In this document: piece after piece, positions 1 to 64,000 of the stretch
How positions within the stretch are numbered: the first letter of the stretch is position 1
How the letters are laid out: every line of letters begins with the position of its first letter
Assembly: GCF_036346105.1 (NCBI RefSeq)
Contig: NZ_CP107811.1
Coordinates: 3,662,501 to 3,726,500 of the forward strand
Direction of reading: 5' to 3'
From: Streptomyces sp. NBC_00539
GTDB lineage: Bacteria > Actinomycetota > Actinomycetes > Streptomycetales > Streptomycetaceae
DNA length: 64,000 nucleotides
Notes under the pieces: generated by a model
What the model was told of the DNA's origin: nothing
What the model saw: only the letters and a program-made list of their open reading frames with translations
Databases searched by the model: none
Position numbers and translations under genes: made by a program

Positions 1-363
1 GACGCGGTCGGTCTCGGCGTTGGACTCCGAGGTCACTTCGACGATCAGCAGGGTCTGGTCGGGGAGGAGGGCGCCGCCGCCTTTTGCCAGCTCCTTGGGG
101 GCGACCGCGATGTCCGGGACGTACCAATTCGCCGAGCCGGGCAGGTCCAGATTGCCCGACCCGGTCACACAGCCCAGTTCCTTGACCCGCGGTTTGATCT
201 GATCGCGGATCTCCTCAGCCGCGTTCTCGTGGTCCCAGTTCGGCGTCACGTTGCTGATGACCCCTTCAATGATCTCGGTGCGGTCGCCGCTGTGGTGCTG
301 GATGGCGTACTTCAGGGCACGCTCGGGGTCGATGCCTTCGCCGTAGTCGTGCGCGGTGGTCAT
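1..363 (-). CDS. Uma2 family endonuclease (3' part missing at window edge)
   Basis: The minus strand reads from an ATG at 361-363, preceded by a good AAGGAGG ribosome site, and stays open to the window edge, so the C-terminus is missing. The visible 121 residues carry the Uma2 (DUF820) pattern: an N-terminal segment of the type TEIIEGVI, a central PDIAV segment around residue 85 and an IVEVTSESN segment near residue 110, which corresponds to the conserved acidic core of this PD-(D/E)XK-like fold. Uma2 proteins are abundant in Streptomyces as paralogues. They are called putative restriction endonucleases, but few have a demonstrated function. The gene is divergent from the NHL/thioredoxin gene that begins at 466. 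Confidence 0.85.
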   Translation of the reverse strand, partial: MTTAHDYGEGIDPERALKYAIQHHSGDRTEIIEGVISNVTPNWDHENAAEEIRDQIKPRVKELGCVTGSGNLDLPGSANWYVPDIAVAPKELAKGGGALLPDQTLLIVEVTSESNAETDRV

Positions 364-465
364 GCCGGACGCCTCCTTCGATGCCTGCGGCCAGCCTGTC
401 ACGACGGCCCGCCGAGCGGCGTCACCCCTGGGGGTACAGCTGGACGGGGATGGCAAGCTTGAAGG

Positions 466-2304
466 ATGAACGATGCTGCTCCGGCGCCCACCCCCGCGCC
501 CGCACCCCGCAAGCGTGCCCGTGTCCGTGCCCCCGAGCTGATCGGCAAGGGGGGCTGGCTCAACACCGGTGGGAAGGACCTGACGCTCGCCGACTTCCGA
601 GGTCGCATCCTGATCTTGGACTTCTGGACCTTCTGCTGCATCAACTGCCTGCACGTCCTGGACGAGCTGCGCGAGCTGGAGGAGAAGCACCGCGACACCG
701 TGGTGATCGTCGGCGTGCACTCGCCGAAGTTCGCGCACGAGGCCGAGCACGCGGCCGTCGTGGACGCCGTCGAGCGGTACGAGGTGCACCACCCCGTCCT
801 GGACGACCCGGAGCTGGCCACCTGGAAGCAGTACGCCGTACGGGCCTGGCCCACGCTCGTGGTGATCGACCCCGAGGGGTACGTCGTCGCCCAGCACGCC
901 GGTGAGGGGCACGCGCACGCCATCGAGCGGCTGGTGGGGGAGCTGGAGGCCGAGCACGCCGCCAAGGGGACCCTGCGGCGCGGGGACGGGCCGTACGTGG
1001 CGCCCGAGCCCGTGGCGAGCGACCTGCGGTTCCCCGGGAAGGCGCTGCTGCTGCCCTCGGGGAACTTCCTGGTGTCGGACTCCACCCGGCACCAGCTGGT
1101 GGAGCTCGGCGCCGACGGGGAGAGCGTCGTGCGGCGCATCGGCAGCGGCGAGCGCGGGTTCACCGCCGACAGTTTCAGCGAGCCCCAGGGCCTCGCGCTG
1201 CTGCCCGACGGCCGGGTCGTCGTCGCCGACACCGTCAACCACGCGCTGCGCACGTACGACCCCGCCACCGGGGCCGTGGAGACCGTCGCCGGGACGGGCC
1301 GCCAGTGGTGGCAGGGCTCGGCCACCTCCGGGCCCGCCCTGGATGTCGACCTGTCCTCGCCCTGGGACGTGGCGTGGTGGCAGGGCAAGGTGTGGATCGC
1401 CATGGCGGGCGTGCACCAGCTGTGGACCTGGGACCCCGCGACGGGGACCGTGGGCGTGGCCGCCGGAACGACCAACGAGGGGCTCGTGGACGGGCCCGCC
1501 GCCGAGGCCTGGTTCGCGCAGCCGTCCGGGCTGGCCGCGACCGGGGACCGGCTGTGGGTCGCCGACTCCGAGACCAGCGCCCTGAGGTACCTGGAACGCG
1601 AGGGCGAGGAGTACGCCGTACGGACCGCCGTCGGCACCGGGCTCTTCGACTTCGGGCACCGCGACGGCGACGCCGCCCAGGCCCTGCTCCAGCACCCCCT
1701 CGGGGTGACCGCGCTGCCCGACGGCTCGGTCGCGGTCTGCGACACGTACAACCACGCGCTGCGCCGCTTCGACCCGGCGACGGGCGAGGTCTCCACCCTC
1801 GCCACCGACCTGCGCGAGCCCAGCGACGCCGTCCTGGTCGGCGGGGACATCGTGGTCGTGGAGTCGGCCCGGCACCGCCTGACGCGGCTGCGGCTGCCCG
1901 AGGAGGCCGTCCGGGTCGACGCGGTCGCCCACCGGACGCAGCGCGCCGCCACCGAGGTCGCGCCCGGCACGCTCCGGCTCGACGTGGTCTTCCAGGCGCC
2001 GAGCGGGCAGAAGCTCGACACCCGCTACGGTCCCTCGACCCGCCTCCTGGTCTCCTCGACCCCGCCCGAGCTGCTGGCGGCGGGCGAGGGTCCGGGGACG
2101 GACCTGTTCCGCGACCTGACGCTGAACCCGGAGGTCACCGAAGGCGTGCTGCACGTCTCCGCGATGGCCGCGTCCTGCGACGACGACCCCGCCAACGAGT
2201 ACCCGGCCTGCCACGTCCACCAGCAGGACTGGGGCGTGCCGGTGACCGTCACCGCCGACGGGACCGCCCGTCTCCCCCTCGTCCTCGCCGGGATGGACGC
2301 GTAG
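466..2304 (+). CDS. Thioredoxin-like / NHL-repeat protein
   Basis: 612 residues. Residues about 22-165 form a TlpA/AhpC-type thioredoxin fold with the redox pair C58-I-N-C61 in the segment FWTFCCINC. Residues about 190-470 contain repeated NHL-type beta-propeller blades, for example FSEPQGLALLPDGRVVVADT. A C-terminal beta domain follows. This is the architecture of NHLRC2-like proteins: a probable cytosolic thiol oxidoreductase with a propeller that binds an unknown partner. No signal peptide or membrane segment is seen. The GAAGG ribosome-site-like stretch sits directly against the ATG, so the transcript may be leaderless or the start may be wrong by a few codons. A strong hairpin follows the stop. 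The substrate cannot be told from the sequence. Confidence 0.9.
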   Translation: MNDAAPAPTPAPAPRKRARVRAPELIGKGGWLNTGGKDLTLADFRGRILILDFWTFCCINCLHVLDELRELEEKHRDTVVIVGVHSPKFAHEAEHAAVVDAVERYEVHHPVLDDPELATWKQYAVRAWPTLVVIDPEGYVVAQHAGEGHAHAIERLVGELEAEHAAKGTLRRGDGPYVAPEPVASDLRFPGKALLLPSGNFLVSDSTRHQLVELGADGESVVRRIGSGERGFTADSFSEPQGLALLPDGRVVVADTVNHALRTYDPATGAVETVAGTGRQWWQGSATSGPALDVDLSSPWDVAWWQGKVWIAMAGVHQLWTWDPATGTVGVAAGTTNEGLVDGPAAEAWFAQPSGLAATGDRLWVADSETSALRYLEREGEEYAVRTAVGTGLFDFGHRDGDAAQALLQHPLGVTALPDGSVAVCDTYNHALRRFDPATGEVSTLATDLREPSDAVLVGGDIVVVESARHRLTRLRLPEEAVRVDAVAHRTQRAATEVAPGTLRLDVVFQAPSGQKLDTRYGPSTRLLVSSTPPELLAAGEGPGTDLFRDLTLNPEVTEGVLHVSAMAASCDDDPANEYPACHVHQQDWGVPVTVTADGTARLPLVLAGMDA

Positions 2305-2311
2305 GGGGTAC

Positions 2312-2337
2312 GGCCCCCGCCCCGCGGGGCGGGGGCC
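2312..2337. terminator. Bidirectional terminator hairpin
   Basis: Arms GGCCCCCGCCCC and GGGGCGGGGGCC are perfectly complementary around a 2-base centre. The hairpin lies in the 36-bp gap between the convergent NHL-protein and M18 aminopeptidase genes and can serve both. Confidence 0.75.
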
Positions 2338-2340
2338 GGC

Positions 2341-3645
2341 TCAGCCCTCCAGGAAGGCCACCAGCGCGTTCGCCAGCAGGAACGGGTCGTCCGCGCCGCA
2401 CAGTTCGCGGGCGCTGTGCATCGACAGGATCGCCACGCCGATGTCCACGGTCTGGATGCCGTGCCGGGCGGCCGTGATGGGACCGATCGTCGTACCGCAC
2501 GGCATCGAGTTGTTGGAGACGAACGTCTGCCACGGCACCCCGGCCCGCTCGCAGGCGCCCGCGAACACCGCGCGCCCGCTGCCGTCGGTGGCGTAGCGCT
2601 GGTTGACGTTGACCTTGAGGATGGGGCCGCCGTTGGCGCGCGGGTGGTGCGTCGGGTCGTGCCGCTCACCGTAGTTGGGGTGCACGGCGTGGCCGGTGTC
2701 CGAGGACAGGCAGATGGTGCCCGCGAAGGCCCGTGCCCGGTCCTCGTAGGAGCCGCCGCGCGCGAAGACCGAACGTTCCAGCACGTTGCCCAGGAGCGGG
2801 CCGTCCGCGCCGGTGTCGGACTGCGAGCCGTTCTCCTCGTGGTCGAAGGCGGCCAGCACCGGGATGTGGTCGAGCTTCGCGTTCCCCGAGCCGGCCGCGG
2901 AGACGGCCGCCAGTGCCGCGACGCCCGCGTGCACCGACAGCAGGTTGTCCATGCGCGGCCCGGCCAGCAGCTCGCGGTCGCGGCCCAGGTACGCGGGCGG
3001 CTCGATCGAGTGGACCATCAGGTCCCAGCCGGCCACCGAACCCTGGGGCAGGCCCTCTTCCTCCTCCAGGAACGCGATCAGATCGCCCTCCCGGACCTCG
3101 CCCAGGCCCCAGATCGGCTGCATGTGGCGCTGCTTGTCGAGCTTGAGGCCGTCGGTGTTCACCGACCGGTCCAGGTGCACGGCGAGTTGGGGCACGCGCA
3201 GCAGTGCCCGGTCCACGTTCACCAGCCGCTCGCTGCCGTCGCGCAGCGTCAGCCGGCCGGCCAGGCCGAGGTCGCGGTCCAGCCAGGTGTTGAGCAGCGT
3301 CCCGCCGTAGATCTCGACCGCGATCTGCCGCCAGCCCTGTGACCCGGCGTCAGGGACGGGCTTGACGCGCAGGTTGGGGGAGTCGGTGTGGGCGCCGATG
3401 ATGCGGAACGGGGTGTGCGCGGCGGCACCCTCCGGTACGTACCAGGCGATGATGGCACCGCCGCGGAGTACGAACCTGCCCCCCGTACCCGAGTCCCAGG
3501 CGTCCGATTCCGACAACTGCCTGAAACCGGCCTTTTCCAGCCGCTCGGCCGCGTTGGCCACGGCATGGTACGGCGACGGACTGGCCGTCAGGAAGGCCAT
3601 CAGGTCGTCGGTGTGGCCGCGGTCGAAGTGGGCGGGAGAGGTCAT
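2341..3645 (-). CDS. M18 family zinc aminopeptidase
   Basis: 434 residues from the ATG at 3645, chosen over an ATG 33 bases upstream because AAGGTGA sits 7-8 bases before it. The di-zinc ligands and catalytic residues of family M18 are visible: H86 and D88 in HTDSPN, D233 in PRMDN, E270-E271 in DHEENGS, D316 in SSDTGHA and H410 in SMHSARE. The conserved SNNSMPCGTTIGP segment is also present. M18 enzymes are cytosolic, usually dodecameric aminopeptidases that prefer acidic N-terminal residues and act in peptide turnover. Length and motifs are typical. The upstream minus-strand gene ends 102 bp before it. Confidence 0.93.
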   Translation of the reverse strand: MTSPAHFDRGHTDDLMAFLTASPSPYHAVANAAERLEKAGFRQLSESDAWDSGTGGRFVLRGGAIIAWYVPEGAAAHTPFRIIGAHTDSPNLRVKPVPDAGSQGWRQIAVEIYGGTLLNTWLDRDLGLAGRLTLRDGSERLVNVDRALLRVPQLAVHLDRSVNTDGLKLDKQRHMQPIWGLGEVREGDLIAFLEEEEGLPQGSVAGWDLMVHSIEPPAYLGRDRELLAGPRMDNLLSVHAGVAALAAVSAAGSGNAKLDHIPVLAAFDHEENGSQSDTGADGPLLGNVLERSVFARGGSYEDRARAFAGTICLSSDTGHAVHPNYGERHDPTHHPRANGGPILKVNVNQRYATDGSGRAVFAGACERAGVPWQTFVSNNSMPCGTTIGPITAARHGIQTVDIGVAILSMHSARELCGADDPFLLANALVAFLEG

Positions 3646-3747
3646 GTGGTTCACCTTAACGACGGTCGTGTTCGCCATGGCCGGACTGCGGCGGATAGCG
3701 GAAAGGTCAGGGCGACGCGGGGTGTGTGGCCCGCGGTCCCGTCGTTT

Positions 3748-4488
3748 TCAGCCCGGCGGACGCTCGAATCTGCGCTGTAGCTGTCGCCGCTCGCCCCGGC
3801 GGATGCGCGGGAGCATCTCGGGGGTCTGCGGCGGGCGCTGCGCGCGTCTTTTGCGTCCGGCGCAGAAGATACAGGCCTCGCCCGGCGGGGCATCGGGGTC
3901 GATCGGTGCTCCGGGGTGTTCGGAGCATCCGGAGGCGTTGCGGGGGCGGGACAGTTCCCGGGCGACGATGAAGGCGCGGTGCAGGTCGTCCGCGATCCGT
4001 ACGAAGTCCGCGGCGGGCGAGGAGATGCCGAGGTGGAAGCGCTGGTCCTCGATCGTACGGAGGTACCCCCGCAGCAGTTCATGGGTGTACGGGGGCTCGG
4101 GCACCGGGTACCCCAGCCGGCGCTGCTCCCCGGGGACCGGGGCGGCGGGGCCGGGGCGCCCGCCGTGCCTGCGCAGGCCGAGCCTCCGCCGGTCGTTGCA
4201 GATCAGGCAGCGGCCCCAGCCGTCGGGCGCCTCGGGGTCGAGGGCGCCGTTGGGGTGCTCGGGGCAGCCGGTGTAGCTCTTGGCGGGGGCCAGGCCGGCG
4301 GCGGTCTGGAACGCGGTGTAGAGCGCGTCGGCGAGGCCCTCGTACTCGGCGGGGTGGGAGCCGTCGTACAGCTCCCGGGCGTGGTCGCCGAGGCTGCCCA
4401 GCATCGCTTGCAGCTCCTTGAGGGCGTACGGCCGCCCGGTGGGGACGGAGTACCCCCTGCCGTTGCCGTGCTGATCCTGTGGCGTCAT
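3748..4488 (-). CDS. Protein with two tandem Cys/His motifs, function unknown
   Basis: 246 residues, ATG start. The protein is an internal duplication. Each half has a helical stretch followed by a Cys-x-Glu-His-Pro motif, an acidic D-P-x-A-P segment and a Cys-x-x-Cys followed by basic residues: TGCPEHPNG then RCLICNDRRR in the first half, and SGCSEHPGA then ACIFCAGRKRR in the second. The C, H, C, C spacing is the same in both, which suggests two small zinc-binding sites. The C-terminus is strongly basic. No enzyme motif, signal peptide or membrane segment is seen. I do not recognise the family. A nucleic-acid-binding role would be a guess from the basic tails. Confidence 0.75.
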   Translation of the reverse strand: MTPQDQHGNGRGYSVPTGRPYALKELQAMLGSLGDHARELYDGSHPAEYEGLADALYTAFQTAAGLAPAKSYTGCPEHPNGALDPEAPDGWGRCLICNDRRRLGLRRHGGRPGPAAPVPGEQRRLGYPVPEPPYTHELLRGYLRTIEDQRFHLGISSPAADFVRIADDLHRAFIVARELSRPRNASGCSEHPGAPIDPDAPPGEACIFCAGRKRRAQRPPQTPEMLPRIRRGERRQLQRRFERPPG

Positions 4489-4613
4489 GCTTAGAGCGTC
4501 CCACGGCCGACTGACAAGCAGGGAATGCGCAGGTCGCGGGCCCTGCGCCGGCCCCGGCGGCCCCAGGTGCAGCGGGGCGGTGGCCCGGGCCGTGCGGGGC
4601 CCGGCACGACAGC

Positions 4614-4641
4614 GGCCGGGCCCCCCAGAGGGGGTCCGGCC
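4614..4641. terminator. Terminator for the acyl-CoA dehydrogenase gene
   Basis: Hairpin with arms GGCCGG-CCCCC and GGGGG-CCGGCC around a CAGA loop, with one mismatch in the stem. It lies 25 bp past the stop of the minus-strand acyl-CoA dehydrogenase gene. Confidence 0.65.
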
Positions 4642-4665
4642 GTGTGACCGTCCGAGCGGCTCAGC

Positions 4666-6492
4666 CTAGAACGCGGCCTCGTCGAGCTCCATGAGGCTGT
4701 TGTCGACGCTCTCGGCCAGCGCGCGCTGGACCGAGACGCCCGGGAGGACCTCCGCGGCGAAGAACTTCGCGGCGGCGATCTTGCCGGTGTAGAAGGGGAC
4801 GTCCTTCGCGGAGGCGCCGGCCAGCTTCTCGGCGGCCACGGCGGCGCCCTTGAGCAGCAGGTACCCGACGACGACGTCACCGGATGCCATCAGCAGGCGG
4901 GTGGTGTTCTGTCCGACCTTGTAGATGTTCTTGACGTCCTCGCCGGTGGCGGTGAGGTCGACGATCATCTGGCCGACGATGGCCTCCAGGTCGACCGCGG
5001 CCTTGGCGAGCGCGTCGCGGGCCGGGGCGAGGTCGTCGCCGCCGACGGCCTCGGCCAGGAACTTCTTGATCGTCTCGGAGAGGACGTTCAGGGAGGCGCC
5101 CTGGTCGCGGACGATCTTCCGGAAGAAGAAGTCCTGGCCCTGGATCGCGGTGGTGCCCTCGTAGAGGGTGTCGATCTTCGCGTCCCGGATGTACTGCTCG
5201 ATCGGGTATTCCTGGAGGTAACCGGAACCGCCGAAGGTCTGCAGCGACTGCGCGAGCTGCTCGTACGACTTCTCCGAGCCGTAGCCCTTCACGATCGGCA
5301 GCAGCAGGTCGTTGAGGCCGACCAGCGCGGAGGCGTCCTCGCCCGCGGCCTGCTTGGCCTGGATCTCGTCCTGGATGGACGCGGTGTACAGGACCAGGGC
5401 GCGCATGCCCTCCGCGTACGCCTTCTGCGTCATGAGCGAGCGGCGCACGTCGGGGTGGTGGGTGATGGTGACCTTGGGGGCCGTCTTGTCCATGAAGTTG
5501 GCCAGGTCCGGGCCCTGCACGCGCTCCTTGGCGTACTCCAGCGCGTTCAGGTAGCCGGTGGAGAGGGTGGCGATGGCCTTCGTGCCGACCATCATCCGGG
5601 CGAACTCGATGATCATGAACATCTGGCGGATGCCGTCGTGCTTGTCGCCGATCAGCCAGCCCTTGGCGGGGTGCTGGTCGCCGAAGGTCATCTCGCAGGT
5701 GTTCGAGGCCTTGAGGCCCATCTTGTGCTCGACGTTCGTCGCGTAGACGCCGTTGCGCTCGCCCAGCTCGCCGGTCTCCCAGTCGAAGTGGAACTTCGGG
5801 ACGAGGAAGAGGGACAGGCCCTTGGTGCCCGGGCCGTGGCCCTCGGGGCGGGCGAGGACGTAGTGGAGGATGTTCTCCGACATGTCGTGCTCACCGGACG
5901 TGATGAAGCGCTTCACGCCCTCGATGTGCCAGGAGCCGTCGTCCTGCTGGACCGCCTTGGTGCGGCCGGCGCCGACGTCCGAGCCGGCGTCCGGCTCGGT
6001 GAGCACCATGGTCGAGCCCCACTGCTTCTCGACCGCGATCTGCGCGATCTTCTTCTGCGCCTCGTTGCCCTCTTCGAAGAGCACGCCGGCGAAGGCCGGA
6101 CCGGAGGAGTACATCCACACGGCCGGGTTGGCGCCGAGCAGCAGCTCCGCGTAGGCCCAGATGAGGGAGCGGGGCGAGGTGGTGCCGCCGATCTCCTCGG
6201 GCAGGCCCAGGCGCCAGTACTCGGAGTCCATGAAGGCCTGGTAGCTCTTCTTGAAGGAGGTCGGGACCGGCGCGGTGTTGGTGGCCGGGTCGAAGACCGG
6301 CGGGTTGCGGTCGGCGTCCTCGAAGGAGGCGGCCAGGTCGTTCTCGGCGAGCTTGGTCAGCTCGGCCAGGATGCTCTTGGCGGTCTCGGTGTCCATCTCG
6401 CCGAACGGGCCGGTGCCGTACAGCTTGTCGCGGCCGAGCACCTCGAAGAGGTTGAACTCGATGTCGCGGAGATTCGACTTGTAGTGCCCCAT
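4666..6492 (-). CDS. Acyl-CoA dehydrogenase (FadE5-like, 608 aa)
   Basis: 608 residues from the ATG at 6492; an open frame extends upstream, but family alignment and the MGHYKSN start favour this ATG. The long type with an extra N-terminal domain matches actinobacterial FadE5-like enzymes. Visible motifs are the FAD/substrate signature [11 protein letters not shown] (residues 162-172) and the catalytic-base region YEGTTAIQ with E445. The role is flavin-dependent alpha,beta-dehydrogenation of acyl-CoA in beta-oxidation, passing electrons to ETF. Two palindromic sites lie immediately upstream and share their sequence with a site before the EtfD-like gene at 60 kb, consistent with co-regulation of dehydrogenase and electron-transfer partner. 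Confidence 0.93.
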
Positions 6493-6535
6493 GGCGACGG
6501 CTCCGTTAAGGCTCGGGGAGACAGGTTCCTCGTAC

Positions 6536-6573
6536 ATACCAATCGGTAACAACATGATGCTACCCGCCGGTAA
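6536..6573. promoter_or_regulatory. Paired operator-like palindromes before acyl-CoA dehydrogenase
   Basis: Two 14-bp sites of the form NTAC-N6-GTAA, both ending CGGTAA, at 6536-6549 and 6560-6573. They are 24 bp apart and start 44 bp upstream of the dehydrogenase ATG. They look like a TetR-type double operator overlapping the promoter. The second site overlaps the stop codon of the preceding minus-strand gene. Confidence 0.6.
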
Positions 6574-6979
6574 TAAGGGCAACCCTCCGGTCCGGACTGT
6601 GACCAGGCTCAAGCTCGCACCACACGGTCTTGCATCCCGCGCCCTGTGTCACCCCCCAGCGCAGGGCCACTGCGTCGAGCAGGGCCAGCCCCCGCCCGGA
6701 CTCCTCGGTTCCGCTCGCCCGGCGCAGTACGGGCCACGCGCGCGGATCGGGGTCGGTGAGCTCGACCCGGGTACGGGCTGCCCTTCCGGTGATCCGCGGG
6801 GTGGTGATGCGCAGGGTGACGGGGGTGCCCGCGCCGAGGTGGGTGATCACGTTGGCCAGCAGCTCGCTGACGCAGAGCTGTACGTCGGCGCACGGCTCCC
6901 CGAGGTGCTCCCGTACCGCCCGCCTGAGCCCGGACACCGCCTCGGGCGTGGCGAGCAGCCGGATGCTGAGGCCGTTCAC
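6560..6979 (-). CDS. ATP-binding protein (RsbW-type HATPase fold)
   Basis: 139 residues from a GTG that overlaps the stop of the upstream 68-aa gene as GTGA, which implies translational coupling. It has the small anti-sigma-kinase fold common in Streptomyces: an N-box segment [13 protein letters not shown] around residue 45, a segment [12 protein letters not shown], and a G-box [17 protein letters not shown] around residue 100. It sits next to a WhiJ-like XRE regulator and a DUF397 protein, the usual trio of these loci, so it is more likely part of a developmental regulatory set than a classical sigma-factor antagonist. The gene ends inside the operator region of the acyl-CoA dehydrogenase. 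Confidence 0.8.
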
Positions 6980-7182
6980 CGGTCGGCCAGTACGGCGGCC
7001 AGGCGCTGCGCGGTGGCGGTGTTGCAGTTGCCGAGGGTGATCAGGGGCGGGTTGCCGTAGCCGCTGGCGTAGGAGGCGAGGTGGAGGTCGAGGGAGGGCA
7101 ACGTGATCCCGTGCGCGGCGAGCGCGGCGCGGAGCCGGTCGAGGGCCTCGATCGCCTCGCGGTCGGCGGCGTGTGTGCTCAT
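6976..7182 (-). CDS. Small protein of the WhiJ-like locus
   Basis: 68 residues, ATG start with GGAAG upstream. The N-terminal half is an amphipathic helix (REAIEALDRLRAALAAHG) and the C-terminal half contains a GYGNPPLITLGNCNTATAQRL segment. No known domain is recognised. The stop overlaps the GTG of the ATP-binding protein gene. The gene is divergent from the XRE regulator gene, with a 122-bp shared control region that carries an inverted repeat. Confidence 0.75.
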   Translation of the reverse strand: MSTHAADREAIEALDRLRAALAAHGITLPSLDLHLASYASGYGNPPLITLGNCNTATAQRLAAVLADR

Positions 7183-7210
7183 GGGGGGCTTCCGTTCCGG
7201 TGGGGACTGA

Positions 7211-7230
7211 CTGTGACGAACCGCTCACAG
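7211..7230. promoter_or_regulatory. Inverted repeat in the divergent WhiJ-like promoter region
   Basis: CTGTGA, 8-bp spacer, TCACAG: perfect 6-bp arms, placed 29 bp from the small-protein start and 75 bp from the regulator start. It is a plausible operator for the adjacent XRE regulator. Confidence 0.5.
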
Positions 7231-7304
7231 CCTGCGGCCGGGGTGCGTACCGTGGGAAGGGTTTCTGGTCCACAGTGCGAGGTGTGGAAAGGCGGGCCCC
7301 GACG

Positions 7305-8156
7305 ATGGCCGCACGTAAAGGCATCGATGGATCGGCCAGCGTGCCGGCCTTCTACGGCAAGGAGTTGCGCTGGAAACGCGAGGCGGCAGGCCTGACGCTG
7401 GAGCAGACGGTGGAGGGCAGCTTCTACGGGGTCAGCTACCTGAGCGAGATCGAACGGGCCCAGCGGCGGATGCCGTTGGATTTGGCGCGTCATGTGGATG
7501 CCGTCCTGAGGACGGACGGCTTCTTCGAGCGGTGCTGCGAGGACGTCCGTAAGGCTCGCAACGGCACCCTCGCGCCGTACTTCGCCCCGGTTGCCGAGAT
7601 GGAGAAGCGGGCCCGGTCCATCGAGGAGTGGGCCCACGCGATCATCCCCGGGCTGCTGCAGACGGCGCCGTGCACCCGGGCGATCACGCATGTCACGCAC
7701 CCTCTCGACCTGCCGGAAGAGGTGGACGTGAAGGTGCGGAACCGACTTCAGCGAGGACGGCTCCTTGATGACCCGCAGCGGCCGGAATACTGGGTGATCC
7801 TGCACGAGTCGCTGCTGCGGAGCCCACTTTTGCCGCCCGAGGAGATGGCGGATCAGCTGGAACACGTGGCCGCACTGGCGCGCCGCCGCCGGATCGTTCC
7901 ACAGATCCTTCTGTGGAACGCACCCCTCAGCCCGTTCATGGGGCAGTCGATGAAGCTCATGGAGTTCGACGACGAGCCGCCGGTCATGTACACCGAGGGT
8001 CCGTACCACGGCCAACTCATTGACGATCTGGCGCTCGTGAAGCGGTATAGGAAGACATACGATCGGCTCAGGGCCGCCGCACTGCCGTCTGAAGCGTCCC
8101 TGGCCATGATCGAATCGACAGCCGAGGACCTACGAAATGGCAAGCAGCGCAGCTGA
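7305..8156 (+). CDS. WhiJ-like XRE/DUF5753 transcriptional regulator
   Basis: 283 residues from the ATG at 7305 (MAARKG). An N-terminal helix-turn-helix (about residues 15-70: FYGKELRWKREAAGLTLEQ... GVSYLSEIERAQRRMP) is followed by the DUF5753 ligand/partner domain, with the typical IIPGLLQT segment around residue 110 and the C-terminal DDLALVKRYRKTYDRLRAAAL. In Streptomyces, WhiJ and its many paralogues are encoded beside a DUF397 protein and often an ATP-binding protein, and act as repressors of developmental genes relieved by the partner. The next gene overlaps its 3' end by 20 bp. AAAGG lies about 12 bases before the ATG, so the start is moderately sure. Confidence 0.88.
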   Translation: MAARKGIDGSASVPAFYGKELRWKREAAGLTLEQTVEGSFYGVSYLSEIERAQRRMPLDLARHVDAVLRTDGFFERCCEDVRKARNGTLAPYFAPVAEMEKRARSIEEWAHAIIPGLLQTAPCTRAITHVTHPLDLPEEVDVKVRNRLQRGRLLDDPQRPEYWVILHESLLRSPLLPPEEMADQLEHVAALARRRRIVPQILLWNAPLSPFMGQSMKLMEFDDEPPVMYTEGPYHGQLIDDLALVKRYRKTYDRLRAAALPSEASLAMIESTAEDLRNGKQRS

Positions 8157-8340
8157 TTTCCCCAAGGCCGTCTGGCGGAAGAGCAGCCACAGCAACGGCG
8201 ACAACGGCGACTGCGTGGAGGTGGCGGACGGGCTGGACCGGGTCGTGCCCGTGCGGGACTCGAAGCGGCCGGGCGGCCCGGCGATCGTCGTCGCGGCGGC
8301 GGCATGGACACCCTTCATCGCCACCCTCAAGGCGTCCTGA
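8137..8340 (+). CDS. DUF397 protein
   Basis: 67 residues. The full DUF397 signature is visible: WRKSSHSNGDNGDCVEVA, then VPVRDSKRPGGPAIVV and a closing WTPFIATLK. Proteins of this family act as partners of WhiJ/BldB-type regulators. The gene overlaps the upstream XRE regulator gene by 20 bp, so the two are co-expressed and their products probably interact. Confidence 0.93.
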   Translation: MASSAADFPKAVWRKSSHSNGDNGDCVEVADGLDRVVPVRDSKRPGGPAIVVAAAAWTPFIATLKAS

Positions 8341-8388
8341 CCGGAACTCGGCGGTCGGGCGCCCCACCGCCTCGGTAGGCTTCGGCGC

Positions 8389-8847
8389 ATGTACGGCTAC
8401 GACCAGAACCCGGGTGCCCAGCAGGGCTACGCGCAGCAGCCCCCTCAGGGGTACGCGCAACAGGCGCCGCCGCTGTACCCCGAGCCGTCGCCGCCCTCCC
8501 TCGCGGACGCCGTACGGGCCTTCACCACCGGGCAGCTCGCCGCCGAGGACTTCCAGCAGATCTTCGCCACCTCGAAGGTCTACTGCCCCCGCGGCGAGAC
8601 CCCCGGCTTCCTGGCCCTGCACAACACGCAGCAGCCGGTCATCCCGATGTTCACCACGCTCAAGGAGCTCCGCCGGTACGCCGGCAAGGAGTCCAAGTAC
8701 TTCGTGATCACCGGCGCCGAGGTCATCGACCTGCTCCCGACCGGGTACGGCTTCGTCCTCGACATGGAGGGCGACCACCGCATGGTCTTCGACGCGAAGG
8801 CGGTCGAGCAGATGGTCGACTACGCCATGCGCCGCATGTATGGCTAG
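8389..8847 (+). CDS. SseB-family protein
   Basis: 152 residues. A Gln/Pro/Tyr-rich N-terminus (about 30 residues with repeated GYAQQ) precedes an SseB-like domain: LADAVRAFTTGQLAAEDFQQIFATSKVYCP, TTLKELRRYAG, and a terminal helix VEQMVDYAMRRMYG. The SseB name comes from enteric serine-sensitivity enhancers; the role in Streptomyces is unknown. The ATG has no strong ribosome site. The last two codons and the stop lie inside the first copy of a 25-bp tandem repeat. Confidence 0.8.
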   Translation: MYGYDQNPGAQQGYAQQPPQGYAQQAPPLYPEPSPPSLADAVRAFTTGQLAAEDFQQIFATSKVYCPRGETPGFLALHNTQQPVIPMFTTLKELRRYAGKESKYFVITGAEVIDLLPTGYGFVLDMEGDHRMVFDAKAVEQMVDYAMRRMYG

Positions 8848-8890
8848 ACGCCATTGCTGCGCAGGTGGCTAGACGCCATTGCCGCGCAGG
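8841..8890. repeat. 25-bp tandem duplication over a stop codon
   Basis: Two 25-bp units starting TGGCTAGACGCCATTGC at 8841-8865 and 8866-8890, differing at one base, with a partial third unit starting at 8891. The first copy supplies the stop codon of the SseB-family gene. Confidence 0.9.
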
Positions 8891-8921
8891 CGGCTAGCCG
8901 CCCCGCGCGAACGCACCCCCA

Positions 8922-8951
8922 GCCCGCCCCGCCGATCCGGCGGAGGCGGGC
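8922..8951. terminator. Terminator after the SseB-family gene
   Basis: GCCCGCC-CCGCCG, loop ATC, CGGCGG-A-GGCGGGC, followed by TTCGTCGTGTCT. Thirteen pairs with one bulged A. Confidence 0.75.
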
Positions 8952-9022
8952 TTCGTCGTGTCTGGGGGCGGGACGGGAATGCGGACGAGTGGGGCGCTGT
9001 TCAGTCGGGTGTGGCAGAAAGT

Positions 9023-9045
9023 TCGACTTTCAACTAAAGTCGAAG
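9023..9045. promoter_or_regulatory. Perfect inverted repeat before the pirin gene
   Basis: TTCGACTTT, 5-bp spacer CAACT, AAAGTCGAA: 9-bp perfect arms ending 17 bp before the pirin start. The AGTT...AACT ends are also palindromic. The site would cover the promoter or 5' end and resembles a MarR/HxlR-type operator. No such regulator is adjacent in this window. Confidence 0.65.
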
Positions 9046-9062
9046 CAGAAGGAGGCCCGACC

Positions 9063-10025
9063 ATGCCTGCAGTGACTGTGGAGAACCCGTTGACGCTCCC
9101 CCGCGTCGCGGAACCGGCCCAGGAGACCGCCGCCCGTAAGGTGCTGGCCGTCACGACCGCCCCCGGTGGTTTCGAGGGCGAGGGATTCCCGGTGCGCCGC
9201 GCGTTCGCCGGGATCAACTACCAGTACCTCGACCCGTTCATCATGATGGACCAGATGGGCGAGGTGGAGTACGCGCCGGGCGAGCCCAAGGGCACCCCCT
9301 GGCACCCCCACCGCGGCTTCGAGACCGTGACCTACCTGATCGACGGAACCTTCGTCCACCAGGACAGCAACGGCGGCGGCGGCGTCATCAACGGTGGCGA
9401 CACGCAGTGGATGACCGCCGGTTCCGGCCTCCTGCACATCGAGGCTCCGCCGGAGTCGCTCGTCGTCAGCGGCGGGCTCTTCCACGGCCTCCAGCTGTGG
9501 GTGAACCTCCCCGCCTCCGACAAGATGATGCCCCCGCGCTACCAGGACATCGGTGGCGGCCAGGTGCAGCTGCTGACCACCCCCGACGGCGGCTCGCTGC
9601 TCCGCGTGATCGCCGGTGAGCTCGACGGGCACCAGGGCCCGGGCATCACCCACACCCCGATCACGATGATCCACGCGACCGTCACCCCGGGCGCACAGAT
9701 CACCCTCCCGTGGCGCGAGGACTTCAACGCCCTCGCCTACGTCATGGCCGGGCGCGGCTCGGTCGGCGAGGACCGGCGGCCCGTCCAGACCGGGCAGACC
9801 GCCGTGTTCGGCGAGGGCGGCTCGCTCACGGTGCGTGCGGACGCCTCGCAGGACTCCAACGCCCCCGCGCTGGAGATCGTCCTGCTCGGCGGCCGGCCCA
9901 TCCGGGAGCCGATGGCGCACTACGGACCGTTCGTGATGAACAGCAAGCACGAACTCCAGCAGGCGTTCGACGACTTCCAGGCCGGTCGGCTGGGGACCGT
10001 ACCCACCACGGCGCGCACGCGCTGA
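9063..10025 (+). CDS. Pirin-family cupin protein
   Basis: 320 residues from the ATG at 9063, which has an ideal AGAAGGAGG ribosome site. Bicupin of the pirin family. The N-terminal domain carries the metal-binding pattern PWHPHRGFETVTYLI (about residues 80-95), with two His here, then a third His in the LLHIEAPP segment and a Glu a few residues on. The C-terminal pirin domain has the typical REPMAHYGPFVMN ending. Bacterial pirins are variously redox-sensing co-regulators or quercetinase-like dioxygenases; this sequence does not decide which. The unusual AT-rich palindrome immediately upstream implies dedicated repression, perhaps stress-responsive. Confidence 0.92.
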   Translation: MPAVTVENPLTLPRVAEPAQETAARKVLAVTTAPGGFEGEGFPVRRAFAGINYQYLDPFIMMDQMGEVEYAPGEPKGTPWHPHRGFETVTYLIDGTFVHQDSNGGGGVINGGDTQWMTAGSGLLHIEAPPESLVVSGGLFHGLQLWVNLPASDKMMPPRYQDIGGGQVQLLTTPDGGSLLRVIAGELDGHQGPGITHTPITMIHATVTPGAQITLPWREDFNALAYVMAGRGSVGEDRRPVQTGQTAVFGEGGSLTVRADASQDSNAPALEIVLLGGRPIREPMAHYGPFVMNSKHELQQAFDDFQAGRLGTVPTTARTR

Positions 10026-10034
10026 GCCGGGGAC

Positions 10035-10071
10035 AGCGGGCAGAACACCGTCACACGGTGGTCTGCCCGCT
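10035..10071. terminator. Bidirectional terminator whose loop holds a stop codon
   Basis: Arms AGCGGGCAGA-A-CACCG and CGGTG-G-TCTGCCCGCT around a TCACA loop. It separates the convergent pirin and AI-2E genes. The loop contains the TGA of the minus-strand gene, and one arm encodes its last codons. Confidence 0.8.
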
Positions 10072-11115
10072 CGCCGCGTAACGGGCGCGCAGCTCGGACA
10101 GCACCCCGGACGCGGCGGCCGTCAGCGGTACGGCGAGCAGCATGCCGAGGATCCCCGCGACGCTCGCCCCCGCCGTGATGGCGAGCATGACCGCCGCCGG
10201 GTGCATCTGCACCGTGCGGCTCTGGATCAGCGGCTGCAGGACGTGCCCCTCCAGCACCTGGACGGCGAGCACCACGCCCAGCGCCCACAGCCCGATCACC
10301 CAGCCCCGGTCGGCGAGGGCGACGAGGACGGCGAGCGCCCCGGAGATGAAGGCGCCCAGGTACGGGATGTAGGCGCCGACGAACACCAGCGCGCCGAGTC
10401 CCAACGCCCCGGGCACCCGCAGCACCAGCAGACCGGCGGTGATGCACAGGGCGTCGATCAGCGCGATGAAGGTGGTCCCGCGCATGAACCCCTCGACGGC
10501 CTTGTAGGCGCGCCGCGCCACGGCCTCGACGGTGTCGCCGGTGGCGGCGGGCGCGAGGGAGCGCAGCGCGCCGGCGACCCGGTCGGAGTCGCGCAGGAAG
10601 AAGAAGATCAGCAGGAGCGCGAGCACGCTGGTCGCGATCAACTCGCCGACGACGCTGAGGCCGGTGATCACGCCGGAGGCGGCCGTACCGCCGAACTTGG
10701 TCAGCAGCTCCCTGGCGTTCTTGGCGAGGTCCTGCAGCGAGGTTCCCGCCACGCCGAAGTGCGCCCTCAGGCCCTCCCCGGCGCGCCGCAGCGAGGCGAG
10801 GATCTCGTCACCGGTGTCGATGAGCGCCGTGACGATGACGTAGCCGGCCCCGCCCACGACGGCGACGACGGCCAGGCAGGTCAGCGCGGCGGCGAGGGAC
10901 CGGTTCACCCCCAGCCCGACCAGCCGCCGGTGCAGCGGCCCGAGCAGTGCGGTGCCGAGCAGGGCGAGCAGTACGGGCGTGAGGGCGGCCTTGAAGACGA
11001 CGCACAGCCACACGCCGACGGCGAGCACTCCGGCAACCAGCAGCACGACCACGCACCAGGCGGCGAGGCGCCGCACCGGCCCGGGCAGAAGGGGAGTCAC
11101 CACGGCTGCATCCAA
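10051..11115 (-). CDS. AI-2E family transporter
   Basis: About 354 residues with roughly seven to eight membrane segments: two near the N-terminus (residues 15-60), one near 75-100 and a cluster at 150-345. The AI-2E/YdiK signature appears as FFFLRDSDR around residue 175 and a C-terminal block with LEGHVLQPLIQSRTVQMHPAAVMLAI around residues 285-310. Family members export small molecules or exchange Na+/H+; the substrate here is unknown. The start is not settled: the frame opens with TTG at 11115, and GTG codons at 11103 and 11100 are equally possible. The gene lies head-to-tail with the phosphatase upstream. Confidence 0.88.
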   Translation of the reverse strand: MDAAVVTPLLPGPVRRLAAWCVVVLLVAGVLAVGVWLCVVFKAALTPVLLALLGTALLGPLHRRLVGLGVNRSLAAALTCLAVVAVVGGAGYVIVTALIDTGDEILASLRRAGEGLRAHFGVAGTSLQDLAKNARELLTKFGGTAASGVITGLSVVGELIATSVLALLLIFFFLRDSDRVAGALRSLAPAATGDTVEAVARRAYKAVEGFMRGTTFIALIDALCITAGLLVLRVPGALGLGALVFVGAYIPYLGAFISGALAVLVALADRGWVIGLWALGVVLAVQVLEGHVLQPLIQSRTVQMHPAAVMLAITAGASVAGILGMLLAVPLTAAASGVLSELRARYAASGQTTV

Positions 11116-11151
11116 CCACGCACGCCCGGCGCTTCCCGGGCAGGCCGGGCG

Positions 11152-13464
11152 TCAGCCGTCGGAGTCTTCGGCCTTCGCCTGCTCGCGCAGCTCGAACCAG
11201 ATCGACTTGCCCTCGCCGCGGGGGTCGACGCCCCACGCGTCGGCCAGCATCTCCATCAGCAGCACCCCGCGGCCGCTGGACGCCATCTCGCCCGGGTGCC
11301 GTTTGTGCGGCAGCTCGTCGCTGGAGTCCGCGACCTCCACGCGCAGCCGCCGGGTCCCCAGCTCGCCCAGGGCCTCCGCGACCAGCAGCGCGTCGCCGTC
11401 GGTGTGCGTCAGCACGTTGGTCAGCATCTCGGAGACCATCAGCTCCGCGGAGTCGACCTGGTCGGGGTCCGCCCAGTCGTGGAGCAGCTCCCGCACCTGC
11501 CGGCGCGCCCCGGAGATCCGTTCCGGCTCGGCCTGGGCCACGGTCAGCACGGTGCGCCGGGCCGGGCGGGTGTGGGGGGACACCGAGGTGCCGCAGCCGC
11601 AGCCCCCGCCCTCGCGGCACAGCAGGACCACGGCTATGTCGTCCTCGCGCCGGTCGGCCAGCGGCCCGGTGGTGTGGTGCGAGGACGGGCCGTGGACGGC
11701 CTGGACCAGCAGGTCGGCGAGCTTTTCGAGGTGCTCCGCGTCCGGTCCCCCGGTTTCCGGCCCGCCGGCCGGGTCCTCGGCTTCGAGGACGGCCCGCAGC
11801 CGTGCCCAGCCGGTGTCCAGGTCGTGGCCGCCGGTCTCGATGAGGCCGTCGGTGCACAGCATCAGCGTCTCGCCCGGTTCGAGGGTGAAGCAGGTGGTGG
11901 GGTAGTCGGCGTCGGGGACGATCCCGAGCGGGAGTCCGCCCGCCGTCGGCCGCATCAGGACCGTGCCGTCGGTCATCCGGACCACCGGGTCGGGGTGGCC
12001 GGCGCGGGCCACCTCCAGCCGGCCGGTCCGGGGGTCGCACTCCATGTAGAGGCAGGTGGCGAAGCGCGGGCTGGTGTAGTCCGGGTCGGGGCCGCCCTCG
12101 GCGTACCCCCCGTCGGTGTACGAGGAGGCGGATCCGCCGTCACGGCCGCCGCCGTACCTGCCGCCGTACCCACCGCCGTATTCGCCGCCGTATCCGCCGT
12201 CGTACCCGTCGGCGTAGCCGCGGGGGCCGTCCTTCTCCTGCGAGGAGCACAGCCCGTCGAGGAAGCGGGAGGCCCGGGAGAGCACCGCGTCCGGGCGGTG
12301 CCCCTCGGAGGCGTAGGCGCGGACCGCGATGCGCAGCTGTCCCATCAGGCCCGCGGCGCGGACGTCGTGGCCCTGGACGTCCCCGATGACCAGCGCGAAC
12401 CGGCCGGAGGGCAGCGGGATCATGTCGTACCAGTCGCCGCCGACCTGGAGCCCGCCGCCGGTGGGGACGTACCGGGCGGCGATCCGCATGCCAGGGATTT
12501 CGGGGCCCAGCTGCGGCATCATCGAGCGTTGCAGGCCGGTGGTGAGTTCCCGTTCGGACTCCGTCACCCCGGCGCGCTGGAGGGCCTGCGCCAGCATCCG
12601 CGCCACCGTGGTCAGCACGGACCGCTCGTCCGGCGAGAAGGACACCGGGTGCTTGAAGGCCGCCATCCACGCCCCCATGGTCCGCCCGGCCACGATCAGG
12701 GGGACGAAGGCCCAGGAGGACCGGCCGAAGGGCTCGGCCAGCGGCCAGGTCGCGGGGAAGCGCCGCTTGTACTCCTCGGAGGTGGGCAGGTAGACCGCCC
12801 GGCCGGTGCGGACCACCTCCGCGGCCGGATAGGCCGTGTCCAGCCGCATCTCGGTGAAGGGGGTCTCGTCCCCCGGGCCGTGCCCGTGGTGGCCGATGAT
12901 CGACAGCCGGTCCCCGTCCACGCCGAAGACGGCCAGCCCGTCGGGGCTGAACCCCGGCATCGAGAGGGAGGCGGCGACCCGGAGCACCTCCGCCGTCGAC
13001 CGGGCCTCGGCCAGCGCCCGGCCCGCGTCCAGCAGGAAGGCCTCGCGGGAGCGCCGCCAGTCGCCGGTGATCGGGGTGTGCGCGGCGGTCGTGCCCGGCT
13101 GCGGCTCGGCGATCTCCTGGACCGTGCCGATCAGCTCGTAGTCGATCCTGCCGTGCGTGGTGGCGGCCGGCACCGGTTTGGAGCGGCTGCGTACGGTGCG
13201 CAGCACGCGCCCGTCCGCGTCGACGATCCGCAGCCGGGCCTCGGCGAGGGTGCCCTCGGCGACGGCCAGGTCCACGATGGCCTTGATCTCGTTCCAGTCG
13301 ACCGGGTGGAACCGCGACCGTACGGCCACCTCGGGCAGGACGGCCGGCTCGGCGGGCAGCCCGAGCAGCCGGGCGGCCTCGCTGTCGAGAGCGACCATCC
13401 CGGAGGCGTTGTCCCATCGCCACAGGCCGGTCGCGATCGCGGCCAGGACGTCCTCGGTGCGCAC
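11152..13464 (-). CDS. PAS-GAF-PP2C phosphatase with C-terminal ATPase domain
   Basis: 770 residues, GTG start. Order of domains: PAS-like (about 1-120), GAF (about 135-300), SpoIIE/PP2C phosphatase (about 305-560) with metal aspartates in VGGDWYDM and IGDVQGHD, and an RsbW-type ATP-binding domain (about 575-765) with an N-box SELMVSEMLTNVLTHTDGD and G-box SSGRGVLLMEMLADAWGV. Such fused proteins combine a phosphatase acting on anti-anti-sigma factors with the kinase that opposes it. A Gly/Tyr-rich insert (GYGGEYGGGYGGRYGGG) breaks the PP2C domain near residue 425, which is unusual. There is no membrane segment; the sensor input is probably through PAS/GAF ligands. Confidence 0.9.
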   Translation of the reverse strand: MRTEDVLAAIATGLWRWDNASGMVALDSEAARLLGLPAEPAVLPEVAVRSRFHPVDWNEIKAIVDLAVAEGTLAEARLRIVDADGRVLRTVRSRSKPVPAATTHGRIDYELIGTVQEIAEPQPGTTAAHTPITGDWRRSREAFLLDAGRALAEARSTAEVLRVAASLSMPGFSPDGLAVFGVDGDRLSIIGHHGHGPGDETPFTEMRLDTAYPAAEVVRTGRAVYLPTSEEYKRRFPATWPLAEPFGRSSWAFVPLIVAGRTMGAWMAAFKHPVSFSPDERSVLTTVARMLAQALQRAGVTESERELTTGLQRSMMPQLGPEIPGMRIAARYVPTGGGLQVGGDWYDMIPLPSGRFALVIGDVQGHDVRAAGLMGQLRIAVRAYASEGHRPDAVLSRASRFLDGLCSSQEKDGPRGYADGYDGGYGGEYGGGYGGRYGGGRDGGSASSYTDGGYAEGGPDPDYTSPRFATCLYMECDPRTGRLEVARAGHPDPVVRMTDGTVLMRPTAGGLPLGIVPDADYPTTCFTLEPGETLMLCTDGLIETGGHDLDTGWARLRAVLEAEDPAGGPETGGPDAEHLEKLADLLVQAVHGPSSHHTTGPLADRREDDIAVVLLCREGGGCGCGTSVSPHTRPARRTVLTVAQAEPERISGARRQVRELLHDWADPDQVDSAELMVSEMLTNVLTHTDGDALLVAEALGELGTRRLRVEVADSSDELPHKRHPGEMASSGRGVLLMEMLADAWGVDPRGEGKSIWFELREQAKAEDSDG

Positions 13465-13622
13465 CAGGTCATCTTTACAGCTGACCTGCCCGGGCTGCCT
13501 GTTCAGGGCGCCTCCGCCGCCCCCACCCGGCCCTCGACGGCCGCGCCAGCGCGGTACCCGTCCCGGACGGTAACCTTGTGAGGGTTGAATCCACCCTGGT
13601 ATCGCGAAGAACTGGATGACTG

Positions 13623-15428
13623 ATGCATCGGTACAGGTCCCACACGTGCGGCGAGCTTCGTGCCTCCGACGTCAACGCTGACGTCCGGCTGAGCGGCTGG
13701 GTGCACAACCGTCGAGACCTGGGCGGCATCCTCTTCATCGATCTGCGCGATCACTACGGCATCACGCAGCTCGTCGCCCGTCCCGGCACCGCCGCGAACG
13801 AGGCGCTGAGCAGCGTCAGCAAGGAGACCGTCGTCCGGATCGACGGCAAGGTCGTCTCCCGCGGCGCGGACAACGTCAACCCCGAGCTGCCCACCGGCGA
13901 GATCGAGATCGAGGTCTCCGAGGTCGAGGTGCTCGGCGCGGCCGGCCCGCTGCCCTTCACCATCAACACCGACGACGGTGTGAACGAGGAGCGGCGCCTG
14001 GAGTACCGCTTCCTCGACCTGCGCCGCGAGCGCATGCACCGCAACATCATGCTGCGCTCGGCCGTCATCGCCTCCATCCGCTCCAAGATGGTGGCCCTCG
14101 GCTTCAACGAGATGGCGACCCCGATCCTCACCGCGACCTCCCCCGAGGGCGCCCGTGACTTCGTCGTCCCCTCCCGCCTGAACCCGGGCAAGTTCTACGC
14201 CCTCCCGCAGGCGCCGCAGCAGTTCAAGCAGCTGCTGATGATCTCCGGCTTCGACCGCTACTTCCAGATCGCGCCCTGCTTCCGCGACGAGGACGCCCGC
14301 GCCGACCGCTCGCCGGGCGAGTTCTACCAGCTCGACGTCGAGATGTCCTTCGTGGAGCAGGAGGACGTCTTCCAGCCCATCGAGAAGCTGATGACCGAGC
14401 TCTTCACCGAGTTCGGCGGCGGCCGCGCGGTCACCTCGCCGTTCCCGCGGATCCCGTTCCGCGAGTCGATGCTCAAGTACGGCAACGACAAGCCCGACCT
14501 GCGCGCCAAGCTGGAGCTCGTCGACATCTCCGACGTCTTCGAGGGCTCGGAGTTCAAGGCGTTCGCCGGCAAGCACGTGCGTGCGCTGGCCGTCCCGGAC
14601 ACCGCCGGGCAGCCGCGCAAGTTCTTCGACGGCCTGGGCGAGTACGCGATCTCGCTGGGCGCCAAGGGCCTGGCCTGGGTGCGGGTGGGCGAGGACGGCG
14701 CCCTGACGGGCCCCATCGCCAAGTTCCTCACCGAGGAGAACGTCAAGGTCCTCACCGAGCGTCTCGGCCTGGCCGCCGGGCACGCGGTGTTCTTCGGCGC
14801 GGGCGAGTTCGACGAGGTCTCCAAGATCATGGGCCCGGTCCGGGTCGAGGCCGCCAAGCGCGCGGGCCAGTTCGAGGAGAACGTCTTCCGCTTCTGCTGG
14901 ATCGTCGACTTCCCGATGTACGAGAAGGACGAGGAGACCGGCAAGATCGACTTCTCCCACAACCCCTTCTCCATGCCGCAGGGCGGCATGAAGGACCTGG
15001 AGGAGAAGGACCCGCTCGACATCCTGGCCTGGCAGTACGACATCGTCTGCAACGGCATCGAGCTGTCCTCCGGCGCCATCCGCAACCACGAGCCCGAGGT
15101 CATGCTCAAGGCCTTCGAGATCGCCGGTTACGACGCCGAGACCGTCGAGCGGGAGTTCGCCGGCATGCTGCGCGCGTTCCGCCTGGGCGCCCCGCCGCAC
15201 GGTGGCATCGCCCCCGGCGTCGACCGCATCGTGATGCTGCTGGCCGACGAGCCGAACATCCGCGAGACGATCGCCTTCCCGCTGAACGGCAACGCGCAGG
15301 ACCTGATGATGGGCGCGCCGACGGTGCTGGAGGAGTCCCGCCTGCGCGAGCTGAACATCGCGCTCCGCAAGCCGGTGGAGACCAAGACCGGCGAGCCGGT
15401 CGAGAAGGCGGTCAAGCCGCACCAGTAG
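13623..15428 (+). CDS. aspS: Aspartyl-tRNA synthetase
   Basis: 601 residues. Charges tRNA-Asp, and possibly tRNA-Asn if the enzyme is non-discriminating. N-terminal OB-fold anticodon domain ([19 protein letters not shown], about residues 24-42), then the class II core: [13 protein letters not shown] and [11 protein letters not shown] near 175-205, motif 2 [19 protein letters not shown] near 220, the bacterial GAD insert (about 290-430) and motif 3 [14 protein letters not shown] near 525. Length is normal for a bacterial AspRS. At the anticodon position used to separate discriminating from non-discriminating forms, the sequence has Leu (RRDLGG) rather than His. A perfect 15-bp terminator follows. 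Confidence 0.97.
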
Positions 15429-15456
15429 GCCGCGGGGCGCTAGCCACGGACGTGCC

Positions 15457-15490
15457 GAAGGGCCCGGGATCGGATGATCCCGGGCCCTTC
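15457..15490 (+). terminator. aspS terminator
   Basis: GAAGGGCCCGGGATC, loop GGAT, GATCCCGGGCCCTTC: 15 perfect pairs beginning 29 bp after the aspS stop. Confidence 0.85.
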
Positions 15491-15543
15491 GGGCTGTACT
15501 GCGCCGTGCGGCGGGCGCGGCGGTCGGTCAGGGACGGTCTCGG

Positions 15544-17034
15544 TCAGGGACGGTCGAGGAAGCCGTCGAGGACGCCCTTGAGGAGGGCCGCCGAGGTCAG
15601 CTCGGACGGCGCGGGCCCGGCGTGGAAGAAACCGGTGTGCGGAGCGTCCAGCTTGCGCAGGAAGTCGAAGGCCTTGGAGTCGTGGTCGCCGAAGGCGACG
15701 AACTGCCAGTGGATGTCGTGGGCGGCCGCGTCGGCGATGGCCTGCTTGGCGGGCTGGCGGTTGTCCGGTGCCCCGTCGGTCTGGAACACCACGAGCGCGC
15801 GGTGGTCGCCACCGTCCTTCCGGTACCGCTCGACGACCGCCTCGACGGCCACGTGGTAGCTGGTGCGGCCCATGCGGCCCAGTTCGGCGTGACGGGACTC
15901 GACCCAGGCGGCGTCGTGGGCGTCCAGGGTGAGGTCGGCGGTGCCGTCCACCTCGGTGGAGAAGAAGACGGTGTGCACGGTCGCGTCCGCGTCGAGGTGC
16001 GCGGCGAGGGCCAGGGCGTGGTCGGCGAGGTACTGGGCGCTGCCGTCCTTGTAGAACCCGCGCATGGAGCCGGAGCGGTCGAGGACCAGGTACACCTTGG
16101 CGCGCGCCCCGGCCTGCCCCTTGCCGCGCAGCACCTGACCGGCCGCCTTGTAGGCACCCGCCACTTCGGGCGCCTGCCGCTTCACGGCGGCGAGCGCGAC
16201 GGCGGGGCCGACCTCGGGAGCGGCGCTCTGGGGCTCCGCCTCGGCGGCGGCGGCCACCGGCTCCGGCTCGGCGACGGGCTCGGGCTGGGGCTCGGGAGTG
16301 GCCTCCGGCTCCGGCTCGGCTGCAGCGACGGGCTCCGGCTCGGCCTCTGCGGCGGGCTCGGGAGTGGCTTTCGGCTCCGGCTCGGCGACGGGCTCGGGCT
16401 GGGGCTCGGCTGCGGCGACGGGCTCGGGAGTGGCCTCCGGCTCGGGCTCAGTGACGGGCTCCGCCTCGGCGGCGGCGACGGCCACGGGCTCCGGCTCTGC
16501 TGCGGGCTCGGGCTCGGCGGCGACGGCCACCGGCTCCGGCTCGGCCTCGGCGGCGGGCTCCGGCTCGGCCTCGGCGGCGGGCTCCGGCTGGGAGGCGGTG
16601 GTCGGCTCCGGTTCGGGGGTCGGGGTGGGTTCCGCTTCGGCCGTCGGTTCGGCGGCGGCGGGGGCTGCCTCCGGCTCCGCTTCCGCGACCGGCTCGGCCT
16701 TAGGCGTCGGCCGGCCCGACTGCGCAATCGGCGCGGGCGAGCCACCGGTTGGGCCTTCCGAAGTGGTCGCGGGCGACGGCCGGCGCGCCTCCGGGACCGT
16801 CGGGTCCGTCGTCTGGGTCGGCGCCGTCAGCACGGTCCCCGGCTCGCGATCGCGCGGCGCGGACTGCGGCGGGACCGTCGGGTTGTCGAAGGACGCCGCC
16901 ACCAAGTCGGCCGCCACGTCCAGCGGCGTGCGTTCGGTCTGGCTCGGGACGGCCGCCGACGGGGCGTCCGACGAATCCGGAACGGGTTCGGCAGACCGTC
17001 CGAACACCTTGCGCAACAAGCTCCGAATACCCAT
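15544..17034 (-). CDS. VWA-domain protein with long Pro-Glu-Pro repeat linker
   Basis: 496 residues from the ATG at 17034 (MGIRSLL, with GAAAGG upstream). Three parts: a basic N-terminal segment (about 1-60), a low-complexity linker of repeated (A/E)PEP(V/A) units (about 130-270), and a C-terminal von Willebrand A domain (about 300-496) with a complete MIDAS start DRSGSM near residue 320, a Thr in GRMGRTSYH and an Asp in [10 protein letters not shown]. The VWA part resembles the TerF/tellurite-type proteins of Streptomyces, which often accompany TerD-family proteins; none is in this window. No signal peptide, so it is probably cytosolic, with the linker acting as an extended spacer. Partner unknown. 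Confidence 0.85.
16240..16690. repeat. Coding low-complexity repeat (PEP linker of VWA gene)
   Basis: About 450 bp of imperfect 6-18-bp units built from GGCTCCGGCTCGGC-like words on the plus strand, encoding alternating Ala/Glu/Pro/Val. The region is prone to length change by slippage. Confidence 0.85.
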
Positions 17035-17271
17035 GGGCCAGGCCTTTCGCATGTGTGCGTGCGTCATTTGTCCGTGCTGCGCGGTAGATCCCTACCCAGA
17101 GTGGACACGTAAGGTTATCGGCCCCTTGGCTGGATCGTCGGCAGGGGCGCCAATCGTGGCGTTCCTGTCACCTGCGCACTCCGGGCGCCCTGCGGGAACT
17201 CCCCCCCTCGCCCCGCCCGATTCACGCAGCGTTCATCTCCGCGACACGGCATCCGTGCGACCCCACAGGGG

Positions 17272-17285
17272 GTTTCACGTGAAAC
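17272..17285. other. parS chromosome-segregation site
   Basis: Exact 14-bp palindrome GTTTCACGTGAAAC, the Streptomyces ParB-binding sequence, in the 273-bp gap between the VWA and FUSC genes. ParB loads here to organise the origin region. The rest of that gap shows no gene. Confidence 0.92.
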
Positions 17286-17307
17286 ATCCGCTTTCCGCGG
17301 CGGGGCG

Positions 17308-19329
17308 TCAGTGTTCCGTGGCGATGGCGCGGGCGGCGGCGATCTCTTGGTGGAGCGGGGCAAGGACGGAGTCCTCCATGCCCGGTGGGGGTGGGGCGAT
17401 GCGGACCTCGGCCGGGGTCCTGCTGGTCCGCACGCCCTCCGCCAGGCCCCGGAGTTCGGCAGTGGCGGCCGCCACCTCCTCGGGACCGGGCGGCTCGGCC
17501 CCGTGGTTGACCCGTACCCGGGCGGCGGTCGTGGCGTCCACGATCCGCTCGACGGCCACGACCAGCGGCCACCACGCGGCGGCCCGCGCCCCTGTGGGCG
17601 GGGGCTCGGTCAGCGCCCGCTGGAACTCGCTCCGCACCCCCGACAGCTCGCGGTAGATCCGCCGCCGGGCCTGCAGCCTGACGGTCCGCGCCGCCGCCTC
17701 GTCGGCATCGGTCGCGTCAGCGGCGCCGAACGCCCGCTCCACGTACCGGGCCGAGTCCTCGACGGCGTCGGCCAGCCGGTCCCCGATCCGGGTGTGCCAG
17801 CTCTCGGGCCACAGCAGGTACCCCGCGACCAGGGTGATGGCACAGCCGATCAGGCTGTCCAGCAGCCGGGGCCAGATCAGGTCGAAGCCCTGGTGGTTGA
17901 GCTGGTCCGACAGCAGCAGGATCACCGGGGTGATCGCGGCGGTCTGGAAGGCGTACCCCTTGACGGTCAACGCCGGGATCAGCGCGGCGAGTACCGCCAT
18001 GACCGGTACGTCCCACCACCCCCGCGGTACCTCGGAGAGCACGGCGGCGGCCAGGACCAGTCCGCCCGCCGTACCCAGAGCCCGCAGAACCGCCCGGGAG
18101 AACACCGAGCCGAAGTCGGGCTTGAGGACGAAGGTGACCGTCAGCGCGACCCAGTACGAACGCTCGACCGGCACCAGCGAGACCAGCGCCTGCGCCAGCC
18201 CGATGCACAGGGCGAGCCGCAGTCCGTACCGCCAGGAAGCGCCCGACAGCACCATGTCGCGCACCGCCCGCCGGGCCCGGTCACGCAGTGCGGCCGGCCT
18301 GCCGAGCCGGTCGTCGGCGTTGTACGGGTCCCCGTCGTCCCGGTACACGACCGCCGCCGCGTGCCGCAGAGCCGCGTCGATGGCCCGCTGGGACGGTCCG
18401 TACGGGGCCGGAAGGTCCAGGGCGGGCTCCCGTTCCCCGCTGCGGCCCTCTTCGACGGCCTGGGCCAGCTCCCGTACGGCCGCCGGGACCTCGGGTGGCA
18501 GCGGGCGGCCGCTCAGGTGCGCGGCGGGCGCCGCGTCGACGAGCGGGATCAGTACGTTCAGCTGGGCGAGCATCCGCACGAGGGACGGGTTGCGCCCGTG
18601 GTCCCGGGCGCGACGGCCGAGGATGAGGTCGTAGGCCTGGTTCAGGGCCTGGGTGACCTCCAGGCGCCGTTCCTCGTACCCGGATCCGCCCGCGGCTTCG
18701 AGGGCGTCGGCGAGGGACCGGTAGCAGGCGGCGACCGCGGCCCGTTCGGGTTGCCGCCCGCGCAGCGGCCAGCCCAGCAGGGTCAGCGCCAGTACGAACA
18801 GTCCGCCGGCGGCGAGCAGCAGGGGCGCGGTCCACCAGGGTTCGGGGAGCGGCAGCCCGGCGCCCACCGCGGCGTTGAGCAGGAGCAGCAGTCCGGAGAC
18901 GGACGCGACGGTGCCGATCGAGGAGATCATCCCGGACACGAGGGCGATCAGGGTGAGGGCGCCCACCGCGAGCCAGCCCTGCCCGAAGACGAGCGTTCCC
19001 AGGGCGACACCGACGGCGCCGAACAGCTGGGGCACGGCGATGTTGAGGATCCGCATCCGGTAGGCGTCGGCGGTGTCCCCGATCACCCCGGACAGGGCGC
19101 CCATCGAAACGAGCGCGCCGTATTCGGGCTCGTCGAGGGCGAAGCCGATGGCGAGGGGGGTCGCCATCGCGATCCCGGCGCGCACGACGGCTGCCCAGGG
19201 CACGGGGGCCCGGCTCGGCCGCAACCCCCTCAGCAGCCAGGCGGGCGGGGCCAGTGGGATCTGTCGGGCGGCGGCCCGGGCCCGTTGCTGCCCGGGCGGT
19301 ATGTGCTCGGTGGGTCGTTCGCTGGTCAT
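17308..19329 (-). CDS. FUSC-family membrane protein (aromatic-acid exporter type)
   Basis: 673 residues; ATG with GGAAGCGG just upstream. Two membrane blocks of about five to six helices each (residues about 45-185 and 375-510), separated by a cytoplasmic helical region and followed by a soluble C-terminal helical domain. This is the duplicated FUSC/AaeB-like architecture. The second block contains YWVALTVTFVLKPDFGSVFSRA, the conserved FUSC core motif. Family members are proposed to export aromatic acids or other organic anions. No periplasmic adaptor is encoded nearby, as expected for a Gram-positive. Substrate unknown. Confidence 0.88.
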   Translation of the reverse strand: MTSERPTEHIPPGQQRARAAARQIPLAPPAWLLRGLRPSRAPVPWAAVVRAGIAMATPLAIGFALDEPEYGALVSMGALSGVIGDTADAYRMRILNIAVPQLFGAVGVALGTLVFGQGWLAVGALTLIALVSGMISSIGTVASVSGLLLLLNAAVGAGLPLPEPWWTAPLLLAAGGLFVLALTLLGWPLRGRQPERAAVAACYRSLADALEAAGGSGYEERRLEVTQALNQAYDLILGRRARDHGRNPSLVRMLAQLNVLIPLVDAAPAAHLSGRPLPPEVPAAVRELAQAVEEGRSGEREPALDLPAPYGPSQRAIDAALRHAAAVVYRDDGDPYNADDRLGRPAALRDRARRAVRDMVLSGASWRYGLRLALCIGLAQALVSLVPVERSYWVALTVTFVLKPDFGSVFSRAVLRALGTAGGLVLAAAVLSEVPRGWWDVPVMAVLAALIPALTVKGYAFQTAAITPVILLLSDQLNHQGFDLIWPRLLDSLIGCAITLVAGYLLWPESWHTRIGDRLADAVEDSARYVERAFGAADATDADEAAARTVRLQARRRIYRELSGVRSEFQRALTEPPPTGARAAAWWPLVVAVERIVDATTAARVRVNHGAEPPGPEEVAAATAELRGLAEGVRTSRTPAEVRIAPPPPGMEDSVLAPLHQEIAAARAIATEH

Positions 19330-19426
19330 TCCGCTTCCGTGGCGCCGCTCGCGAATCGGTTCTGCTGAGCTGTGGAGGTTCTACGGGGGTCTGTGGAGTT
19401 CTGGGCCCGTTGCGTACGTTCCGAGC

Positions 19427-20254
19427 TTATGGGGTGCGGCGCAGTCGTCCGGTCAGCCAGGCGGCCAGCGCGGCGGCGAGTCCGATGGCCAGCACCAGCC
19501 ATGCGGTGGTGCGCAGGAACGAGGTCAGGGCGTCGTACACCGCGCCGGCGGCCGGGCGGTCGACGTCGGGCGGCAGATCGTCCAGGGTCAGGCGACGGCA
19601 GACCTCCACCGTGATCCACAGCAGCGCCGCCCCGACGGCGAGCCCGATACCGGTGGCCACCACGGCACGCCTGCGCCGCACGGCGACGGCGACCGCCGCC
19701 AGGGCGAGCACGACGGTCAGCAGGGGAAGCCATACGCCGGCGATCTGGAGCATGCGGAATCCTTCCCGGAGCGCGCCGAGATCGTCGTACTCCATGACCT
19801 TCACGGACAGGTGCGTGACGGGGATGCGGTCCGCGAACGGGACCCCGTCCGCTATGAGTTCCCCTTTGACTTCGGCGAGCACGGGCGCCAGGTCGATGGT
19901 CACGGCGTCTCCGTGCCCGGTCGTCAGCGCGCGGAAGAAGGCAGCGTGCGCGGCGCGGTTGGCGGCGTCCCACGCCGTCCGGTACGCCGGTGTCCCGACG
20001 AAGGACCGCAGGGCCTCGCCGAGCAGGGTGTCGACACTGCCCTGGAAGGGTCCGGCGTCGATCTGACCGGCCAGGGCGCGGGTGCCCTGGGTGACCACCA
20101 CGTTCTGCACGGCGGGATCACGGGCGAGCGGGGACATGGCGGCGGTGTAGCGGCCGGCGTCACCCAGCTCCCGGTCGGCCCAGTACGCGACGGCGCTCGC
20201 GGGCACCAGGAGGGCCACGAGCACGATCAGTACCGCCGACAGCGAGGTGCGCAC
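19427..20254 (-). CDS. Membrane protein with extracytoplasmic domain
   Basis: 275 residues from the GTG at 20254, which has GGGGA 5-8 bases upstream; the frame is open further but has no better start. A signal-anchor helix (residues 4-25) is followed by an external domain (about 26-170), and then three membrane helices (about 175-195, 205-225 and 245-268) with a short basic tail. No characterised family is recognised. It lies downstream of a divergent promoter region shared with the small membrane protein on the other strand, and 97 bp upstream of the FUSC gene in the same direction. Confidence 0.75.
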   Translation of the reverse strand: MRTSLSAVLIVLVALLVPASAVAYWADRELGDAGRYTAAMSPLARDPAVQNVVVTQGTRALAGQIDAGPFQGSVDTLLGEALRSFVGTPAYRTAWDAANRAAHAAFFRALTTGHGDAVTIDLAPVLAEVKGELIADGVPFADRIPVTHLSVKVMEYDDLGALREGFRMLQIAGVWLPLLTVVLALAAVAVAVRRRRAVVATGIGLAVGAALLWITVEVCRRLTLDDLPPDVDRPAAGAVYDALTSFLRTTAWLVLAIGLAAALAAWLTGRLRRTP

Positions 20255-20410
20255 GTCCCCAGGGAACGCCCTCGGGGCCCCGCCGGGCCAGCTCGGTTGC
20301 TGCGTACGGGTGACCCCCCACCCGGCGCGTCGCCCGGGTGGCCGGGGTGATCCACTTGCCGCCCCGGGACGGCGGGTGTGCCCTGGAGGGTGGACAGAGA
20401 GGAGCCCGCC

Positions 20411-20821
20411 ATGGCACACGCGGCACCCACCGCTCCCCGTCAGCACCATCGGATGACAGGGGCGGACATCCGGCACATCAGCAAGAGCGCACTGACGGTC
20501 CCCCTGCTGATGGGCCTCGTCTACGGCGTCTGGGCGGCCTTCATCAACCGCCAGATGGGCCCGGTCGACGCCGGCAACGTCTTCTACGGGATCCTGTGCG
20601 GCGTCGTCTTCGCCGCCTGCGTGTTCGTCCTCGCCCGGTTCGGCTCCCGCTTGGTGCGCGAACTGCACGCGGCCGCCTGGGGCGCCTTCGCGGGCATCGC
20701 CATGGGCTACCTGTTCAGCCAGACCAATGAATCCGTGCTCCGGTCGGCGGGGATCGGCCTGGCCGTCGGCGTGGGCACCACCCTCGTCGCGTTCTACCGC
20801 TACCACTCGATCGAGGACTGA
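20411..20821 (+). CDS. Small membrane protein, unknown
   Basis: 136 residues from the ATG at 20411 (MAHAAPT), with GAGAGGAG as ribosome site. Three or four hydrophobic helices: about 38-53, 62-82, 95-110 and 112-130. The N-terminus is soluble and His-containing. No motif is recognised. A perfect 15-bp terminator follows, so it forms a single-gene transcript. Confidence 0.78.
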   Translation: MAHAAPTAPRQHHRMTGADIRHISKSALTVPLLMGLVYGVWAAFINRQMGPVDAGNVFYGILCGVVFAACVFVLARFGSRLVRELHAAAWGAFAGIAMGYLFSQTNESVLRSAGIGLAVGVGTTLVAFYRYHSIED

Positions 20822-20842
20822 CCCGCGACGCGCCGTCCACCG

Positions 20843-20876
20843 GGCGGCGCCGGCCCCGTGAGGGGCCGGCGCCGCC
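20843..20876. terminator. Terminator between convergent small genes
   Basis: GGCGGCGCCGGCCCC, loop GTGA, GGGGCCGGCGCCGCC: 15 perfect pairs between the plus-strand membrane protein and the minus-strand 50-aa gene, usable in both directions. Confidence 0.85.
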
Positions 20877-20882
20877 GTCGGT

Positions 20883-21035
20883 TCACTCCGTCGGCGCCGC
20901 CTCGGCCGGGCGGCCGGGCGGGTTGCCCGAGCAGTCGGTGTCCTCGCTTTCGGGGCGGCGGGCCGGCGGCGGAGTGGAGCGGGCGACTTCGGCGCGGAGC
21001 ATGGCGTTGAGAGCCGCGAACGGGTCGATGGGCAT
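20883..21035 (-). CDS. 50-aa small protein
   Basis: Short minus-strand frame of 50 codons plus TGA, beginning MPIDPFAALNAMLRAEVAR with GAGG 9-12 bases upstream. An N-terminal helix is followed by a Pro/Glu-rich tail with a single Cys. Codon usage has the strong third-position G/C bias of the neighbours, which supports coding. It ends just before a strong terminator. No function can be assigned. Confidence 0.55.
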   Translation of the reverse strand: MPIDPFAALNAMLRAEVARSTPPPARRPESEDTDCSGNPPGRPAEAAPTE

Positions 21036-21137
21036 GGCGGAACCTCGCGGTGTCGCAGGGGTGTGGTCAAGGCGCGCTGGAGGAGGCGGATCGGCCCCCG
21101 CGTGGACGACCCCGCGGGGCGAAACGCCCGGGCCCGC

Positions 21138-21476
21138 TCAGCAGCGCAGGACCACACTCCGTACCGCCGACTGCGACGCGCCCGCCGCAGCTGCCCCGTC
21201 CGGGGCCGTGCGGGGCGGCTGAGCGGCACGTTTCACGTGAAACACCACCACGGGCCGCCGCACCTGCGGCGTCTCGCGCGTGAAGGTCCGCAGGGCCGGG
21301 CGGGCCTCCACGTCCGGGGCCGGATCCGACGAGCCGTCGGAGGGCTCCGCCGGGGCGCTGGTGGCAGGACGGGACTCCGCGGCCGTGGCCGCCGAGGGAC
21401 CGGCGCCGCACACGCACAGCAGCACGACGCAGGCCAGCATCAGGGCCCTCGCCAGCCTCGCCCGCGCACCGTTCAT
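21138..21476 (-). CDS. Small secreted protein, unknown
   Basis: 112 residues. A clear Sec signal: basic RARLARA, then a hydrophobic core ALMLACVVLLCVCGAG, with probable cleavage near SAATA-A. The mature part is Ala/Pro/Asp-rich and unstructured, then has a segment VRRPVVVFHVKRAAQPP. The FHVK codons are exactly a parS palindrome, so part of the reading frame is constrained by a DNA site. The start is uncertain because the ribosome site is weak. It sits 110 bp after the sortase-like gene in the same direction; a surface role together with it is possible but unproven. Confidence 0.6.
   Translation of the reverse strand: MNGARARLARALMLACVVLLCVCGAGPSAATAAESRPATSAPAEPSDGSSDPAPDVEARPALRTFTRETPQVRRPVVVFHVKRAAQPPRTAPDGAAAAGASQSAVRSVVLRC
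21230..21243. other. Second parS site, inside a reading frame
   Basis: Exact GTTTCACGTGAAAC, 3.96 kb from the first site. It overlaps codons for V-F-H-V-K-R of the small secreted protein gene. Confidence 0.92.
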
Positions 21477-21586
21477 GCCCAGCTGTGTGCCCCGACGCGC
21501 CGGGGCCCGTGCCGCCGTGGGGCGAGAAACGCCCGATGGAGGGACGAAGACACCCCCGTCGGCTGACACGCGGCTGCCCGAGCGGT

Positions 21587-22231
21587 TCAGCGGGTGTGGT
21601 GGCGTCCCGTCAGCCGGGCCACGACGACGGCGTCCGCGCCGACGAGTTTGAGTCCCGCCCGCTCCGGATGTCCCGCCCGCTCCGCCCGCCCCCCGCGCTG
21701 CGGCACCCCACCGCCGGCCTCCACCGGTACGACCCGGTCCACGGTGAACACGGCCGTTCGGTGGTCCGCGCGGGCGATCTCGATGACGCGCCCGCGTCGC
21801 AGACCGGCCAGCCGCAGCTCCTTGCCGGTGACGACGGCGGTACCGGCCGACCCCGGGGCCGGGCTGTCGGGGTCCCAGCGGACCCTGCCCTCCGGGTTCC
21901 GGGAGGAGACGTGGAGATCCACCTCCAGACTCGGGATCCGCAGGTGCACCGGCCGCGCCGCCCGCATCGGCGGGACGGTGGCCGAAGAGCCCCGGGCCGG
22001 CCGTGAGCCGCTGCCGGGAGCGTGCGGCCCGGCTTGACCGGCGTACTCGCCGCCGGGCTCCAGCTCCCGCACCAGACGCCGGTGACCGGTCAGCCCCAAC
22101 GCCCGCGAGGGCAGTGCGTCGCTCGCGGCGACGGGTTCGGGCTCGGCGCCCTGGGTGCTGTGCAACATCGCTACGCCGGTGCCGAGCAGAGTGACCGTCA
22201 GCGCACCGACGGCCCACTGGGCGCGGGCCAT
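21587..22231 (-). CDS. Class F sortase-like protein lacking catalytic residues
   Basis: 214 residues, ATG with an excellent AGGAGGG. A signal-anchor helix (residues 6-23) is followed by a linker and then a sortase-F-like barrel starting PVHLRIPSLEVDLHV near residue 95. Where class F sortases have a TGH catalytic His, this protein reads TGKELRLAGL. It has no cysteine at all, so the catalytic Cys is missing, and the C-terminal strand reads LKLVGADAVVVARL. Transpeptidation is therefore unlikely. It may be a degenerate or binding-only sortase homologue. The gene is followed by the small secreted protein gene. Confidence 0.7.
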   Translation of the reverse strand: MARAQWAVGALTVTLLGTGVAMLHSTQGAEPEPVAASDALPSRALGLTGHRRLVRELEPGGEYAGQAGPHAPGSGSRPARGSSATVPPMRAARPVHLRIPSLEVDLHVSSRNPEGRVRWDPDSPAPGSAGTAVVTGKELRLAGLRRGRVIEIARADHRTAVFTVDRVVPVEAGGGVPQRGGRAERAGHPERAGLKLVGADAVVVARLTGRHHTR

Positions 22232-22467
22232 GGCATTCCCTCCTGGTCCGGCTCGGGCGGCCGGATCCTTTCAGCAGTGGACCGCTCCGGGCCCCCGCGC
22301 ACATCGGGAGGCGCTGGACACCGCCGACATGTCACCGGTGTGTCGTAACACCCCGGGCGCGTCTTCGCAGATGGAGGGGGGTGCGGCCGCCGTTTTCCGG
22401 CCAATGCCACCGGTGCACCCGTACGGGTGAGGAGGACGGGCGGGAAACGTCACCGCCAGGGAGCGGG

Positions 22468-22510
22468 CACCGCCGGAACGTGGTCACCGCCGGAACGTGG
22501 TCACCGCCGG
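22468..22510. repeat. 17-bp tandem repeat
   Basis: CACCGCCGGAACGTGGT at 22468-22484 and 22485-22501, then a 9-bp partial copy up to 22510, ending just at the stop of the 81-aa membrane protein gene. The rest of the 22232-22512 gap shows no gene. Confidence 0.85.
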
Positions 22511-22512
22511 GG

Positions 22513-22758
22513 TCAGACCACCACCAGCGCCGCCGCAGCAGCGCCCATCAGCGCGGCGGCGACGTGGATCGCCGGGTGCCCGTAGTCACCGAACCACAGC
22601 TGCCGGGCCAGACCGCCGAGGCCGGCCAGGGCCACGATGACGCCGATCTGGGCCAGCAGGGTGATGGCGGTGAAGGGGGCCAGGAGCAGCAGGACGGAAG
22701 CCAGCCAGAACGGGGCGGCGCCCGTCCAGCCACGCCACCTCCAGATCGCCGTCTGCAT
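22513..22758 (-). CDS. Small two/three-helix membrane protein
   Basis: 81 residues beginning MQTAIWRWRGWTG. Hydrophobic helices at about 16-30, 33-50 and 64-81, with a conserved-looking WFGDYGHPAIHVAAA loop containing two His. It lies 21 bp after the cbtA stop in the same direction, so it is probably part of the riboswitch-controlled cbtBA transcript. The His residues near the membrane could fit a metal-handling accessory, but that is inference. Confidence 0.7.
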   Translation of the reverse strand: MQTAIWRWRGWTGAAPFWLASVLLLLAPFTAITLLAQIGVIVALAGLGGLARQLWFGDYGHPAIHVAAALMGAAAAALVVV

Positions 22759-22779
22759 GTGCCACCGGCCCCTTCACCG

Positions 22780-23538
22780 TCAACTGGTCGGCTGCACAGC
22801 CTCCTTGGGCGCAGTGGCGGGCACAAGTGCGCGTTCGGCTAGATATCCGAAGGACAGGCCGAAAGTCGCCCACAGCGCCGCCTGGATGGTGAGGGACGCG
22901 ATCCGGAACTGCCAGATCAGCGCAGCCGGGAAGTCGGCCGGTACCTCGTTGATGCCGGGCAGGAAGACGTACGCGAGGGCGACCGCCACGACGAACGCGA
23001 GCCCGGCGACGACCGAGGCGTTCCAGTTGCCCATGCGCGGAGCGAGCCGCCGCCCGAGGATCAGCGCACCCGACGCGAGGAGCACGCTCAAGGCGATCAT
23101 GAGGACGAAGAGGGTGGTGCGGTGGACCACCGTCTCCGGGTCGCCGACGGCCGGGGGGTTGGAGGGGTACTTGAAGAACGGCACCAGGTTGACGGTGACG
23201 AACAGGCCCCCGGCCACGAGCGCCGCGGTGGCCCGAGGGCCGAAGCGGCCGATGCGGCCCAGGGCGTAGCAGAAGACGAGAGCGGCGATCCCGCCGAGCG
23301 CGACGCCGTAGAGCAGGGTGCCGGTGCCCAGGCCGGCCGTGGCCTGCAGGGCCCGGCTGACCGGGGCGGCGGCCTCGTCACCGTGGTCGTGACCGGCCGA
23401 GGCCGCCTCTTCGAGGGCGATCGCCGCATCCACCTTGGACTCGCCCAGCACATAGGCGACGAGGAACGCGGCCAGCCCTGCCAGCAGGCCCGACAGCATG
23501 CCCCGGACGAGCAACACGCGGGGCGATACGGAGTTCAT
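22780..23538 (-). CDS. cbtA: CbtA cobalt transporter subunit
   Basis: 252 residues with five to six membrane helices (about 10-30, 72-95, 103-123, 140-160, 172-193 and 220-240). It shows the CbtA pattern: an N-terminal GLLAGL helix, a His/Asp-rich loop GHDHGDE around residue 50, and the FKYPSNPPAVGDPETV segment around residue 125. CbtA and CbtB are predicted B12-regulated cobalt importers. Here cbtB lies directly upstream and a cobalamin riboswitch precedes both, which strongly supports cobalt as the substrate. Confidence 0.93.
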   Translation of the reverse strand: MNSVSPRVLLVRGMLSGLLAGLAAFLVAYVLGESKVDAAIALEEAASAGHDHGDEAAAPVSRALQATAGLGTGTLLYGVALGGIAALVFCYALGRIGRFGPRATAALVAGGLFVTVNLVPFFKYPSNPPAVGDPETVVHRTTLFVLMIALSVLLASGALILGRRLAPRMGNWNASVVAGLAFVVAVALAYVFLPGINEVPADFPAALIWQFRIASLTIQAALWATFGLSFGYLAERALVPATAPKEAVQPTS

Positions 23539-23556
23539 GTTGATCGGTACTCCGGA

Positions 23557-23772
23557 TCAGTGGCAAGGGAAGCCGAGGAGGTGACGGCCGTCGTGCATCC
23601 ACTCGTGGACGGTGTTGCCTTCGAAGAGCGCGGTCGCGCCCTGCTCGGCGCCGACGAGGTAGAGCAGGAAGAGGGTGACGATGCCCGCGAAGACGGCCCA
23701 AGGGGCCAGCGCGGAAAGGGAAATCGGGGCGACGGCGGCGGGAGCCGTCGTGGGCACGGCGGAGTGGGCCAT
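23557..23772 (-). CDS. cbtB: CbtB cobalt transporter subunit
   Basis: 71 residues. A single membrane helix (about 25-45, LAPWAVFAGIVTLFLLYLVG) and a conserved C-terminal metal-binding tail with His in VHEWMHDGRHLLGFPCH, the CbtB signature. TTGGAGG lies upstream of the ATG. The gene is the first behind a cobalamin riboswitch and precedes cbtA by 18 bp. Confidence 0.93.
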   Translation of the reverse strand: MAHSAVPTTAPAAVAPISLSALAPWAVFAGIVTLFLLYLVGAEQGATALFEGNTVHEWMHDGRHLLGFPCH

Positions 23773-23824
23773 GGCAGAACCTCCAAGGGAACACGCGTCC
23801 CGGTCAGTGGTGCTCTTTTGGCGA

Positions 23825-23945
23825 AGGTGGCGGGTCTGACTTCCCTCCCCGTATCCGTGCGGGAGGTTTCACAGTGGCGCGACCGTGCCGGATTCTCACC
23901 GGTACTTCCGTCATACCTTCGTCATGTCGTCCGTGACCGTACCGC
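23825..23945 (-). promoter_or_regulatory. Cobalamin riboswitch upstream of cbtBA
   Basis: The minus strand shows the conserved blocks in order: CCGGTGAGAATCCGG (23889-23903), the B12-box-like GCCACTGTGAAACC (23865-23878) and GAAGTCAGACCC (23832-23843). These are the core of the cobalamin riboswitch. It lies about 60-170 bases upstream of the cbtB start. Adenosylcobalamin binding would shut down cobalt import, probably by occluding translation or by termination. The outer ends are approximate. Confidence 0.93.
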
Positions 23946-24015
23946 GCGCCCGGCCCGATTACCACGGCGTGTGGGCGCCGTCTCACGCCCGGGGCGCGCG
24001 CCCTACCCTCTTCCC

Positions 24016-24525
24016 ATGCCCGCTGTACGCCTGCGTCTGGTGACGCCACCGCTCGACCGGGCCGCCCGCCAGGGGCGGTTCGGCCACGGGGAACCCTGCC
24101 CGGGCCACGAGGGCCTGCGCGGCCCCGACATGGGCCGGTGGGCCGGCCGGACCCTGGACGAGGTCGCCGCCGAAGACCCGGATGCGCTCCGGCAGTGGCT
24201 CACGGATCCGTCGTACGCGCCCCCGGGCGGCGGGGAGTCGGTGGCCGCGCTGATCGCACGAACGGGCGCCCACCTCGCCGGCCTCGCCCCCGGCACGTAC
24301 CGCGCGCGGGTGGAACAGGCCGTCGTCCGGGCGGCGGTGGTGTACGCCCTGGACCTGCCGACGGCAGCCTTCTGGCGGCTCGACGTACGGCCGGAGACCG
24401 TCACCGCGCTCACGGGACGCTCCGGGCGCTGGAACCTGCTCGTGGGGCAGCCGGACGGCCCGGAGGGCGCGGACCCGGGAGACGCGAGCGGCCCGGACCC
24501 CGCGACGCGGTCCGGGCCGAACTGA
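24016..24525 (+). CDS. Histidine-phosphatase-like protein without catalytic His
   Basis: 169 residues. It aligns by eye with histidine phosphatases of the CobC/PhoE type: GRWAGRTLDEVAAEDPDALRQWLTDP with GGGESVAALIARTGAHL (residues about 40-95) and a C-terminal FWRLDVRPETVTALTGRSGRWNLL. The N-terminal RHG motif is replaced by LVTPPLDRA, and the region before VVRAAVVYAL reads ARVEQA where a second His would be. Phosphatase activity is doubtful. It stands beside cbtBA, which may link it to cobalamin metabolism. The last codons form one arm of a terminator. Confidence 0.75.
   Translation: MPAVRLRLVTPPLDRAARQGRFGHGEPCPGHEGLRGPDMGRWAGRTLDEVAAEDPDALRQWLTDPSYAPPGGGESVAALIARTGAHLAGLAPGTYRARVEQAVVRAAVVYALDLPTAAFWRLDVRPETVTALTGRSGRWNLLVGQPDGPEGADPGDASGPDPATRSGPN
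24489..24519. terminator. Terminator overlapping a 3' coding end
   Basis: CGGCCCGGACC, 9-base loop, GGTCCGGGCCG, within the last codons of the plus-strand gene and facing the convergent uricase gene. Confidence 0.7.
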
Positions 24526-24541
24526 GCGGTGCGCGACGGGC

Positions 24542-25459
24542 TTACGCGACGATCCAGTCGCTGGTCGCGATGACCGGCTGCACCCCGTCACGGTGGATGG
24601 TGCCCTCGATCAGGCCGTACATCCGGTCCGCCGCGAAGTAGACCTCGTTGTCGTTCTTGAGGCCGAACGGCTCCAGGTCGACGAGGAAGTGGTGCTTGTT
24701 GGGCAGGTTCAGCCGGACCTCGTTGACCCGCGGGCAGTTGTCCAGGACCCGCTCCGCCATCTGGTTCAGGGTCTGCTGGAGCGAGTAGGAGTACGTCTCC
24801 GCGAAAGCGTCCAGCATGTGCTTGCGGACCTTCTTGTACGACCGGTCCCAGTCGTACGCGGGGTCGTCGGCGGCGAGCGCCGAGTGCGCCCAGCGCGCGG
24901 TGACCTTGGTCGCCAGGATGCGGTCGTACGCCTCCTGGAGGGTCGTGTACTCGTCCTTGATGTAGCCGTGGAACTCGGAGTTCGTCGAGTTCATCACCGT
25001 CAGGTCCTTGAGGCCCGAGATGACCTGGAGCCCCGTCGTCTCGCTGTAGGTGATCTGAGCGGTGCGCACTTCCTGACCCTTGCGGACGAAGGAGTGCTGC
25101 TCCTTGCGCGTCGGCACCGGGATGCGGTCCCAGACGTACTCCTCGATGCGGATCTGCGCCTCGCGGATCGGCTGCTGGGAGGAGACGAAGTGCTTGGCGA
25201 GGAGGATGCCGAAGGCCTCGGGGGAGTCGATGCCGTGTTCCTTGCCGAAGGCGTAGACGGTGTTCTTCGTGGTGTCCGTCGGCAGGCAGTTGGCGTTGTC
25301 GCCGGTCAGGTGGACGTCGCGGAACTCACCGCGGAGCGCGACCGAGACGTTGAGGTCGCGGATCTCGTGCCAGGAACCGTCACTGCCCTTGCGGGTGACC
25401 TTGACGATGCGGTTCTCGGCCTTGCCGTACTGGTTCTGGGCCAGGACGTGCTTGCTCAT
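24542..25459 (-). CDS. pucL: Urate oxidase (factor-independent uricase)
   Basis: 305 residues; the ATG at 25459 has GGAAG upstream. Cofactor-free conversion of urate to 5-hydroxyisourate in purine catabolism. Two T-fold domains. Catalytic features visible: Lys in NQYGKAENRIVKVTRK (residues about 8-23), the Thr of PTDTTKNTVYAF (about 58-69), the SGLKDLTVMNSTNSEF segment (about 150) and the C-terminal HHFLVDLEPFGLKNDNEVYF (about 260). The enzymes for the next steps (hydroxyisourate hydrolase, OHCU decarboxylase) are not in the window. The upstream neighbour on the same strand is a class III aminotransferase. Confidence 0.96.
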   Translation of the reverse strand: MSKHVLAQNQYGKAENRIVKVTRKGSDGSWHEIRDLNVSVALRGEFRDVHLTGDNANCLPTDTTKNTVYAFGKEHGIDSPEAFGILLAKHFVSSQQPIREAQIRIEEYVWDRIPVPTRKEQHSFVRKGQEVRTAQITYSETTGLQVISGLKDLTVMNSTNSEFHGYIKDEYTTLQEAYDRILATKVTARWAHSALAADDPAYDWDRSYKKVRKHMLDAFAETYSYSLQQTLNQMAERVLDNCPRVNEVRLNLPNKHHFLVDLEPFGLKNDNEVYFAADRMYGLIEGTIHRDGVQPVIATSDWIVA

Positions 25460-25764
25460 GCTGTCTTCCTTCGGGTCTCGGGAACACGGAGTCCGGTGGT
25501 CTGGATCCCGTACGCCCGGCGTCCAGCGTCCGCCCGAAAGAAGGCGTGCCGCTCCCCGCCGTTCGGCCGCGTGGGGCCGCCCCGGGACTGACGTGCATCC
25601 CGGTCCGTAGGTGCTGGTGGTGGTGCTGCCGCGGTGCTCGGTGGCGCTTCGCACCGCTCCACGGATTGCAACACGCGTACGGTGCCGTATCCACCGCACG
25701 GATCATCCGAATACCCGCACCCACGCCTTGGGCGACCCCACAGCAACGGGGCTGTTCGCGCAGG
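25460..25764. other. 305-bp intergenic region upstream of uricase
   Basis: No gene is supported. It contains a GGTGGTGGTG-like run at about 25616-25626 and a small dyad TACGG-TG-CCGTA at about 25678-25689 that could be part of the uricase promoter region. No clear terminator for the upstream aminotransferase gene was found. Confidence 0.5.
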
Positions 25765-27114
25765 TCAGACCATGTGCGCGTCCGCGACCGACAACGCCTC
25801 GTCGAGGATCGCCAAGCCCTTCGTCACGTCCTGCTCCGAGACGTTGCACGGCGGCGCGACGTGGATGCGGTTGCCGGCGACCAGCGGCCAGAGCCCGCCC
25901 TTCTTGCAGGCGGCCGCGAACGCGGCCATCGGCGCGTTGTCGGCGCCGGAGGCGTTGTAGGGGACGAGCGGCTCGCCCGTCTCCGCGTCCCGTACGAGTT
26001 CCAGCGCCCAGAAGGTGCCCAGGCCCCGGACCTCGCCGACCGAGGGGTGCTGCTCGGCGAGCGCGCGCAGGCCCGGACCCAGCAGCTCGGCGCCGGTACG
26101 GGCGGACTGCTCGACGATGCCCTCCTCCTCCATCGTGTTGATCGTGGCGACCGCCGCGGCGCACGCCAGCACGTGACCGGAGTACGTCAGCCCGCCCGGG
26201 TAGGGCCGGCGGGCGAAGGTCTCCGCGATGGCGGCGGAGATGGCGACACCGCCGAGCGGGACGTAGCCGCTGGTCACGCCCTTGGCGAAGCAGAGGAGGT
26301 CGGGGGTGACGTCCCAGTGCTCGCAGGCGAACCACTTCCCGGTGCGGCCGAAGCCGACCATGACCTCGTCCAGGATGAAGACGATGCCGTAGCGGTCGCA
26401 GAGCTCGCGCACCCCGGCCAGGTAGCCGGGCGGCGGCACGAGCACGCCGGGCGCCCCTCCGACCGTCTCCAGGATGATCGCGGCGATCGACTGCGGGCCT
26501 TCGAAGACGATGGTGTCCTCCAGGTGGCGCAGCGCGCGGGCGCTCTCCTCGGCGTCGGTGGTCGCGTGGAAGGGCGAGCGGTAGCGGAACGGGCCCCAGA
26601 AGTGGACGACACCGGCGGTCGCCGAGTCGTTGCCGAAGCGGCGGGCGTCACCGGTCAGGTTGATCGCGGTGGACGTGGCGCCGTGGTAGGAGCGGTACGC
26701 GGCCAGCACCTTCGGGCGTCCGGTGTGCACGCGGGCCATCCGGACGGCGTTCTCGACGGCCTCGGCGCCCGCATTGGTGAAGAAGATCTTGTCGAGGTCG
26801 CCGGGGGTCCGCTCGGCGATGAGGCGGGCCGCCTCGGAGCGGACGTCCACGGCGAAGCCGGGGGCGACGGTACAGAGCTTCGCGGCCTGCTCGGCGATGG
26901 CGGCGGCGACCTTGGGGTGCTGGTAGCCGATGTTCGTGTAGACGAGCGCGCTGGAGAAGTCGAGGAAGCGGTTGCCCTCGTAGTCCCAGAAGGTGGAGCC
27001 CTCGGCCCCCGCGACGGCGAGCGGATCGATGAGTTCCTGGGCCGACCAGGAGTGGAAGACGTGCTTCCGGTCGGCGTCTTTCACGGCGGCGAGGGCGTCG
27101 GCTGCTGCGTTCAT
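25765..27114 (-). CDS. PLP-dependent class III aminotransferase
   Basis: 449 residues from the ATG at 27114. Fold type I class III aminotransferase: NIGYQHPKVAAAIAEQA (about 60), FFTNAGAEAVENAVRMAR (about 110), the PLP-phosphate Asp in FILDEVMVGFGRTGKW (about 240) and the Schiff-base Lys in LLCFAKGVTSGYVPLG (about 270). Class III enzymes transfer omega-amino groups of diamines, beta-alanine, GABA or similar amines. Its position upstream of uricase suggests nitrogen salvage, but the amine donor cannot be told. A symmetric operator-like site lies 15-31 bp before the start, while the ribosome site is weak. Confidence 0.9.
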   Translation of the reverse strand: MNAAADALAAVKDADRKHVFHSWSAQELIDPLAVAGAEGSTFWDYEGNRFLDFSSALVYTNIGYQHPKVAAAIAEQAAKLCTVAPGFAVDVRSEAARLIAERTPGDLDKIFFTNAGAEAVENAVRMARVHTGRPKVLAAYRSYHGATSTAINLTGDARRFGNDSATAGVVHFWGPFRYRSPFHATTDAEESARALRHLEDTIVFEGPQSIAAIILETVGGAPGVLVPPPGYLAGVRELCDRYGIVFILDEVMVGFGRTGKWFACEHWDVTPDLLCFAKGVTSGYVPLGGVAISAAIAETFARRPYPGGLTYSGHVLACAAAVATINTMEEEGIVEQSARTGAELLGPGLRALAEQHPSVGEVRGLGTFWALELVRDAETGEPLVPYNASGADNAPMAAFAAACKKGGLWPLVAGNRIHVAPPCNVSEQDVTKGLAILDEALSVADAHMV

Positions 27115-27128
27115 AATCCGAGGGTAGT

Positions 27129-27145
27129 TGTCCAATATGTGGACA
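27129..27145. promoter_or_regulatory. Operator-like inverted repeat before aminotransferase
   Basis: TGTCCA, 5-bp spacer ATATG, TGGACA, located 15-31 bp upstream of the aminotransferase ATG. The GTCCA...TGGAC symmetry resembles GntR-type sites. Confidence 0.55.
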
Positions 27146-27503
27146 TACTCGCCGACGGACCTGACGGATCGGGTGGGCACGGCTTCGGCGCCGTCCGGGA
27201 GCACCGCTAGCGTCGGCCGCCCGTCTCCGGGGCGGCAGGGCGGGGCGGCCGGGAGGTTTCCGCACGGGGGTGGGAAACGTTCCGGCCGGCCGTCTCGCCG
27301 CCCACCGTTTGTTTCGCATGGCGGAAAACTTCTTCCGTTGCACGGAAGAAACTGAAGAGATTCTGTGACGTTCCCGTGGTGGTTGAGAAGGGGTGCATAA
27401 AGGAATATCGGGATTGGTTGCCCCGGGCGGGGGTAGGTGCGGCGCGCAGGAGTGCGCGCGGAGACGGGCGTGCGGACACGTACGCGCGGAGACGGGAGGC
27501 CCT
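27146..27503. other. Divergent control region, no gene
   Basis: About 360 bp between the aminotransferase and the ATP-binding protein gene. The part at 27290-27420 is unusually AT-rich for this genome, with a short dyad TTCTTCCG/CGGAAGAA at about 27332-27354, and is likely promoter DNA. No coding region is supported. Confidence 0.5.
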
Positions 27504-27995
27504 GTGGCCGAGCAGACTCGGAGGCTGGTCCTGGGCGGCGCGACGACCGGCGTCGTCACCCGTTGCCGCGACTTCACCCGGCAGGCGCTCACGGACTGGC
27601 AGTGGCGCCGGGACCCCGAGGCGATGGAGGACGTGCTCCTGCTGGTCTCGGAGGTCGTCACCAATGCCTGTCTGCATGCCGGAGGCCCCCGCGAACTGGT
27701 CCTGCGTCACGGCCCGGGCGGCCTGCGCGTGGAGGTCAGCGACGACAGCCCCGATCCCCCCCGCCGCCGGCCGGCGGGCGACCGCAGCCGCCCCGGCGGG
27801 CACGGCCTCATCGTGCTGGCACGGCTCGCGAGGAGCTGGGGCGCCGAGCCGTCCGGCGGCGCGTTTCCCGGGAAGACGGTGTGGCTGGAAGTGCCGCCGC
27901 CCGCTGTGCCCGCCCAGCCGAGTCCCCCGGCTCCCGACGGGACCCGGGGTCCCCAGCCGTCCCAGGACCGTCCTGCGGGTCCTCAGCGTCCGTGA
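27504..27995 (+). CDS. ATP-binding protein (anti-sigma-kinase type)
   Basis: 163 residues from the GTG at 27504, chosen for the GGGAGG 5-6 bases upstream. RsbW-type fold: an N-box DVLLLVSEVVTNACLHAGG around residue 50, VEVSDDSPDPP around 75, and a G-box GGHGLIVLARLARSWGAEP around 100, ending in a Pro-rich tail. Its 3' 188 bp overlap, on the opposite strand, the end of a SigB/SigF-type sigma-factor gene. An anti-sigma role toward that sigma factor is plausible from family and position but is not shown. Confidence 0.82.
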   Translation: MAEQTRRLVLGGATTGVVTRCRDFTRQALTDWQWRRDPEAMEDVLLLVSEVVTNACLHAGGPRELVLRHGPGGLRVEVSDDSPDPPRRRPAGDRSRPGGHGLIVLARLARSWGAEPSGGAFPGKTVWLEVPPPAVPAQPSPPAPDGTRGPQPSQDRPAGPQRP

Positions 27996-28779
27996 GGAAC
28001 TCCTGACGGAGCCGGGTCAAGGTCCGGTTCAGCAGCCGCGAGACGTGCATCTGCGACAACCCGAGCAGCCCGCCGATCTCGGACTGTGTGAGTTCCTGCC
28101 CGAAGCGCAGCTCCAGCAGGGTCCGCTCGCGGGGGGAGAGCCCGGCCAGCATCGGCTTGAGGGACTCCAGGCACTCGATGAGGTCGTACGCGGCCTCCTC
28201 CTCGCCCAGCGCCGTCGGCGCGGCGTAGGGGTCGCGCTCGCTCTCCTCCTGCGCCGGCGCGTCCAGGGAGCGCGCGGAGTAGGCGCGCGCCGCCTTGCGA
28301 CCCTCGACCAGCTCTTCCGGCGTGACGTGCAGCTGCGCGGCGAGTTCGATGTCGGTGGGCTCTCGGCCGAGGTCCTGTTCCAGCGCGTCGTGTGCCTTGG
28401 CCGTGTCGATGCGCAGCTCCTGGAGCCGCCGGGGGACCTTGACGGCCCAGCTCGTGTCGCGGAAGAACCGCTTGATCTCGCCCGTGATGGTGGGCATGGC
28501 GAAGGAGGTGAACTCGACCCCGCGGTCCGGGTCGAACCGGTTGATGGCCTTGATCAGGCCGATCGTGCCGACCTGGACGATGTCCTCCATCGGCTCGCTG
28601 CGGCCCCGGAATCGCCGGGCCGCGTACCGCACCAGGCTGATGTTCAGCTCGACGAGGGTGTTGCGGACGTACGAGTACTCGGCGGTGCCCTCCTCCAGCC
28701 CGGCCAGCCTGCGGAACAGGGCCACCGAAAGGGCCCTGGCCTCGTGGGTCGCGACGTCTGTGAGCTCTGTACGGTCCAT
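27808..28779 (-). CDS. SigB/SigF-family RNA polymerase sigma factor
   Basis: 323 residues; ATG with AGGAG 10 bases upstream. Region 2 shows EPMEDIVQVGTIGLIKAINRFDPDRGVEFTSFAMPTITGEIKRFFRDTSW (about 65-115, given here only as landmarks), region 3 follows with QELRIDTAKAHDALEQDLGR, and region 4 has LELRFGQELTQSEIGGLLGL and SQMHVSRLLNRTLTRLR (about 225-265). A 55-residue basic, Pro/Arg/Ser-rich tail follows region 4, longer than usual, and is encoded opposite the ATP-binding protein gene. Stress or developmental sigma factors of this group are held by RsbW-like kinases. A GTAT-N14-GGGTAT promoter of its own recognition type lies upstream. Confidence 0.92.
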   Translation of the reverse strand: MDRTELTDVATHEARALSVALFRRLAGLEEGTAEYSYVRNTLVELNISLVRYAARRFRGRSEPMEDIVQVGTIGLIKAINRFDPDRGVEFTSFAMPTITGEIKRFFRDTSWAVKVPRRLQELRIDTAKAHDALEQDLGREPTDIELAAQLHVTPEELVEGRKAARAYSARSLDAPAQEESERDPYAAPTALGEEEAAYDLIECLESLKPMLAGLSPRERTLLELRFGQELTQSEIGGLLGLSQMHVSRLLNRTLTRLRQEFLTDAEDPQDGPGTAGDPGSRREPGDSAGRAQRAAALPATPSSRETRRRTARRPSSSRAVPAR

Positions 28780-28843
28780 AACTCTGCGCTCCTGCGACGG
28801 AGGGGTCCCGGGTAGGGGCCGTCGTTGCGCTGTCCCGGGTGAT

Positions 28844-28867
28844 ATACCCGTCCCAACCATTACATAC
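28844..28867 (-). promoter_or_regulatory. Candidate SigB-type promoter of the sigma-factor gene
   Basis: GTAT, 14-bp spacer, GGGTAT on the minus strand, about 65 bases upstream of the sigma-factor start. It fits the GNNT-N14-16-GGGTAY pattern of this sigma group and would allow autoregulation. The rest of 28780-29103 shows no gene. Confidence 0.5.
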
Positions 28868-29103
28868 CCGACGTTTCCTTCCGGTCTTCCGGGGCGGCTC
28901 CCGGGTTGCGGCGACAGGGATCCGTGCCGGGTCGCACCGCCCGCCCTGGCCCGGCCGCCCCCGGCCCGGTCCACGGCGACGGCAGTCTCCCGCCCCGGCC
29001 CCGGCCGCGCGGGGGGCCCGGAAGAGGCCGGTGGGGCTGGCCCCCGTACGGCCGTCCCGGCAGCCGGATGGGGCGGCGCCCGGCTCTCGACAAGCATGGG
29101 GCC

Positions 29104-30624
29104 ATGCCCAGTCACCGCCGCCGCAAGGCCGCCGCCCTCTCCGCCCTCGCGCTGTGCGCCGTCGCAGTCACCACCAGCCCGGCCGACGCCACCACCACCC
29201 CCGGGACGACCGCACGGCGGGCCGCCGCCGTGCCCGCCCTGGACTGGCAGGACTGCACCCACAAGGGCGCCCTGCCCGGACAGCAGTGCGCGACGCTCGC
29301 CGTCCCCCTCGACTACGCCGACCCCGGCGGCCGCCGGCTCCGCGTCGCCGTGACCCGGCTGCGCAGCGATCACCCGCAGGCCCGGCGCGGGACGCTGCTG
29401 GTGATCCCCGGCGGCCCCGGCGGCTCCGGCATCCAGAAACTGACGTCGACGGGCCCCGCCCTGGCCCGGGAGCTGGCCGGCGCGTACGACCTCGTCTCCC
29501 TCGACCCGCGCGGCGTCGGCGGCAGCAGTACCGCCGCCTGCGGCCTGGCCGAGGAGGACCGGCACCTGGTCACCCTGCGCTCCTGGCCCGGCCCGGACGG
29601 AGACGTCGCGCAGAACGTGGCGCGCTCCCGCAGGGTCGCCGAGGCCTGCGCCGCACACGGGGGGCCGGAGCTGCGCAGCTTCACCACCGCCAACGAGGTG
29701 CGCGACATCGACCGCCTGCGCCAGGCCCTCGGCGAGCGGAAGCTGTCGGCCTGGGGCACCTCGTACGGGACCTACGTGGGTGCCGTGTACGCCCAGCGGT
29801 TCCCGCAGCACACCGACCGCCTGGTACTGGACAGCAGCGGCGACCCCGACCCGGCCCGCGTCGCGCGCGGCTGGCTCGCGAACATGTCGGCCGGCGCCGA
29901 CGACCGCTTCCCCGACTTCGCGGCCTGGGCGGCCGACCAGGCGCGGGACGCCGAGGGCCTGCGGCTCGCCGCGCACCCCGAGGACGTACGCCCCCTCTTC
30001 CTGGAGATGGCGGCGAAGCTCGACAGCGAGCCCAGGCAGTCCAACGTCCCGGATGTGCCGCTGACCGGCAACCGGCTGCGCCAGGCGCTCCAGACCACCC
30101 TCTACGGCAACGACTTCGCGCCCCTCGCCCGGCTCCTGCTGGCCACCCGGGACCCGGCCGCCCGACCCGTGCTGCCGCCCGCGGTCTCGGGGCCGCTCCC
30201 GGACACGGACGCGGCGGCGGTCCTCGGGGCCATCTGCAACGACGTGTCCTGGCCCCGGGACGTGGCCGCGTACGGGCGCGCCGTCGCCGCCGACCGGACG
30301 GCGCACCCGCTCACGGCCGGGATGCCGGCGAACATCACCCCCTGCTCCTTCTGGAAGGACCGCCCGGCGCAGCAGCCCACCCGGATCACCCCGGACGGGC
30401 CGTCGAACGTCCTGATGGTCCAGAACCTGCGGGACCCCGCCACCCCGTACGCCGGCGCCCTCAAGATGCGCGAGGCGTTCGGCGGCCGGGCCCGGCTGGT
30501 CAGCGTCGACGCGGGCGGCCACGGCTCCTACCTGGGCAACGGCAACGCCTGCGGTGACCGGGCGGTGACCCGGTTCCTCACCACCGGGCAGCGGCCGCCG
30601 CAGGACACGTACTGCGGGAGCTGA
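29104..30624 (+). CDS. Secreted alpha/beta-hydrolase, tripeptidyl aminopeptidase type
   Basis: 506 residues from the ATG at 29104 (MPSHRRRKAAA). Sec signal peptide (residues about 1-30, ending near ADA-T). The alpha/beta-hydrolase core has an oxyanion-type PGGPGGSG (about 102-109), the nucleophile S220 in WGTSYGTYVG, and a C-terminal TAP-like domain with the acid in VQNLRDPATP (about 430) and the His in DAGGHGSYLG (about 465). Four or more cysteines fit an extracellular enzyme. Streptomyces secretes several such serine peptidases that remove N-terminal tripeptides. The exact substrate here is unknown. Confidence 0.92.
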   Translation: MPSHRRRKAAALSALALCAVAVTTSPADATTTPGTTARRAAAVPALDWQDCTHKGALPGQQCATLAVPLDYADPGGRRLRVAVTRLRSDHPQARRGTLLVIPGGPGGSGIQKLTSTGPALARELAGAYDLVSLDPRGVGGSSTAACGLAEEDRHLVTLRSWPGPDGDVAQNVARSRRVAEACAAHGGPELRSFTTANEVRDIDRLRQALGERKLSAWGTSYGTYVGAVYAQRFPQHTDRLVLDSSGDPDPARVARGWLANMSAGADDRFPDFAAWAADQARDAEGLRLAAHPEDVRPLFLEMAAKLDSEPRQSNVPDVPLTGNRLRQALQTTLYGNDFAPLARLLLATRDPAARPVLPPAVSGPLPDTDAAAVLGAICNDVSWPRDVAAYGRAVAADRTAHPLTAGMPANITPCSFWKDRPAQQPTRITPDGPSNVLMVQNLRDPATPYAGALKMREAFGGRARLVSVDAGGHGSYLGNGNACGDRAVTRFLTTGQRPPQDTYCGS

Positions 30625-30683
30625 GCTGCGCCCCTACCCTGGGTGCAGTGCAGGGGGGACCGGTCGTCCAGAGGGAGCGGTCC

Positions 30684-31511
30684 ATGACCCGGCGTCGTTC
30701 CCCACGGCCGGTGAGCTCCGGCGACCTCCTGGCCACGCTCGGACGGCTCACCGCGCAGGCGCGGCTGGGGGCCGAGTTCCAGCAGGCCCGCGTGGAGCTG
30801 GCCGAGGCCCTGCAACGCGAGATGCTCCCGGCGTCGCTGCCCGATGTGCCGGGGCTGCGCACGGCGGCCTGCTACTCGCCGGCCCGGGGCGGGCTGGAGG
30901 TCGGCGGCGACTGGTACGACGGCTTCGAGCTCGGGGACGGGTCGCTCGCGTTCTCCATCGGCGACGTACAGGGCCACGACGTGGAGGCGGCGGCCTTCAT
31001 GGGCCAGATCCGGATAGCCCTGCGCGCGGTGGCCGCCGCCGCGACCGATCCCGGCGACGTCCTGGCCCGGGCCAACGACCTGTTGCTGTCGGTCGGCCGG
31101 GACCTCTTCGCGACCTGCAGTTTCCTCCGCTTCGACCCCCGGACCTGGCGGATCGAGGGCGCCCGCGCCGGGCACATCCCGGCGGTGTGGGCCACGGTGG
31201 ACGGCTCGTACGGGTTCGCGGAGGACGAGGGCGGGCTCCCACTGGGCGTGCTGGCCGGGGGAGAGTACCCGGTGACGGCCCGGCCCCTCGCGCGGGCGGG
31301 CGCGTACGTGCTGCTCACGGACGGGGTGGTGGAGGGGCCGTCGTTCCCGATCGGGACGGGCCTGGGGCAGGTGGCCCGGGTGGTGCGGGACGGGGCGGCG
31401 GCCGATCCGGAGGAGCTGGCGGCCGAGGTGCTGCGGGTGGCCGACTCCACCGGCCACGCGGACGACGCGGCGGTCCTGGTCCTGCGGCACGACGCGCCAC
31501 CCGGCCCGTAG
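30684..31511 (+). CDS. PP2C-type serine/threonine phosphatase (SpoIIE/RsbU-like)
   Basis: 275 residues from the ATG at 30684, which has AGAGGGAG close upstream; a GTG at 30648 is in frame but less well placed. An N-terminal helical linker (about 10-50, ending ALQREMLPASLPD) leads to the PP2C domain with metal aspartates in VGGDWYDGF (about 80) and SIGDVQGHDVEAAAFMGQ (about 100), and a terminal ADDAAVLVLR (about 265). No sensor domain is present. It probably dephosphorylates an anti-anti-sigma factor. The C-terminal codons are part of a 40-bp tandem repeat. A membrane MASE1 protein follows and could be its sensory partner. Confidence 0.88.
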   Translation: MTRRRSPRPVSSGDLLATLGRLTAQARLGAEFQQARVELAEALQREMLPASLPDVPGLRTAACYSPARGGLEVGGDWYDGFELGDGSLAFSIGDVQGHDVEAAAFMGQIRIALRAVAAAATDPGDVLARANDLLLSVGRDLFATCSFLRFDPRTWRIEGARAGHIPAVWATVDGSYGFAEDEGGLPLGVLAGGEYPVTARPLARAGAYVLLTDGVVEGPSFPIGTGLGQVARVVRDGAAADPEELAAEVLRVADSTGHADDAAVLVLRHDAPPGP

Positions 31512-31590
31512 GACCGTCGTCCCGTCGGCGCGACCCGCCACCCGGCGCACGAGACCGTCGGCCCGCGGCGGGACCCGCCACCCGGCGCAC
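31491..31590. repeat. 40-41-bp tandem repeat at a gene end
   Basis: GACCCGCCACCCGGCGCAC at 31532-31550 and 31572-31590, with a diverged copy at 31491-31509. The units also share ACCGTCG. The first copy holds the stop codon of the PP2C gene. Confidence 0.8.
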
Positions 31591-31641
31591 CGCGCGTGTC
31601 AGGGACCCCCGGGGGGCCCGAGCCGTTGTCTCATACGTGGG

Positions 31642-32616
31642 ATGAGCACCGAGCGAGGGCAGCGGCGGCAAGGTCTGACCCCCACCCCGTCCCTTCTGCG
31701 TCAGGCGCTGTGGATCCTCGCGGTGGCCGCCGTCTACTACGGGACCGGCCTGCTGGGGCTGCTCCAGCGCGTGGTCGTCGAGGGAGCGCAGGTCACGCCG
31801 TTGTGGCTGCCCACCGGGATCGCCGTCACCGCCCTGCTGTGGCGGGGGCCGCGGATCTGGCCCGGCCTCGCGCTCGGCACGTACCTGGTCATCCGGACGA
31901 TCGCCCCGGTCGCACCGAGCGGGATCATCATCATTGCCGGCAACACCCTGGCCCCGCTGTTGGCCTACGCGATGCTCCGCCGGGCCGGATTCCGCCCCGA
32001 GCTGGACCGGCTGCGCGACGGCCTGGCGCTGGTGTTCCTGGGCGGCCTGCTGCCGATGCTGCTCAGCGCGACCGTCGGGGCCCTCGTGCTGGCCCTCACC
32101 GGGAGCCTGCCGTGGGACGGGTTCTGGCCGGTGTGGGCGGCCTGGTGGGCCGGGGACGCGATGGGCGTGCTCGTGGGGATTCCGCTGCTGCTGGCCCTGC
32201 CCCGGATGCGGCTCCCGAGCGACCTGTACCGCACGGCGGAGGCGCTGGCGCTGCTGGTCGTGACCGTGCTGGTCACCCTGCTGGTGACGCGCAGCACGCT
32301 CTCGCTGCTCTTCCTCGTCTTCCCGCTGCTGATCTGGGCCGCCGTCAGGTTCCAGCTGGTGGGGGCGGCGCCGTGCGCACTGCTGATCTCGGTGGCGACG
32401 GTGTCGGCGGCCACCGACCGGGCGGGGCCGTTCGCGGACCACGGCATCCTCGAGGTGATGGCCAACCTGATGGCCCTCAACGGCTCCGTGGCGCTGACCG
32501 CGCTGCTGCTGTCGGCGCTGGTCACCGAGCAGAACAACGTCCGCGTGCAGATCCAGCAGGCCTGCGAGGACCTGGCCGAGCTGGTGAACCGGCTCTCCCC
32601 GCGCGCCCGGGGCTGA
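31642..32616 (+). CDS. MASE1-domain membrane protein
   Basis: 324 residues, ATG start. About eight membrane helices span residues 20-300 with the MASE1 pattern: VYYGTGLLGLL near 33, LWLPTGIAVTALLWRG near 55, and WAAWWAGDAMGVLVGIPLLLALP near 165. No GGDEF, kinase or phosphatase domain follows; only a short coiled-coil-like tail (EQNNVRVQIQQACEDLAELVNRL) is present. MASE1 normally serves as a membrane sensor for signalling enzymes, so the preceding PP2C phosphatase may be its output partner. That is an inference from order and spacing. Confidence 0.85.
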   Translation: MSTERGQRRQGLTPTPSLLRQALWILAVAAVYYGTGLLGLLQRVVVEGAQVTPLWLPTGIAVTALLWRGPRIWPGLALGTYLVIRTIAPVAPSGIIIIAGNTLAPLLAYAMLRRAGFRPELDRLRDGLALVFLGGLLPMLLSATVGALVLALTGSLPWDGFWPVWAAWWAGDAMGVLVGIPLLLALPRMRLPSDLYRTAEALALLVVTVLVTLLVTRSTLSLLFLVFPLLIWAAVRFQLVGAAPCALLISVATVSAATDRAGPFADHGILEVMANLMALNGSVALTALLLSALVTEQNNVRVQIQQACEDLAELVNRLSPRARG

Positions 32617-32660
32617 GCGTCTCGGGCTGAGCGTCCGGGGCAAGCGTCCGGGGCTGAGTG
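32610..32660. repeat. 13-14-bp tandem repeat at a gene end
   Basis: Four imperfect copies of GGGCTGAGCGTCCG, the first carrying the TGA of the MASE1 gene. Confidence 0.8.
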
Positions 32661-32673
32661 CGCGGCCGGGCGG

Positions 32674-33210
32674 CTACTCGCTGACCAGCACCGGAACGGT
32701 CAGTACGGCCCCGGCCGGGGTGCCGGTGAGCTTGCCCGGGGACACGGTGAAGTCGATCCCGTCGCCCGCCGCGCGGGGGCCGTCGTGGCGCTCGGTGCCG
32801 TGCGCGTCCTCGCCCTCCTCCTGGTACTGGAACGCCCCGGTGCCCACGAGGTGGCCGGAGGAGTCGTAGTAGGCCACCGACAGTTCCAGGGCCAGGGTGT
32901 CGCTGACGTCCGCCGTGATGGTCGCGTGCCCGGTGACGGTCTGCCGGTCCGTGAGGGTGAGCCGCTCCAGCCGCAGCCGGTCGGTGAACGGCCCCTGTTC
33001 CACGCGCACTTCGCCCTGGCGGACGGGCTGCGCGAGGACGGCGGCCGGTGCGGGCGCGCTGCGCGGTGCGGGCAGGACGACCGGCGGGGCGGCGGCCGGT
33101 TCCCCGGCGGCATCGGCGTGCCCCGCGCCGCCCGAGCAGCCGGTGACGAAGGCGAGTACGGCCACGGCCGGTGCCAGTACGGCCGCGGTGCGGCGCAGGG
33201 GGTGTCTCAT
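32674..33210 (-). CDS. Putative lipoprotein
   Basis: 178 residues from the ATG at 33210, with CAGGAG 9-14 bases upstream. Type II signal peptide: basic start RHPLRR, hydrophobic core AAVLAPAVAVLAFV, then T-G-C25 as lipidation site. An Ala/Pro-rich spacer (to about 65) is followed by a beta-rich domain with the segment SVAYYDSSGHLVGTGAFQYQ (about 115-135). It is likely anchored on the outer face of the membrane. No family is recognised. The alkaline phosphatase gene lies upstream in the same direction, but a strong terminator separates them. Confidence 0.8.
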   Translation of the reverse strand: MRHPLRRTAAVLAPAVAVLAFVTGCSGGAGHADAAGEPAAAPPVVLPAPRSAPAPAAVLAQPVRQGEVRVEQGPFTDRLRLERLTLTDRQTVTGHATITADVSDTLALELSVAYYDSSGHLVGTGAFQYQEEGEDAHGTERHDGPRAAGDGIDFTVSPGKLTGTPAGAVLTVPVLVSE

Positions 33211-33232
33211 CGAACGCTCCTGAAAAGGGGGC

Positions 33233-33262
33233 GGGGCCGGGGGGAGTGCGCCCCCCGGCCCC
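33233..33262 (-). terminator. Alkaline phosphatase terminator
   Basis: GGGGCCGGGGGG, loop AGTGCG, CCCCCCGGCCCC: 12 perfect pairs, followed on the minus strand by CGCCCCCTTTTC. Confidence 0.85.
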
Positions 33263-33276
33263 GACCGCACGAGGGG

Positions 33277-34812
33277 TCAGTGGTGCTGGGGCGAGCGTCC
33301 GAACAGCGAGCGGTACATCTTCGTGTAGAGCTCGGTGTTGTTCTGGCTCGCGGCGAACGCGCTGCCGTTCGGGCCGTAGGCGAAGATCGGCACGTCGGCG
33401 CCGGTGTGGTTGCCGGAGAGGTAGGTCAGCCACAGGCTGGCCTCGGGGCTGCCGTCCTTCACGCCCGGCGCGTCGTCCGGGGTGCGGAAGGTGGCCGGCG
33501 CGAAGTTCTTCACGTCACCCGAGCCCGCGCCGTTGACGATGCCGGTCGAGCGGGTGGTGTCCTTGGCGCCCGAAGCGGCGCGCGAAGGGGTGCTGTTGTT
33601 GGCCGGGTTGCCCGCGTCGGTGTTGGCCGGGGGCGCGACCGCTTCGGCGTTGGTGTAGGTGCCGTGCTCGATGATGTTGAAGCCGGCGCACTCGTGGTCG
33701 GCCGTGACGACCACCAGCGTGTGACCGTCCTTCTTCGCGAAGTCGTAGGCCGCCTTCACCGCGTCGTCGAACGCCTTGACCTCGCCGAGCGTCTGCGCGG
33801 CGTCGTTGGCGTGCGAGCGCTTGTCGATCTGGGCGCCCTCGATCTGGAGGAAGAAGCCCTTGCCCTTGCCGCGCTCCTGCTGCTTGCGGTCGGAGAGCAG
33901 CGCGATCGACTTGCGGGCCATGTCGGCCAGCGTCGGCTCCTGCTTCTGCGGGGCGTCGGCGGGCAGACCGGCCTTGGCCTGCTCGACGGTCAGGTTGCCG
34001 CGGTTGAACAGGCCGATGACCTTCTTGCCCTTGGCCTGGTCGAGGTCGGCCTTGGTGGCGACCTTCTGGCTGGCGGCGGTCTGGGCGGGCAGCGCGCCGT
34101 CGCCGAAGCTGCCGAGCACCTGGTAGCCCTGGGCCTGGAGGGCCTTCTGGTCGTCCGGCTCGAAGCGGGCGAGACCGCCGCCGAAGATGACGTCGGCGGT
34201 GCCGTTGCGGGCGATCTGCTCGGCGATCGGCGTGATCAGCGTCTTGTCGGCGGGGGCGGCCTCGTACGTACCGTCCTCCTTCTTGGGGAGGCAGGCGGCG
34301 TCGGAGTAGACCGGGCCCTGGCAGCCGCGCAGCAGCGCGTGGCTGAACTCCGCCGCCGGGGTGGCGTCGGTGATCTCGGCGGTGGAGACGTTGCCCGTGG
34401 CGAAGCCGGCCGCCTTGGCCTGCTCCATCAGCGTGGCGACCTTCTTCTCGTACGAGTCCACGCCGATCGCGGCGTTGTACGTCTTGACGCCCGAGGACCA
34501 GGCGGTGGCGGAGCTGGCCGAGTCGGTGACGAGGGAGGGCTTGGCGGTGCCCTTCTCGACGGCGTAGGTGGCGACGGCTCCCGTGAAGGGGAGGGTCTCC
34601 ATGGTGAGCTTCCCGCCGGCGCCGTAGAACCGGTCGCGGGCGGCCGTGACGTGCGTACGGCCCATTCCGTCACCGAGGAGGTAGATGACGTTCCGGATTT
34701 CCTTGTCGTGGTCGCTGTTCTGCGGCGCGGAGTTGGCGGCGCCCGCCGTCCCGGCGGCCACTGCACCCGCAAGGGCCAGAACGGTCAACGTCTTCACAGG
34801 TCTGCGGCGCAT
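33277..34812 (-). CDS. Secreted alkaline phosphatase (PhoA type)
   Basis: 511 residues from the ATG at 34812. Signal peptide with an Arg-rich start (MRRRPVKTL) and cleavage near ANSA (about 28); it could use Sec or Tat. The alkaline-phosphatase core is complete: a metal site in YLLGDGMGRTH (about 44-54), the nucleophile S98 in TDSASSATAW, QIEGAQIDKRSHAND (about 340-355) and VTADHECAGF (about 395). It releases phosphate from organic esters outside the cell. Streptomyces alkaline phosphatase genes are usually under PhoP control, and 11-bp-phased GTTC repeats lie in the upstream region. A dedicated terminator follows. Confidence 0.94.
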   Translation of the reverse strand: MRRRPVKTLTVLALAGAVAAGTAGAANSAPQNSDHDKEIRNVIYLLGDGMGRTHVTAARDRFYGAGGKLTMETLPFTGAVATYAVEKGTAKPSLVTDSASSATAWSSGVKTYNAAIGVDSYEKKVATLMEQAKAAGFATGNVSTAEITDATPAAEFSHALLRGCQGPVYSDAACLPKKEDGTYEAAPADKTLITPIAEQIARNGTADVIFGGGLARFEPDDQKALQAQGYQVLGSFGDGALPAQTAASQKVATKADLDQAKGKKVIGLFNRGNLTVEQAKAGLPADAPQKQEPTLADMARKSIALLSDRKQQERGKGKGFFLQIEGAQIDKRSHANDAAQTLGEVKAFDDAVKAAYDFAKKDGHTLVVVTADHECAGFNIIEHGTYTNAEAVAPPANTDAGNPANNSTPSRAASGAKDTTRSTGIVNGAGSGDVKNFAPATFRTPDDAPGVKDGSPEASLWLTYLSGNHTGADVPIFAYGPNGSAFAASQNNTELYTKMYRSLFGRSPQHH

Positions 34813-34868
34813 CTGCTGGGGGATCCCCTCGAAAGGACTACTCGGTCCCTCCGAAGCTATGAGCGCCA

Positions 34869-34908
34869 CATGAACGGCCCCTGTTCAACGCGTAACCACC
34901 ACTCGAAC
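34869..34908 (-). promoter_or_regulatory. Candidate PHO box
   Basis: Minus-strand heptamers at exact 11-bp steps: GTTCGAG, GGTTACG, GAACAGG, GTTCATG, compared with the PhoP direct-repeat consensus GTTCACC. The outer two match best. The array is 57-96 bases upstream of the alkaline phosphatase start. Confidence 0.5.
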
Positions 34909-34948
34909 GCAGCACAGCGCACCCCCACCCGGCGGCAAGGTGCGCGTC

Positions 34949-35863
34949 CTACGCGTCGACCTCCGCCATGAATTCCAGCATCCGGGCGTTGACCACCTGG
35001 GGATGGTCGATCTGCGGTCCGTGACCCGTCGCGGCGATGATCTCGGCGCGGGCCCCGGGGATCAGACGCGGTACGCGCTCCAGCTGCCGCCGCGGGTGCA
35101 CGAGCAGGCTCCGCTTGCCCATGACCAGGAAGAACGGTGTCCGGATCGAGCCCAGTTCGGCGTCGGACAGCGGCAGCGGGGCCGGGCGGCGTATGCGGAA
35201 GGCGCGCGCGCCGGCGTGGATCCACTTACGCAGCTCGGGATCGACGATGACGGGCTGTTCCAGCCAGGCGGCGAGCCGCGGACGCAGTGCTTTGGGCGCG
35301 AAGCTGGCGAAGAGGCTCACGAAGACCCAGGCGAAGAAGCGCAGGCCGACCTTCTCCAGGCCGCCCGGGTCGAGGGCGGTGACCGAGGCGAGCCGTCCGG
35401 GCCGCAGGTGCGCCTGGTTGATGACGAGCCAGCCGCCGTAGGAGGAGCCGACGAGGTGGACCCGGTCGAGGCCGAGGGCGTCGAGGGCCTCGTCCATCCA
35501 CTGGGCGGCGCGCTCGGGTTGCCACATGGGTTCGCGCTGGACGCTGCGCCCGGCATCGCCGGGGGTGTCGAGCGCGTAGACGGGCCGTTCGGCGCTGAGC
35601 GCGGGCGTGTTGGGGTACCACATCGCCGAGCAGTAGCCCGCGCCGTGGATCAGGACGATCGGAGTGCGGGACTCGCCGGCCGGGTCCGTGGGGCCGTACC
35701 GGTAGACGTGCGTGGTGCCGAAGCTCGTCTCGACGTCCGTCTCGGAGCGGGCGGGAGCTCCCTTCGCGTAGACGGTTTCGCAGGCGGCGAAGTACCGGTC
35801 GCGCAGCTCGTCGTTGACGTAGCGGCCGACGTCGCGGCGCACGCGGGTCGTGTTCTGGGGCAC
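34949..35863 (-). CDS. Alpha/beta-fold hydrolase
   Basis: 304 residues from the GTG at 35863, which has GGAGG 7 bases upstream. Canonical alpha/beta-hydrolase: an oxyanion HGAGYCSAMWYPN (about 73-85), the nucleophile S141 in LVGSSYGGWLV, and the final His in AATGHGPQIDHP (about 280). The closest recognisable theme is the esterase/epoxide-hydrolase-like group; the substrate is unknown. The gene is divergent from a TetR regulator gene, and two tandem operator-like repeats lie between them, so the TetR protein probably controls this gene. Confidence 0.88.
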   Translation of the reverse strand: MPQNTTRVRRDVGRYVNDELRDRYFAACETVYAKGAPARSETDVETSFGTTHVYRYGPTDPAGESRTPIVLIHGAGYCSAMWYPNTPALSAERPVYALDTPGDAGRSVQREPMWQPERAAQWMDEALDALGLDRVHLVGSSYGGWLVINQAHLRPGRLASVTALDPGGLEKVGLRFFAWVFVSLFASFAPKALRPRLAAWLEQPVIVDPELRKWIHAGARAFRIRRPAPLPLSDAELGSIRTPFFLVMGKRSLLVHPRRQLERVPRLIPGARAEIIAATGHGPQIDHPQVVNARMLEFMAEVDA

Positions 35864-35894
35864 GGGGCACCTCCGAGGAAGATCCGTTCTTCGT

Positions 35895-35936
35895 GGTACG
35901 ACCGTATCATGATGTTGGTACGGCGGTATCATGAAA
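35895..35936. promoter_or_regulatory. Tandem operator repeats in hydrolase/TetR divergent region
   Basis: Two 20-bp direct repeats, GGTACGACCGTATCATGATG and GGTACGGCGGTATCATGAAA, with a 22-bp period. Each contains a TAC-N4-GTA dyad and a TATCATGA word. Between here and the TetR start (35940-36055) there are short GC-rich simple repeats and no gene. Confidence 0.65.
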
Positions 35937-36061
35937 ATGGCCCGACAGCGGCGGCCCCGACAGCGGCGGACCCGGCACATGACGGGCCCGGTACATGAGG
36001 GGACCGAAACGACGGGCCTCGAAGCGACGGCCCCGGAAACGACGGACAGAGAGCCGAACAC

Positions 36062-36685
36062 ATGCCCAAACGCGTGGACCACGAGGAACGGCGCACCCAG
36101 ATCGCCGAGGCGCTCATCCAGGTCGCGGGGCGGCGCGGGCTGCACGCCGTCGGCATGCGCGACGTGGCCGCCGAAGCCGGCGTGTCACTCCGGCTCGTGC
36201 AGTACTACTTCGAGACCAAGGAGAAGCTGCTCTTCTACGGGCTGCAGCACCTGACCGACCGCTTCACCGCCCGCGTGGGCGCCCGCCTGCGGGCCGCCGG
36301 TCCCGACCCGGGGCCGCGCGCGACCATCGAGGCGCTGCTCCTGGCCTCCTTGCCGACCGACGAGGAGAGCCGGACCTTCCACCTCCTCTACAGCTCCTAC
36401 TCGATCCTGTCGGTGACCGACGAGGCGCTGGCCGCCCAGCCCTTCATCGACGGTCCCGACGCCGCGGAGAACGCCCTGACCGGCCTGCTGGAGCGGGCCC
36501 GGGCCGAGGGCCTGGCCGATCCGGCCACCGACGCCCGCACGGAGGCGGTCAGCCTGCTGGCGATGACGGCGACGATGGGCACCAGCATCCTGGTGGGCCA
36601 GCGCACCCCGCAGTCCGCCCTCGCGGTCCTCGACCACCACCTGGACCGCATCTTCCGGCCCGCCCCCCGGCCGTCGGCCCCGTGA
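36062..36685 (+). CDS. TetR-family transcriptional regulator
   Basis: 207 residues. N-terminal TetR helix-turn-helix: RRTQIAEALIQVAGRRG, then MRDVAAEAGVSLRLVQYYFETKEKLL (about 10-58). The C-terminal ligand domain is AefR/BetI-like with a segment MTATMGTSILVGQRTPQ near 165-180. It is divergently arranged with the alpha/beta hydrolase gene, so a local effector-responsive repressor is the simplest reading. The ribosome site is not strong. Confidence 0.9.
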   Translation: MPKRVDHEERRTQIAEALIQVAGRRGLHAVGMRDVAAEAGVSLRLVQYYFETKEKLLFYGLQHLTDRFTARVGARLRAAGPDPGPRATIEALLLASLPTDEESRTFHLLYSSYSILSVTDEALAAQPFIDGPDAAENALTGLLERARAEGLADPATDARTEAVSLLAMTATMGTSILVGQRTPQSALAVLDHHLDRIFRPAPRPSAP

Positions 36686-36764
36686 ACGGCCCGGCGGGTC
36701 GCCGTGGTCACCGGCGCCGCCGGCCCCGCCCTCGTCGACGCCGGGGTCGGTACACCCGGGCCGT

Positions 36765-37775
36765 CTAGATCCAGCCGTGGTCGCGGGCCAGCAGCGCGGC
36801 CTGGAAGCGGTTCGTCGCCCCCAGGCGCTGCATCAGGTCCGCCACGTACTTGCGGTAGGTGCGGACGGAGACGCCGACCTCGCGGGCCCCGCTCTCGTCC
36901 TTCTCCGCCTGGTACATCGTGGTCAGCACCTTGCGTTCGATGTCGGTGAGCGCGGCGCCCGTACCCTGGCGGGCCGCGACCGCCTCGCGCAGGTCGACCG
37001 AGTCCGACCACATCCGCTCGAACAGCGAGACCAGGTTGGCCACCAGTCCCGGTTGCCGGATCACCAGGGCCCCCAGGCGTGGGTTCTGCGGGTCGATCGG
37101 GGTCAGCGCGGCGGCCCGGTCGAAGACGAGCATCCGCTCCAGCGGCTTGTCCGAGATCCGGATCTCGGCCCCCATCGCCGAGATCTCCTGGAGGTAGGCG
37201 AGGGTCGGGCCGTCCTCCACCGCCTCCGTGCGCATGATCGTGCGCATCTGTATGCCGCGCCGCAGGATGCGGGCGTCCAGCGGCCGGGACGCCTCGATGC
37301 TGGCCGCGCTGAGCGCGCCGTGCGGCTGGGTGGTCAGCCCCTCCTGCCGGGTGAAGAACGTCAACTCGTCGATCACCGCCCGGACGTTGGGGGTCCCCTC
37401 CACCCGTTCGATGGCCGGCCGCTCCGACATCTGCTCGGCCACCGGACGCACCGCGTGGCGCTCCGCGAGCAGCGACTCGACTACCCGCTGCTCGGCGGCC
37501 ACCCGCTGCAGCTCCTCGCGCAGTTCGCGCAGCCTCAGATCGATCAGCCGCTGCACGGCGATCGCGGGCGGAGCGGGCCGGATGCAACCGTTATCGGCCA
37601 ACGCCGTCAGTTCCACCGACTCCAGCCGTGCCAGCCACTCCTCCACATCGGGCAGCGGCCGGCCGAGCTGGTCGGACAGGTCGGCGGGCGTGGCCTCGGA
37701 CAGGCGGAGCAGGCATCTGTACAGGTCCTCGTCCTCGGCCGTCATCCCCAGGTGCGTGAGGCTTCCTGCTCGCAT
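36765..37775 (-). CDS. LuxR/TrmB-type transcriptional regulator beside the RiPP cluster
   Basis: 336 residues; ATG with AAGGGGA 5-6 bases upstream. An N-terminal TrmB-like winged helix (about 15-75: DEDLYRCLLRLSEATPADLSDQLGRP), a central phospholipase-D-like or ligand domain (about 115-260) and a C-terminal LuxR-type HTH (about 275-336: LTDIERKVLTTMYQAEKDESGAREVG and RLGATNRFQAALLARD). Regulators of this build often lie at the edge of RiPP and other peptide clusters in Streptomyces. It is divergent from the secreted protein and oxidoreductase genes and probably controls the daptide-type cluster. Confidence 0.85.
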   Translation of the reverse strand: MRAGSLTHLGMTAEDEDLYRCLLRLSEATPADLSDQLGRPLPDVEEWLARLESVELTALADNGCIRPAPPAIAVQRLIDLRLRELREELQRVAAEQRVVESLLAERHAVRPVAEQMSERPAIERVEGTPNVRAVIDELTFFTRQEGLTTQPHGALSAASIEASRPLDARILRRGIQMRTIMRTEAVEDGPTLAYLQEISAMGAEIRISDKPLERMLVFDRAAALTPIDPQNPRLGALVIRQPGLVANLVSLFERMWSDSVDLREAVAARQGTGAALTDIERKVLTTMYQAEKDESGAREVGVSVRTYRKYVADLMQRLGATNRFQAALLARDHGWI

Positions 37776-38013
37776 GGTTCCCCTTACATGGTGGTGCCCC
37801 GTGTGGTCAGCACGGTGTTGTGATCATACGAATCCAGACACCTGCTGACGAACAACGCCGCGCGCCGGTGTGAGGCGCCCGGAGCGGTGGCCGTGCAACT
37901 TGCTGCACGACAGGACGCAGGAAGCTGCGCCCGTTTTGCCTCGAACGGGAACCGTCCGGTCGGCAGTCTTCTCCTTGTCGGAACAACGGCGATCCACACA
38001 GGGGGAAAAGCAC

Positions 38014-38316
38014 ATGGGGAACACCTTCACCCGGCGGGCACGAATCGTTTCTGCCGCCGCGGGGTTCACGGTCGCGGCCGGTCTCACCTTCGGCGGCCCG
38101 TTCATCCACCCGCCCGTCCAGGACACGCCGGCGGCCTCCGCCTCGGCGGCGGACCGGGCGCGCTGCGTGCTCTCCCTCGTGGACTTCGTGGAAGGCGACT
38201 GCACCGACGTGTTCAAGCCGGCCGGGCGGCCGGACGCGGTCCCGGGCCCCGGCGGCCACGGCAAGCAGGACAAGGAGCCGGTCGTCGACCGGCGCGAGAC
38301 CTTCGACTGGATCTGA
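38014..38316 (+). CDS. Small secreted protein at start of RiPP cluster
   Basis: 100 residues from the ATG at 38014, with AGGGGGA 7-8 bases upstream. Signal peptide: TRRAR followed by IVSAAAGFTVAAGLTFGG, with cleavage near residue 30. The mature part is short, with two cysteines (ARCVLSLVDFVEGDCTDVF) that may form a disulfide, and an acidic/basic tail. No family is recognised. It is 35 bp upstream of the LLM oxidoreductase gene and probably co-transcribed. It could be an immunity or surface factor for the cluster, but that is a guess. Confidence 0.75.
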   Translation: MGNTFTRRARIVSAAAGFTVAAGLTFGGPFIHPPVQDTPAASASAADRARCVLSLVDFVEGDCTDVFKPAGRPDAVPGPGGHGKQDKEPVVDRRETFDWI

Positions 38317-38351
38317 GCGACGTACGAGGAAGGAAAGGGGAGCACGCCGTC

Positions 38352-39311
38352 ATGACCGCCTACTCGGTCCTCATACCGTTCCTGCCGCGCCGGCCGGAAC
38401 AAGTCCTCCCCTACGCCGCCCTCGTGCACTGGACCCACGCCCAGCGGCTCTGGCAGGGACAGTCCCTGATGGTGGAACCCCACCACGGCTTCGTCCACGC
38501 GGCGGGTGCGGGCTTCCGGGTCCCGACCGGGCTGGGGGTGACGCTGATGCCACTGCGCCACCCCTACGAGGCCGCCCTCCAGGCCCGCTCACTGGCCCTG
38601 GCCACCGGGCAGCCGGTGGTCGCCGGCTTCGGGCCCGGAGCCCCGTCGCTCCAGCAGGGGCTGCTCGGAGCCCCGTACCGCAGCCCGCTCACCGCGGCCC
38701 GCGAGTACCTGACGGCCGTACGGGGCCTGCTGGCCGGTGAGACCGTCCGGATGGCGGGGGAGTACGTCTCCTGCGACGCGGCGCTCGTGCCGTTCCCCTC
38801 CCCCGCGGTGGAGCTGGGACTCGGCGTGCTGCGGCCGGCGATGGCCCGGCTCGCCGGTGAGGTCGCCGACGTGGCGATCACCTGGCTGACACCGGCCGCG
38901 TACCTGCGGGACACCGTGCTGCCGGCGCTGCGCGAAGGCGCGGCGAAGGCCGGCCGGCCCGTGCCCCGGCTGACGGCGATGGTGCCGCTGGCGCTGAGCC
39001 GTACCGGCCGGGCGCCGGCCGAGGTCGCGCTCGCCAGCAACGCCGTGCACCTGGGACTGCCGCACTACACCGACATGCTGCGCAGGTCCGGCATCGAGAT
39101 CACCGGCACGGACCGGGAAGCGGACGCCCGGGCGCTGGTCGAGGGCCGCGGGTTCCTCAGCGGCGACCTCGCCGAACTCGTGGCGCAGCTGCGGGAGTAC
39201 GAGGACGCGGGCGTCGACGAGATCGTCCTCAACGTCACCGGTGTGGCCACTCTCCACGGCCCGCAGGCGGCCACGGACGAACTCAAGACCGTCCTGGCCG
39301 CTCTGGCCTAG
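38352..39311 (+). CDS. LLM-class flavin-dependent oxidoreductase
   Basis: 319 residues. Luciferase-like TIM barrel: LPYAALVHWTHAQRLWQGQSLMV near 18-40, TGLGVTLMPLRHPYEAALQARSLA near 59-82, VVAGFGPGAPSLQQGL near 89-104, and a C-terminal DAGVDEIVLNVTG near 290. It is shorter than many F420-dependent members. It probably uses FMN or F420 to oxidise or reduce a small group. It precedes the daptide-type modification genes in the same direction, separated by an 8-bp microsatellite. Whether it acts on the peptide (for example redox tailoring of the C-terminal ketone) or is incidental cannot be decided. Confidence 0.87.
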   Translation: MTAYSVLIPFLPRRPEQVLPYAALVHWTHAQRLWQGQSLMVEPHHGFVHAAGAGFRVPTGLGVTLMPLRHPYEAALQARSLALATGQPVVAGFGPGAPSLQQGLLGAPYRSPLTAAREYLTAVRGLLAGETVRMAGEYVSCDAALVPFPSPAVELGLGVLRPAMARLAGEVADVAITWLTPAAYLRDTVLPALREGAAKAGRPVPRLTAMVPLALSRTGRAPAEVALASNAVHLGLPHYTDMLRRSGIEITGTDREADARALVEGRGFLSGDLAELVAQLREYEDAGVDEIVLNVTGVATLHGPQAATDELKTVLAALA

Positions 39312-39312
39312 G

Positions 39313-39360
39313 GCTACTGCGCTACTTCGCTACTTCGCTACTTCGCTACTTCGCTACTTC
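39313..39360. repeat. 8-bp microsatellite GCTACTTC
   Basis: Five exact copies of GCTACTTC (39321-39360) preceded by one variant GCTACTGC (39313-39320), in the leader between the oxidoreductase stop and the recognition-protein gene. It is a candidate for slippage. Confidence 0.95.
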
Positions 39361-39438
39361 GCTTCAACGCGCGCGGCGCGCCGGGCACGTTCGGCGCGCT
39401 CGTCGCGCTCATCGAAATCTTACGAACAAGGGGGAGTC

Positions 39439-40488
39439 ATGGCGGGAATCAAACGGCATCTGATGCTCTGGGGCACGGGAAGGCCCGTCGCGGACCATTT
39501 CGCGGCGGGAGCCGCGACGGTCGTCCTGGAGAACCCGGCCCACCTCCCCGCCCTGCTCGGCTCGGACCTCGTCGGCCCGCGCTCCGTGGTGTTCGTACCC
39601 GGTCACGTGGACGGTACGGACGCCCCCGCCACGGACGGCCCCGCGGGTCCCCTCGTCGTCGGCTACGAGGGTTCGCTGAGCGAGCCCGGCGCCGAATGCT
39701 CCCTCGGCTCCGACTTCTACCTCCAGATCCAGAACTACGGCGTCAGCGCCTACATGTCGGTCGTCGGCCCCACGCTGATCCGCGTCGCCGACGCGATGGA
39801 CCTCGACGCCTACCTCGCCGACGCCGACCAGGCCCGGCAGACGGGTCTCTTCCCCGAGTTCCTCACCAACCCCGTCATCCAGCTCGCCGACCTGCCGGCC
39901 CTCGGCGCGGCCACGGCCGGCGACGGACCGCGCCGCCGGCTCCACGCCGACCAGGACGGCGTCCTGTCCACCGCACCGGGCGGCCCCCGCCTCGGCGTGC
40001 TCGGCGAGGACGCGCTGGAGCGACTGGAGTCGCGGTGGGCGGCGCAGGACTGCGCCGGACGGGGCCCGGCAGCGGAGCGCCCCTGGCTGGGGCGCTACCT
40101 CGCCGCGGTCGACGCGGTCCGCGACCTGCGGGCCCGCGGTGTGGCCGACGTGAAGGTCTCCGGATTCGGCGGCCGGCTGGGCGCCGCCGCGGCCTCCCCG
40201 GCCGCCGACGCCGCCGCGGACGCCACCGACGCGCTCCTGCCGCTGCTGCTGTGGTCCGGGGAGACGGTCTACCTCCACGACCCCGTGGCCGGACGCAGCT
40301 TCCGGCTCGACCCCGTCGCCGGGGCACTCGCGGAGGCGCTCCTGGTGTCCGGTTCCGTGGCCGCGGCCTGCGCGCACGCCGACCGGGACGCACTGGAGCG
40401 CGTCGCCGCCTACTTTGCGGACGCCGGGATCGCGCTCTGCCCGGCCGAGGTGTCGCCGGCGCGCGAGCTCGTGACGGCGGGGAGCTGA
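39439..40488 (+). CDS. mpaB: Daptide-type RiPP recognition protein
   Basis: 349 residues; ATG with GGGGGAG 3-9 bases upstream. It matches what I know of the daptide recognition protein family by its N-terminal block IKRHLMLWGTGRPVADHF, the AATVVLENPAHLPALLGSDLVGP-type strand-turn and its constant place before methyltransferase, aminotransferase and dehydrogenase genes. The C-terminal half (about 270-345) looks like a peptide-binding wHTH/PqqD-like RRE: YLHDPVAGRSFRLDPVAGALAEALLVSG. It would bind the precursor leader and present the C-terminal Thr to the modifying enzymes. Assignment rests on context as much as on sequence. Confidence 0.8.
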   Translation: MAGIKRHLMLWGTGRPVADHFAAGAATVVLENPAHLPALLGSDLVGPRSVVFVPGHVDGTDAPATDGPAGPLVVGYEGSLSEPGAECSLGSDFYLQIQNYGVSAYMSVVGPTLIRVADAMDLDAYLADADQARQTGLFPEFLTNPVIQLADLPALGAATAGDGPRRRLHADQDGVLSTAPGGPRLGVLGEDALERLESRWAAQDCAGRGPAAERPWLGRYLAAVDAVRDLRARGVADVKVSGFGGRLGAAAASPAADAAADATDALLPLLLWSGETVYLHDPVAGRSFRLDPVAGALAEALLVSGSVAAACAHADRDALERVAAYFADAGIALCPAEVSPARELVTAGS

Positions 40489-40493
40489 CGGCC

Positions 40494-41390
40494 ATGACGA
40501 CGACGCTGACGACTCCGGCCCCGCCGGTGGACCCCGCCGTCCCCGGAGACCGGGTCCCCGACCCCGCCGTCCCCGGAGACCGGGTCCCCGACCCCGCCGC
40601 CGTCCCCGGACGGGCCGGCGAGCTGCTGGCCTCGCTTGGGGAGCGCGCGGTCCTGTGCGACCTGTACGACGCGGTGGGCGCCTCGGTGTACCACGACCTC
40701 GCGGGCACCGGCACCCACGAGGTGCGCGAGCTGCTCGGCCTGGTCCGCCGCGTCCCGGGCCGGGTCCTCGACCTGGCGGCGGGCTCCGGACGCCTGACGC
40801 TGCCGCTCCTGGCACTGGGCCGCGAGGTCACCGCTCTGGAACTCTCGCCCCACATGCTGGAGTTGCTAGCGCAGCGACTGGAGCAGGCGCCGCCCGCGCT
40901 GCGGGAGCGCTGCCTGCCCGTCCGGGCCGACATGAGCGACTTCGCGCTCGGCGGGCAGTTCGCCGTGATCGTGCTGGGCACCACCACGATCTCGCTGCTC
41001 GACGCCGAGGGCCGGGTGGGCCTGTACCGGTCGGTGCGCGAACACCTGGCGCCCGGCGGCCGGTTCCTGCTGTCGACGGTCGACATGAGCGCCGCCGGCA
41101 CCGGTCCGGACGAGGTCGACATGGAGATCGTGACCGACAGCGGACGCGCCTACCGCCTCTTCGAACACTGGACGCCCGACTCCGGCAGCCGCACCGTCAC
41201 CCTCTTCCCGGCCGTGATCGGCGAGGACGGACCGGTCGAGGTCTGCACCACCACCATCGGCGTGCTGCCCGCCGGACTCCTGGAGGCCGAACTGGCCGCC
41301 GCGGGGTTCTCGGTCCTGTCCCGCCATCCGCTGCCCGCCGTCGGCGAGCGCCACCACGACGTACTGCTGGAAACGGAGGTGACCCGGTGA
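40494..41390 (+). CDS. mpaM: Daptide-type RiPP N-methyltransferase
   Basis: 298 residues. Class I SAM-dependent methyltransferase: motif I RVLDLAAGSGRLTLPLLALG (about 83-102), an acidic ALELS after it, RADMSDFALG (about 143), and HLAPGGRFLLSTVDMS (about 183). In daptide biosynthesis this enzyme dimethylates the amine formed at the modified C-terminus. The N-terminus holds a tandem peptide repeat DPAVPGDRVP from a perfect 30-bp DNA duplication, which is probably disordered. It starts 5 bp after the recognition-protein stop and overlaps the aminotransferase start as GTGA. Confidence 0.88.
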   Translation: MTTTLTTPAPPVDPAVPGDRVPDPAVPGDRVPDPAAVPGRAGELLASLGERAVLCDLYDAVGASVYHDLAGTGTHEVRELLGLVRRVPGRVLDLAAGSGRLTLPLLALGREVTALELSPHMLELLAQRLEQAPPALRERCLPVRADMSDFALGGQFAVIVLGTTTISLLDAEGRVGLYRSVREHLAPGGRFLLSTVDMSAAGTGPDEVDMEIVTDSGRAYRLFEHWTPDSGSRTVTLFPAVIGEDGPVEVCTTTIGVLPAGLLEAELAAAGFSVLSRHPLPAVGERHHDVLLETEVTR

Positions 41391-42691
41391 GCGGCACCAC
41401 GCACGCCGACCCGGTCGGCCACCCGCTGTGGCCCTCGCTGACCGCACCGCAGGACCAGGGCCGCGACGACCTCTGCGCGGTCTCCGCCCAGGGCGTCCGG
41501 GTCACCTTCGCCGACGGACGCGAACTGCTCGACGGCTCCAGCGGACTGTGGAATACCAACATCGGCTACGGGAACCCCCGGATCGCCCGAGCCGCCGCCG
41601 ACGCCCTCCACGAAGCCTCCTACCTCGGTGTCTTCCGCTACGAGAACGTCTACGCCCGCCGCGCGGCGCAGGCCCTGATCGACCTGTGCGGCCCCGCCCA
41701 CTACGGCCGCGTGCTGTTCTCCACCTCCGGCGGCGCCGCCAACGACCTGGTCATGAAGGTGGCCCGGCAGTACCACGCGCTGGGCGGCCGGGCCCAGCGC
41801 AAGGTGGTCGTCGGACTGCGCGGCAGCTACCACGGCCTGACCTACGGCAGCTTCGGCCTGACCGGCGACGACCTCGGCCAGCAGCTCTACGGCGTCGACC
41901 AGCGCCTCGTCCGGCACGTCGCCCCCAACGACCCGGCCGAGCTGGGCGCGCTCATGGCCCGCCAGGGCGGCCAGATCGCGGCCGTCGTGGTGGAGCCGGT
42001 GCTCGGCAGCGGCGCCGTACCGCTCACCGAGGAGTACGTCGGTGAACTGCTGCGGCTGCGCCGGGAGCACGGCTTCCTGCTGGTCGCCGACGAGGTCGCC
42101 ACCGGCTTCGGCCGCACCGGCAGCTTCTTCGCCTCCCAGCAGTGGGCCGAACAGCCCGACCTGCTCGTCTCCTCCAAGGGACTCACCAACGGCACCAGCG
42201 CGGCAGCCGTCGTGATCGCCTCCCGCCAGGTGGCCGCGGCCTTCAACGAGGCCGGCGCGCTGCTCACCCACGGGGAGACCCAGGCCGGGACCCCGGTCAC
42301 CTGTGCGGCGGTCCTCGCCACCATCGACGAGATGCGCAGGCTGGACGCGGTCGCCATGGGCCGGCGCCTGTCGGCCCGCCTCGATGCCGAACTGGCGGCG
42401 CTCGTCGCCGGGCACCCCCGGGTGGCGGCGACCACGGGACTGGGCTGCTTCCGCTCCGTGCGGCTGTGCGGACCCGACGGGACACCGTTCCCGCAGGGCG
42501 AGGTGCACGCCCTGGTCCAGGCGGTCCGGGAGGCCGGGGCCATCGTCCACCCCGGCGTGAACGGGGTGCAGCTGATCCCCGCCCTCACCTACACCGACAG
42601 CGACCTCGCCGAACTGCTGGCCTGCGTCACCGCGGGCCTGGAGATCCACCTGGCGCGGACCGCCGACCGGGCGGCGGAGGCCCTCGCGTGA
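41387..42691 (+). CDS. mpaD: Daptide-type RiPP aminotransferase
   Basis: 434 residues, GTG start overlapping the methyltransferase stop. Class III PLP aminotransferase: NTNIGYGNPRIARAAADAL (about 56-74), FSTSGGAANDLVMKVARQ (about 111-128), D235 in LVADEVATGFGRTGSFF and the PLP lysine K264 in LLVSSKGLTNGT. In the daptide pathway it would transaminate the C-terminal ketone, formed after oxidation and decarboxylation of Thr, to an amine before methylation. Coupled GTGA overlaps at both ends show tight co-translation with methyltransferase and dehydrogenase. Confidence 0.9.
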   Translation: MSGTTHADPVGHPLWPSLTAPQDQGRDDLCAVSAQGVRVTFADGRELLDGSSGLWNTNIGYGNPRIARAAADALHEASYLGVFRYENVYARRAAQALIDLCGPAHYGRVLFSTSGGAANDLVMKVARQYHALGGRAQRKVVVGLRGSYHGLTYGSFGLTGDDLGQQLYGVDQRLVRHVAPNDPAELGALMARQGGQIAAVVVEPVLGSGAVPLTEEYVGELLRLRREHGFLLVADEVATGFGRTGSFFASQQWAEQPDLLVSSKGLTNGTSAAAVVIASRQVAAAFNEAGALLTHGETQAGTPVTCAAVLATIDEMRRLDAVAMGRRLSARLDAELAALVAGHPRVAATTGLGCFRSVRLCGPDGTPFPQGEVHALVQAVREAGAIVHPGVNGVQLIPALTYTDSDLAELLACVTAGLEIHLARTADRAAEALA

Positions 42692-43869
42692 GCGCCGGCT
42701 GGCACGCCCCGGCCCAGCAGCTGATCGGCTGCGACAGTCTGGGCCCCTGGCTCGCGGGCCGCGCCGAGCGGAAGGTGACCGTCCTCGTGGACGAGGCCGT
42801 CGCCTCGGCCCCGGTGACCGCCCGGGTCCGCGCCCAGCTCGACGGGGGGCGGCACCAGGTACGGGTGCTGGCACTGTCCGGCGCCGGGGACCTGCGGACG
42901 GTGGCCGCACTCGCCGACCGGCTGGCGGACACCGAGCTCGTCGTCGGGATCGGCGGCGGCTCCCTCCTCGACCAGGCCAAGCTGGCCACCCTGATCCGCG
43001 CCAACCCCGACGCGTACGCCCGCCTCACGGTGCCGCAGCGCAGCGGGCTGCTGGTCCTCGGCCCGGGCACCACGCGGAGCCTCCCGCTGGTCGCCGTCCC
43101 CACCACGGTCGGCACCGGCACCGAGTTCAGCGGCGTCGCCTGCCTCAGCTACCCGGAGCAGGGCAAGCGGCTCGTCATGGGCACCGCGCTACGGCCCAAG
43201 GTGGCCGTCCTGGACCCCGTCGCGACCGGCACCCTCGACGACGAACTGATCGCCGAGGGAGTCCTGGAGGCGCTGTTCCGCGTGGTCAGCCCCTACGTCG
43301 GCGACCACGGGGACCTGCCCACCGAGGACGCGCTCGTCGAGACCATCGCGCAGCGGCTGGTGCTGCTGGGCCACGAGGTGCGCGACGCGCGGCGTGCGGG
43401 CCGGCCCACCGACGACCGGCTGCGGCTGGAGATCGCGAAGCTCAGCGGTCTCAGCCACGCCGAGTGGGCGCACCTGGGCCGTGACCTGTACGCGGTCAAG
43501 GGCTGGCTCATCGCCAACGAGCTGTCCTCCGCCCTCGGCGTACGCAAGATGACCGCGGTCGCCGCGATCCTGCCGCACCTGTGGCGGGCCATCACGGCCG
43601 GTGAGAGCCGTCTCGGTTCGGCCGTCCGGCTGGAGCGGATGTGGTCCCGGCTACGGGCCACCGGCCCCGACACCCTGCCCGCGGACCCGGCAGCGGGCAT
43701 CGAGGCCCTGATCGACTCATGGCGGATCGGCCGGACGATCACCGCGGGCCCGGACCGGCTCGCCGCCGTCGCGGGCCGCACGGTCCGCGCCTGGGGCGCC
43801 GGGCTGCCGATGCTCGGCGGCCTGCGGACCGACGACGTGTACGGGCTGCTGTACGAGGCCGCGGCCTGA
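42688..43869 (+). CDS. mpaC: Daptide-type RiPP dehydrogenase (Fe-ADH fold, metal ligands lost)
   Basis: 393 residues, GTG start overlapping the aminotransferase stop. Group III alcohol-dehydrogenase/DHQS fold: the NAD(P)-binding GIGGGSLLDQAKLA (about 87-100), LVAVPTTVGTGTEFSGVA (about 134-151) and VAVLDPVATGTLDDELIAEG (about 172-191). The usual iron ligands are replaced: Asp/His of the DAxxH motif are E194 and R198, and the later His positions read NELSSALG (about 277) and VRKMTA (about 285). It is expected to oxidise the Thr side-chain hydroxyl so that the beta-keto acid decarboxylates. How it does this without iron is open. Confidence 0.85.
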   Translation: MSAGWHAPAQQLIGCDSLGPWLAGRAERKVTVLVDEAVASAPVTARVRAQLDGGRHQVRVLALSGAGDLRTVAALADRLADTELVVGIGGGSLLDQAKLATLIRANPDAYARLTVPQRSGLLVLGPGTTRSLPLVAVPTTVGTGTEFSGVACLSYPEQGKRLVMGTALRPKVAVLDPVATGTLDDELIAEGVLEALFRVVSPYVGDHGDLPTEDALVETIAQRLVLLGHEVRDARRAGRPTDDRLRLEIAKLSGLSHAEWAHLGRDLYAVKGWLIANELSSALGVRKMTAVAAILPHLWRAITAGESRLGSAVRLERMWSRLRATGPDTLPADPAAGIEALIDSWRIGRTITAGPDRLAAVAGRTVRAWGAGLPMLGGLRTDDVYGLLYEAAA

Positions 43870-43963
43870 CGCCGCCCCGGTGACCCGGCACCACCCCCGA
43901 GCTTCCGCACCCGCGGCATCCACCGCGCGGTGCGGTCGTCAGAGCACATCTGACTCACGCACC

Positions 43964-43996
43964 ACACCTGATCAACACCTGATCAACACGCGCTCA
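43964..43996. promoter_or_regulatory. Three 11-bp direct repeats before the precursor genes
   Basis: ACACCTGATCA twice in tandem, then a weaker third ACACGCGCTCA, ending 25 bp before the first precursor start. The 11-bp phase places the units on one DNA face, as for activator sites. Confidence 0.6.
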
Positions 43997-44021
43997 ACCA
44001 CTACGGAGACAGGAGCACACC

Positions 44022-44198
44022 ATGCAGGACAACCTCGCGCTGGACGCCTTCCCCGCCCTTGAGCTGGGCATGCAGGAGCTCGAAGCCATGGAGGCGCCGG
44101 GCTGGTGGACCGGTATCGGCGTCGGCGCCGGTGTCGTGGTCGCCTCCGCGGCGGCCTACGGCAGCTACGTCGGTTCCGCGGCCCTCATCGCCACCTGA
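44022..44198 (+). CDS. mpaA: Daptide-type precursor peptide, copy 1
   Basis: 58 residues with GGAG upstream of the ATG. The leader contains LELGMQELEAMEAPG (residues 13-27), which is shared by all three precursors. The predicted core starts near GWWTGIGVG and is a hydrophobic Gly/Ala/Val/Ser helix ending in ALIAT. The invariant C-terminal Thr is the site that daptide enzymes convert to dimethylated 1,2-propanediamine. There is no cysteine. The core has three Ser (positions 42, 48 and 52) and Thr30 as possible dehydration sites. Such cores are membrane-active in known daptides. The DNA is identical to copy 2. Confidence 0.9.
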   Translation: MQDNLALDAFPALELGMQELEAMEAPGWWTGIGVGAGVVVASAAAYGSYVGSAALIAT

Positions 44199-44205
44199 GG
44201 AGCCC

Positions 44206-44224
44206 GTACCGCCCAGGGCGGTAC
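44206..44224 (+). other. Intercistronic hairpin 1 between precursor genes
   Basis: GTACCGCC, loop CAG, GGCGGTAC: 8 perfect pairs, 7 bp after the first precursor stop, without a T-run. It probably stabilises or processes the mRNA rather than terminating it. Confidence 0.7.
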
Positions 44225-44269
44225 GCCTTCACCCCCTTCCCACGACCCGTAAGGAAAAAGGAGCACACC

Positions 44270-44446
44270 ATGCAGGACAACCTCGCGCTGGACGCCTTCC
44301 CCGCCCTTGAGCTGGGCATGCAGGAGCTCGAAGCCATGGAGGCGCCGGGCTGGTGGACCGGTATCGGCGTCGGCGCCGGTGTCGTGGTCGCCTCCGCGGC
44401 GGCCTACGGCAGCTACGTCGGTTCCGCGGCCCTCATCGCCACCTGA
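44270..44446 (+). CDS. mpaA: Daptide-type precursor peptide, copy 2 (identical)
   Basis: 58 residues, identical to copy 1 in every base of the coding sequence, and with a better ribosome site (AAGGAAAAAGGAG). The 248-bp unit of gene plus spacer is repeated, which implies a recent tandem duplication or active gene conversion to raise the dose of one peptide. Leader, core and terminal Thr are as for copy 1. Confidence 0.9.
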   Translation: MQDNLALDAFPALELGMQELEAMEAPGWWTGIGVGAGVVVASAAAYGSYVGSAALIAT

Positions 44447-44453
44447 GAAGCCG

Positions 44454-44472
44454 GTACCGCCCAGGGCGGTAC
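44454..44472 (+). other. Intercistronic hairpin 2 between precursor genes
   Basis: Second copy of GTACCGCC, loop CAG, GGCGGTAC, again 7 bp after a precursor stop, followed by the same spacer and ribosome site as after copy 1. Confidence 0.7.
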
Positions 44473-44517
44473 GCCTTCACCCCCTTCCCACGACCCGTAA
44501 GGAAAAAGGAGCACACC

Positions 44518-44673
44518 ATGCAGGACGTCCTCAAGCAGGAGATCACCACCCCCGGTCTGGAACTGGGCATGCAGGAGCTGGAGGCCATGGAGGCCCCGGG
44601 CTTCTGGTCCGGCTTCAAGCAGGGCCTGGTCATCAGCGGCGTCGCCGTGGCCAGCGCCACGCTCGCCACCTGA
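44518..44673 (+). CDS. mpaA: Daptide-type precursor peptide, divergent copy 3
   Basis: 51 residues. It shares the start MQD and the block LELGMQELEAMEAPG (residues 14-28) with copies 1-2, but the leader before it and the core differ. The core begins near GFWSGFKQG and ends ATLAT, again with a C-terminal Thr and no Cys. The spacer and ribosome site before it are the same as before copy 2, so only the coding part diverged. The cluster should therefore make two different modified peptides, as two-component or mixed products. Confidence 0.9.
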   Translation: MQDVLKQEITTPGLELGMQELEAMEAPGFWSGFKQGLVISGVAVASATLAT

Positions 44674-44746
44674 TCGCTCCGGTAGCTCCCGCTACCCCGA
44701 TCACCGCTGACCGGATCCCCGGTCTCCCAGGGTGACTTGGTCCCGT

Positions 44747-44769
44747 GGCGGTGGCGCACAGCCACCGCC
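44747..44769 (+). terminator. Attenuator-like hairpin after precursor genes
   Basis: GGCGGTGGC, loop GCACA, GCCACCGCC: 9 perfect pairs; a weaker GGTAGC/GCTACC stem lies at 44681-44696. There is no T-run. It could limit read-through into the transporter genes so that precursors are made in excess. Confidence 0.6.
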
Positions 44770-44827
44770 GCGGGCCCCTGGCCGGATCACGAACGACATG
44801 CACAGAGCCGAAGGAAGAGGGAGACAC

Positions 44828-45022
44828 ATGCCGAAGAAGGAATCCCGCAAGGTGTCGAACAGCCAGCTGGGGACGACCGCCGCGCTGCTCGCGCTGGCAA
44901 TGGCCGTCGCCGGCGCACAGTTGTCCGGGGTCGCGCAGACGGCCGTCATGGCGATCATCGGCCTCGGCCTGCTCGGCGTCCTCGCCCGCCTCGGCGCCAA
45001 CGCCCGCGCGGACAAGCGATGA
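44828..45022 (+). CDS. 64-aa membrane protein of the RiPP cluster
   Basis: 64 residues, ATG with AGAGGGAG upstream. A basic N-terminus (MPKKESRKVSN) is followed by two hydrophobic helices (about 16-32 and 35-54) and a charged tail. The stop overlaps the ABC ATPase start as ATGA. The position between precursors and exporter fits an immunity peptide or a small exporter subunit; the sequence alone does not say which. It lacks the conserved leader block, so it is not another precursor. Confidence 0.75.
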   Translation: MPKKESRKVSNSQLGTTAALLALAMAVAGAQLSGVAQTAVMAIIGLGLLGVLARLGANARADKR

Positions 45023-45771
45023 GCGCAGCAGGAGTCGTCCGCGCCTCGGGCCTGAGCAAGGACTTCGGCCCGTTCACCGCCGTGCAGGACCTCAGCTTCG
45101 AGGTCCGTCCCGGCCGGGTGACCGGCCTCCTCGGCCGCAACGGCGCCGGCAAGTCGACGTCCCTGCGGATGCTGCTCGGACTGGTCCGCCCGACGGCCGG
45201 CACCGCCACCGTCTTCGGCCACCCCTACACCGAACTCCCCGACGCCGCCCGCCGGATCGGCGTCTGCATGGACGGCATCGGCCCCACCCCCGGCGCATCC
45301 GGCCGCCGCGACCTGCGGATCTGGGCGCGGACCCTCGGCGTGTCGCACACCCGCGTGGACGAGGTACTGGACCGCGTCGGGCTCGCCGACAGCGCCGACC
45401 GCGCCGCCAAGGGCTACTCCACCGGCATGCGCCAGCGCCTCGCCCTGGCCACCGCGCTGCTCGCCGACCCCGAACTGCTGGTCCTGGACGAGCCGGCCAA
45501 CGGCCTCGACCCCGACGGCATCCGCTGGCTGCGCGACACCCTGCGCGCCCTGGCCGCCGAAGGCCGGACCGTGCTGGTCTCCAGCCACCTGCTGGCCGAG
45601 GTCGAACAGACCGTGGACGACGTCGTGATCATCCAGCGCACCCTGCGCTTCGCGGGCTCCCTCGCCGAGCTCACCTCCGACGGCGCCGAACGCCTGGAGG
45701 ACCGGTTCTTCGCGCTGGTGGACGAGAACGCCGAGACCGGCACCCGCACCGAAAGGCTCACCCATGCGTAA
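45019..45771 (+). CDS. ABC transporter ATP-binding protein
   Basis: 250 residues, coupled to the preceding gene by ATGA. Walker A GRNGAGKST (39-47), signature region YSTGMRQRLALATALL (about 134-149), Walker B LLVLDEPANGLDP (about 153-165) and the H-loop VSSHLL (about 192). It is of the drug/bacteriocin-export type that pairs with a separate six-helix permease. The permease gene overlaps its end by 8 bp. It probably exports the mature daptide-type peptides or gives self-resistance. Confidence 0.95.
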   Translation: MSAAGVVRASGLSKDFGPFTAVQDLSFEVRPGRVTGLLGRNGAGKSTSLRMLLGLVRPTAGTATVFGHPYTELPDAARRIGVCMDGIGPTPGASGRRDLRIWARTLGVSHTRVDEVLDRVGLADSADRAAKGYSTGMRQRLALATALLADPELLVLDEPANGLDPDGIRWLRDTLRALAAEGRTVLVSSHLLAEVEQTVDDVVIIQRTLRFAGSLAELTSDGAERLEDRFFALVDENAETGTRTERLTHA

Positions 45772-46507
45772 CCTCGTCCCCGGCGAGTGGATGAAGGCCT
45801 GGACCGGCCGGACCTGGCTGGTGCTCGCCTCCGCCGGGATCTTCATGTCCCTCATCACCTGCTTCGGTTACGCCTCCCAGGGCGACGGGGACATCGCCCT
45901 CGGCACCACCACCGCCTCCGCCGTCACCGACGACATGGTGCAGGCGTGGATGATGACGTTCCTGATGTCCGCGGTGTTCGGCGCCCTCCTCGTCACCCGC
46001 GAGTACTCCTCCGGCGCCATCGCCCGCTCGGTCCTGCTCAGCGGCGGACGGCTGCGGCTGCTGTCCGCCAAGGCGCTGGTCGCCACCGCGGTCGGCGTAC
46101 TGGGCGGCCTCCTGGCCGTCGCCCTCGCCGCCCTCTGCGCCTTCCTGCTGCCCGCCCGCTTCGGCTTCAGCGCCGACTGGACCGGCCACACCACCCGTAT
46201 CGCCCTCGGTGTGCTGACCGTCAACGCGCTCGCCGCGCCCTGGGGCGCGCTCCTCGGCTGGATCATCCGCAGCCAGCTCGCCACCGTCGTCACCGTCATG
46301 GCGCTCACCCTCCTCGTGGAGCCGGGCCTGCAGGAACTCGCCCCGCAGGTGGCCAAGTACCTTCCCACCATCGCGATGAGCTCCGTCTACCTCGACGGCA
46401 AGCCCGAGCTGCTCTCCGTACCGCTCGCGCTCCTGGTCCTCGCCGGCTGGCTCGCCGCCGCCGGGACCGCCGCCCGCCGGCTGCTGCTCTCACGCGACGT
46501 CATCTAA
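45764..46507 (+). CDS. ABC transporter permease
   Basis: 247 residues with six predicted membrane helices (about 18-38, 63-82, 102-128, 145-163, 173-192 and 220-240). The ABC-2-type pattern is seen in VTREYSSGAIARSVLLSGGRLRLLSAKALV near residues 75-105. It overlaps the ATPase gene by 8 bp and forms the exporter or immunity transporter of the cluster with it. Confidence 0.9.
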   Translation: MRNLVPGEWMKAWTGRTWLVLASAGIFMSLITCFGYASQGDGDIALGTTTASAVTDDMVQAWMMTFLMSAVFGALLVTREYSSGAIARSVLLSGGRLRLLSAKALVATAVGVLGGLLAVALAALCAFLLPARFGFSADWTGHTTRIALGVLTVNALAAPWGALLGWIIRSQLATVVTVMALTLLVEPGLQELAPQVAKYLPTIAMSSVYLDGKPELLSVPLALLVLAGWLAAAGTAARRLLLSRDVI

Positions 46508-46521
46508 GGCGTGATCCAGAC

Positions 46522-48270
46522 ATGTCCACCAAGACGGCACCCCACCCGGCACCCCGGCCGGTACCCCAGACGACACCTCGCAAGAGACCCCGGACGGCAG
46601 CCATGACGATGCTCAAGACGGCACCCAGGACGGCACCCGGGCCGGCCACCGCCGAGTGGGACCCCGCGCTCCTGGAACGCCCGCGCATCGCGCCCGACGT
46701 GGAGATCCACGAGCCCGTCGAGACCGGCGCCCCCTGGGTGCTCCAGCGCGGCCACCACCAGCACTTCCGACTCCAGCCCGACATGGCGCGCCTGGTGCGG
46801 GCGATGGACGGCTCCCTCGACCACACCGGTCTCGCCGAGGTCCTCGGACCGCCCTGGACCGCGCACCACGTCGCCTCCGCCGTCAACAAGCTCGCCGAGA
46901 CGAAGGTCCTCGACGACGGCAAGCCCGTCGAACGCCGAAGCACCTGGTTCCGGTTCGTCCCGCCGATGACGCTCCAGTTCACGGTGCTGCGCCCGGAGCG
47001 GCTGCTGGCCCGCCTCGCGCCGGTCGTCAACCTGCTCGCAGGCCGCACCGCGGCCGCCGTCGCGGCCCTGTTCGTCCTCGGCGGCGTCCTCGCCCTGGCC
47101 CTCATGGCCCCCGAGGTCGACGCCGCGCTGGGCCGGCCGCTCCCGCTCTCCGCCTACTTCGCCGTGCTGATCGGGGTGCTCGCGACCACCGCCGTCCACG
47201 AGGTCGGCCACGGCGCGGTCCTCACGTACCACGGCGGACGGCCGAGCCGGATGGGCGTGATGCTCTTCTACATGTCGCCCGCCTTCTTCTGCGACGTCTC
47301 CGACGGCTGGCGGCTCTCCCGCAAGGAACAGCGCGTCCAGGTCGCCCTGGCCGGCATCGCCACCCAGACCGTGATCGCCGGAGCCGCGGCCCTGACCGCC
47401 CTGTTCCTGGCCCCCTCGGACCTGCGCGACGCCGTCGTCGTCTTCGCCGTCGCCACCTACACCAGCGGCGTCGTCAACCTGCTGCCGTTCGTGAAGCTCG
47501 ACGGCTACATCGCGCTCATGAGCCACCTCGACGTCCCGCACCTGCGCGACCACGCCATGACCGACGCACGCCGGTTCCTCGCCAAGATCCTCTTCGGCGG
47601 CCGCTACACCCGCGAACTCCCGGGCCGGCCCTGGGCCGTGGCCTTCGGACTGGCCTGCATGGCCTTCCCCCTCTACGTCATCGCCGGGGCCCTGACCCTC
47701 TGGTCCGACCTGCTGCAACGGCTCGGCGCCGTCGGCACCAGCACCGTCCTGATGGCCGTCTGCTACCTCGTCTACCGCCTCGGCCTCGGCTTCACCCGCC
47801 TCGCCGGCGAGGGCCGCACCGCCGGCGCTTCCCGGTGGCGCACCGCCGCCGCGGCCGTGCTGCTCACCGCGGCGGCGGGGGCCGCGCTGGCCTTCGTCAA
47901 GCTGCCCTACACCGTGGCCGCCGGATACGTCGCCCAGGACCGGGGCCGCCTCGAACTGGTCCTGCCGAGCACCGCCGACCTCTCCGCGGTCCGCGAGGGC
48001 GCCACCGTCCGGTTCTACCGGGCCGGGGTGATGACCCGGGAGCAGACCGGCACCGCGACCGTCGCCGCTCTGCACCACGCCGACACCAAGGCCCCCCTCT
48101 CGGCCTTCCTGCCGGTGGCCTCCACCGCGCTGGAGCTGCCCGTCGTCAGCTACCCGCTGACCGTCGGCCAGGCCCCCGCCGACCGCGCCGGGGCGGCCCA
48201 GCTCGACCTCGGCAGGCTCCCGCTGGGGGAGTGGCTGTACACGAAGTACGTCACCCCGCTCTGGAACTAG
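46522..48270 (+). CDS. mpaP: M50-type intramembrane metalloprotease of the RiPP cluster
   Basis: 582 residues. A Pro/Thr/Arg-rich N-terminus (about 1-45), then a winged-helix-like domain (about 60-145) that could bind the leader, then a membrane protease: the zinc motif HEVGH at 226-230 and the third ligand D327 in LPFVKLDGY. Further helices follow and a beta-rich domain (about 470-560) of the HlyD/biotinyl-lipoyl type closes the protein. Daptide clusters carry such a protease, proposed to remove the leader. In-frame ATGs at codons 28 and 30 are alternative starts. It is 14 bp downstream of the permease gene. Confidence 0.88.
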   Translation: MSTKTAPHPAPRPVPQTTPRKRPRTAAMTMLKTAPRTAPGPATAEWDPALLERPRIAPDVEIHEPVETGAPWVLQRGHHQHFRLQPDMARLVRAMDGSLDHTGLAEVLGPPWTAHHVASAVNKLAETKVLDDGKPVERRSTWFRFVPPMTLQFTVLRPERLLARLAPVVNLLAGRTAAAVAALFVLGGVLALALMAPEVDAALGRPLPLSAYFAVLIGVLATTAVHEVGHGAVLTYHGGRPSRMGVMLFYMSPAFFCDVSDGWRLSRKEQRVQVALAGIATQTVIAGAAALTALFLAPSDLRDAVVVFAVATYTSGVVNLLPFVKLDGYIALMSHLDVPHLRDHAMTDARRFLAKILFGGRYTRELPGRPWAVAFGLACMAFPLYVIAGALTLWSDLLQRLGAVGTSTVLMAVCYLVYRLGLGFTRLAGEGRTAGASRWRTAAAAVLLTAAAGAALAFVKLPYTVAAGYVAQDRGRLELVLPSTADLSAVREGATVRFYRAGVMTREQTGTATVAALHHADTKAPLSAFLPVASTALELPVVSYPLTVGQAPADRAGAAQLDLGRLPLGEWLYTKYVTPLWN

Positions 48271-48326
48271 GGCGTGTCTTCCGGATCACGCCGCGGGCTG
48301 ATCCGGCCTGATCCGAGAGACACGCC
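48271..48326. other. Long imperfect inverted repeat between protease and LanKC genes
   Basis: GGCGTGTCT-TC-CGGATCA at 48271-48288 pairs with TGATCCG-AG-AGACACGCC at 48309-48326, with a 20-bp loop. It begins right after the protease stop codon. It may be a terminator, or a small decayed mobile element with terminal inverted repeats. Confidence 0.6.
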
Positions 48327-48407
48327 AGACACGCCCAGCCCGTCCGAGCCGTCCCTCCGCCCGTCACGAACGGGCCGTCCCTTCCCGCGTCCCGAACGGA
48401 GAGCACC

Positions 48408-50942
48408 ATGGATCTTCGCTACATGAACTACTGCCGGCCCGGCGATCCGTTCTACGACGTACCGGCCGGCGCCGCCGACACCGGCGTGTTCCCCGCGGTG
48501 ACGGGCCCCGTCCCGGACGGCTGGACCCGCAGCGACAACACCCACTGGCTGCTGATGACGCCGCCGGACACGACGCTGCCCGGCCAGGGCTGGAAGATCC
48601 ACGTGTCCGCCACCCTCGACAACGCGGCCGCGATCCTCGACCTGGTCTGGGACTTCTGCGTCGCCGAGCGGGTCACCTTCAAGTTCATCCGCAGCGCCGC
48701 GATCCTCAAGCTGCGCAACAGCAAGTACGGCGAGCGGGGCAACAGCGGCAAGTTCTTCACGATCTACCCCACCGACGAAGCGCAGCTGGAACGGATCCTC
48801 ACCCGTCTCGGGGACCTCCTCGACGGCGAGCAGGGCCCGACCATCCTCAGCGACCTGCGCTGGCGCTCCGGCCCGCTGTACGTGCGCTACGGCGGCTTCA
48901 TCTCCCGCCTGGGCCGCTCCGAGACCGGCGAACTCGTGCACTGCATCGAGGACCCCGAGGGCCGCCTGGTGCCCGACGTACGCGGGCCCTCCTTCCGGCC
49001 CCCGTCCTGGGTGAGCCTGCCCGACTGCCTGGCCGGGGCGCTCGCCGCCCGCAACGCCGCCACCCTGCGGGACTTCCCGTTCCGGGCGACCAAGGCCCTG
49101 CACTTCTCCAACGGCGGCGGCGTCTACGTGGCGACCGACACCCGCACCGGCGGCTCCGTCCTGCTCAAGGAGGCACGCCCGCTGGCCGGGCTCGACGAGG
49201 ACGGCGCCGACGCCGTGGCCCGGCTGGAGCGCGAGCACTGGGCGCTGGAGCAGCTGTCCGGCCTGGACTGCATCCCGGCGGTCGTGGACTACCGCAAGGG
49301 CCACGAGCACTGGTTCCTGGCCCGGGAGTACGTCGAGGGCAAGCCGCTCGCCCGGGAACTCCTCAGCCGCAACCCCATGGTGGCCGACGACCGCACCCCC
49401 GCAGCCGCCGACGCCCACGCCGAGTACACCGCCTGGGCCTTGAAGATCCTCGACCAGGTGGAGCGGGGCGTGGAGGCCATGCACGCCAAGGGCGTCGTCT
49501 TCGGCGACCTCCACCCGAACAACATCCTGGTCCGCCCCGACGACACCGTCTCCTTCATCGACCTGGAGACCGCCACCCCCGTGGGCGAGGAGTCCGAGCA
49601 GGCCATCGGCGCCCCCGGCTTCCGCGCGCCCGCCGGGTACCGGGGGACCGCCGTCGACCGGTACGCGCTCGCCTGCATCCGGCTGGGCGTGTTCGTGCCG
49701 CTGACGGTCATGGCCACCTGGTCCCGGGCCAAGGTGGACCAGCTGATCGACCTGGTCACCGACCGCTTCCCGGTGCCCGCCGACTTCGGCGCGCGGATCC
49801 GGCGCGACCTCGGGCCGGCCCCGTACCCCGGCCACGCCGCGGGGACGGACCCGGACCCGCTGTGGACGGCGCCCACCCGCGCGAGCTGGCCCGCACTGCG
49901 GCGCACCCTCGCCGAGGACCTGCTGGCCAGTGCCACGCCGCACCGCGAGGACCGGCTGTTCCCCGGGGACATCGAGCAGTTCTCCCTCCCCGGCGGCGGA
50001 GCCACCTTCGGCTACGGCGCGGCCGGGGTGCTGTGGACACTGGCCGAGCTGGGCTTCGAGCCCGCCCCCGGGCACCTGGACTGGCTGACGGACGCCGCCC
50101 GGCGCACCCCCGGGATGCGGCCCGGCTTCTACGACGGGCTGAGCGGGATCGCGTACGCCCTGGACCGGCTCGGCCGCACCGAGGAGGCCCACGCCGTCCT
50201 CGACCGGGTAAGCGCGGCTCCGCTGGAGGACGTGGACCACGGCCTGTCCGGGGGGCTCGCCGGGATCGGCCTGACCCAGCTGCACTTCGGTCGCACCGAG
50301 GAGGCCGGCCGGATCGCCGCCCTCCTCGCCGACCAGGCGCCGGGCGGGGTGGCCGGCCGGCCCAGAGCCGGGCTGCTGCACGGTTCGGCGGGCGGGGCGC
50401 TGCTGATGCTCCGGCTGCACGAAGCCACCGACGACCCCAAGTACCTGCACGTGGCCGGGGAGTTGCTCCGTCACGACCTCGAGGAGGCGGGCTGGTCCGC
50501 CGCCGGGGACCCTTCCGGCGACGCCCCGTGGAAGGTGCCCTTCCTGGCCTTCGGGGGCGCCGGTCTCGCCATGGTGGTGCACGAGGTGGCACGCCGTCTG
50601 CCCGACCCGGAGTTCACGGCCGCGCGGGACGCGCTGCGCGAGGTGGCCGCCCCGGCCTTCATGCTCAACTCCGGGCTCTTCCACGGCCGGGCGGGCGCCC
50701 TGATGGCCCTGCGGCACCTGCACGACGGGTCCACCGCCGCCGAGGACGCGGTGGAGCGGCACCTCGACGCACTCGGCTGGCACGCGGTGCGCTGCGAAGG
50801 CCACCTGGCCTTCTTCGGCGACCACGCCCTGCGGCTGTCGGCCGACCTGGCGACCGGTACGGCCGGCGTCCTCCTCGCGGTGGAGACGGCCCTGGGTGAG
50901 CCCGCCCCCGGCCTGCCGTTCCTCGCACCCAGCCCCCGCTGA
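48408..50942 (+). CDS. Class III lanthionine synthetase (LanKC)
   Basis: 844 residues; ATG with GGAGAG upstream. Three domains are in order. The lyase (about 1-215) has GWKIHVSATLDNAAAIL, VTFKFIRS and KYGERGNSGKFFTIYP. The kinase (about 235-510) has a nucleotide Lys in VLLKEARP, the catalytic loop VVFGDLHPNNILV and SFIDLETA. The cyclase-like domain (about 525-840) has GFYDGLSGIAYAL, GLSGGLAGIGL and LLHGSAGGALLML. The Cys/His zinc ligands of LanC-type cyclases are not apparent, as in class III. It phosphorylates and eliminates Ser/Thr to dehydro residues. The only nearby precursors lack Cys, so lanthionine rings cannot form on them. Confidence 0.93.
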   Translation: MDLRYMNYCRPGDPFYDVPAGAADTGVFPAVTGPVPDGWTRSDNTHWLLMTPPDTTLPGQGWKIHVSATLDNAAAILDLVWDFCVAERVTFKFIRSAAILKLRNSKYGERGNSGKFFTIYPTDEAQLERILTRLGDLLDGEQGPTILSDLRWRSGPLYVRYGGFISRLGRSETGELVHCIEDPEGRLVPDVRGPSFRPPSWVSLPDCLAGALAARNAATLRDFPFRATKALHFSNGGGVYVATDTRTGGSVLLKEARPLAGLDEDGADAVARLEREHWALEQLSGLDCIPAVVDYRKGHEHWFLAREYVEGKPLARELLSRNPMVADDRTPAAADAHAEYTAWALKILDQVERGVEAMHAKGVVFGDLHPNNILVRPDDTVSFIDLETATPVGEESEQAIGAPGFRAPAGYRGTAVDRYALACIRLGVFVPLTVMATWSRAKVDQLIDLVTDRFPVPADFGARIRRDLGPAPYPGHAAGTDPDPLWTAPTRASWPALRRTLAEDLLASATPHREDRLFPGDIEQFSLPGGGATFGYGAAGVLWTLAELGFEPAPGHLDWLTDAARRTPGMRPGFYDGLSGIAYALDRLGRTEEAHAVLDRVSAAPLEDVDHGLSGGLAGIGLTQLHFGRTEEAGRIAALLADQAPGGVAGRPRAGLLHGSAGGALLMLRLHEATDDPKYLHVAGELLRHDLEEAGWSAAGDPSGDAPWKVPFLAFGGAGLAMVVHEVARRLPDPEFTAARDALREVAAPAFMLNSGLFHGRAGALMALRHLHDGSTAAEDAVERHLDALGWHAVRCEGHLAFFGDHALRLSADLATGTAGVLLAVETALGEPAPGLPFLAPSPR

Positions 50943-50959
50943 CCCTCCCGGAGCCCACG

Positions 50960-51277
50960 ATGCGCACCCGCACCTACCACCTCGTCGTCGCCCCGGACGG
51001 CCGCGCCCCCGCGGGCTCGGCCCCGGAGCTGGCGGCGGTACGGCTGATCTCGTTACTCCCGCCCAACTGGCGTTACAGCCCCGCATACCCCTCGGACGGC
51101 ACGCTCTCCCTGACCCTCCAGCCCCCGCCCGGAACCCGCGAAGAGGCCGCCCACGCCGTCCTCTTGCGCACCTTCGCCTCCCCCATCCTCCACGGCTGGA
51201 CCTGGAGCAACGCGCCGGCCGGCTCCGGGCAGGGTGAACCCGGTATCCGGGGACGGGAGCGATCGAGGTCGAGATGA
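50960..51277 (+). CDS. Small protein following LanKC, unknown
   Basis: 105 residues; ATG with GGAG 9-12 bases upstream, 17 bp after the LanKC stop, so probably co-translated. The first 85 residues look structured (RTRTYHLVVAPDGR, then AVRLISLLPPNWRYSPAYP, then REEAAHAVLLRTFASPILHGWTW). The last 20 are Gly/Arg/Ser-rich and may be a read-on tail. No Cys is present and there is no leader-core pattern, so it is not an obvious lanthipeptide precursor. It could be an accessory of the synthetase. It ends 7 bp before the convergent MerR-like gene. Confidence 0.65.
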   Translation: MRTRTYHLVVAPDGRAPAGSAPELAAVRLISLLPPNWRYSPAYPSDGTLSLTLQPPPGTREEAAHAVLLRTFASPILHGWTWSNAPAGSGQGEPGIRGRERSRSR

Positions 51278-51284
51278 AATCGTG

Positions 51285-51623
51285 TCAGGCCGAGGCCGAC
51301 GGGCCGGAGGATTCGGCGGCGCGGCGGTATTCGGCGTTGATGCGCTGGGCCTCTTCGAGCTGGTCTTCGAGGATGACGATCCGGCAGGCGGCCTCGATGG
51401 GGGTGCCCTGATCGACGAGTTCGCGGGCGCGGGCGGCGATGCGCAGCTGATAGCGGGAGTAGCGGCGGTGTCCGCCGGCGGAGCGCAGCGGGGTGATGAG
51501 GCGGGCTTCGCCGATGGCGCGCAGGAAGCCCTGGGTGGTGCCCAGCATCTCGGCGGCCCGGCCCATCGTGTAGGCGGGGTAATCGTCGTCGTCGAGACGG
51601 CCGAACGAGTCGTCTGCTGTCAT
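51285..51623 (-). CDS. MerR-like helix-turn-helix regulator
   Basis: 112 residues from the ATG at 51621-51623, with AGAGAGG 4-10 bases upstream. An acidic N-terminus (FGRLDDDDYPAYT) is followed by a MerR-type winged HTH: MGRAAEMLGTTQGFLRAIGEARLITPLRSAGGHRRYSRYQL spans about 20-60. A dimerisation helix with two turns (ARELVDQGTP... VILEDQLEEAQRINAEYRR) follows. There is no effector domain. This kind of short MerR-like protein is widespread in Streptomyces near cold-shock genes. A 30-bp perfect palindrome lies in its 5' region. Confidence 0.88.
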   Translation of the reverse strand: MTADDSFGRLDDDDYPAYTMGRAAEMLGTTQGFLRAIGEARLITPLRSAGGHRRYSRYQLRIAARARELVDQGTPIEAACRIVILEDQLEEAQRINAEYRRAAESSGPSASA

Positions 51624-51650
51624 TGCACCTCTCTCAGGGAACGCATGGAG

Positions 51651-51680
51651 GGGTCCTGGTGCCGTACGGCACCAGGACCC
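51651..51680. other. 30-bp perfect palindrome upstream of the MerR-like gene
   Basis: GGGTCCTGGTGCCGT followed by its exact complement ACGGCACCAGGACCC. It sits 28-57 bp before the MerR-like start. It could form a cruciform or an mRNA leader hairpin, or be an operator. Confidence 0.85.
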
Positions 51681-51699
51681 CGAAGGAACTACTACACCA

Positions 51700-52471
51700 T
51701 CTGCCGGCCCTAGTCCTGCGCCGGCCTTCTGTTTCCGCCGGCCCGCCCGAAAGGGGAGGGGCTGAGCGGGGATCGCGGTTGCTTGACCGGAGACCACCTC
51801 ACTATCGATGTCCTGCGGTACCCGGGCTCGAACCTCCGCCCGGGCGATCCTGATGGTGCCCGGCTCCTCCGTTCTTCCCTCTGGATGGATCACTTACCAA
51901 ACGCAACTGCGTACTGCTGGTACTGCGTACTGCTGGTACTGCTGGTACTGCGAACTACTGGTACTGCGTACTGCATTGCACTACTGGTGGCCTGTGTCAG
52001 CGCCACTCCGGCAGCCAGCCCTGTCGCCCATCCTGCATCTGCTCTGGCTTAGAACCCCACTGCCGAACCTCCCGGTGCGCGCGCCCGCAGCCGACGCCTT
52101 CACCGAGGTACTGCTCACTGACTTCACTGCGGGTACTGCCACTGCGTCACTGCGGTACTGCTCACGGCAGCCCCTGATCACTGCGGGCCGCCCGGTCCGG
52201 TCGTCAGCCCCGTCGCCGTCCTCCAACAACCCTGGCTTCGGAACTCCACCACCGCACCGTCCTGCGCACTGCAACTGCGGGTACTGCTGCCCGGCAGTTC
52301 GTCTCTGCCGAGCCCTTCGCTCTCTCTGGGCTACGAGAGAAACCATAACCACGACACTGCCCAATGTCTACTTCGGCCGAGGCAGATTTTTCCGCACGAC
52401 GAGGGCAGATAGGCCGTCACGGCCGGACCAGCATGTGCACCGCGGCCGACACGGCAGGTCAGACGCACGAA
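51700..52471. repeat. Gene-free tract with dispersed ACTGC/TACTG repeats
   Basis: About 770 bp without a supported gene. From 51907 to 51984 the sequence is a run of TACTGCTGG and TACTGCGTAC units; further ACTGC words recur to about 52350. On the minus strand these read as GCAGTAC repeats. Open frames exist on both strands but have Cys/Trp-rich or biased translations without domain features. Promoter DNA, a structured RNA or a decayed gene are possible. Confidence 0.6.
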
Positions 52472-52503
52472 AGGGCCCGACCGGCACGTGCCGGTCGGGC
52501 CCT
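52472..52503. terminator. 32-bp palindromic terminator
   Basis: AGGGCCCGACCGGCAC and its exact complement, 16 pairs with no spare loop; on the minus strand TTTCGTGCG follows. It lies 51 bp after the 65-aa gene. Confidence 0.8.
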
Positions 52504-52554
52504 AGGTGTCGGACGCCGGCTCGAACCCGAAACCGTCGTGCGCGGTGATGCGGT

Positions 52555-52752
52555 TCAGCGTGCAAGGGCGAGGACGCCCGGAGCGCTGCCCTGGTCATCG
52601 ACGCCGGGCAGGGAGTCGAGCCCGCGGCAGCGCACCGCCCGTTCGGCTTCGGCCGTCGTGGTCAGGGGCGAGGTGGACGGCCCGTGGCCGCCGAGGTCAC
52701 GCAGCCGGACCGCACACCTGCGAAACAGGGCGAGTTCGCCGTGCCGATTCAT
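52555..52752 (-). CDS. 65-aa small protein
   Basis: 65 residues beginning MNRHGELALFRRCAVRLRDLG. The ribosome site GGGAGG 6-7 bases before the ATG is excellent, and a strong terminator follows, which together support a real gene. Two cysteines and an Arg-rich first half are present; no domain is recognised. Its neighbours on the same strand are the cold-shock protein upstream and the MerR-like gene downstream. Confidence 0.6.
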   Translation of the reverse strand: MNRHGELALFRRCAVRLRDLGGHGPSTSPLTTTAEAERAVRCRGLDSLPGVDDQGSAPGVLALAR

Positions 52753-52920
52753 TCAGAACCTCCCTTGATGCGGCACGTATCAAGGAATTCCCGCAGCGGA
52801 TACGTGGTACAAGGAATCACCGGAACGAGCCGAATTGAATACGAAGTGCATCTGGAGTACATCTGGGCTGCAATCCCGAATGCTTCCTCCCGCAGGTGAC
52901 CTCACTGCGGGAAATACGCA

Positions 52921-52960
52921 CAGCTGGGGCCCGCACCCCGAAGGATGCGGGCCCCAGCTG
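52921..52960 (-). terminator. Cold-shock gene terminator
   Basis: CAGCTGGGGCCCGCA, 10-base loop, TGCGGGCCCCAGCTG: 15 perfect pairs beginning 18 bp after the cold-shock stop. Confidence 0.85.
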
Positions 52961-52977
52961 CGAAATGCGCGTCAGCG

Positions 52978-53181
52978 TCAGGCGGGAACGATGTTCTCGG
53001 CCGTCGGTCCCTTCTGGCCCTGCGCGATGTCGAAGGTGACCTTCTGGCCTTCCAGCAGCTCGCGGAAGCCCTGGGCTGCGATGTTAGAGAAGTGGGCGAA
53101 CACGTCCGCGCCGCCGCCGTCCTGCTCGATGAAGCCGAAACCCTTTGCCGCGTTGAACCACTTCACGGTGCCAGATGCCAT
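52978..53181 (-). CDS. Cold-shock domain protein (CspA family)
   Basis: 67 residues; AAAGGAG upstream of the ATG. A single OB-fold with RNP1 KGFGFIEQD (residues about 13-21) and RNP2 DVFAHFSNI (about 26-34), starting [14 protein letters not shown]. It binds single-stranded RNA/DNA and acts as an RNA chaperone. The variant Ala-His-Phe instead of Val-His-Phe in RNP2 is common in one Streptomyces subgroup. A leader of more than 100 nt with a hairpin precedes the gene, as usual for cold-shock genes. Confidence 0.96.
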
Positions 53182-53606
53182 GTCGAATCTCCTTTGGGGC
53201 AGTACATCGGCATCCGCACTGCACGGACACCGTGTCGCCGCGATGATGCCCCGCCGGAAAATGATCCCGGAAATATGAAGCGCTCGGATGGAGCGCTCGG
53301 AGTTTTTGGGTACCAAAACTGCAACCGGGATCGACAGTAGCACGCTGCAGTGTTTTGTGTGCGTCGAATATCTCACCGCGTGCGCCGCGGTAAAAACCCT
53401 TCCCGCGGGGCCCGTTAAACCCTCCGGCCGCGGAGGCAGATATTGATCCCCCCGACTACCGCGTTTCCTGAACAAGCCGCCCATCCCCTGCGAGCGGCTC
53501 CAAGCCCTCCCCGCAGCGGAGCGGATCCGGGGTGTCCTCGGCGGTCTTGCCGACCTGCTCACCAGCTGCTGGCATATCTGTGGGGGACGGCACGCAGGGG
53601 GGGCTG
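53182..53606. other. Long cold-shock leader and divergent control region
   Basis: No gene. It contains a hairpin AGTTTTTGG/CCAAAACT at 53301-53320, two copies of AGCGCTCGGA near 53279 and 53292, and a TACTGT on the minus strand (about 53335-53340) that could be the -10 element of the cold-shock promoter, giving a leader of about 145 nt. The plus-strand promoter of the NERD gene must also lie here. Confidence 0.5.
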
Positions 53607-54530
53607 ATGAGCAATCTGACGGTGCGTTCGTGGAAGAAGCACGGCAAGGACCGGCTCTACGTGAACCTGCCGGACGGAACGGCTGTCGCCTGGGCGGATC
53701 GAGCGACGAAGACCGTGACGATCAAGGTCCGGAAGCACCAGGACGAGGCGCTGGCCCTTCTGCGGCGTCACCTCGGGGACGGGCTGACCGTCGGCCCCAC
53801 CTCTTCGCCTCCTCGTGAACCCGGGTTTACGGCCCCTTCCCGGCAGTCTGGGCAGCCTTGGCACCCCGCCCCGAAGCACCGATCCGAGCGTCCGGCGGCT
53901 CTCCCACCCCTCAGTCCCAGCGAGGACTTGGCGAGGAATCGGCCCGGCTCCCGAGTCGTCGCGATGATCGCCGAGAGGGGTCCGTCAGCGGTTCAGCGAT
54001 TGAAGGCGAAGGTACTGCGGCAGTCATCGGAATGGGACAGCTGGTATGCCGGCCTCGAGGGAGAGCGACGGGTGGGACGCGAGCTGGAACGCCTGTCCGC
54101 GTTCGGCTGGCGGGTGCTTCACGGGATCGAGAAGAGCAACGGTGGCGACATCGACCACTTGCTGATCGGCCCCGGCGGCGTGTTCAGCGTCAACACCAAG
54201 AACCACAAGGGTGCCTCGGTCTGGGTCGGTGACTCGATGGCCAAAGTCAACGGCGGGAAGCCGCGGCCCTACGCTGCGGCGAGCCAAGCCGAGGCGGACG
54301 TGGTGCGGGGGGTGCTGGGGCGGTACTGCACGTTCGATGTGCCCGTCGAGCCGGTCCTGGTCTTCGTCGGCGTCACGTCTCTGCATCGGGCGGCGACGCA
54401 GTACACGGTTCGCATCTACCAGGAGCGGGAGGTGGCGGCCCTGGGCCCGCTCACCGGCAAGCTCACCCCGGAGCAGGTGGAGCGGGTGTACACAGTCGCT
54501 CGTCACCGACGCGTCTGGCTCCGAGCCTGA
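53607..54530 (+). CDS. NERD-domain protein
   Basis: 307 residues from the ATG at 53607, which follows a GGGGGGG stretch. An N-terminal basic beta region (about 1-60), a Pro/Ser-rich linker (about 65-115) and a NERD (nuclease-related) domain (about 148-260): [52 protein letters not shown] with Asp and the Lys of NTK in the positions of a PD-(D/E)XK-type site. It is possibly a DNA-processing or membrane-stress nuclease; function not established. A terminator shared with the tRNA gene follows. Confidence 0.88.
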
Positions 54531-54569
54531 CCCGCGCATCCGCGCCCGCGCAGAGGTCTGGACAACGCA

Positions 54570-54598
54570 AAAGCCCCGGGTCGCTGACCTGGGGCTTT
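54570..54598. terminator. Bidirectional terminator between NERD and tRNA-Gly
   Basis: AAAGCCCC-G-GGTC, loop GCT, GACC-T-GGGGCTTT, flanked by A and T residues on either side. Confidence 0.8.
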
Positions 54599-54602
54599 GT
54601 CG

Positions 54603-54676
54603 TGGAGCGGATGACGGGAATCGAACCCGCGCTATAAGCTTGGGAAGCTCATGTTCTACCATTAAACTACATCCGC
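54603..54676 (-). tRNA. tRNA-Gly (anticodon UCC)
   Basis: The minus strand starts GCGGATG and ends CATCCGC-T-CCA, so the acceptor stem is perfect and CCA is encoded. D-arm AGTTTAATGGTAGAAC, anticodon arm GAGCTTCCCAAGCT with UCC, and T-arm GCGGGTTCGATTCCCGT are all recognisable. No flanking repeat typical of an integrated element was seen. Confidence 0.97.
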
Positions 54677-54899
54677 ATACGGTTCCAGTCGCCTGGATCC
54701 TTATCGTTGGCCACTCTACCTCATGATCGACCCCCGGTGAATCCGCCGCGGGGTCGTTGTCGTTCGTGGGCGGCAGGAGGGTTCGTGGGGGCGGGAGTTG
54801 GGGGGTAGCTTATGGTTCGGAGCGGCGGCTGGAGCGGGTCTGGGTCATCCCCTAATGTGGCGATTCGTCGCAGTACGGCTCGTTGGGGAAAGGGACTCG

Positions 54900-55064
54900 A
54901 TGGAGCACACCGTCGTCCGTTGTGCCGAAGGGCACGTTTTCAGTACCGCCTCCTTCCCGTTGCGGCAGCTCGGCGCCGCCCGGATCGGCCCGGGCCGGTT
55001 GCTGCGGTGTCCGCGGTGTGCGCGGCTGAGGCACGCCGTGCCGGTCGGCGGCCCGAAGCGGTAG
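54900..55064 (+). CDS. 54-aa zinc-ribbon-like protein
   Basis: 54 residues from the ATG at 54900, with AAAGGGA 6 bases upstream. Potential zinc ligands C8 and H12 (VRCAEGH) and the pair C37-P-R-C40 ([12 protein letters not shown]) are separated by a short strand region. It is small, basic and probably cytosolic. Function unknown; it resembles single-finger accessory proteins found next to core genes in Streptomyces. It lies 79 bp upstream of dcd in the same direction. Confidence 0.72.
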
Positions 55065-55143
55065 CCGTCGGGGCGTAGCGGCGGGGCGCGCGGGCGCCGC
55101 TCTCGATTGGGGGTGGCCCGGGCGCTCTGCGTATCCTCGGGAC

Positions 55144-55731
55144 GTGCTTCTCTCTGACAAAGACATCCGGGCCGAGATCGACAGCGGACGGGTTCGCATC
55201 GACCCGTTCGACGAGTCGATGGTGCAGCCCTCCAGCATCGATGTGCGGCTCGACCGGTTCTTCCGGGTCTTCGAGAACCACCGCTACGCCCACATCGACC
55301 CCGCCACCGAGCAGCCGGACCTGACCCGGATGGTCGAGCCCGAGGGGGACGAGGCGTTCATCCTCCACCCCGGCGAGTTCGTCCTCGCCTCGACCTACGA
55401 GGTCATCTCGCTGCCCGAGGACATCGCCTCCAGGCTGGAGGGGAAGTCCAGCCTCGGCCGCCTGGGCCTGGTCACGCACTCGACCGCCGGCTTCATCGAC
55501 CCGGGCTTCTCGGGCCACGTGACCCTGGAGCTGTCGAACCTCGCCACCCTGCCGATCAAGCTGTGGCCGGGGATGAAGATCGGCCAGCTGTGCATGTTCC
55601 GGCTCAGCTCCCCCGCCGAGTTCCCGTACGGCAGCGAGCGGTACGGATCGCGGTACCAGGGCCAGCGCGGTCCGACGGCGTCGCGCTCCTTCCAGAACTT
55701 CCACCGCACCCAGGTGAGGCACGAGGCATGA
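55144..55731 (+). CDS. dcd: dCTP deaminase
   Basis: 195 residues, GTG start ([16 protein letters not shown]). Deaminates dCTP to dUTP; the close actinobacterial homologue also hydrolyses it to dUMP. Motifs: [17 protein letters not shown] (about 28-44), catalytic [11 protein letters not shown] (about 99-109), [19 protein letters not shown] (about 112-130) and [13 protein letters not shown] (about 170-182). The TAGFIDPGF stretch is like bifunctional dCTP deaminase/dUTPases, so direct dUMP production is likely. The stop overlaps the phosphoribosyltransferase start as ATGA. Confidence 0.96.
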
Positions 55732-56225
55732 GCGAAGTACGCGAGAACCTGACCTACGACGGGTTCGGGCGCGCCGTGCGCGAGCTGGCGCAGACCATCG
55801 CCGACGACGGCTACGAGCCCGACATCATCCTCAGCATCGCCCGTGGCGGCGTCTTCGTCGCCGGCGGACTGGCGTACGCGCTGGACTGCAAGAACATCCA
55901 CCTGGTCAACGTGGAGTTCTACACGGGCGTCGGCACGACGCTGGAGATGCCGGTCATGCTGGCACCGGTCCCCGAGGCGATCGACTTCACCGCCAAGAAG
56001 GTGCTGATCGCCGACGACGTCGCCGACACCGGCAAGACGCTCAAGCTGGTGCACGACTTCTGCCTGGGGACGGTGGCCGAGGTCCGGTCGGCCGTCATCT
56101 ACGAGAAGTCGCACTCGCTCGTGAAGTGCGAGTACGTGTGGAAGAAGACCGACGAGTGGGTCAACTTCCCGTGGTCGGTCGAGCCGCCCGTGGTCAAGCG
56201 TGAGGGCCAGGTCCTCGACGCCTGA
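55728..56225 (+). CDS. Type I phosphoribosyltransferase
   Basis: 165 residues, coupled to dcd by ATGA. PRPP-binding loop [20 protein letters not shown] (about 87-106), preceded by [19 protein letters not shown] (about 34-52) and a flexible loop [11 protein letters not shown]. This is the fold of hypoxanthine/xanthine-guanine phosphoribosyltransferases; the base cannot be fixed from sequence. Coupling to dcd suggests a nucleotide-salvage role. A strong terminator follows. Confidence 0.9.
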
Positions 56226-56248
56226 CGTCGACCAGGACGAGGACGATC

Positions 56249-56289
56249 GGAAGGGGACCGGCGCGCGAGCGTGGCGCCGGTCCCCTTCC
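56249..56289. terminator. Terminator after dcd operon
   Basis: GGAAGGGGACCGGCGC, 9-base loop, GCGCCGGTCCCCTTCC: 16 perfect pairs between convergent genes. Confidence 0.85.
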
Positions 56290-56304
56290 ACGTGCCCGGA
56301 GGGC

Positions 56305-57237
56305 TCAGATCGTGCCGAGCTTGATGATCGACAGCAGGGCGATCAGCTGGATCGCGGACGCGCCGAGCGCCTTCGGCCAGGGCAGGTCGTGCGACTTGCT
56401 CATCAGCGAGGTGAAGAGCGCGCCGGCCGCGAGCCACGTGGCCCAGCCCAGGACCTGGACGACCATGTTGTCGCCGCCGAGGAAGACCGCGAACAGCAGG
56501 CGGGGCGCGTCGGTGATGGACATGACCAGCATCGACAGGCCCACGGTCGGCTGCCACGCGCCGTCGCCGCCCAGCTGGCGGGCGAGGGTGTGGGTGACGC
56601 CGCCCAGGATCAGGCCGCAGATGACGAACGCGACACCGGTGCTGAGGACGATCGGGACGGCCTGGGTGAGGGTGGCCTTGATGGCGTCCTCGCGGGCCTT
56701 GTCGAAGCCGAAGACCGCGAGCATGCCGTAGAGGAACGTCACGATCAGCGCCGGGCCCCAGACGGGGTAGTCGCGCATCTGCAAGAACGTCGAACCCGGC
56801 CGCATCACGATGCCGCGCAGGAGTTCCTTCCACGGCAGCCGCGGACCGGCGGGGGCGGCCGTGGCGCCGGCCTGGTACGTCGCGCCCTGGTAGGGCGCGG
56901 CCTGGCCGTACGGGTCCTCGCCGATCGAGAAGGCCTGGGTGTAGCCGGGGTTGTCGGCGTACGAAGCCCCGTGCGGGGGCTGCTGGTACGCCTGGGGGTG
57001 CGGTTGACCGTAGGGGTCGAAGTACTCGGGCTCGCCGTGGTCCCCGGCGCCGCCGGTGGCCTGCTGCGGCCACTGCTGCTGCGGTGGGGGACCGGCAGGA
57101 GGGTAGGGCTGACGACCGTACGGGGCCTGCGGCGCGCCTGGCGCCTGCCCGTACGGCTGCTGCCGCGAGGGTTGTTGCGGGGGTTGCTGCGGGGTGCGGT
57201 TGTTGTCCCGGCCGCGTCCGATCCTGAATCCAGCCAC
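56305..57237 (-). CDS. Yip1-domain membrane protein
   Basis: 310 residues from the GTG at 57237 (VAGFRIGRGRD). The first 130 residues are Gln/Pro/Tyr/Gly-rich and disordered (repeated PYGQ and QPP words). The C-terminal part (about 145-310) has five membrane helices with the Yip1/DUF1282 pattern, including LLRGIVMRPGSTFLQMRDYPVW just before the first helix and GLILGGVTHTLARQLGG between helices. Function unknown in bacteria. The start is chosen by homology-like sense, since the ribosome site is poor. Confidence 0.8.
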   Translation of the reverse strand: MAGFRIGRGRDNNRTPQQPPQQPSRQQPYGQAPGAPQAPYGRQPYPPAGPPPQQQWPQQATGGAGDHGEPEYFDPYGQPHPQAYQQPPHGASYADNPGYTQAFSIGEDPYGQAAPYQGATYQAGATAAPAGPRLPWKELLRGIVMRPGSTFLQMRDYPVWGPALIVTFLYGMLAVFGFDKAREDAIKATLTQAVPIVLSTGVAFVICGLILGGVTHTLARQLGGDGAWQPTVGLSMLVMSITDAPRLLFAVFLGGDNMVVQVLGWATWLAAGALFTSLMSKSHDLPWPKALGASAIQLIALLSIIKLGTI

Positions 57238-57365
57238 GTGATCGAAAGTACCTGGTCCGGCGGGCGGGGGTGGACGGGCGGCCGGAACCGGGGTCCTTTG
57301 CGGCTGAGCTGTGACATCCCCTAGGGGGAGTCCCTGGGGCGTCACGGCCCTCCGGGGGGAAGCGG

Positions 57366-57402
57366 CAACGGCCGGCCCCCCTGGGCGGGGGACCGGCCGT
57401 TG
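57366..57402 (-). terminator. Terminator of the EtfD-like gene
   Basis: CAACGGCCGG-C-CCCCC, loop TGGGC, GGGGG-A-CCGGCCGTTG, 53 bp after the stop of the Fe-S oxidoreductase gene. Confidence 0.85.
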
Positions 57403-57455
57403 CGCTGCCGCCGTGGCGGCGTGCGGCGTGTACCCAGGCGTCCGCCTGGGAGTGC

Positions 57456-60257
57456 CTACTTGACGCCCTCGGCCTCGGTACCGGCCTCTGCGGCGCCGGA
57501 CTTGGCGTCGGCGTCGGCGTCGGCCGCGGGTGCGGGTGCCTCTGCCTTGGCGTCGGCCGCCTGGGCGGCCGGCTCGGCCGCGGCCTTCGGCTCGACCTCG
57601 GCCTTGGCGTCCGCCTTCGGCTCGACCTCGGCCAGCGGCTCGGCTTCCGCGGTGGGCGCGTCGGTCTTGGCCTTCGGCTCGGCCTCAACCGCTGCCTTCG
57701 GCTCGACCTCGGCCTTCGCGTCGGTGGCCTCGGCCTTCGGCTCGGTGGCCTCCGCCTTCGGCTCGGTGGCCTCGGCTTCCGCCACGGGCGCGTCAGCCTC
57801 GGTTTCGACGTCGGCCGTAGGCGTAGCCTCCGCCTCAGCCTCAGCGGCGGCCTTCGCCTCCGCCTCAGCGGCGGCCTTGGCTTCCGCCTCCGCCTTGGCG
57901 GCAGCTTCCGCTTCCGCCTCGGCCTTCGCCTTCGCGGCGGCCTCCGCCTCCGCCTTGGCGGCCGCGGCGGCAGCCGCAGCTTCGGCCTCGGCTTCGGCAG
58001 CAGCCGCCGCCTCCGCCTCCGCGAGCGCCAGCGCCTCCGCGTCCGGCTCCGGCGCCTTCACCGACTCCAGCAGCAGCTGCGCCACGTCCACCACCTGGAC
58101 GGATTCCTTGGCCTGGCCGTCGTTCTTCTTGCCGTTCACCGAGTCGGTCAGCATCACCAGGCAGAACGGGCACGCCGTCGACACGATGTCCGGGTTGAGG
58201 GACAGGGCCTCGTCGACGCGCTCGTTGTTGATGCGCTTGCCGATCCGCTCCTCCATCCACATCCGCGCGCCACCCGCGCCACAGCAGAAGCCCCGCTCCT
58301 TGTGGCGGTGCATCTCCTGCTGGCGCAGCCCCGGCACGGCCGACATGATCTCGCGCGGCGGCGTGTAGACCTTGTTGTGCCGGCCCAGGTAGCAGGGGTC
58401 GTGGTACGTGATCAGCCCGTCGACCGGCGTCACCGGCGTCAGCCGGCCCTCGTCGATCAGGTGCTGGAGCAGCTGCGTGTGGTGGATGACCTCGTACTCG
58501 CCGCCCAGCTGCGGGTACTCGTTCGCGATGGTGTTGAAGCAGTGCGGGCAGGTCGAGACGATCCGCTTCGCCGACTTCGGCTTCTTCGTCTCCGGGTCGT
58601 CGTCGTCCTCGCCGAAGGCCATGTTCAGCATGGCCACGTTCTCCTGCGCCAGCTGCTGGAACAGCGGCTCGTTGCCCAGGCGGCGCGGCGAGTCACCGGT
58701 GCACTTCTCGTCGCCGCCCATGATCGCGAACTTGACGCCCGCGATGTTCAGCAGCTCCGCGAAGGCCTTCGTGGTCTTCTTCGCCCGGTCCTCCAGCGCG
58801 CCGGCGCAGCCGACCCAGTAGAGGTAGTCGAACTCGGAGAGGTCCTCCGCGTCCTTGCCGACGATCGGGACCTCGAAGTCGACCTCCTTGGTCCACTCCA
58901 CCCGCTGCTTCTTGGCGAGGCCCCAGGGGTTGCCCTTCTTCTCCAGGTTCTTGAGCATCGTGCCCGCCTCCGACGGGAACGCGCTCTCGATCATCACCTG
59001 GTAGCGGCGCATGTCGACGATGTGGTCGATGTGCTCGATGTCGACCGGGCACTGCTCGACGCACGCGCCGCACGTCGTGCAGGACCACAGCACGTCGGGG
59101 TCGATGACGCCGTTCTCCTCGACCGTGCCGATCAGCGGGCGCTCCGCCTCGGCCAGGGCCGCGGCCGGGACGTTCGCCAGCTGCTCCGCCGTGGCCTTCT
59201 CGTTGCCCTCCATGTCCTTGCCGCCACCCGCGAGCAGGTACGGCGCCTTGGCGTGCGCGTGGTCGCGCAGCGACATGATCAGGAGCTTCGGGGAGAGCGG
59301 CTTGCCCGTGTTCCAGGCGGGGCACTGCGACTGGCAGCGTCCGCACTCGGTGCAGGTGGAGAAGTCGAGGATGCCCTTCCAGGAGAACTGCTCGACCTGG
59401 GAGACGCCGAAGACGTCGTCCTCGCCCGGCTCCTCGAAGTCGATCTCCTTGCCGCCGCTGGTCATCGGCTGGAGGGCGCCGAGGGCGGTGGAGCCGTCCG
59501 CGTTGCGCTTGAACCAGATGTTCGGGAAGCCGAGGAAGCGGTGCCAGGCGACACCCATGTTGGTGTTGAGCGAGACCGTGATCATCCAGATCAGCGAGAC
59601 GCCGATCTTGACCATCGCGGTGAAGTAGATGGCGTTCTGCAGGGACCCGAGCGAGAGCCCCTTGAAGGCCAGCACCAGCGGGTACGACACGAAGTACGAG
59701 GCCTCGTACGAGTCCACGTGGTGGATCGCGCCCTCGAGGCCGCGCAGGCACAGGATCGCGAGGCCGATGGTGAGGATGACGTACTCGACGAAGTACGCCT
59801 GCCAGGCCTTGGAGCCGGCGAAGCGCGACTTGCGGCCCGCCCGGGACGGGAGCGACAGCAGGCGGATCACGATCAGCACGGCGATGCCGACGATCGTCAT
59901 CAGGCCGATGAACTCGGTGTAGAGCTCGAACGGCAGGAAGTCGCCGACGATCGGCAGCACCCAGTCGGCCTGGAAGAGCTGGCCGTAGGCCTGCAGCAGC
60001 GTCGGCGGCAGCGTCAGGAAGCCGATGGCGACGAACCAGTGCGCGAAGCCGACGATGCCCCAGCGGTTCATCCGGCTGTGGCCGAGGAACTCCCTGACCA
60101 GGGTGAGCGTTCGTTCCTTCGGACGGTCCGTGCGGCTGCCCGCCGGCACGGGTTGGCCGATTTTCACGAACCGGTAGATCTGCGCCACGGCTCGGGCGAG
60201 CAGCGCGACGCCGACCACGGTCAGGACCAGCGACACGATGATCGCGGCGAGTTGCAT
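57456..60257 (-). CDS. EtfD-like membrane Fe-S oxidoreductase with long Ala/Glu tail
   Basis: 933 residues. An N-terminal membrane part with five to six helices (about 1-230) contains His pairs suited to heme b. Then come two [4Fe-4S] motifs, CTECGRCQSQCP at 302-313 and CTTCGACVEQCP at 393-404, and two CCG domains (about 480-730) with CPHCFNTIANEYP and FCCGAGGARMWMEE. This matches actinobacterial ETF:menaquinone oxidoreductase (EtfD, the mycobacterial Rv0338c type), which carries electrons from acyl-CoA dehydrogenases to quinone. Residues about 735-933 form a repetitive Ala/Glu/Lys/Pro tail not needed for the fold. An operator-like site shared with the acyl-CoA dehydrogenase lies upstream. 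Confidence 0.9.
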   Translation of the reverse strand: MQLAAIIVSLVLTVVGVALLARAVAQIYRFVKIGQPVPAGSRTDRPKERTLTLVREFLGHSRMNRWGIVGFAHWFVAIGFLTLPPTLLQAYGQLFQADWVLPIVGDFLPFELYTEFIGLMTIVGIAVLIVIRLLSLPSRAGRKSRFAGSKAWQAYFVEYVILTIGLAILCLRGLEGAIHHVDSYEASYFVSYPLVLAFKGLSLGSLQNAIYFTAMVKIGVSLIWMITVSLNTNMGVAWHRFLGFPNIWFKRNADGSTALGALQPMTSGGKEIDFEEPGEDDVFGVSQVEQFSWKGILDFSTCTECGRCQSQCPAWNTGKPLSPKLLIMSLRDHAHAKAPYLLAGGGKDMEGNEKATAEQLANVPAAALAEAERPLIGTVEENGVIDPDVLWSCTTCGACVEQCPVDIEHIDHIVDMRRYQVMIESAFPSEAGTMLKNLEKKGNPWGLAKKQRVEWTKEVDFEVPIVGKDAEDLSEFDYLYWVGCAGALEDRAKKTTKAFAELLNIAGVKFAIMGGDEKCTGDSPRRLGNEPLFQQLAQENVAMLNMAFGEDDDDPETKKPKSAKRIVSTCPHCFNTIANEYPQLGGEYEVIHHTQLLQHLIDEGRLTPVTPVDGLITYHDPCYLGRHNKVYTPPREIMSAVPGLRQQEMHRHKERGFCCGAGGARMWMEERIGKRINNERVDEALSLNPDIVSTACPFCLVMLTDSVNGKKNDGQAKESVQVVDVAQLLLESVKAPEPDAEALALAEAEAAAAAEAEAEAAAAAAAAKAEAEAAAKAKAEAEAEAAAKAEAEAKAAAEAEAKAAAEAEAEATPTADVETEADAPVAEAEATEPKAEATEPKAEATDAKAEVEPKAAVEAEPKAKTDAPTAEAEPLAEVEPKADAKAEVEPKAAAEPAAQAADAKAEAPAPAADADADAKSGAAEAGTEAEGVK

Positions 60258-60279
60258 GGGAGGGCTCCTCGGGCGGGAC

Positions 60280-60293
60280 TTACTAAGCGGTAA
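60280..60293. promoter_or_regulatory. Operator-like palindrome before the EtfD-like gene
   Basis: TTAC-TAAGCG-GTAA, 23-36 bp upstream of the start, of the same NTAC-N6-GTAA form and with the same CGGTAA half as the two sites before the acyl-CoA dehydrogenase. A small TCAAG-G-CTTGA dyad lies at 60303-60313. Confidence 0.6.
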
Positions 60294-60367
60294 CTTATTG
60301 AGTCAAGGCTTGAGATTACCCAGTTCCCGCGCCGCAATGTAGGTGGGCGTGCGGTGATCTGTGTCGC

Positions 60368-60958
60368 TCAGGCTGCCCTCTGTCGGCAGGCCGCCCGAGG
60401 GGTCCGGGCGAGGATCGCCAGATCCATCCCCAGCCAGTGACTCTCCACATAGTGCCGGTCCAGCAGGGCCATCTCTTCCCAGGGCAGGTCGGAGCGGGCG
60501 CTCACTTGCCACAATCCGGTCATACCGGGCCGCACGAGCAGCCTATCGGTCCTTTCTGCGCCCGCTTCGGGGCGCGGGCCGACCAGTGACATCTCGCCCC
60601 GCAGCACATTGAGCAGCTGCGGCACCGCGTCCAGGGCGCACCGTTCGACGAGCTCGCCCGCCCGTCCGGCGCCCTCCGTCCGCAGCCGCCAGGTCCGGAA
60701 CGCCCGCCCGCCGAGCCCGGCCGCCGGCTCCCGTACGAGGACGCGCGGGCCCGGTGACCCGCGCCGCCCGGCCCCGGCCGCGTACAGCACCGCGCCGGCC
60801 GCCAGCAGCGGCACGGTGAAGACGAGCGTCAGCAGCAGCGCGCCGAGGAGGTCGAGGACCCGCTTCGCCGAGAGGTCGGGCCGCGGGAGCGACCGGGCGG
60901 GACGCCGGAGCGCGGGGAGCGTGAGGGGCGGCAGCGGCATGCACGCACCGTGCCGCAC
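60368..60958 (-). CDS. Bacterial sugar-transferase-like protein with altered active site
   Basis: About 196 residues from a GTG at 60958; an ATG at 60940 is an alternative start. One membrane or re-entrant helix (about 33-60, RVLDLLGALLLTLVFTVPLL) and the C-terminal phosphoglycosyl-transferase block PQLLNVLRGEMSLVGPRPE (about 112-130) with RPGMTGLWQVSARSDLPWEEM (about 142-162). The family needs an Asp-Glu pair in LDELPQL; here it reads LDAVPQL, so the Glu is missing. It may be inactive or use another residue. Polysaccharide initiation would be the family role. No other glycosyltransferase genes are nearby. Confidence 0.78.
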   Translation of the reverse strand: MRHGACMPLPPLTLPALRRPARSLPRPDLSAKRVLDLLGALLLTLVFTVPLLAAGAVLYAAGAGRRGSPGPRVLVREPAAGLGGRAFRTWRLRTEGAGRAGELVERCALDAVPQLLNVLRGEMSLVGPRPEAGAERTDRLLVRPGMTGLWQVSARSDLPWEEMALLDRHYVESHWLGMDLAILARTPRAACRQRAA

Positions 60959-61032
60959 GGCCGTCCCGCGCCCCGGGTGCCGCGCGGCGGGCGTCGCCCG
61001 CTCGGCCCCGCCACCGGGGCGGAAAGGCGCTG

Positions 61033-63007
<1,975 letters not shown>

Positions 63008-63008
<1 letters not shown>

Positions 63009-63691
63009 TGTCGGAGGAGACCAAGGGTTTCGACGAGGAGCCCGAAGTCCCCACCGGTGCCGGCGCGGACGACGCGGCAGCCGAGCCGAAGGCCGCCGAC
63101 TCCTCCAAGGAGGACGAGGCGGCCCCGGCCGGGGACGCAGCAGCCGAGGCCCTCGGCAAGGAGAGCGCCCTCCTGGCGCAGCTGGACCAGGCCCGCACCG
63201 CGCTCGGTGAGCGCACCGCTGACCTCCAGCGGCTCCAGGCGGAGTACCAGAACTACCGCCGGCGGGTGGAGCGGGACCGGATCGCCGTCAAGGAGATCGC
63301 GGTCGCGTCCCTCCTGACGGAGCTGCTCCCGACGCTGGACGACATCGGCCGGGCGCGGGAGCACGGCGAGCTGGTCGGCGGCTTCAAGTCGGTGGCCGAA
63401 TCGCTGGAGACGGCGGCCGCCAAGATGGGGCTGCAGCAGTTCGGCAAGGAGGGCGAGCCCTTCGACCCGACCGTCCACGAGGCCCTGATGCACTCGTACG
63501 CGCCGGACGTCACCGAGACGACCTGCGTGGCGATCCTGCAGCCGGGCTACCGGATCGGCGAGCGCACCATCCGTCCCGCCCGGGTCGCGGTGGCCGAGCC
63601 CCAGCCGGGCGCGGCTCCCGCCGCGAAGTCCGAGTCCGCGGACGGCGACACGCCGTCTGACAAGGACACGGATGCCCCGGACAAGGGCTGA
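63008..63691 (+). CDS. grpE: Nucleotide-exchange factor GrpE
   Basis: 227 residues, starting in the dnaK stop (TGATG overlap). An acidic disordered N-terminus (about 1-50), a long coiled-coil helix (about 50-100: LDQARTALGERTADLQRLQAEYQNY with RRRVERDR), and the GrpE head with LLPTLDDIGRAREHGE (about 104-119) and HEALMHSYAPDV (about 158-169). An extended Pro/Ala/Ser tail follows (about 195-227). It releases ADP from DnaK. Translation is coupled to dnaK. Confidence 0.98.
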
Positions 63692-63730
63692 CGTCGAACA
63701 TGTAGGTGTACGAGAGGAGGGCCACCGGGG

Positions 63731-64000
63731 ATGAGCACGAAGGACTTCGTCGAGAAGGACTACTACAAGGTCCTCGGTGTCCCCAAGGACGCCACCGAGG
63801 CCGAGATCAAGAAGGCGTACCGGAAGCTCGCCCGCGAGTTCCACCCGGACGCCAACAAGGGCGACGCCTCGGCCGAGGAGCGCTTCAAGGAGATCTCCGA
63901 GGCGAACGACATCCTCGGGGACGCGAAGAAGCGCAAGGAGTACGACGAGGCGCGCGCGCTGTTCGGGAACGGCGGCTTCCGCCCCGGGCCCGGCGGGGCC
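63731..64000 (+). CDS. dnaJ: Chaperone DnaJ, N-terminal part (cut by window edge)
   Basis: The first 90 codons from the ATG at 63731, with GAGAGGAGGG upstream. The J-domain is complete: [20 protein letters not shown], then the HPD motif in [10 protein letters not shown], and [19 protein letters not shown]. The Gly/Phe region starts at the window edge. It stimulates DnaK ATPase and delivers clients. It is 39 bp after grpE in the same operon. Confidence 0.97.

Follow-up and report, generated by a model that had tools for sequence, protein, structure and literature searches.

The gene set at positions 36765–51277 of the window (the whole 64,000-nucleotide stretch of DNA analysed here) raises two questions: which peptides does it make, and what switches their production on? 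The interval comprises one long set of genes on the plus strand, with a divergent regulator gene at the left end (36765–37775, minus strand). Taken as a whole, it is best explained as a Streptomyces daptide RiPP cluster of the LanKC/LanJC subgroup (probability about 0.85). The biosynthetic part is a further member of an already known daptide kind, and it is the candidate signalling pair at the operon head that lifts the finding above that kind.

In NCBIfam scans with curated cut-offs, all five hallmark daptide proteins scored far above threshold: the RRE-containing RiPP recognition protein DapB (39439–40488; NF041823, daptide_RRE, 360.6 bits, cut-off 150), the methyltransferase DapM (40494–41390; NF041820, daptide_MTase, 330.6 bits, cut-off 175), the class III aminotransferase DapD (41387–42691; NF041821, daptide_amino, 646.3 bits, cut-off 450), the oxidative decarboxylase DapC with an Fe-ADH fold (42688–43869; NF041822, daptide_DH, 504.1 bits, cut-off 300), and the intramembrane HExxH protease DapP (46522–48270; NF041824, daptide_HExxH, 517.5 bits, cut-off 300). 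The ABC exporter that accompanies the protease in this class is also present. Its ATPase DapT1 (45019–45771) matches ABC ATPase families with scores below their cut-offs, and a relative occupies the same position in most of 26 same-genus DapB regions; its ABC-2 permease DapT2 (45764–46507) scores 27.5 bits against PF12730 (cut-off 27). Short overlaps couple dapM to dapD, dapD to dapC, a gene for a 64-residue protein to dapT1, and dapT1 to dapT2. The scores of the five enzymes and of the three precursors described below bear out the initial annotation, which had called a daptide-type RiPP cluster; the coupled starts that it read at 41387 and 42688 are both real 4-nt overlaps, and the exporter and membrane protease lie after the precursors as it had stated. 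When DapC was aligned to YqhD at what we take to be the metal-ligand positions of the latter, its metal-site residues looked substituted. This agrees with the metal independence of TfDapC described in PMC12338566, which, like the other papers cited here, is used in excerpt.

The three precursor genes lie between dapC and the exporter genes. A1 (44022–44198; 58 aa, core GWWTGIGVGAGVVVASAAAYGSYVGSAALIAT) and A2 (44270–44446) are identical across 177 nt each, and A3 (44518–44673; 51 aa) carries the core GFWSGFKQGLVISGVAVASATLAT; they match NF041808 (daptide_123, cut-off 25) with 37.1, 37.1 and 39.8 bits, respectively. All three share the leader stretch ELGMQELEAMEAP, in which QELEAMEAP represents the daptide leader motif ELExMEAP, and all three end in the invariant Thr, as had been noticed initially. 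Each of the two different cores contains three Ser and no Cys. The earlier expectation of two peptides, one from copies 1 and 2 and one from copy 3, stands as far as the encoded cores are concerned, production being presumed from the genes. Among named relatives, the closest is Streptomyces sp. APSN-46.1 (L083; DapB 86% identical in the best segment), which shares both cores but has the first in one copy; the doubling of A1/A2 therefore looks recent. A1 and A2 are each followed by an identical hairpin, GTACCGCCC-A-GGGCGGTAC (44206–44224 and 44454–44472), possibly a partial terminator or an mRNA stabiliser between the precursor genes. The protein of 64 aa with hydrophobic segments (44828–45022) sits between the precursors and the exporter; it has few relatives (tblastn matches with E<1e-3 in six other daptide regions, two of them in one genome), and a role in immunity would be a guess.

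Two more enzymes are encoded on either side of these daptide genes. The first is a luciferase-like (LLM) F420-type reductase, LanJC/DapJ (J; 38352–39311), predicted to reduce Dha to D-Ala. It scores 115.8 bits against TIGR03564, below the cut-off of 234 and in that respect a point against the reading, and 98.7 bits against PF00296, and it is 57–78% identical to its counterparts in other daptide clusters. The second is LanKC (KC; 48408–50942), a class III lanthionine synthetase with RamC_N, kinase and LanC-like domains in Pfam (NF038151, 945.8 bits, cut-off 575), predicted to dehydrate Ser. Neither was mentioned in the enzyme set listed initially, whose five members are present but which was thus incomplete; the genes at 38014–38316, 44828–45022 and 50960–51277 were likewise absent from that account. 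The last of these, for a protein of 105 aa, is weakly conserved near other daptide clusters (tblastn E<1e-3 in ten other daptide regions) and matched no family in the NCBIfam or Pfam scans.

Among 393 same-genus genomes, own genome included, 24 gave a DapB match. The 26 same-genus DapB regions come from the 23 others; J is present in 25 of these regions and KC in 24. G377a, without J, and G147, without KC, both lie at contig ends, and the second region without KC is G125b, described below. Wherever all the genes are present in these regions, their order is the same, from J-B-M-D-C to P-KC. A scan of named genomes gave a similar picture: J occurs at 27 and KC at 24 of 29 loci, 25 of which are from Streptomyces, and the misses coincide with contig ends save for Microbacterium L111, which has neither. 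Neither gene was found at any of 14 Microbacterium-like loci (13 plus L111). The cores differ correspondingly, with 4.33 Ser per core in KC/J-type regions (75 distinct cores, a few of them from regions that break off short of J or KC) versus 0.92 in regions without the two genes (26 distinct cores). At a second locus of genome G125 (G125b; L081/L082), an LLM gene and a split dapB occur with no other daptide gene within 38 kb, which looks like the remnant of a second daptide cluster. Daptide clusters also occur on plasmids of Streptomyces and Actinomyces oris (L142–L145); the A. oris plasmid carries a YcaO-like gene, with LanKC and LLM not annotated in the stretch covered. LanKC, LLM and YcaO are found together in Streptomyces sp. 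NBC_01351.

These distributions bear on two other readings of the biosynthetic genes. The locus might be a minimal daptide cluster whose modification is confined to the C-terminal Thr, with LLM and LanKC as neighbours or idle. The mpa cluster, picked for encoding the primary modifying enzymes only, does make Dmp (PMC10036551, in excerpt), but the constant order of LLM and LanKC across the regions holding all the genes, and the far higher frequency of core Ser where the two are present, render this reading very improbable. LanKC might instead belong to a separate, adjoining class III lanthipeptide system. LanKC enzymes usually form lanthionine or labionin from Ser/Thr and Cys, in keeping with that idea. 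However, LanKC lies close behind dapP in relatives, and none of the 101 distinct daptide cores (75 KC/J-type and 26 without) contains Cys. We also searched 34–54 kb of the window for LanA-like precursors, that is, small ORFs that combine a ribosome-binding-like site with at least two Cys close to the C-terminus; seven small ORFs with Cys were judged by eye to be high-GC artefacts, and no convincing candidate was found in this stretch. We consider a separate system to be more improbable still, close to negligible.

The reading that we favour is a daptide cluster of the LanKC/LanJC subgroup, whose closest known member is the sca cluster of Streptomyces capuensis NRRL B-3501. Like the window, sca combines the core daptide enzymes with LanKC/LanJC. 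According to the excerpted report, its expression yielded a peptide, ScaA2, in which five Ser were converted to Ala, identified as D-Ala by Marfey's assay, and in which Dmp was present (PMC10036551); the cores of the window are different ones, with three Ser each. The tfDap cluster of Thermobifida fusca shares with the window dapBCDMP, T1T2, a LanKC homolog and a luciferase-like gene, but it also has YcaO and five precursors (PMC12338566, in excerpt); no gene in the interval matched a YcaO family in the NCBIfam and Pfam scans. The mpa cluster of Microbacterium paraoxydans shares the five class-defining proteins and the leader motif but, in the excerpts of PMC10036551, has no LanKC/LanJC, and Microbacterium-like cores are Ser-poor. 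The interpretation of the cluster given initially was thus sound in its outline and lacked the Ser to D-Ala change, which in the LanKC/LanJC subgroup would be added to the change of Thr to Dmp, as well as the candidate signalling pair.

By analogy with these relatives, DapB would bind A1/A2 and A3 through the ELGMQELEAMEAP leader, core Ser would be dehydrated by LanKC, and the resulting dehydroalanine would be reduced to D-Ala by the LLM reductase, a mechanism that we carry over from sca. The C-terminal Thr would be oxidatively decarboxylated by DapB and DapC, transaminated by DapD and dimethylated by DapM to give Dmp, and the product would be cleaved by DapP after the conserved Pro and exported by DapT1T2. 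The chemical steps are known from relatives in the literature, and their occurrence here is what the matching gene set suggests. The two products (A1=A2, and A3) should then each bear Dmp and up to three D-Ala; with all Ser converted, the predicted [M+H]+ values are 2917.609 for A1/A2 and 2302.343 for A3.

Encoding more than one core is usual. At least two different cores were found in 39 of 40 clusters, and 31 clusters include a pair of cores with less than 50% identity; the 40 clusters are different core sets, including that of Microbacterium L111, and regions without a found core were left out. The one remaining cluster, L089, is truncated at the edge of its contig. Certain mixtures of mpa daptides were more haemolytic (PMC10036551, in excerpt), which makes a two-component action of the daptide pair plausible by analogy.

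The placement of Ser in the cores raises the possibility that the D-Ala sites build a membrane peptide of the β-helical, alternating L/D type, as opposed to the α-helix reported for mpa daptides. In gramicidin, L residues alternate with D (or achiral) residues, and even Ser/Gly spacing in the KC/J-type cores would fit such an arrangement. In 30 non-redundant KC/J-type cores (identity threshold 0.65), Ser plus Gly showed a period of 2, with z of +11.4 at 180° and -0.4 at 100°; a simple α-helical pattern is thus unsupported for Ser plus Gly. Individually, 27 of 75 KC/J-type cores reached p<0.05 versus none of 26 without KC/J. Several points count against the idea: Ser alone has a further peak near 95°, cores without KC/J also peak at 165–170°, parity slips in some long cores, and the window's own two cores show the even spacing weakly and are not individually significant (p of 0.35 and 0.29). 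The terms "gramicidin" and "alternat" are absent from the excerpts of the two daptide papers (PMC10036551 and PMC12338566). On balance, we regard an alternating L/D structure as improbable.

The second question concerns the head of the operon. The regulator combines an N-terminal TrmB-type HTH (PF01978, 27.8 bits, cut-off 25.6) with a C-terminal LuxR/GerE HTH (PF00196, 26.4 bits, cut-off 23.5) and is predicted to be the sensor and regulator of the cluster. Between it and J lies a gene for a small protein of 100 aa (38014–38316), a candidate pheromone precursor with a signal-peptide-like N-terminus according to a home-made filter, two Cys, and the C-terminus RRETFDWI; it matched no family in Pfam or NCBIfam. 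In other daptide clusters that have the regulator, the same position is occupied by small proteins that differ greatly but share this build, and that end in NNNDWK, DNTDWQ, DTHNWD, ETYNWD, ETHEWG, PVHEWD and similar sequences. In all 11 small proteins listed, the last basic residue, leaving aside one at the very C-terminus, is followed by exactly six residues; the list leaves out five proteins that have similar endings or come from loci already represented, and the differently built L102, L104 and L108. Among 56 regions with J, drawn from overlapping collections in which some genomes are counted twice, 18 have regulator and peptide, 7 the regulator only, 29 neither, and 2 the peptide only. The two peptide-only regions are one locus counted twice and look spurious. 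Of the regulator-only regions, L102 and L108 have an HDWG motif further in, and the other five, of the S. scabiei type (two from one genome), have no Trp-peptide gene in the regulator–J interval, a point against the proposed signalling pair. Streptomyces sp. DH41 (G195/L104) has, ahead of its daptide operon, a small protein with five NxNHDWG units, four of which are followed by VPPMDSV.

The intergenic region between the regulator and small-protein genes contains three candidate control elements: an imperfect palindrome GTGCAACTTGCTGCAC (37893–37908; arms GTGCA/TGCAC), a possible first operator site; a second imperfect palindrome CGCAGGAAGCTGCG (37916–37929; arms CGCAG/CTGCG), the predicted main operator site; and a CGGCAG element (37961–37966, read on the plus strand) 45 nt past the second palindrome. 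In 11 aligned intergenic regions, the GCAG.A.G.TGC columns of the second palindrome and GGCAG of the third element are invariant; the first palindrome is conserved in part, with GCA invariant in 11 of 11. The distance from the second palindrome to CGGCAG is exactly 45 nt in nine clusters with both exact strings, and likewise in the window. The pattern formed by the window's two palindromes has one match in the 7.5 Mb of the own genome. GAACAAC repeats were rejected as the operator, not being conserved, unlike the second palindrome and the CGGCAG element. In our proposal, the operon would start with the pheromone precursor, which would release the C-terminal ETFDWI; the divergent regulator would sense this peptide, whether by a direct or an indirect route, and would act at the palindromes. 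Whether such a pair controls this daptide operon we hold to be about evenly balanced.

Similar pairs occur elsewhere in the genome and the genus. Relatives of the regulator were found at 17 places in the own genome (E≤0.001, itself included). At 13 own-genome regulator loci, own included, a small Trp-motif ORF lies on the divergent side in eight, and no such peptide gene was found on that side in five, which counts against the pairing. Several of these ORFs contain repeats: TTVWE twice, DVGWN three times, GDG[FY]GWS twice, and DLGW[ND]TAP twice. We then sought relatives of three own-genome regulators in 101 same-genus genomes each, own included, and examined 30 loci for each. Under a fixed criterion, the divergent upstream strand contained a match at 16, 22 and 29 of 30 loci for the three regulators. 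The corresponding counts were 3 of 270 for three control flanks and 74 among 2000 stretches of 1.22 kb chosen at random. Counting the five loci shared by two sets once, a divergent Trp-motif ORF was present at 62 of 85 distinct regulator loci and in 3 of 255 control flanks; at the random rate, a few of the matches may be due to chance. Loci of the pair family are the window pair, L146–L158 and L163–L249. Outside the genus, a Trp-tailed small ORF was found at 1 of 19 regulator loci, and none was found at L258, the single same-genus locus among 20 further regulator loci. Eight of the small proteins matched no Pfam or NCBIfam family, apart from one weak Pfam match below cut-off.

The L151 family gives the clearest view of the peptides. 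All 101 same-genus genomes searched contained a match to its regulator at E≤0.001, whether ortholog or paralog. A precursor is present at 30 of 30 loci, and 29 of the 30 precursors contain 2–9 Trp units; 101 of 105 units have Asp three residues before Trp (DxxWx). The identity of the units is 0.92 within precursors and 0.46 between them, while the highest value in 2000 shuffles was 0.55. Such identity within precursors, together with variety between them, is the expectation for a strain-specific short signal. In the own genome, the L151 pair (DLGWN/DLGWD units) is located at C1:3727989–3728777, about 1.5 kb beyond the right end of the window.

Pheromone systems of the RRNPP/Phr type comprise an exported propeptide, a short released peptide and an adjoining regulator gene. 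In these systems, known from Bacillota, the released peptide is sometimes repeated in the propeptide. The window pair resembles this architecture in its putative signal sequence, as judged by the home-made filter, and in the position of the adjacent regulator. Unlike RRNPP/Phr-type systems, however, its peptide gene is divergent and its regulator has TrmB and LuxR/GerE DNA-binding domains; these were its only Pfam matches above cut-off, with none to the tetratricopeptide sensor that accompanies the HTH in the RRNPP family. The result listings of a literature search contained no report of pairs of Trp peptides and TrmB-LuxR regulators.

The protein encoded at 38014–38316 might be exported without being a signal; it could, for example, confer immunity, act as a chaperone or serve as an extracellular partner of the daptide. 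Its single motif copy, its two Cys and the long divergent bodies of these small proteins are compatible with such a role. The similar pairs elsewhere in the genome and genus argue otherwise, as do the precursor-specific repeats in 29 of 30 L151 precursors, which are easier to reconcile with a short released signal than with a folded protein. We therefore consider a non-signalling role unlikely, although less so than an alternating L/D structure of the products. The architecture, repeats, position and footprint point instead to pheromone/regulator pairs, whose peptides would be exported, processed, taken up and bound, and one of which would govern the daptide genes. We accordingly propose, at what we judge to be roughly even odds, that Streptomyces possesses a large unrecognised family of signalling pairs, in which an exported propeptide with one to nine copies of a Trp-centred penta- or hexapeptide (DxxWx, xTTVWE, xxx[DNE]Wx) is encoded divergently from a TrmB/LuxR-type regulator. 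The peptide would be precursor-specific and probably recognised by the regulator, and the window pair would head and control a D-Ala daptide operon, a hexapeptide such as ETFDWI switching on production.

The biosynthetic part of the locus contributes a further natural D-Ala daptide, whose predicted masses can be tested. To our knowledge, the Streptomyces peptide signals thought to enter the cell through oligopeptide permeases have long been unidentified, and the regulatory part, if true, would provide candidates for them. Synthetic hexapeptides could then be tried on silent clusters. If true, the pairs would amount to a genus-wide peptide language in Streptomyces, tied at least once to a natural-product cluster.
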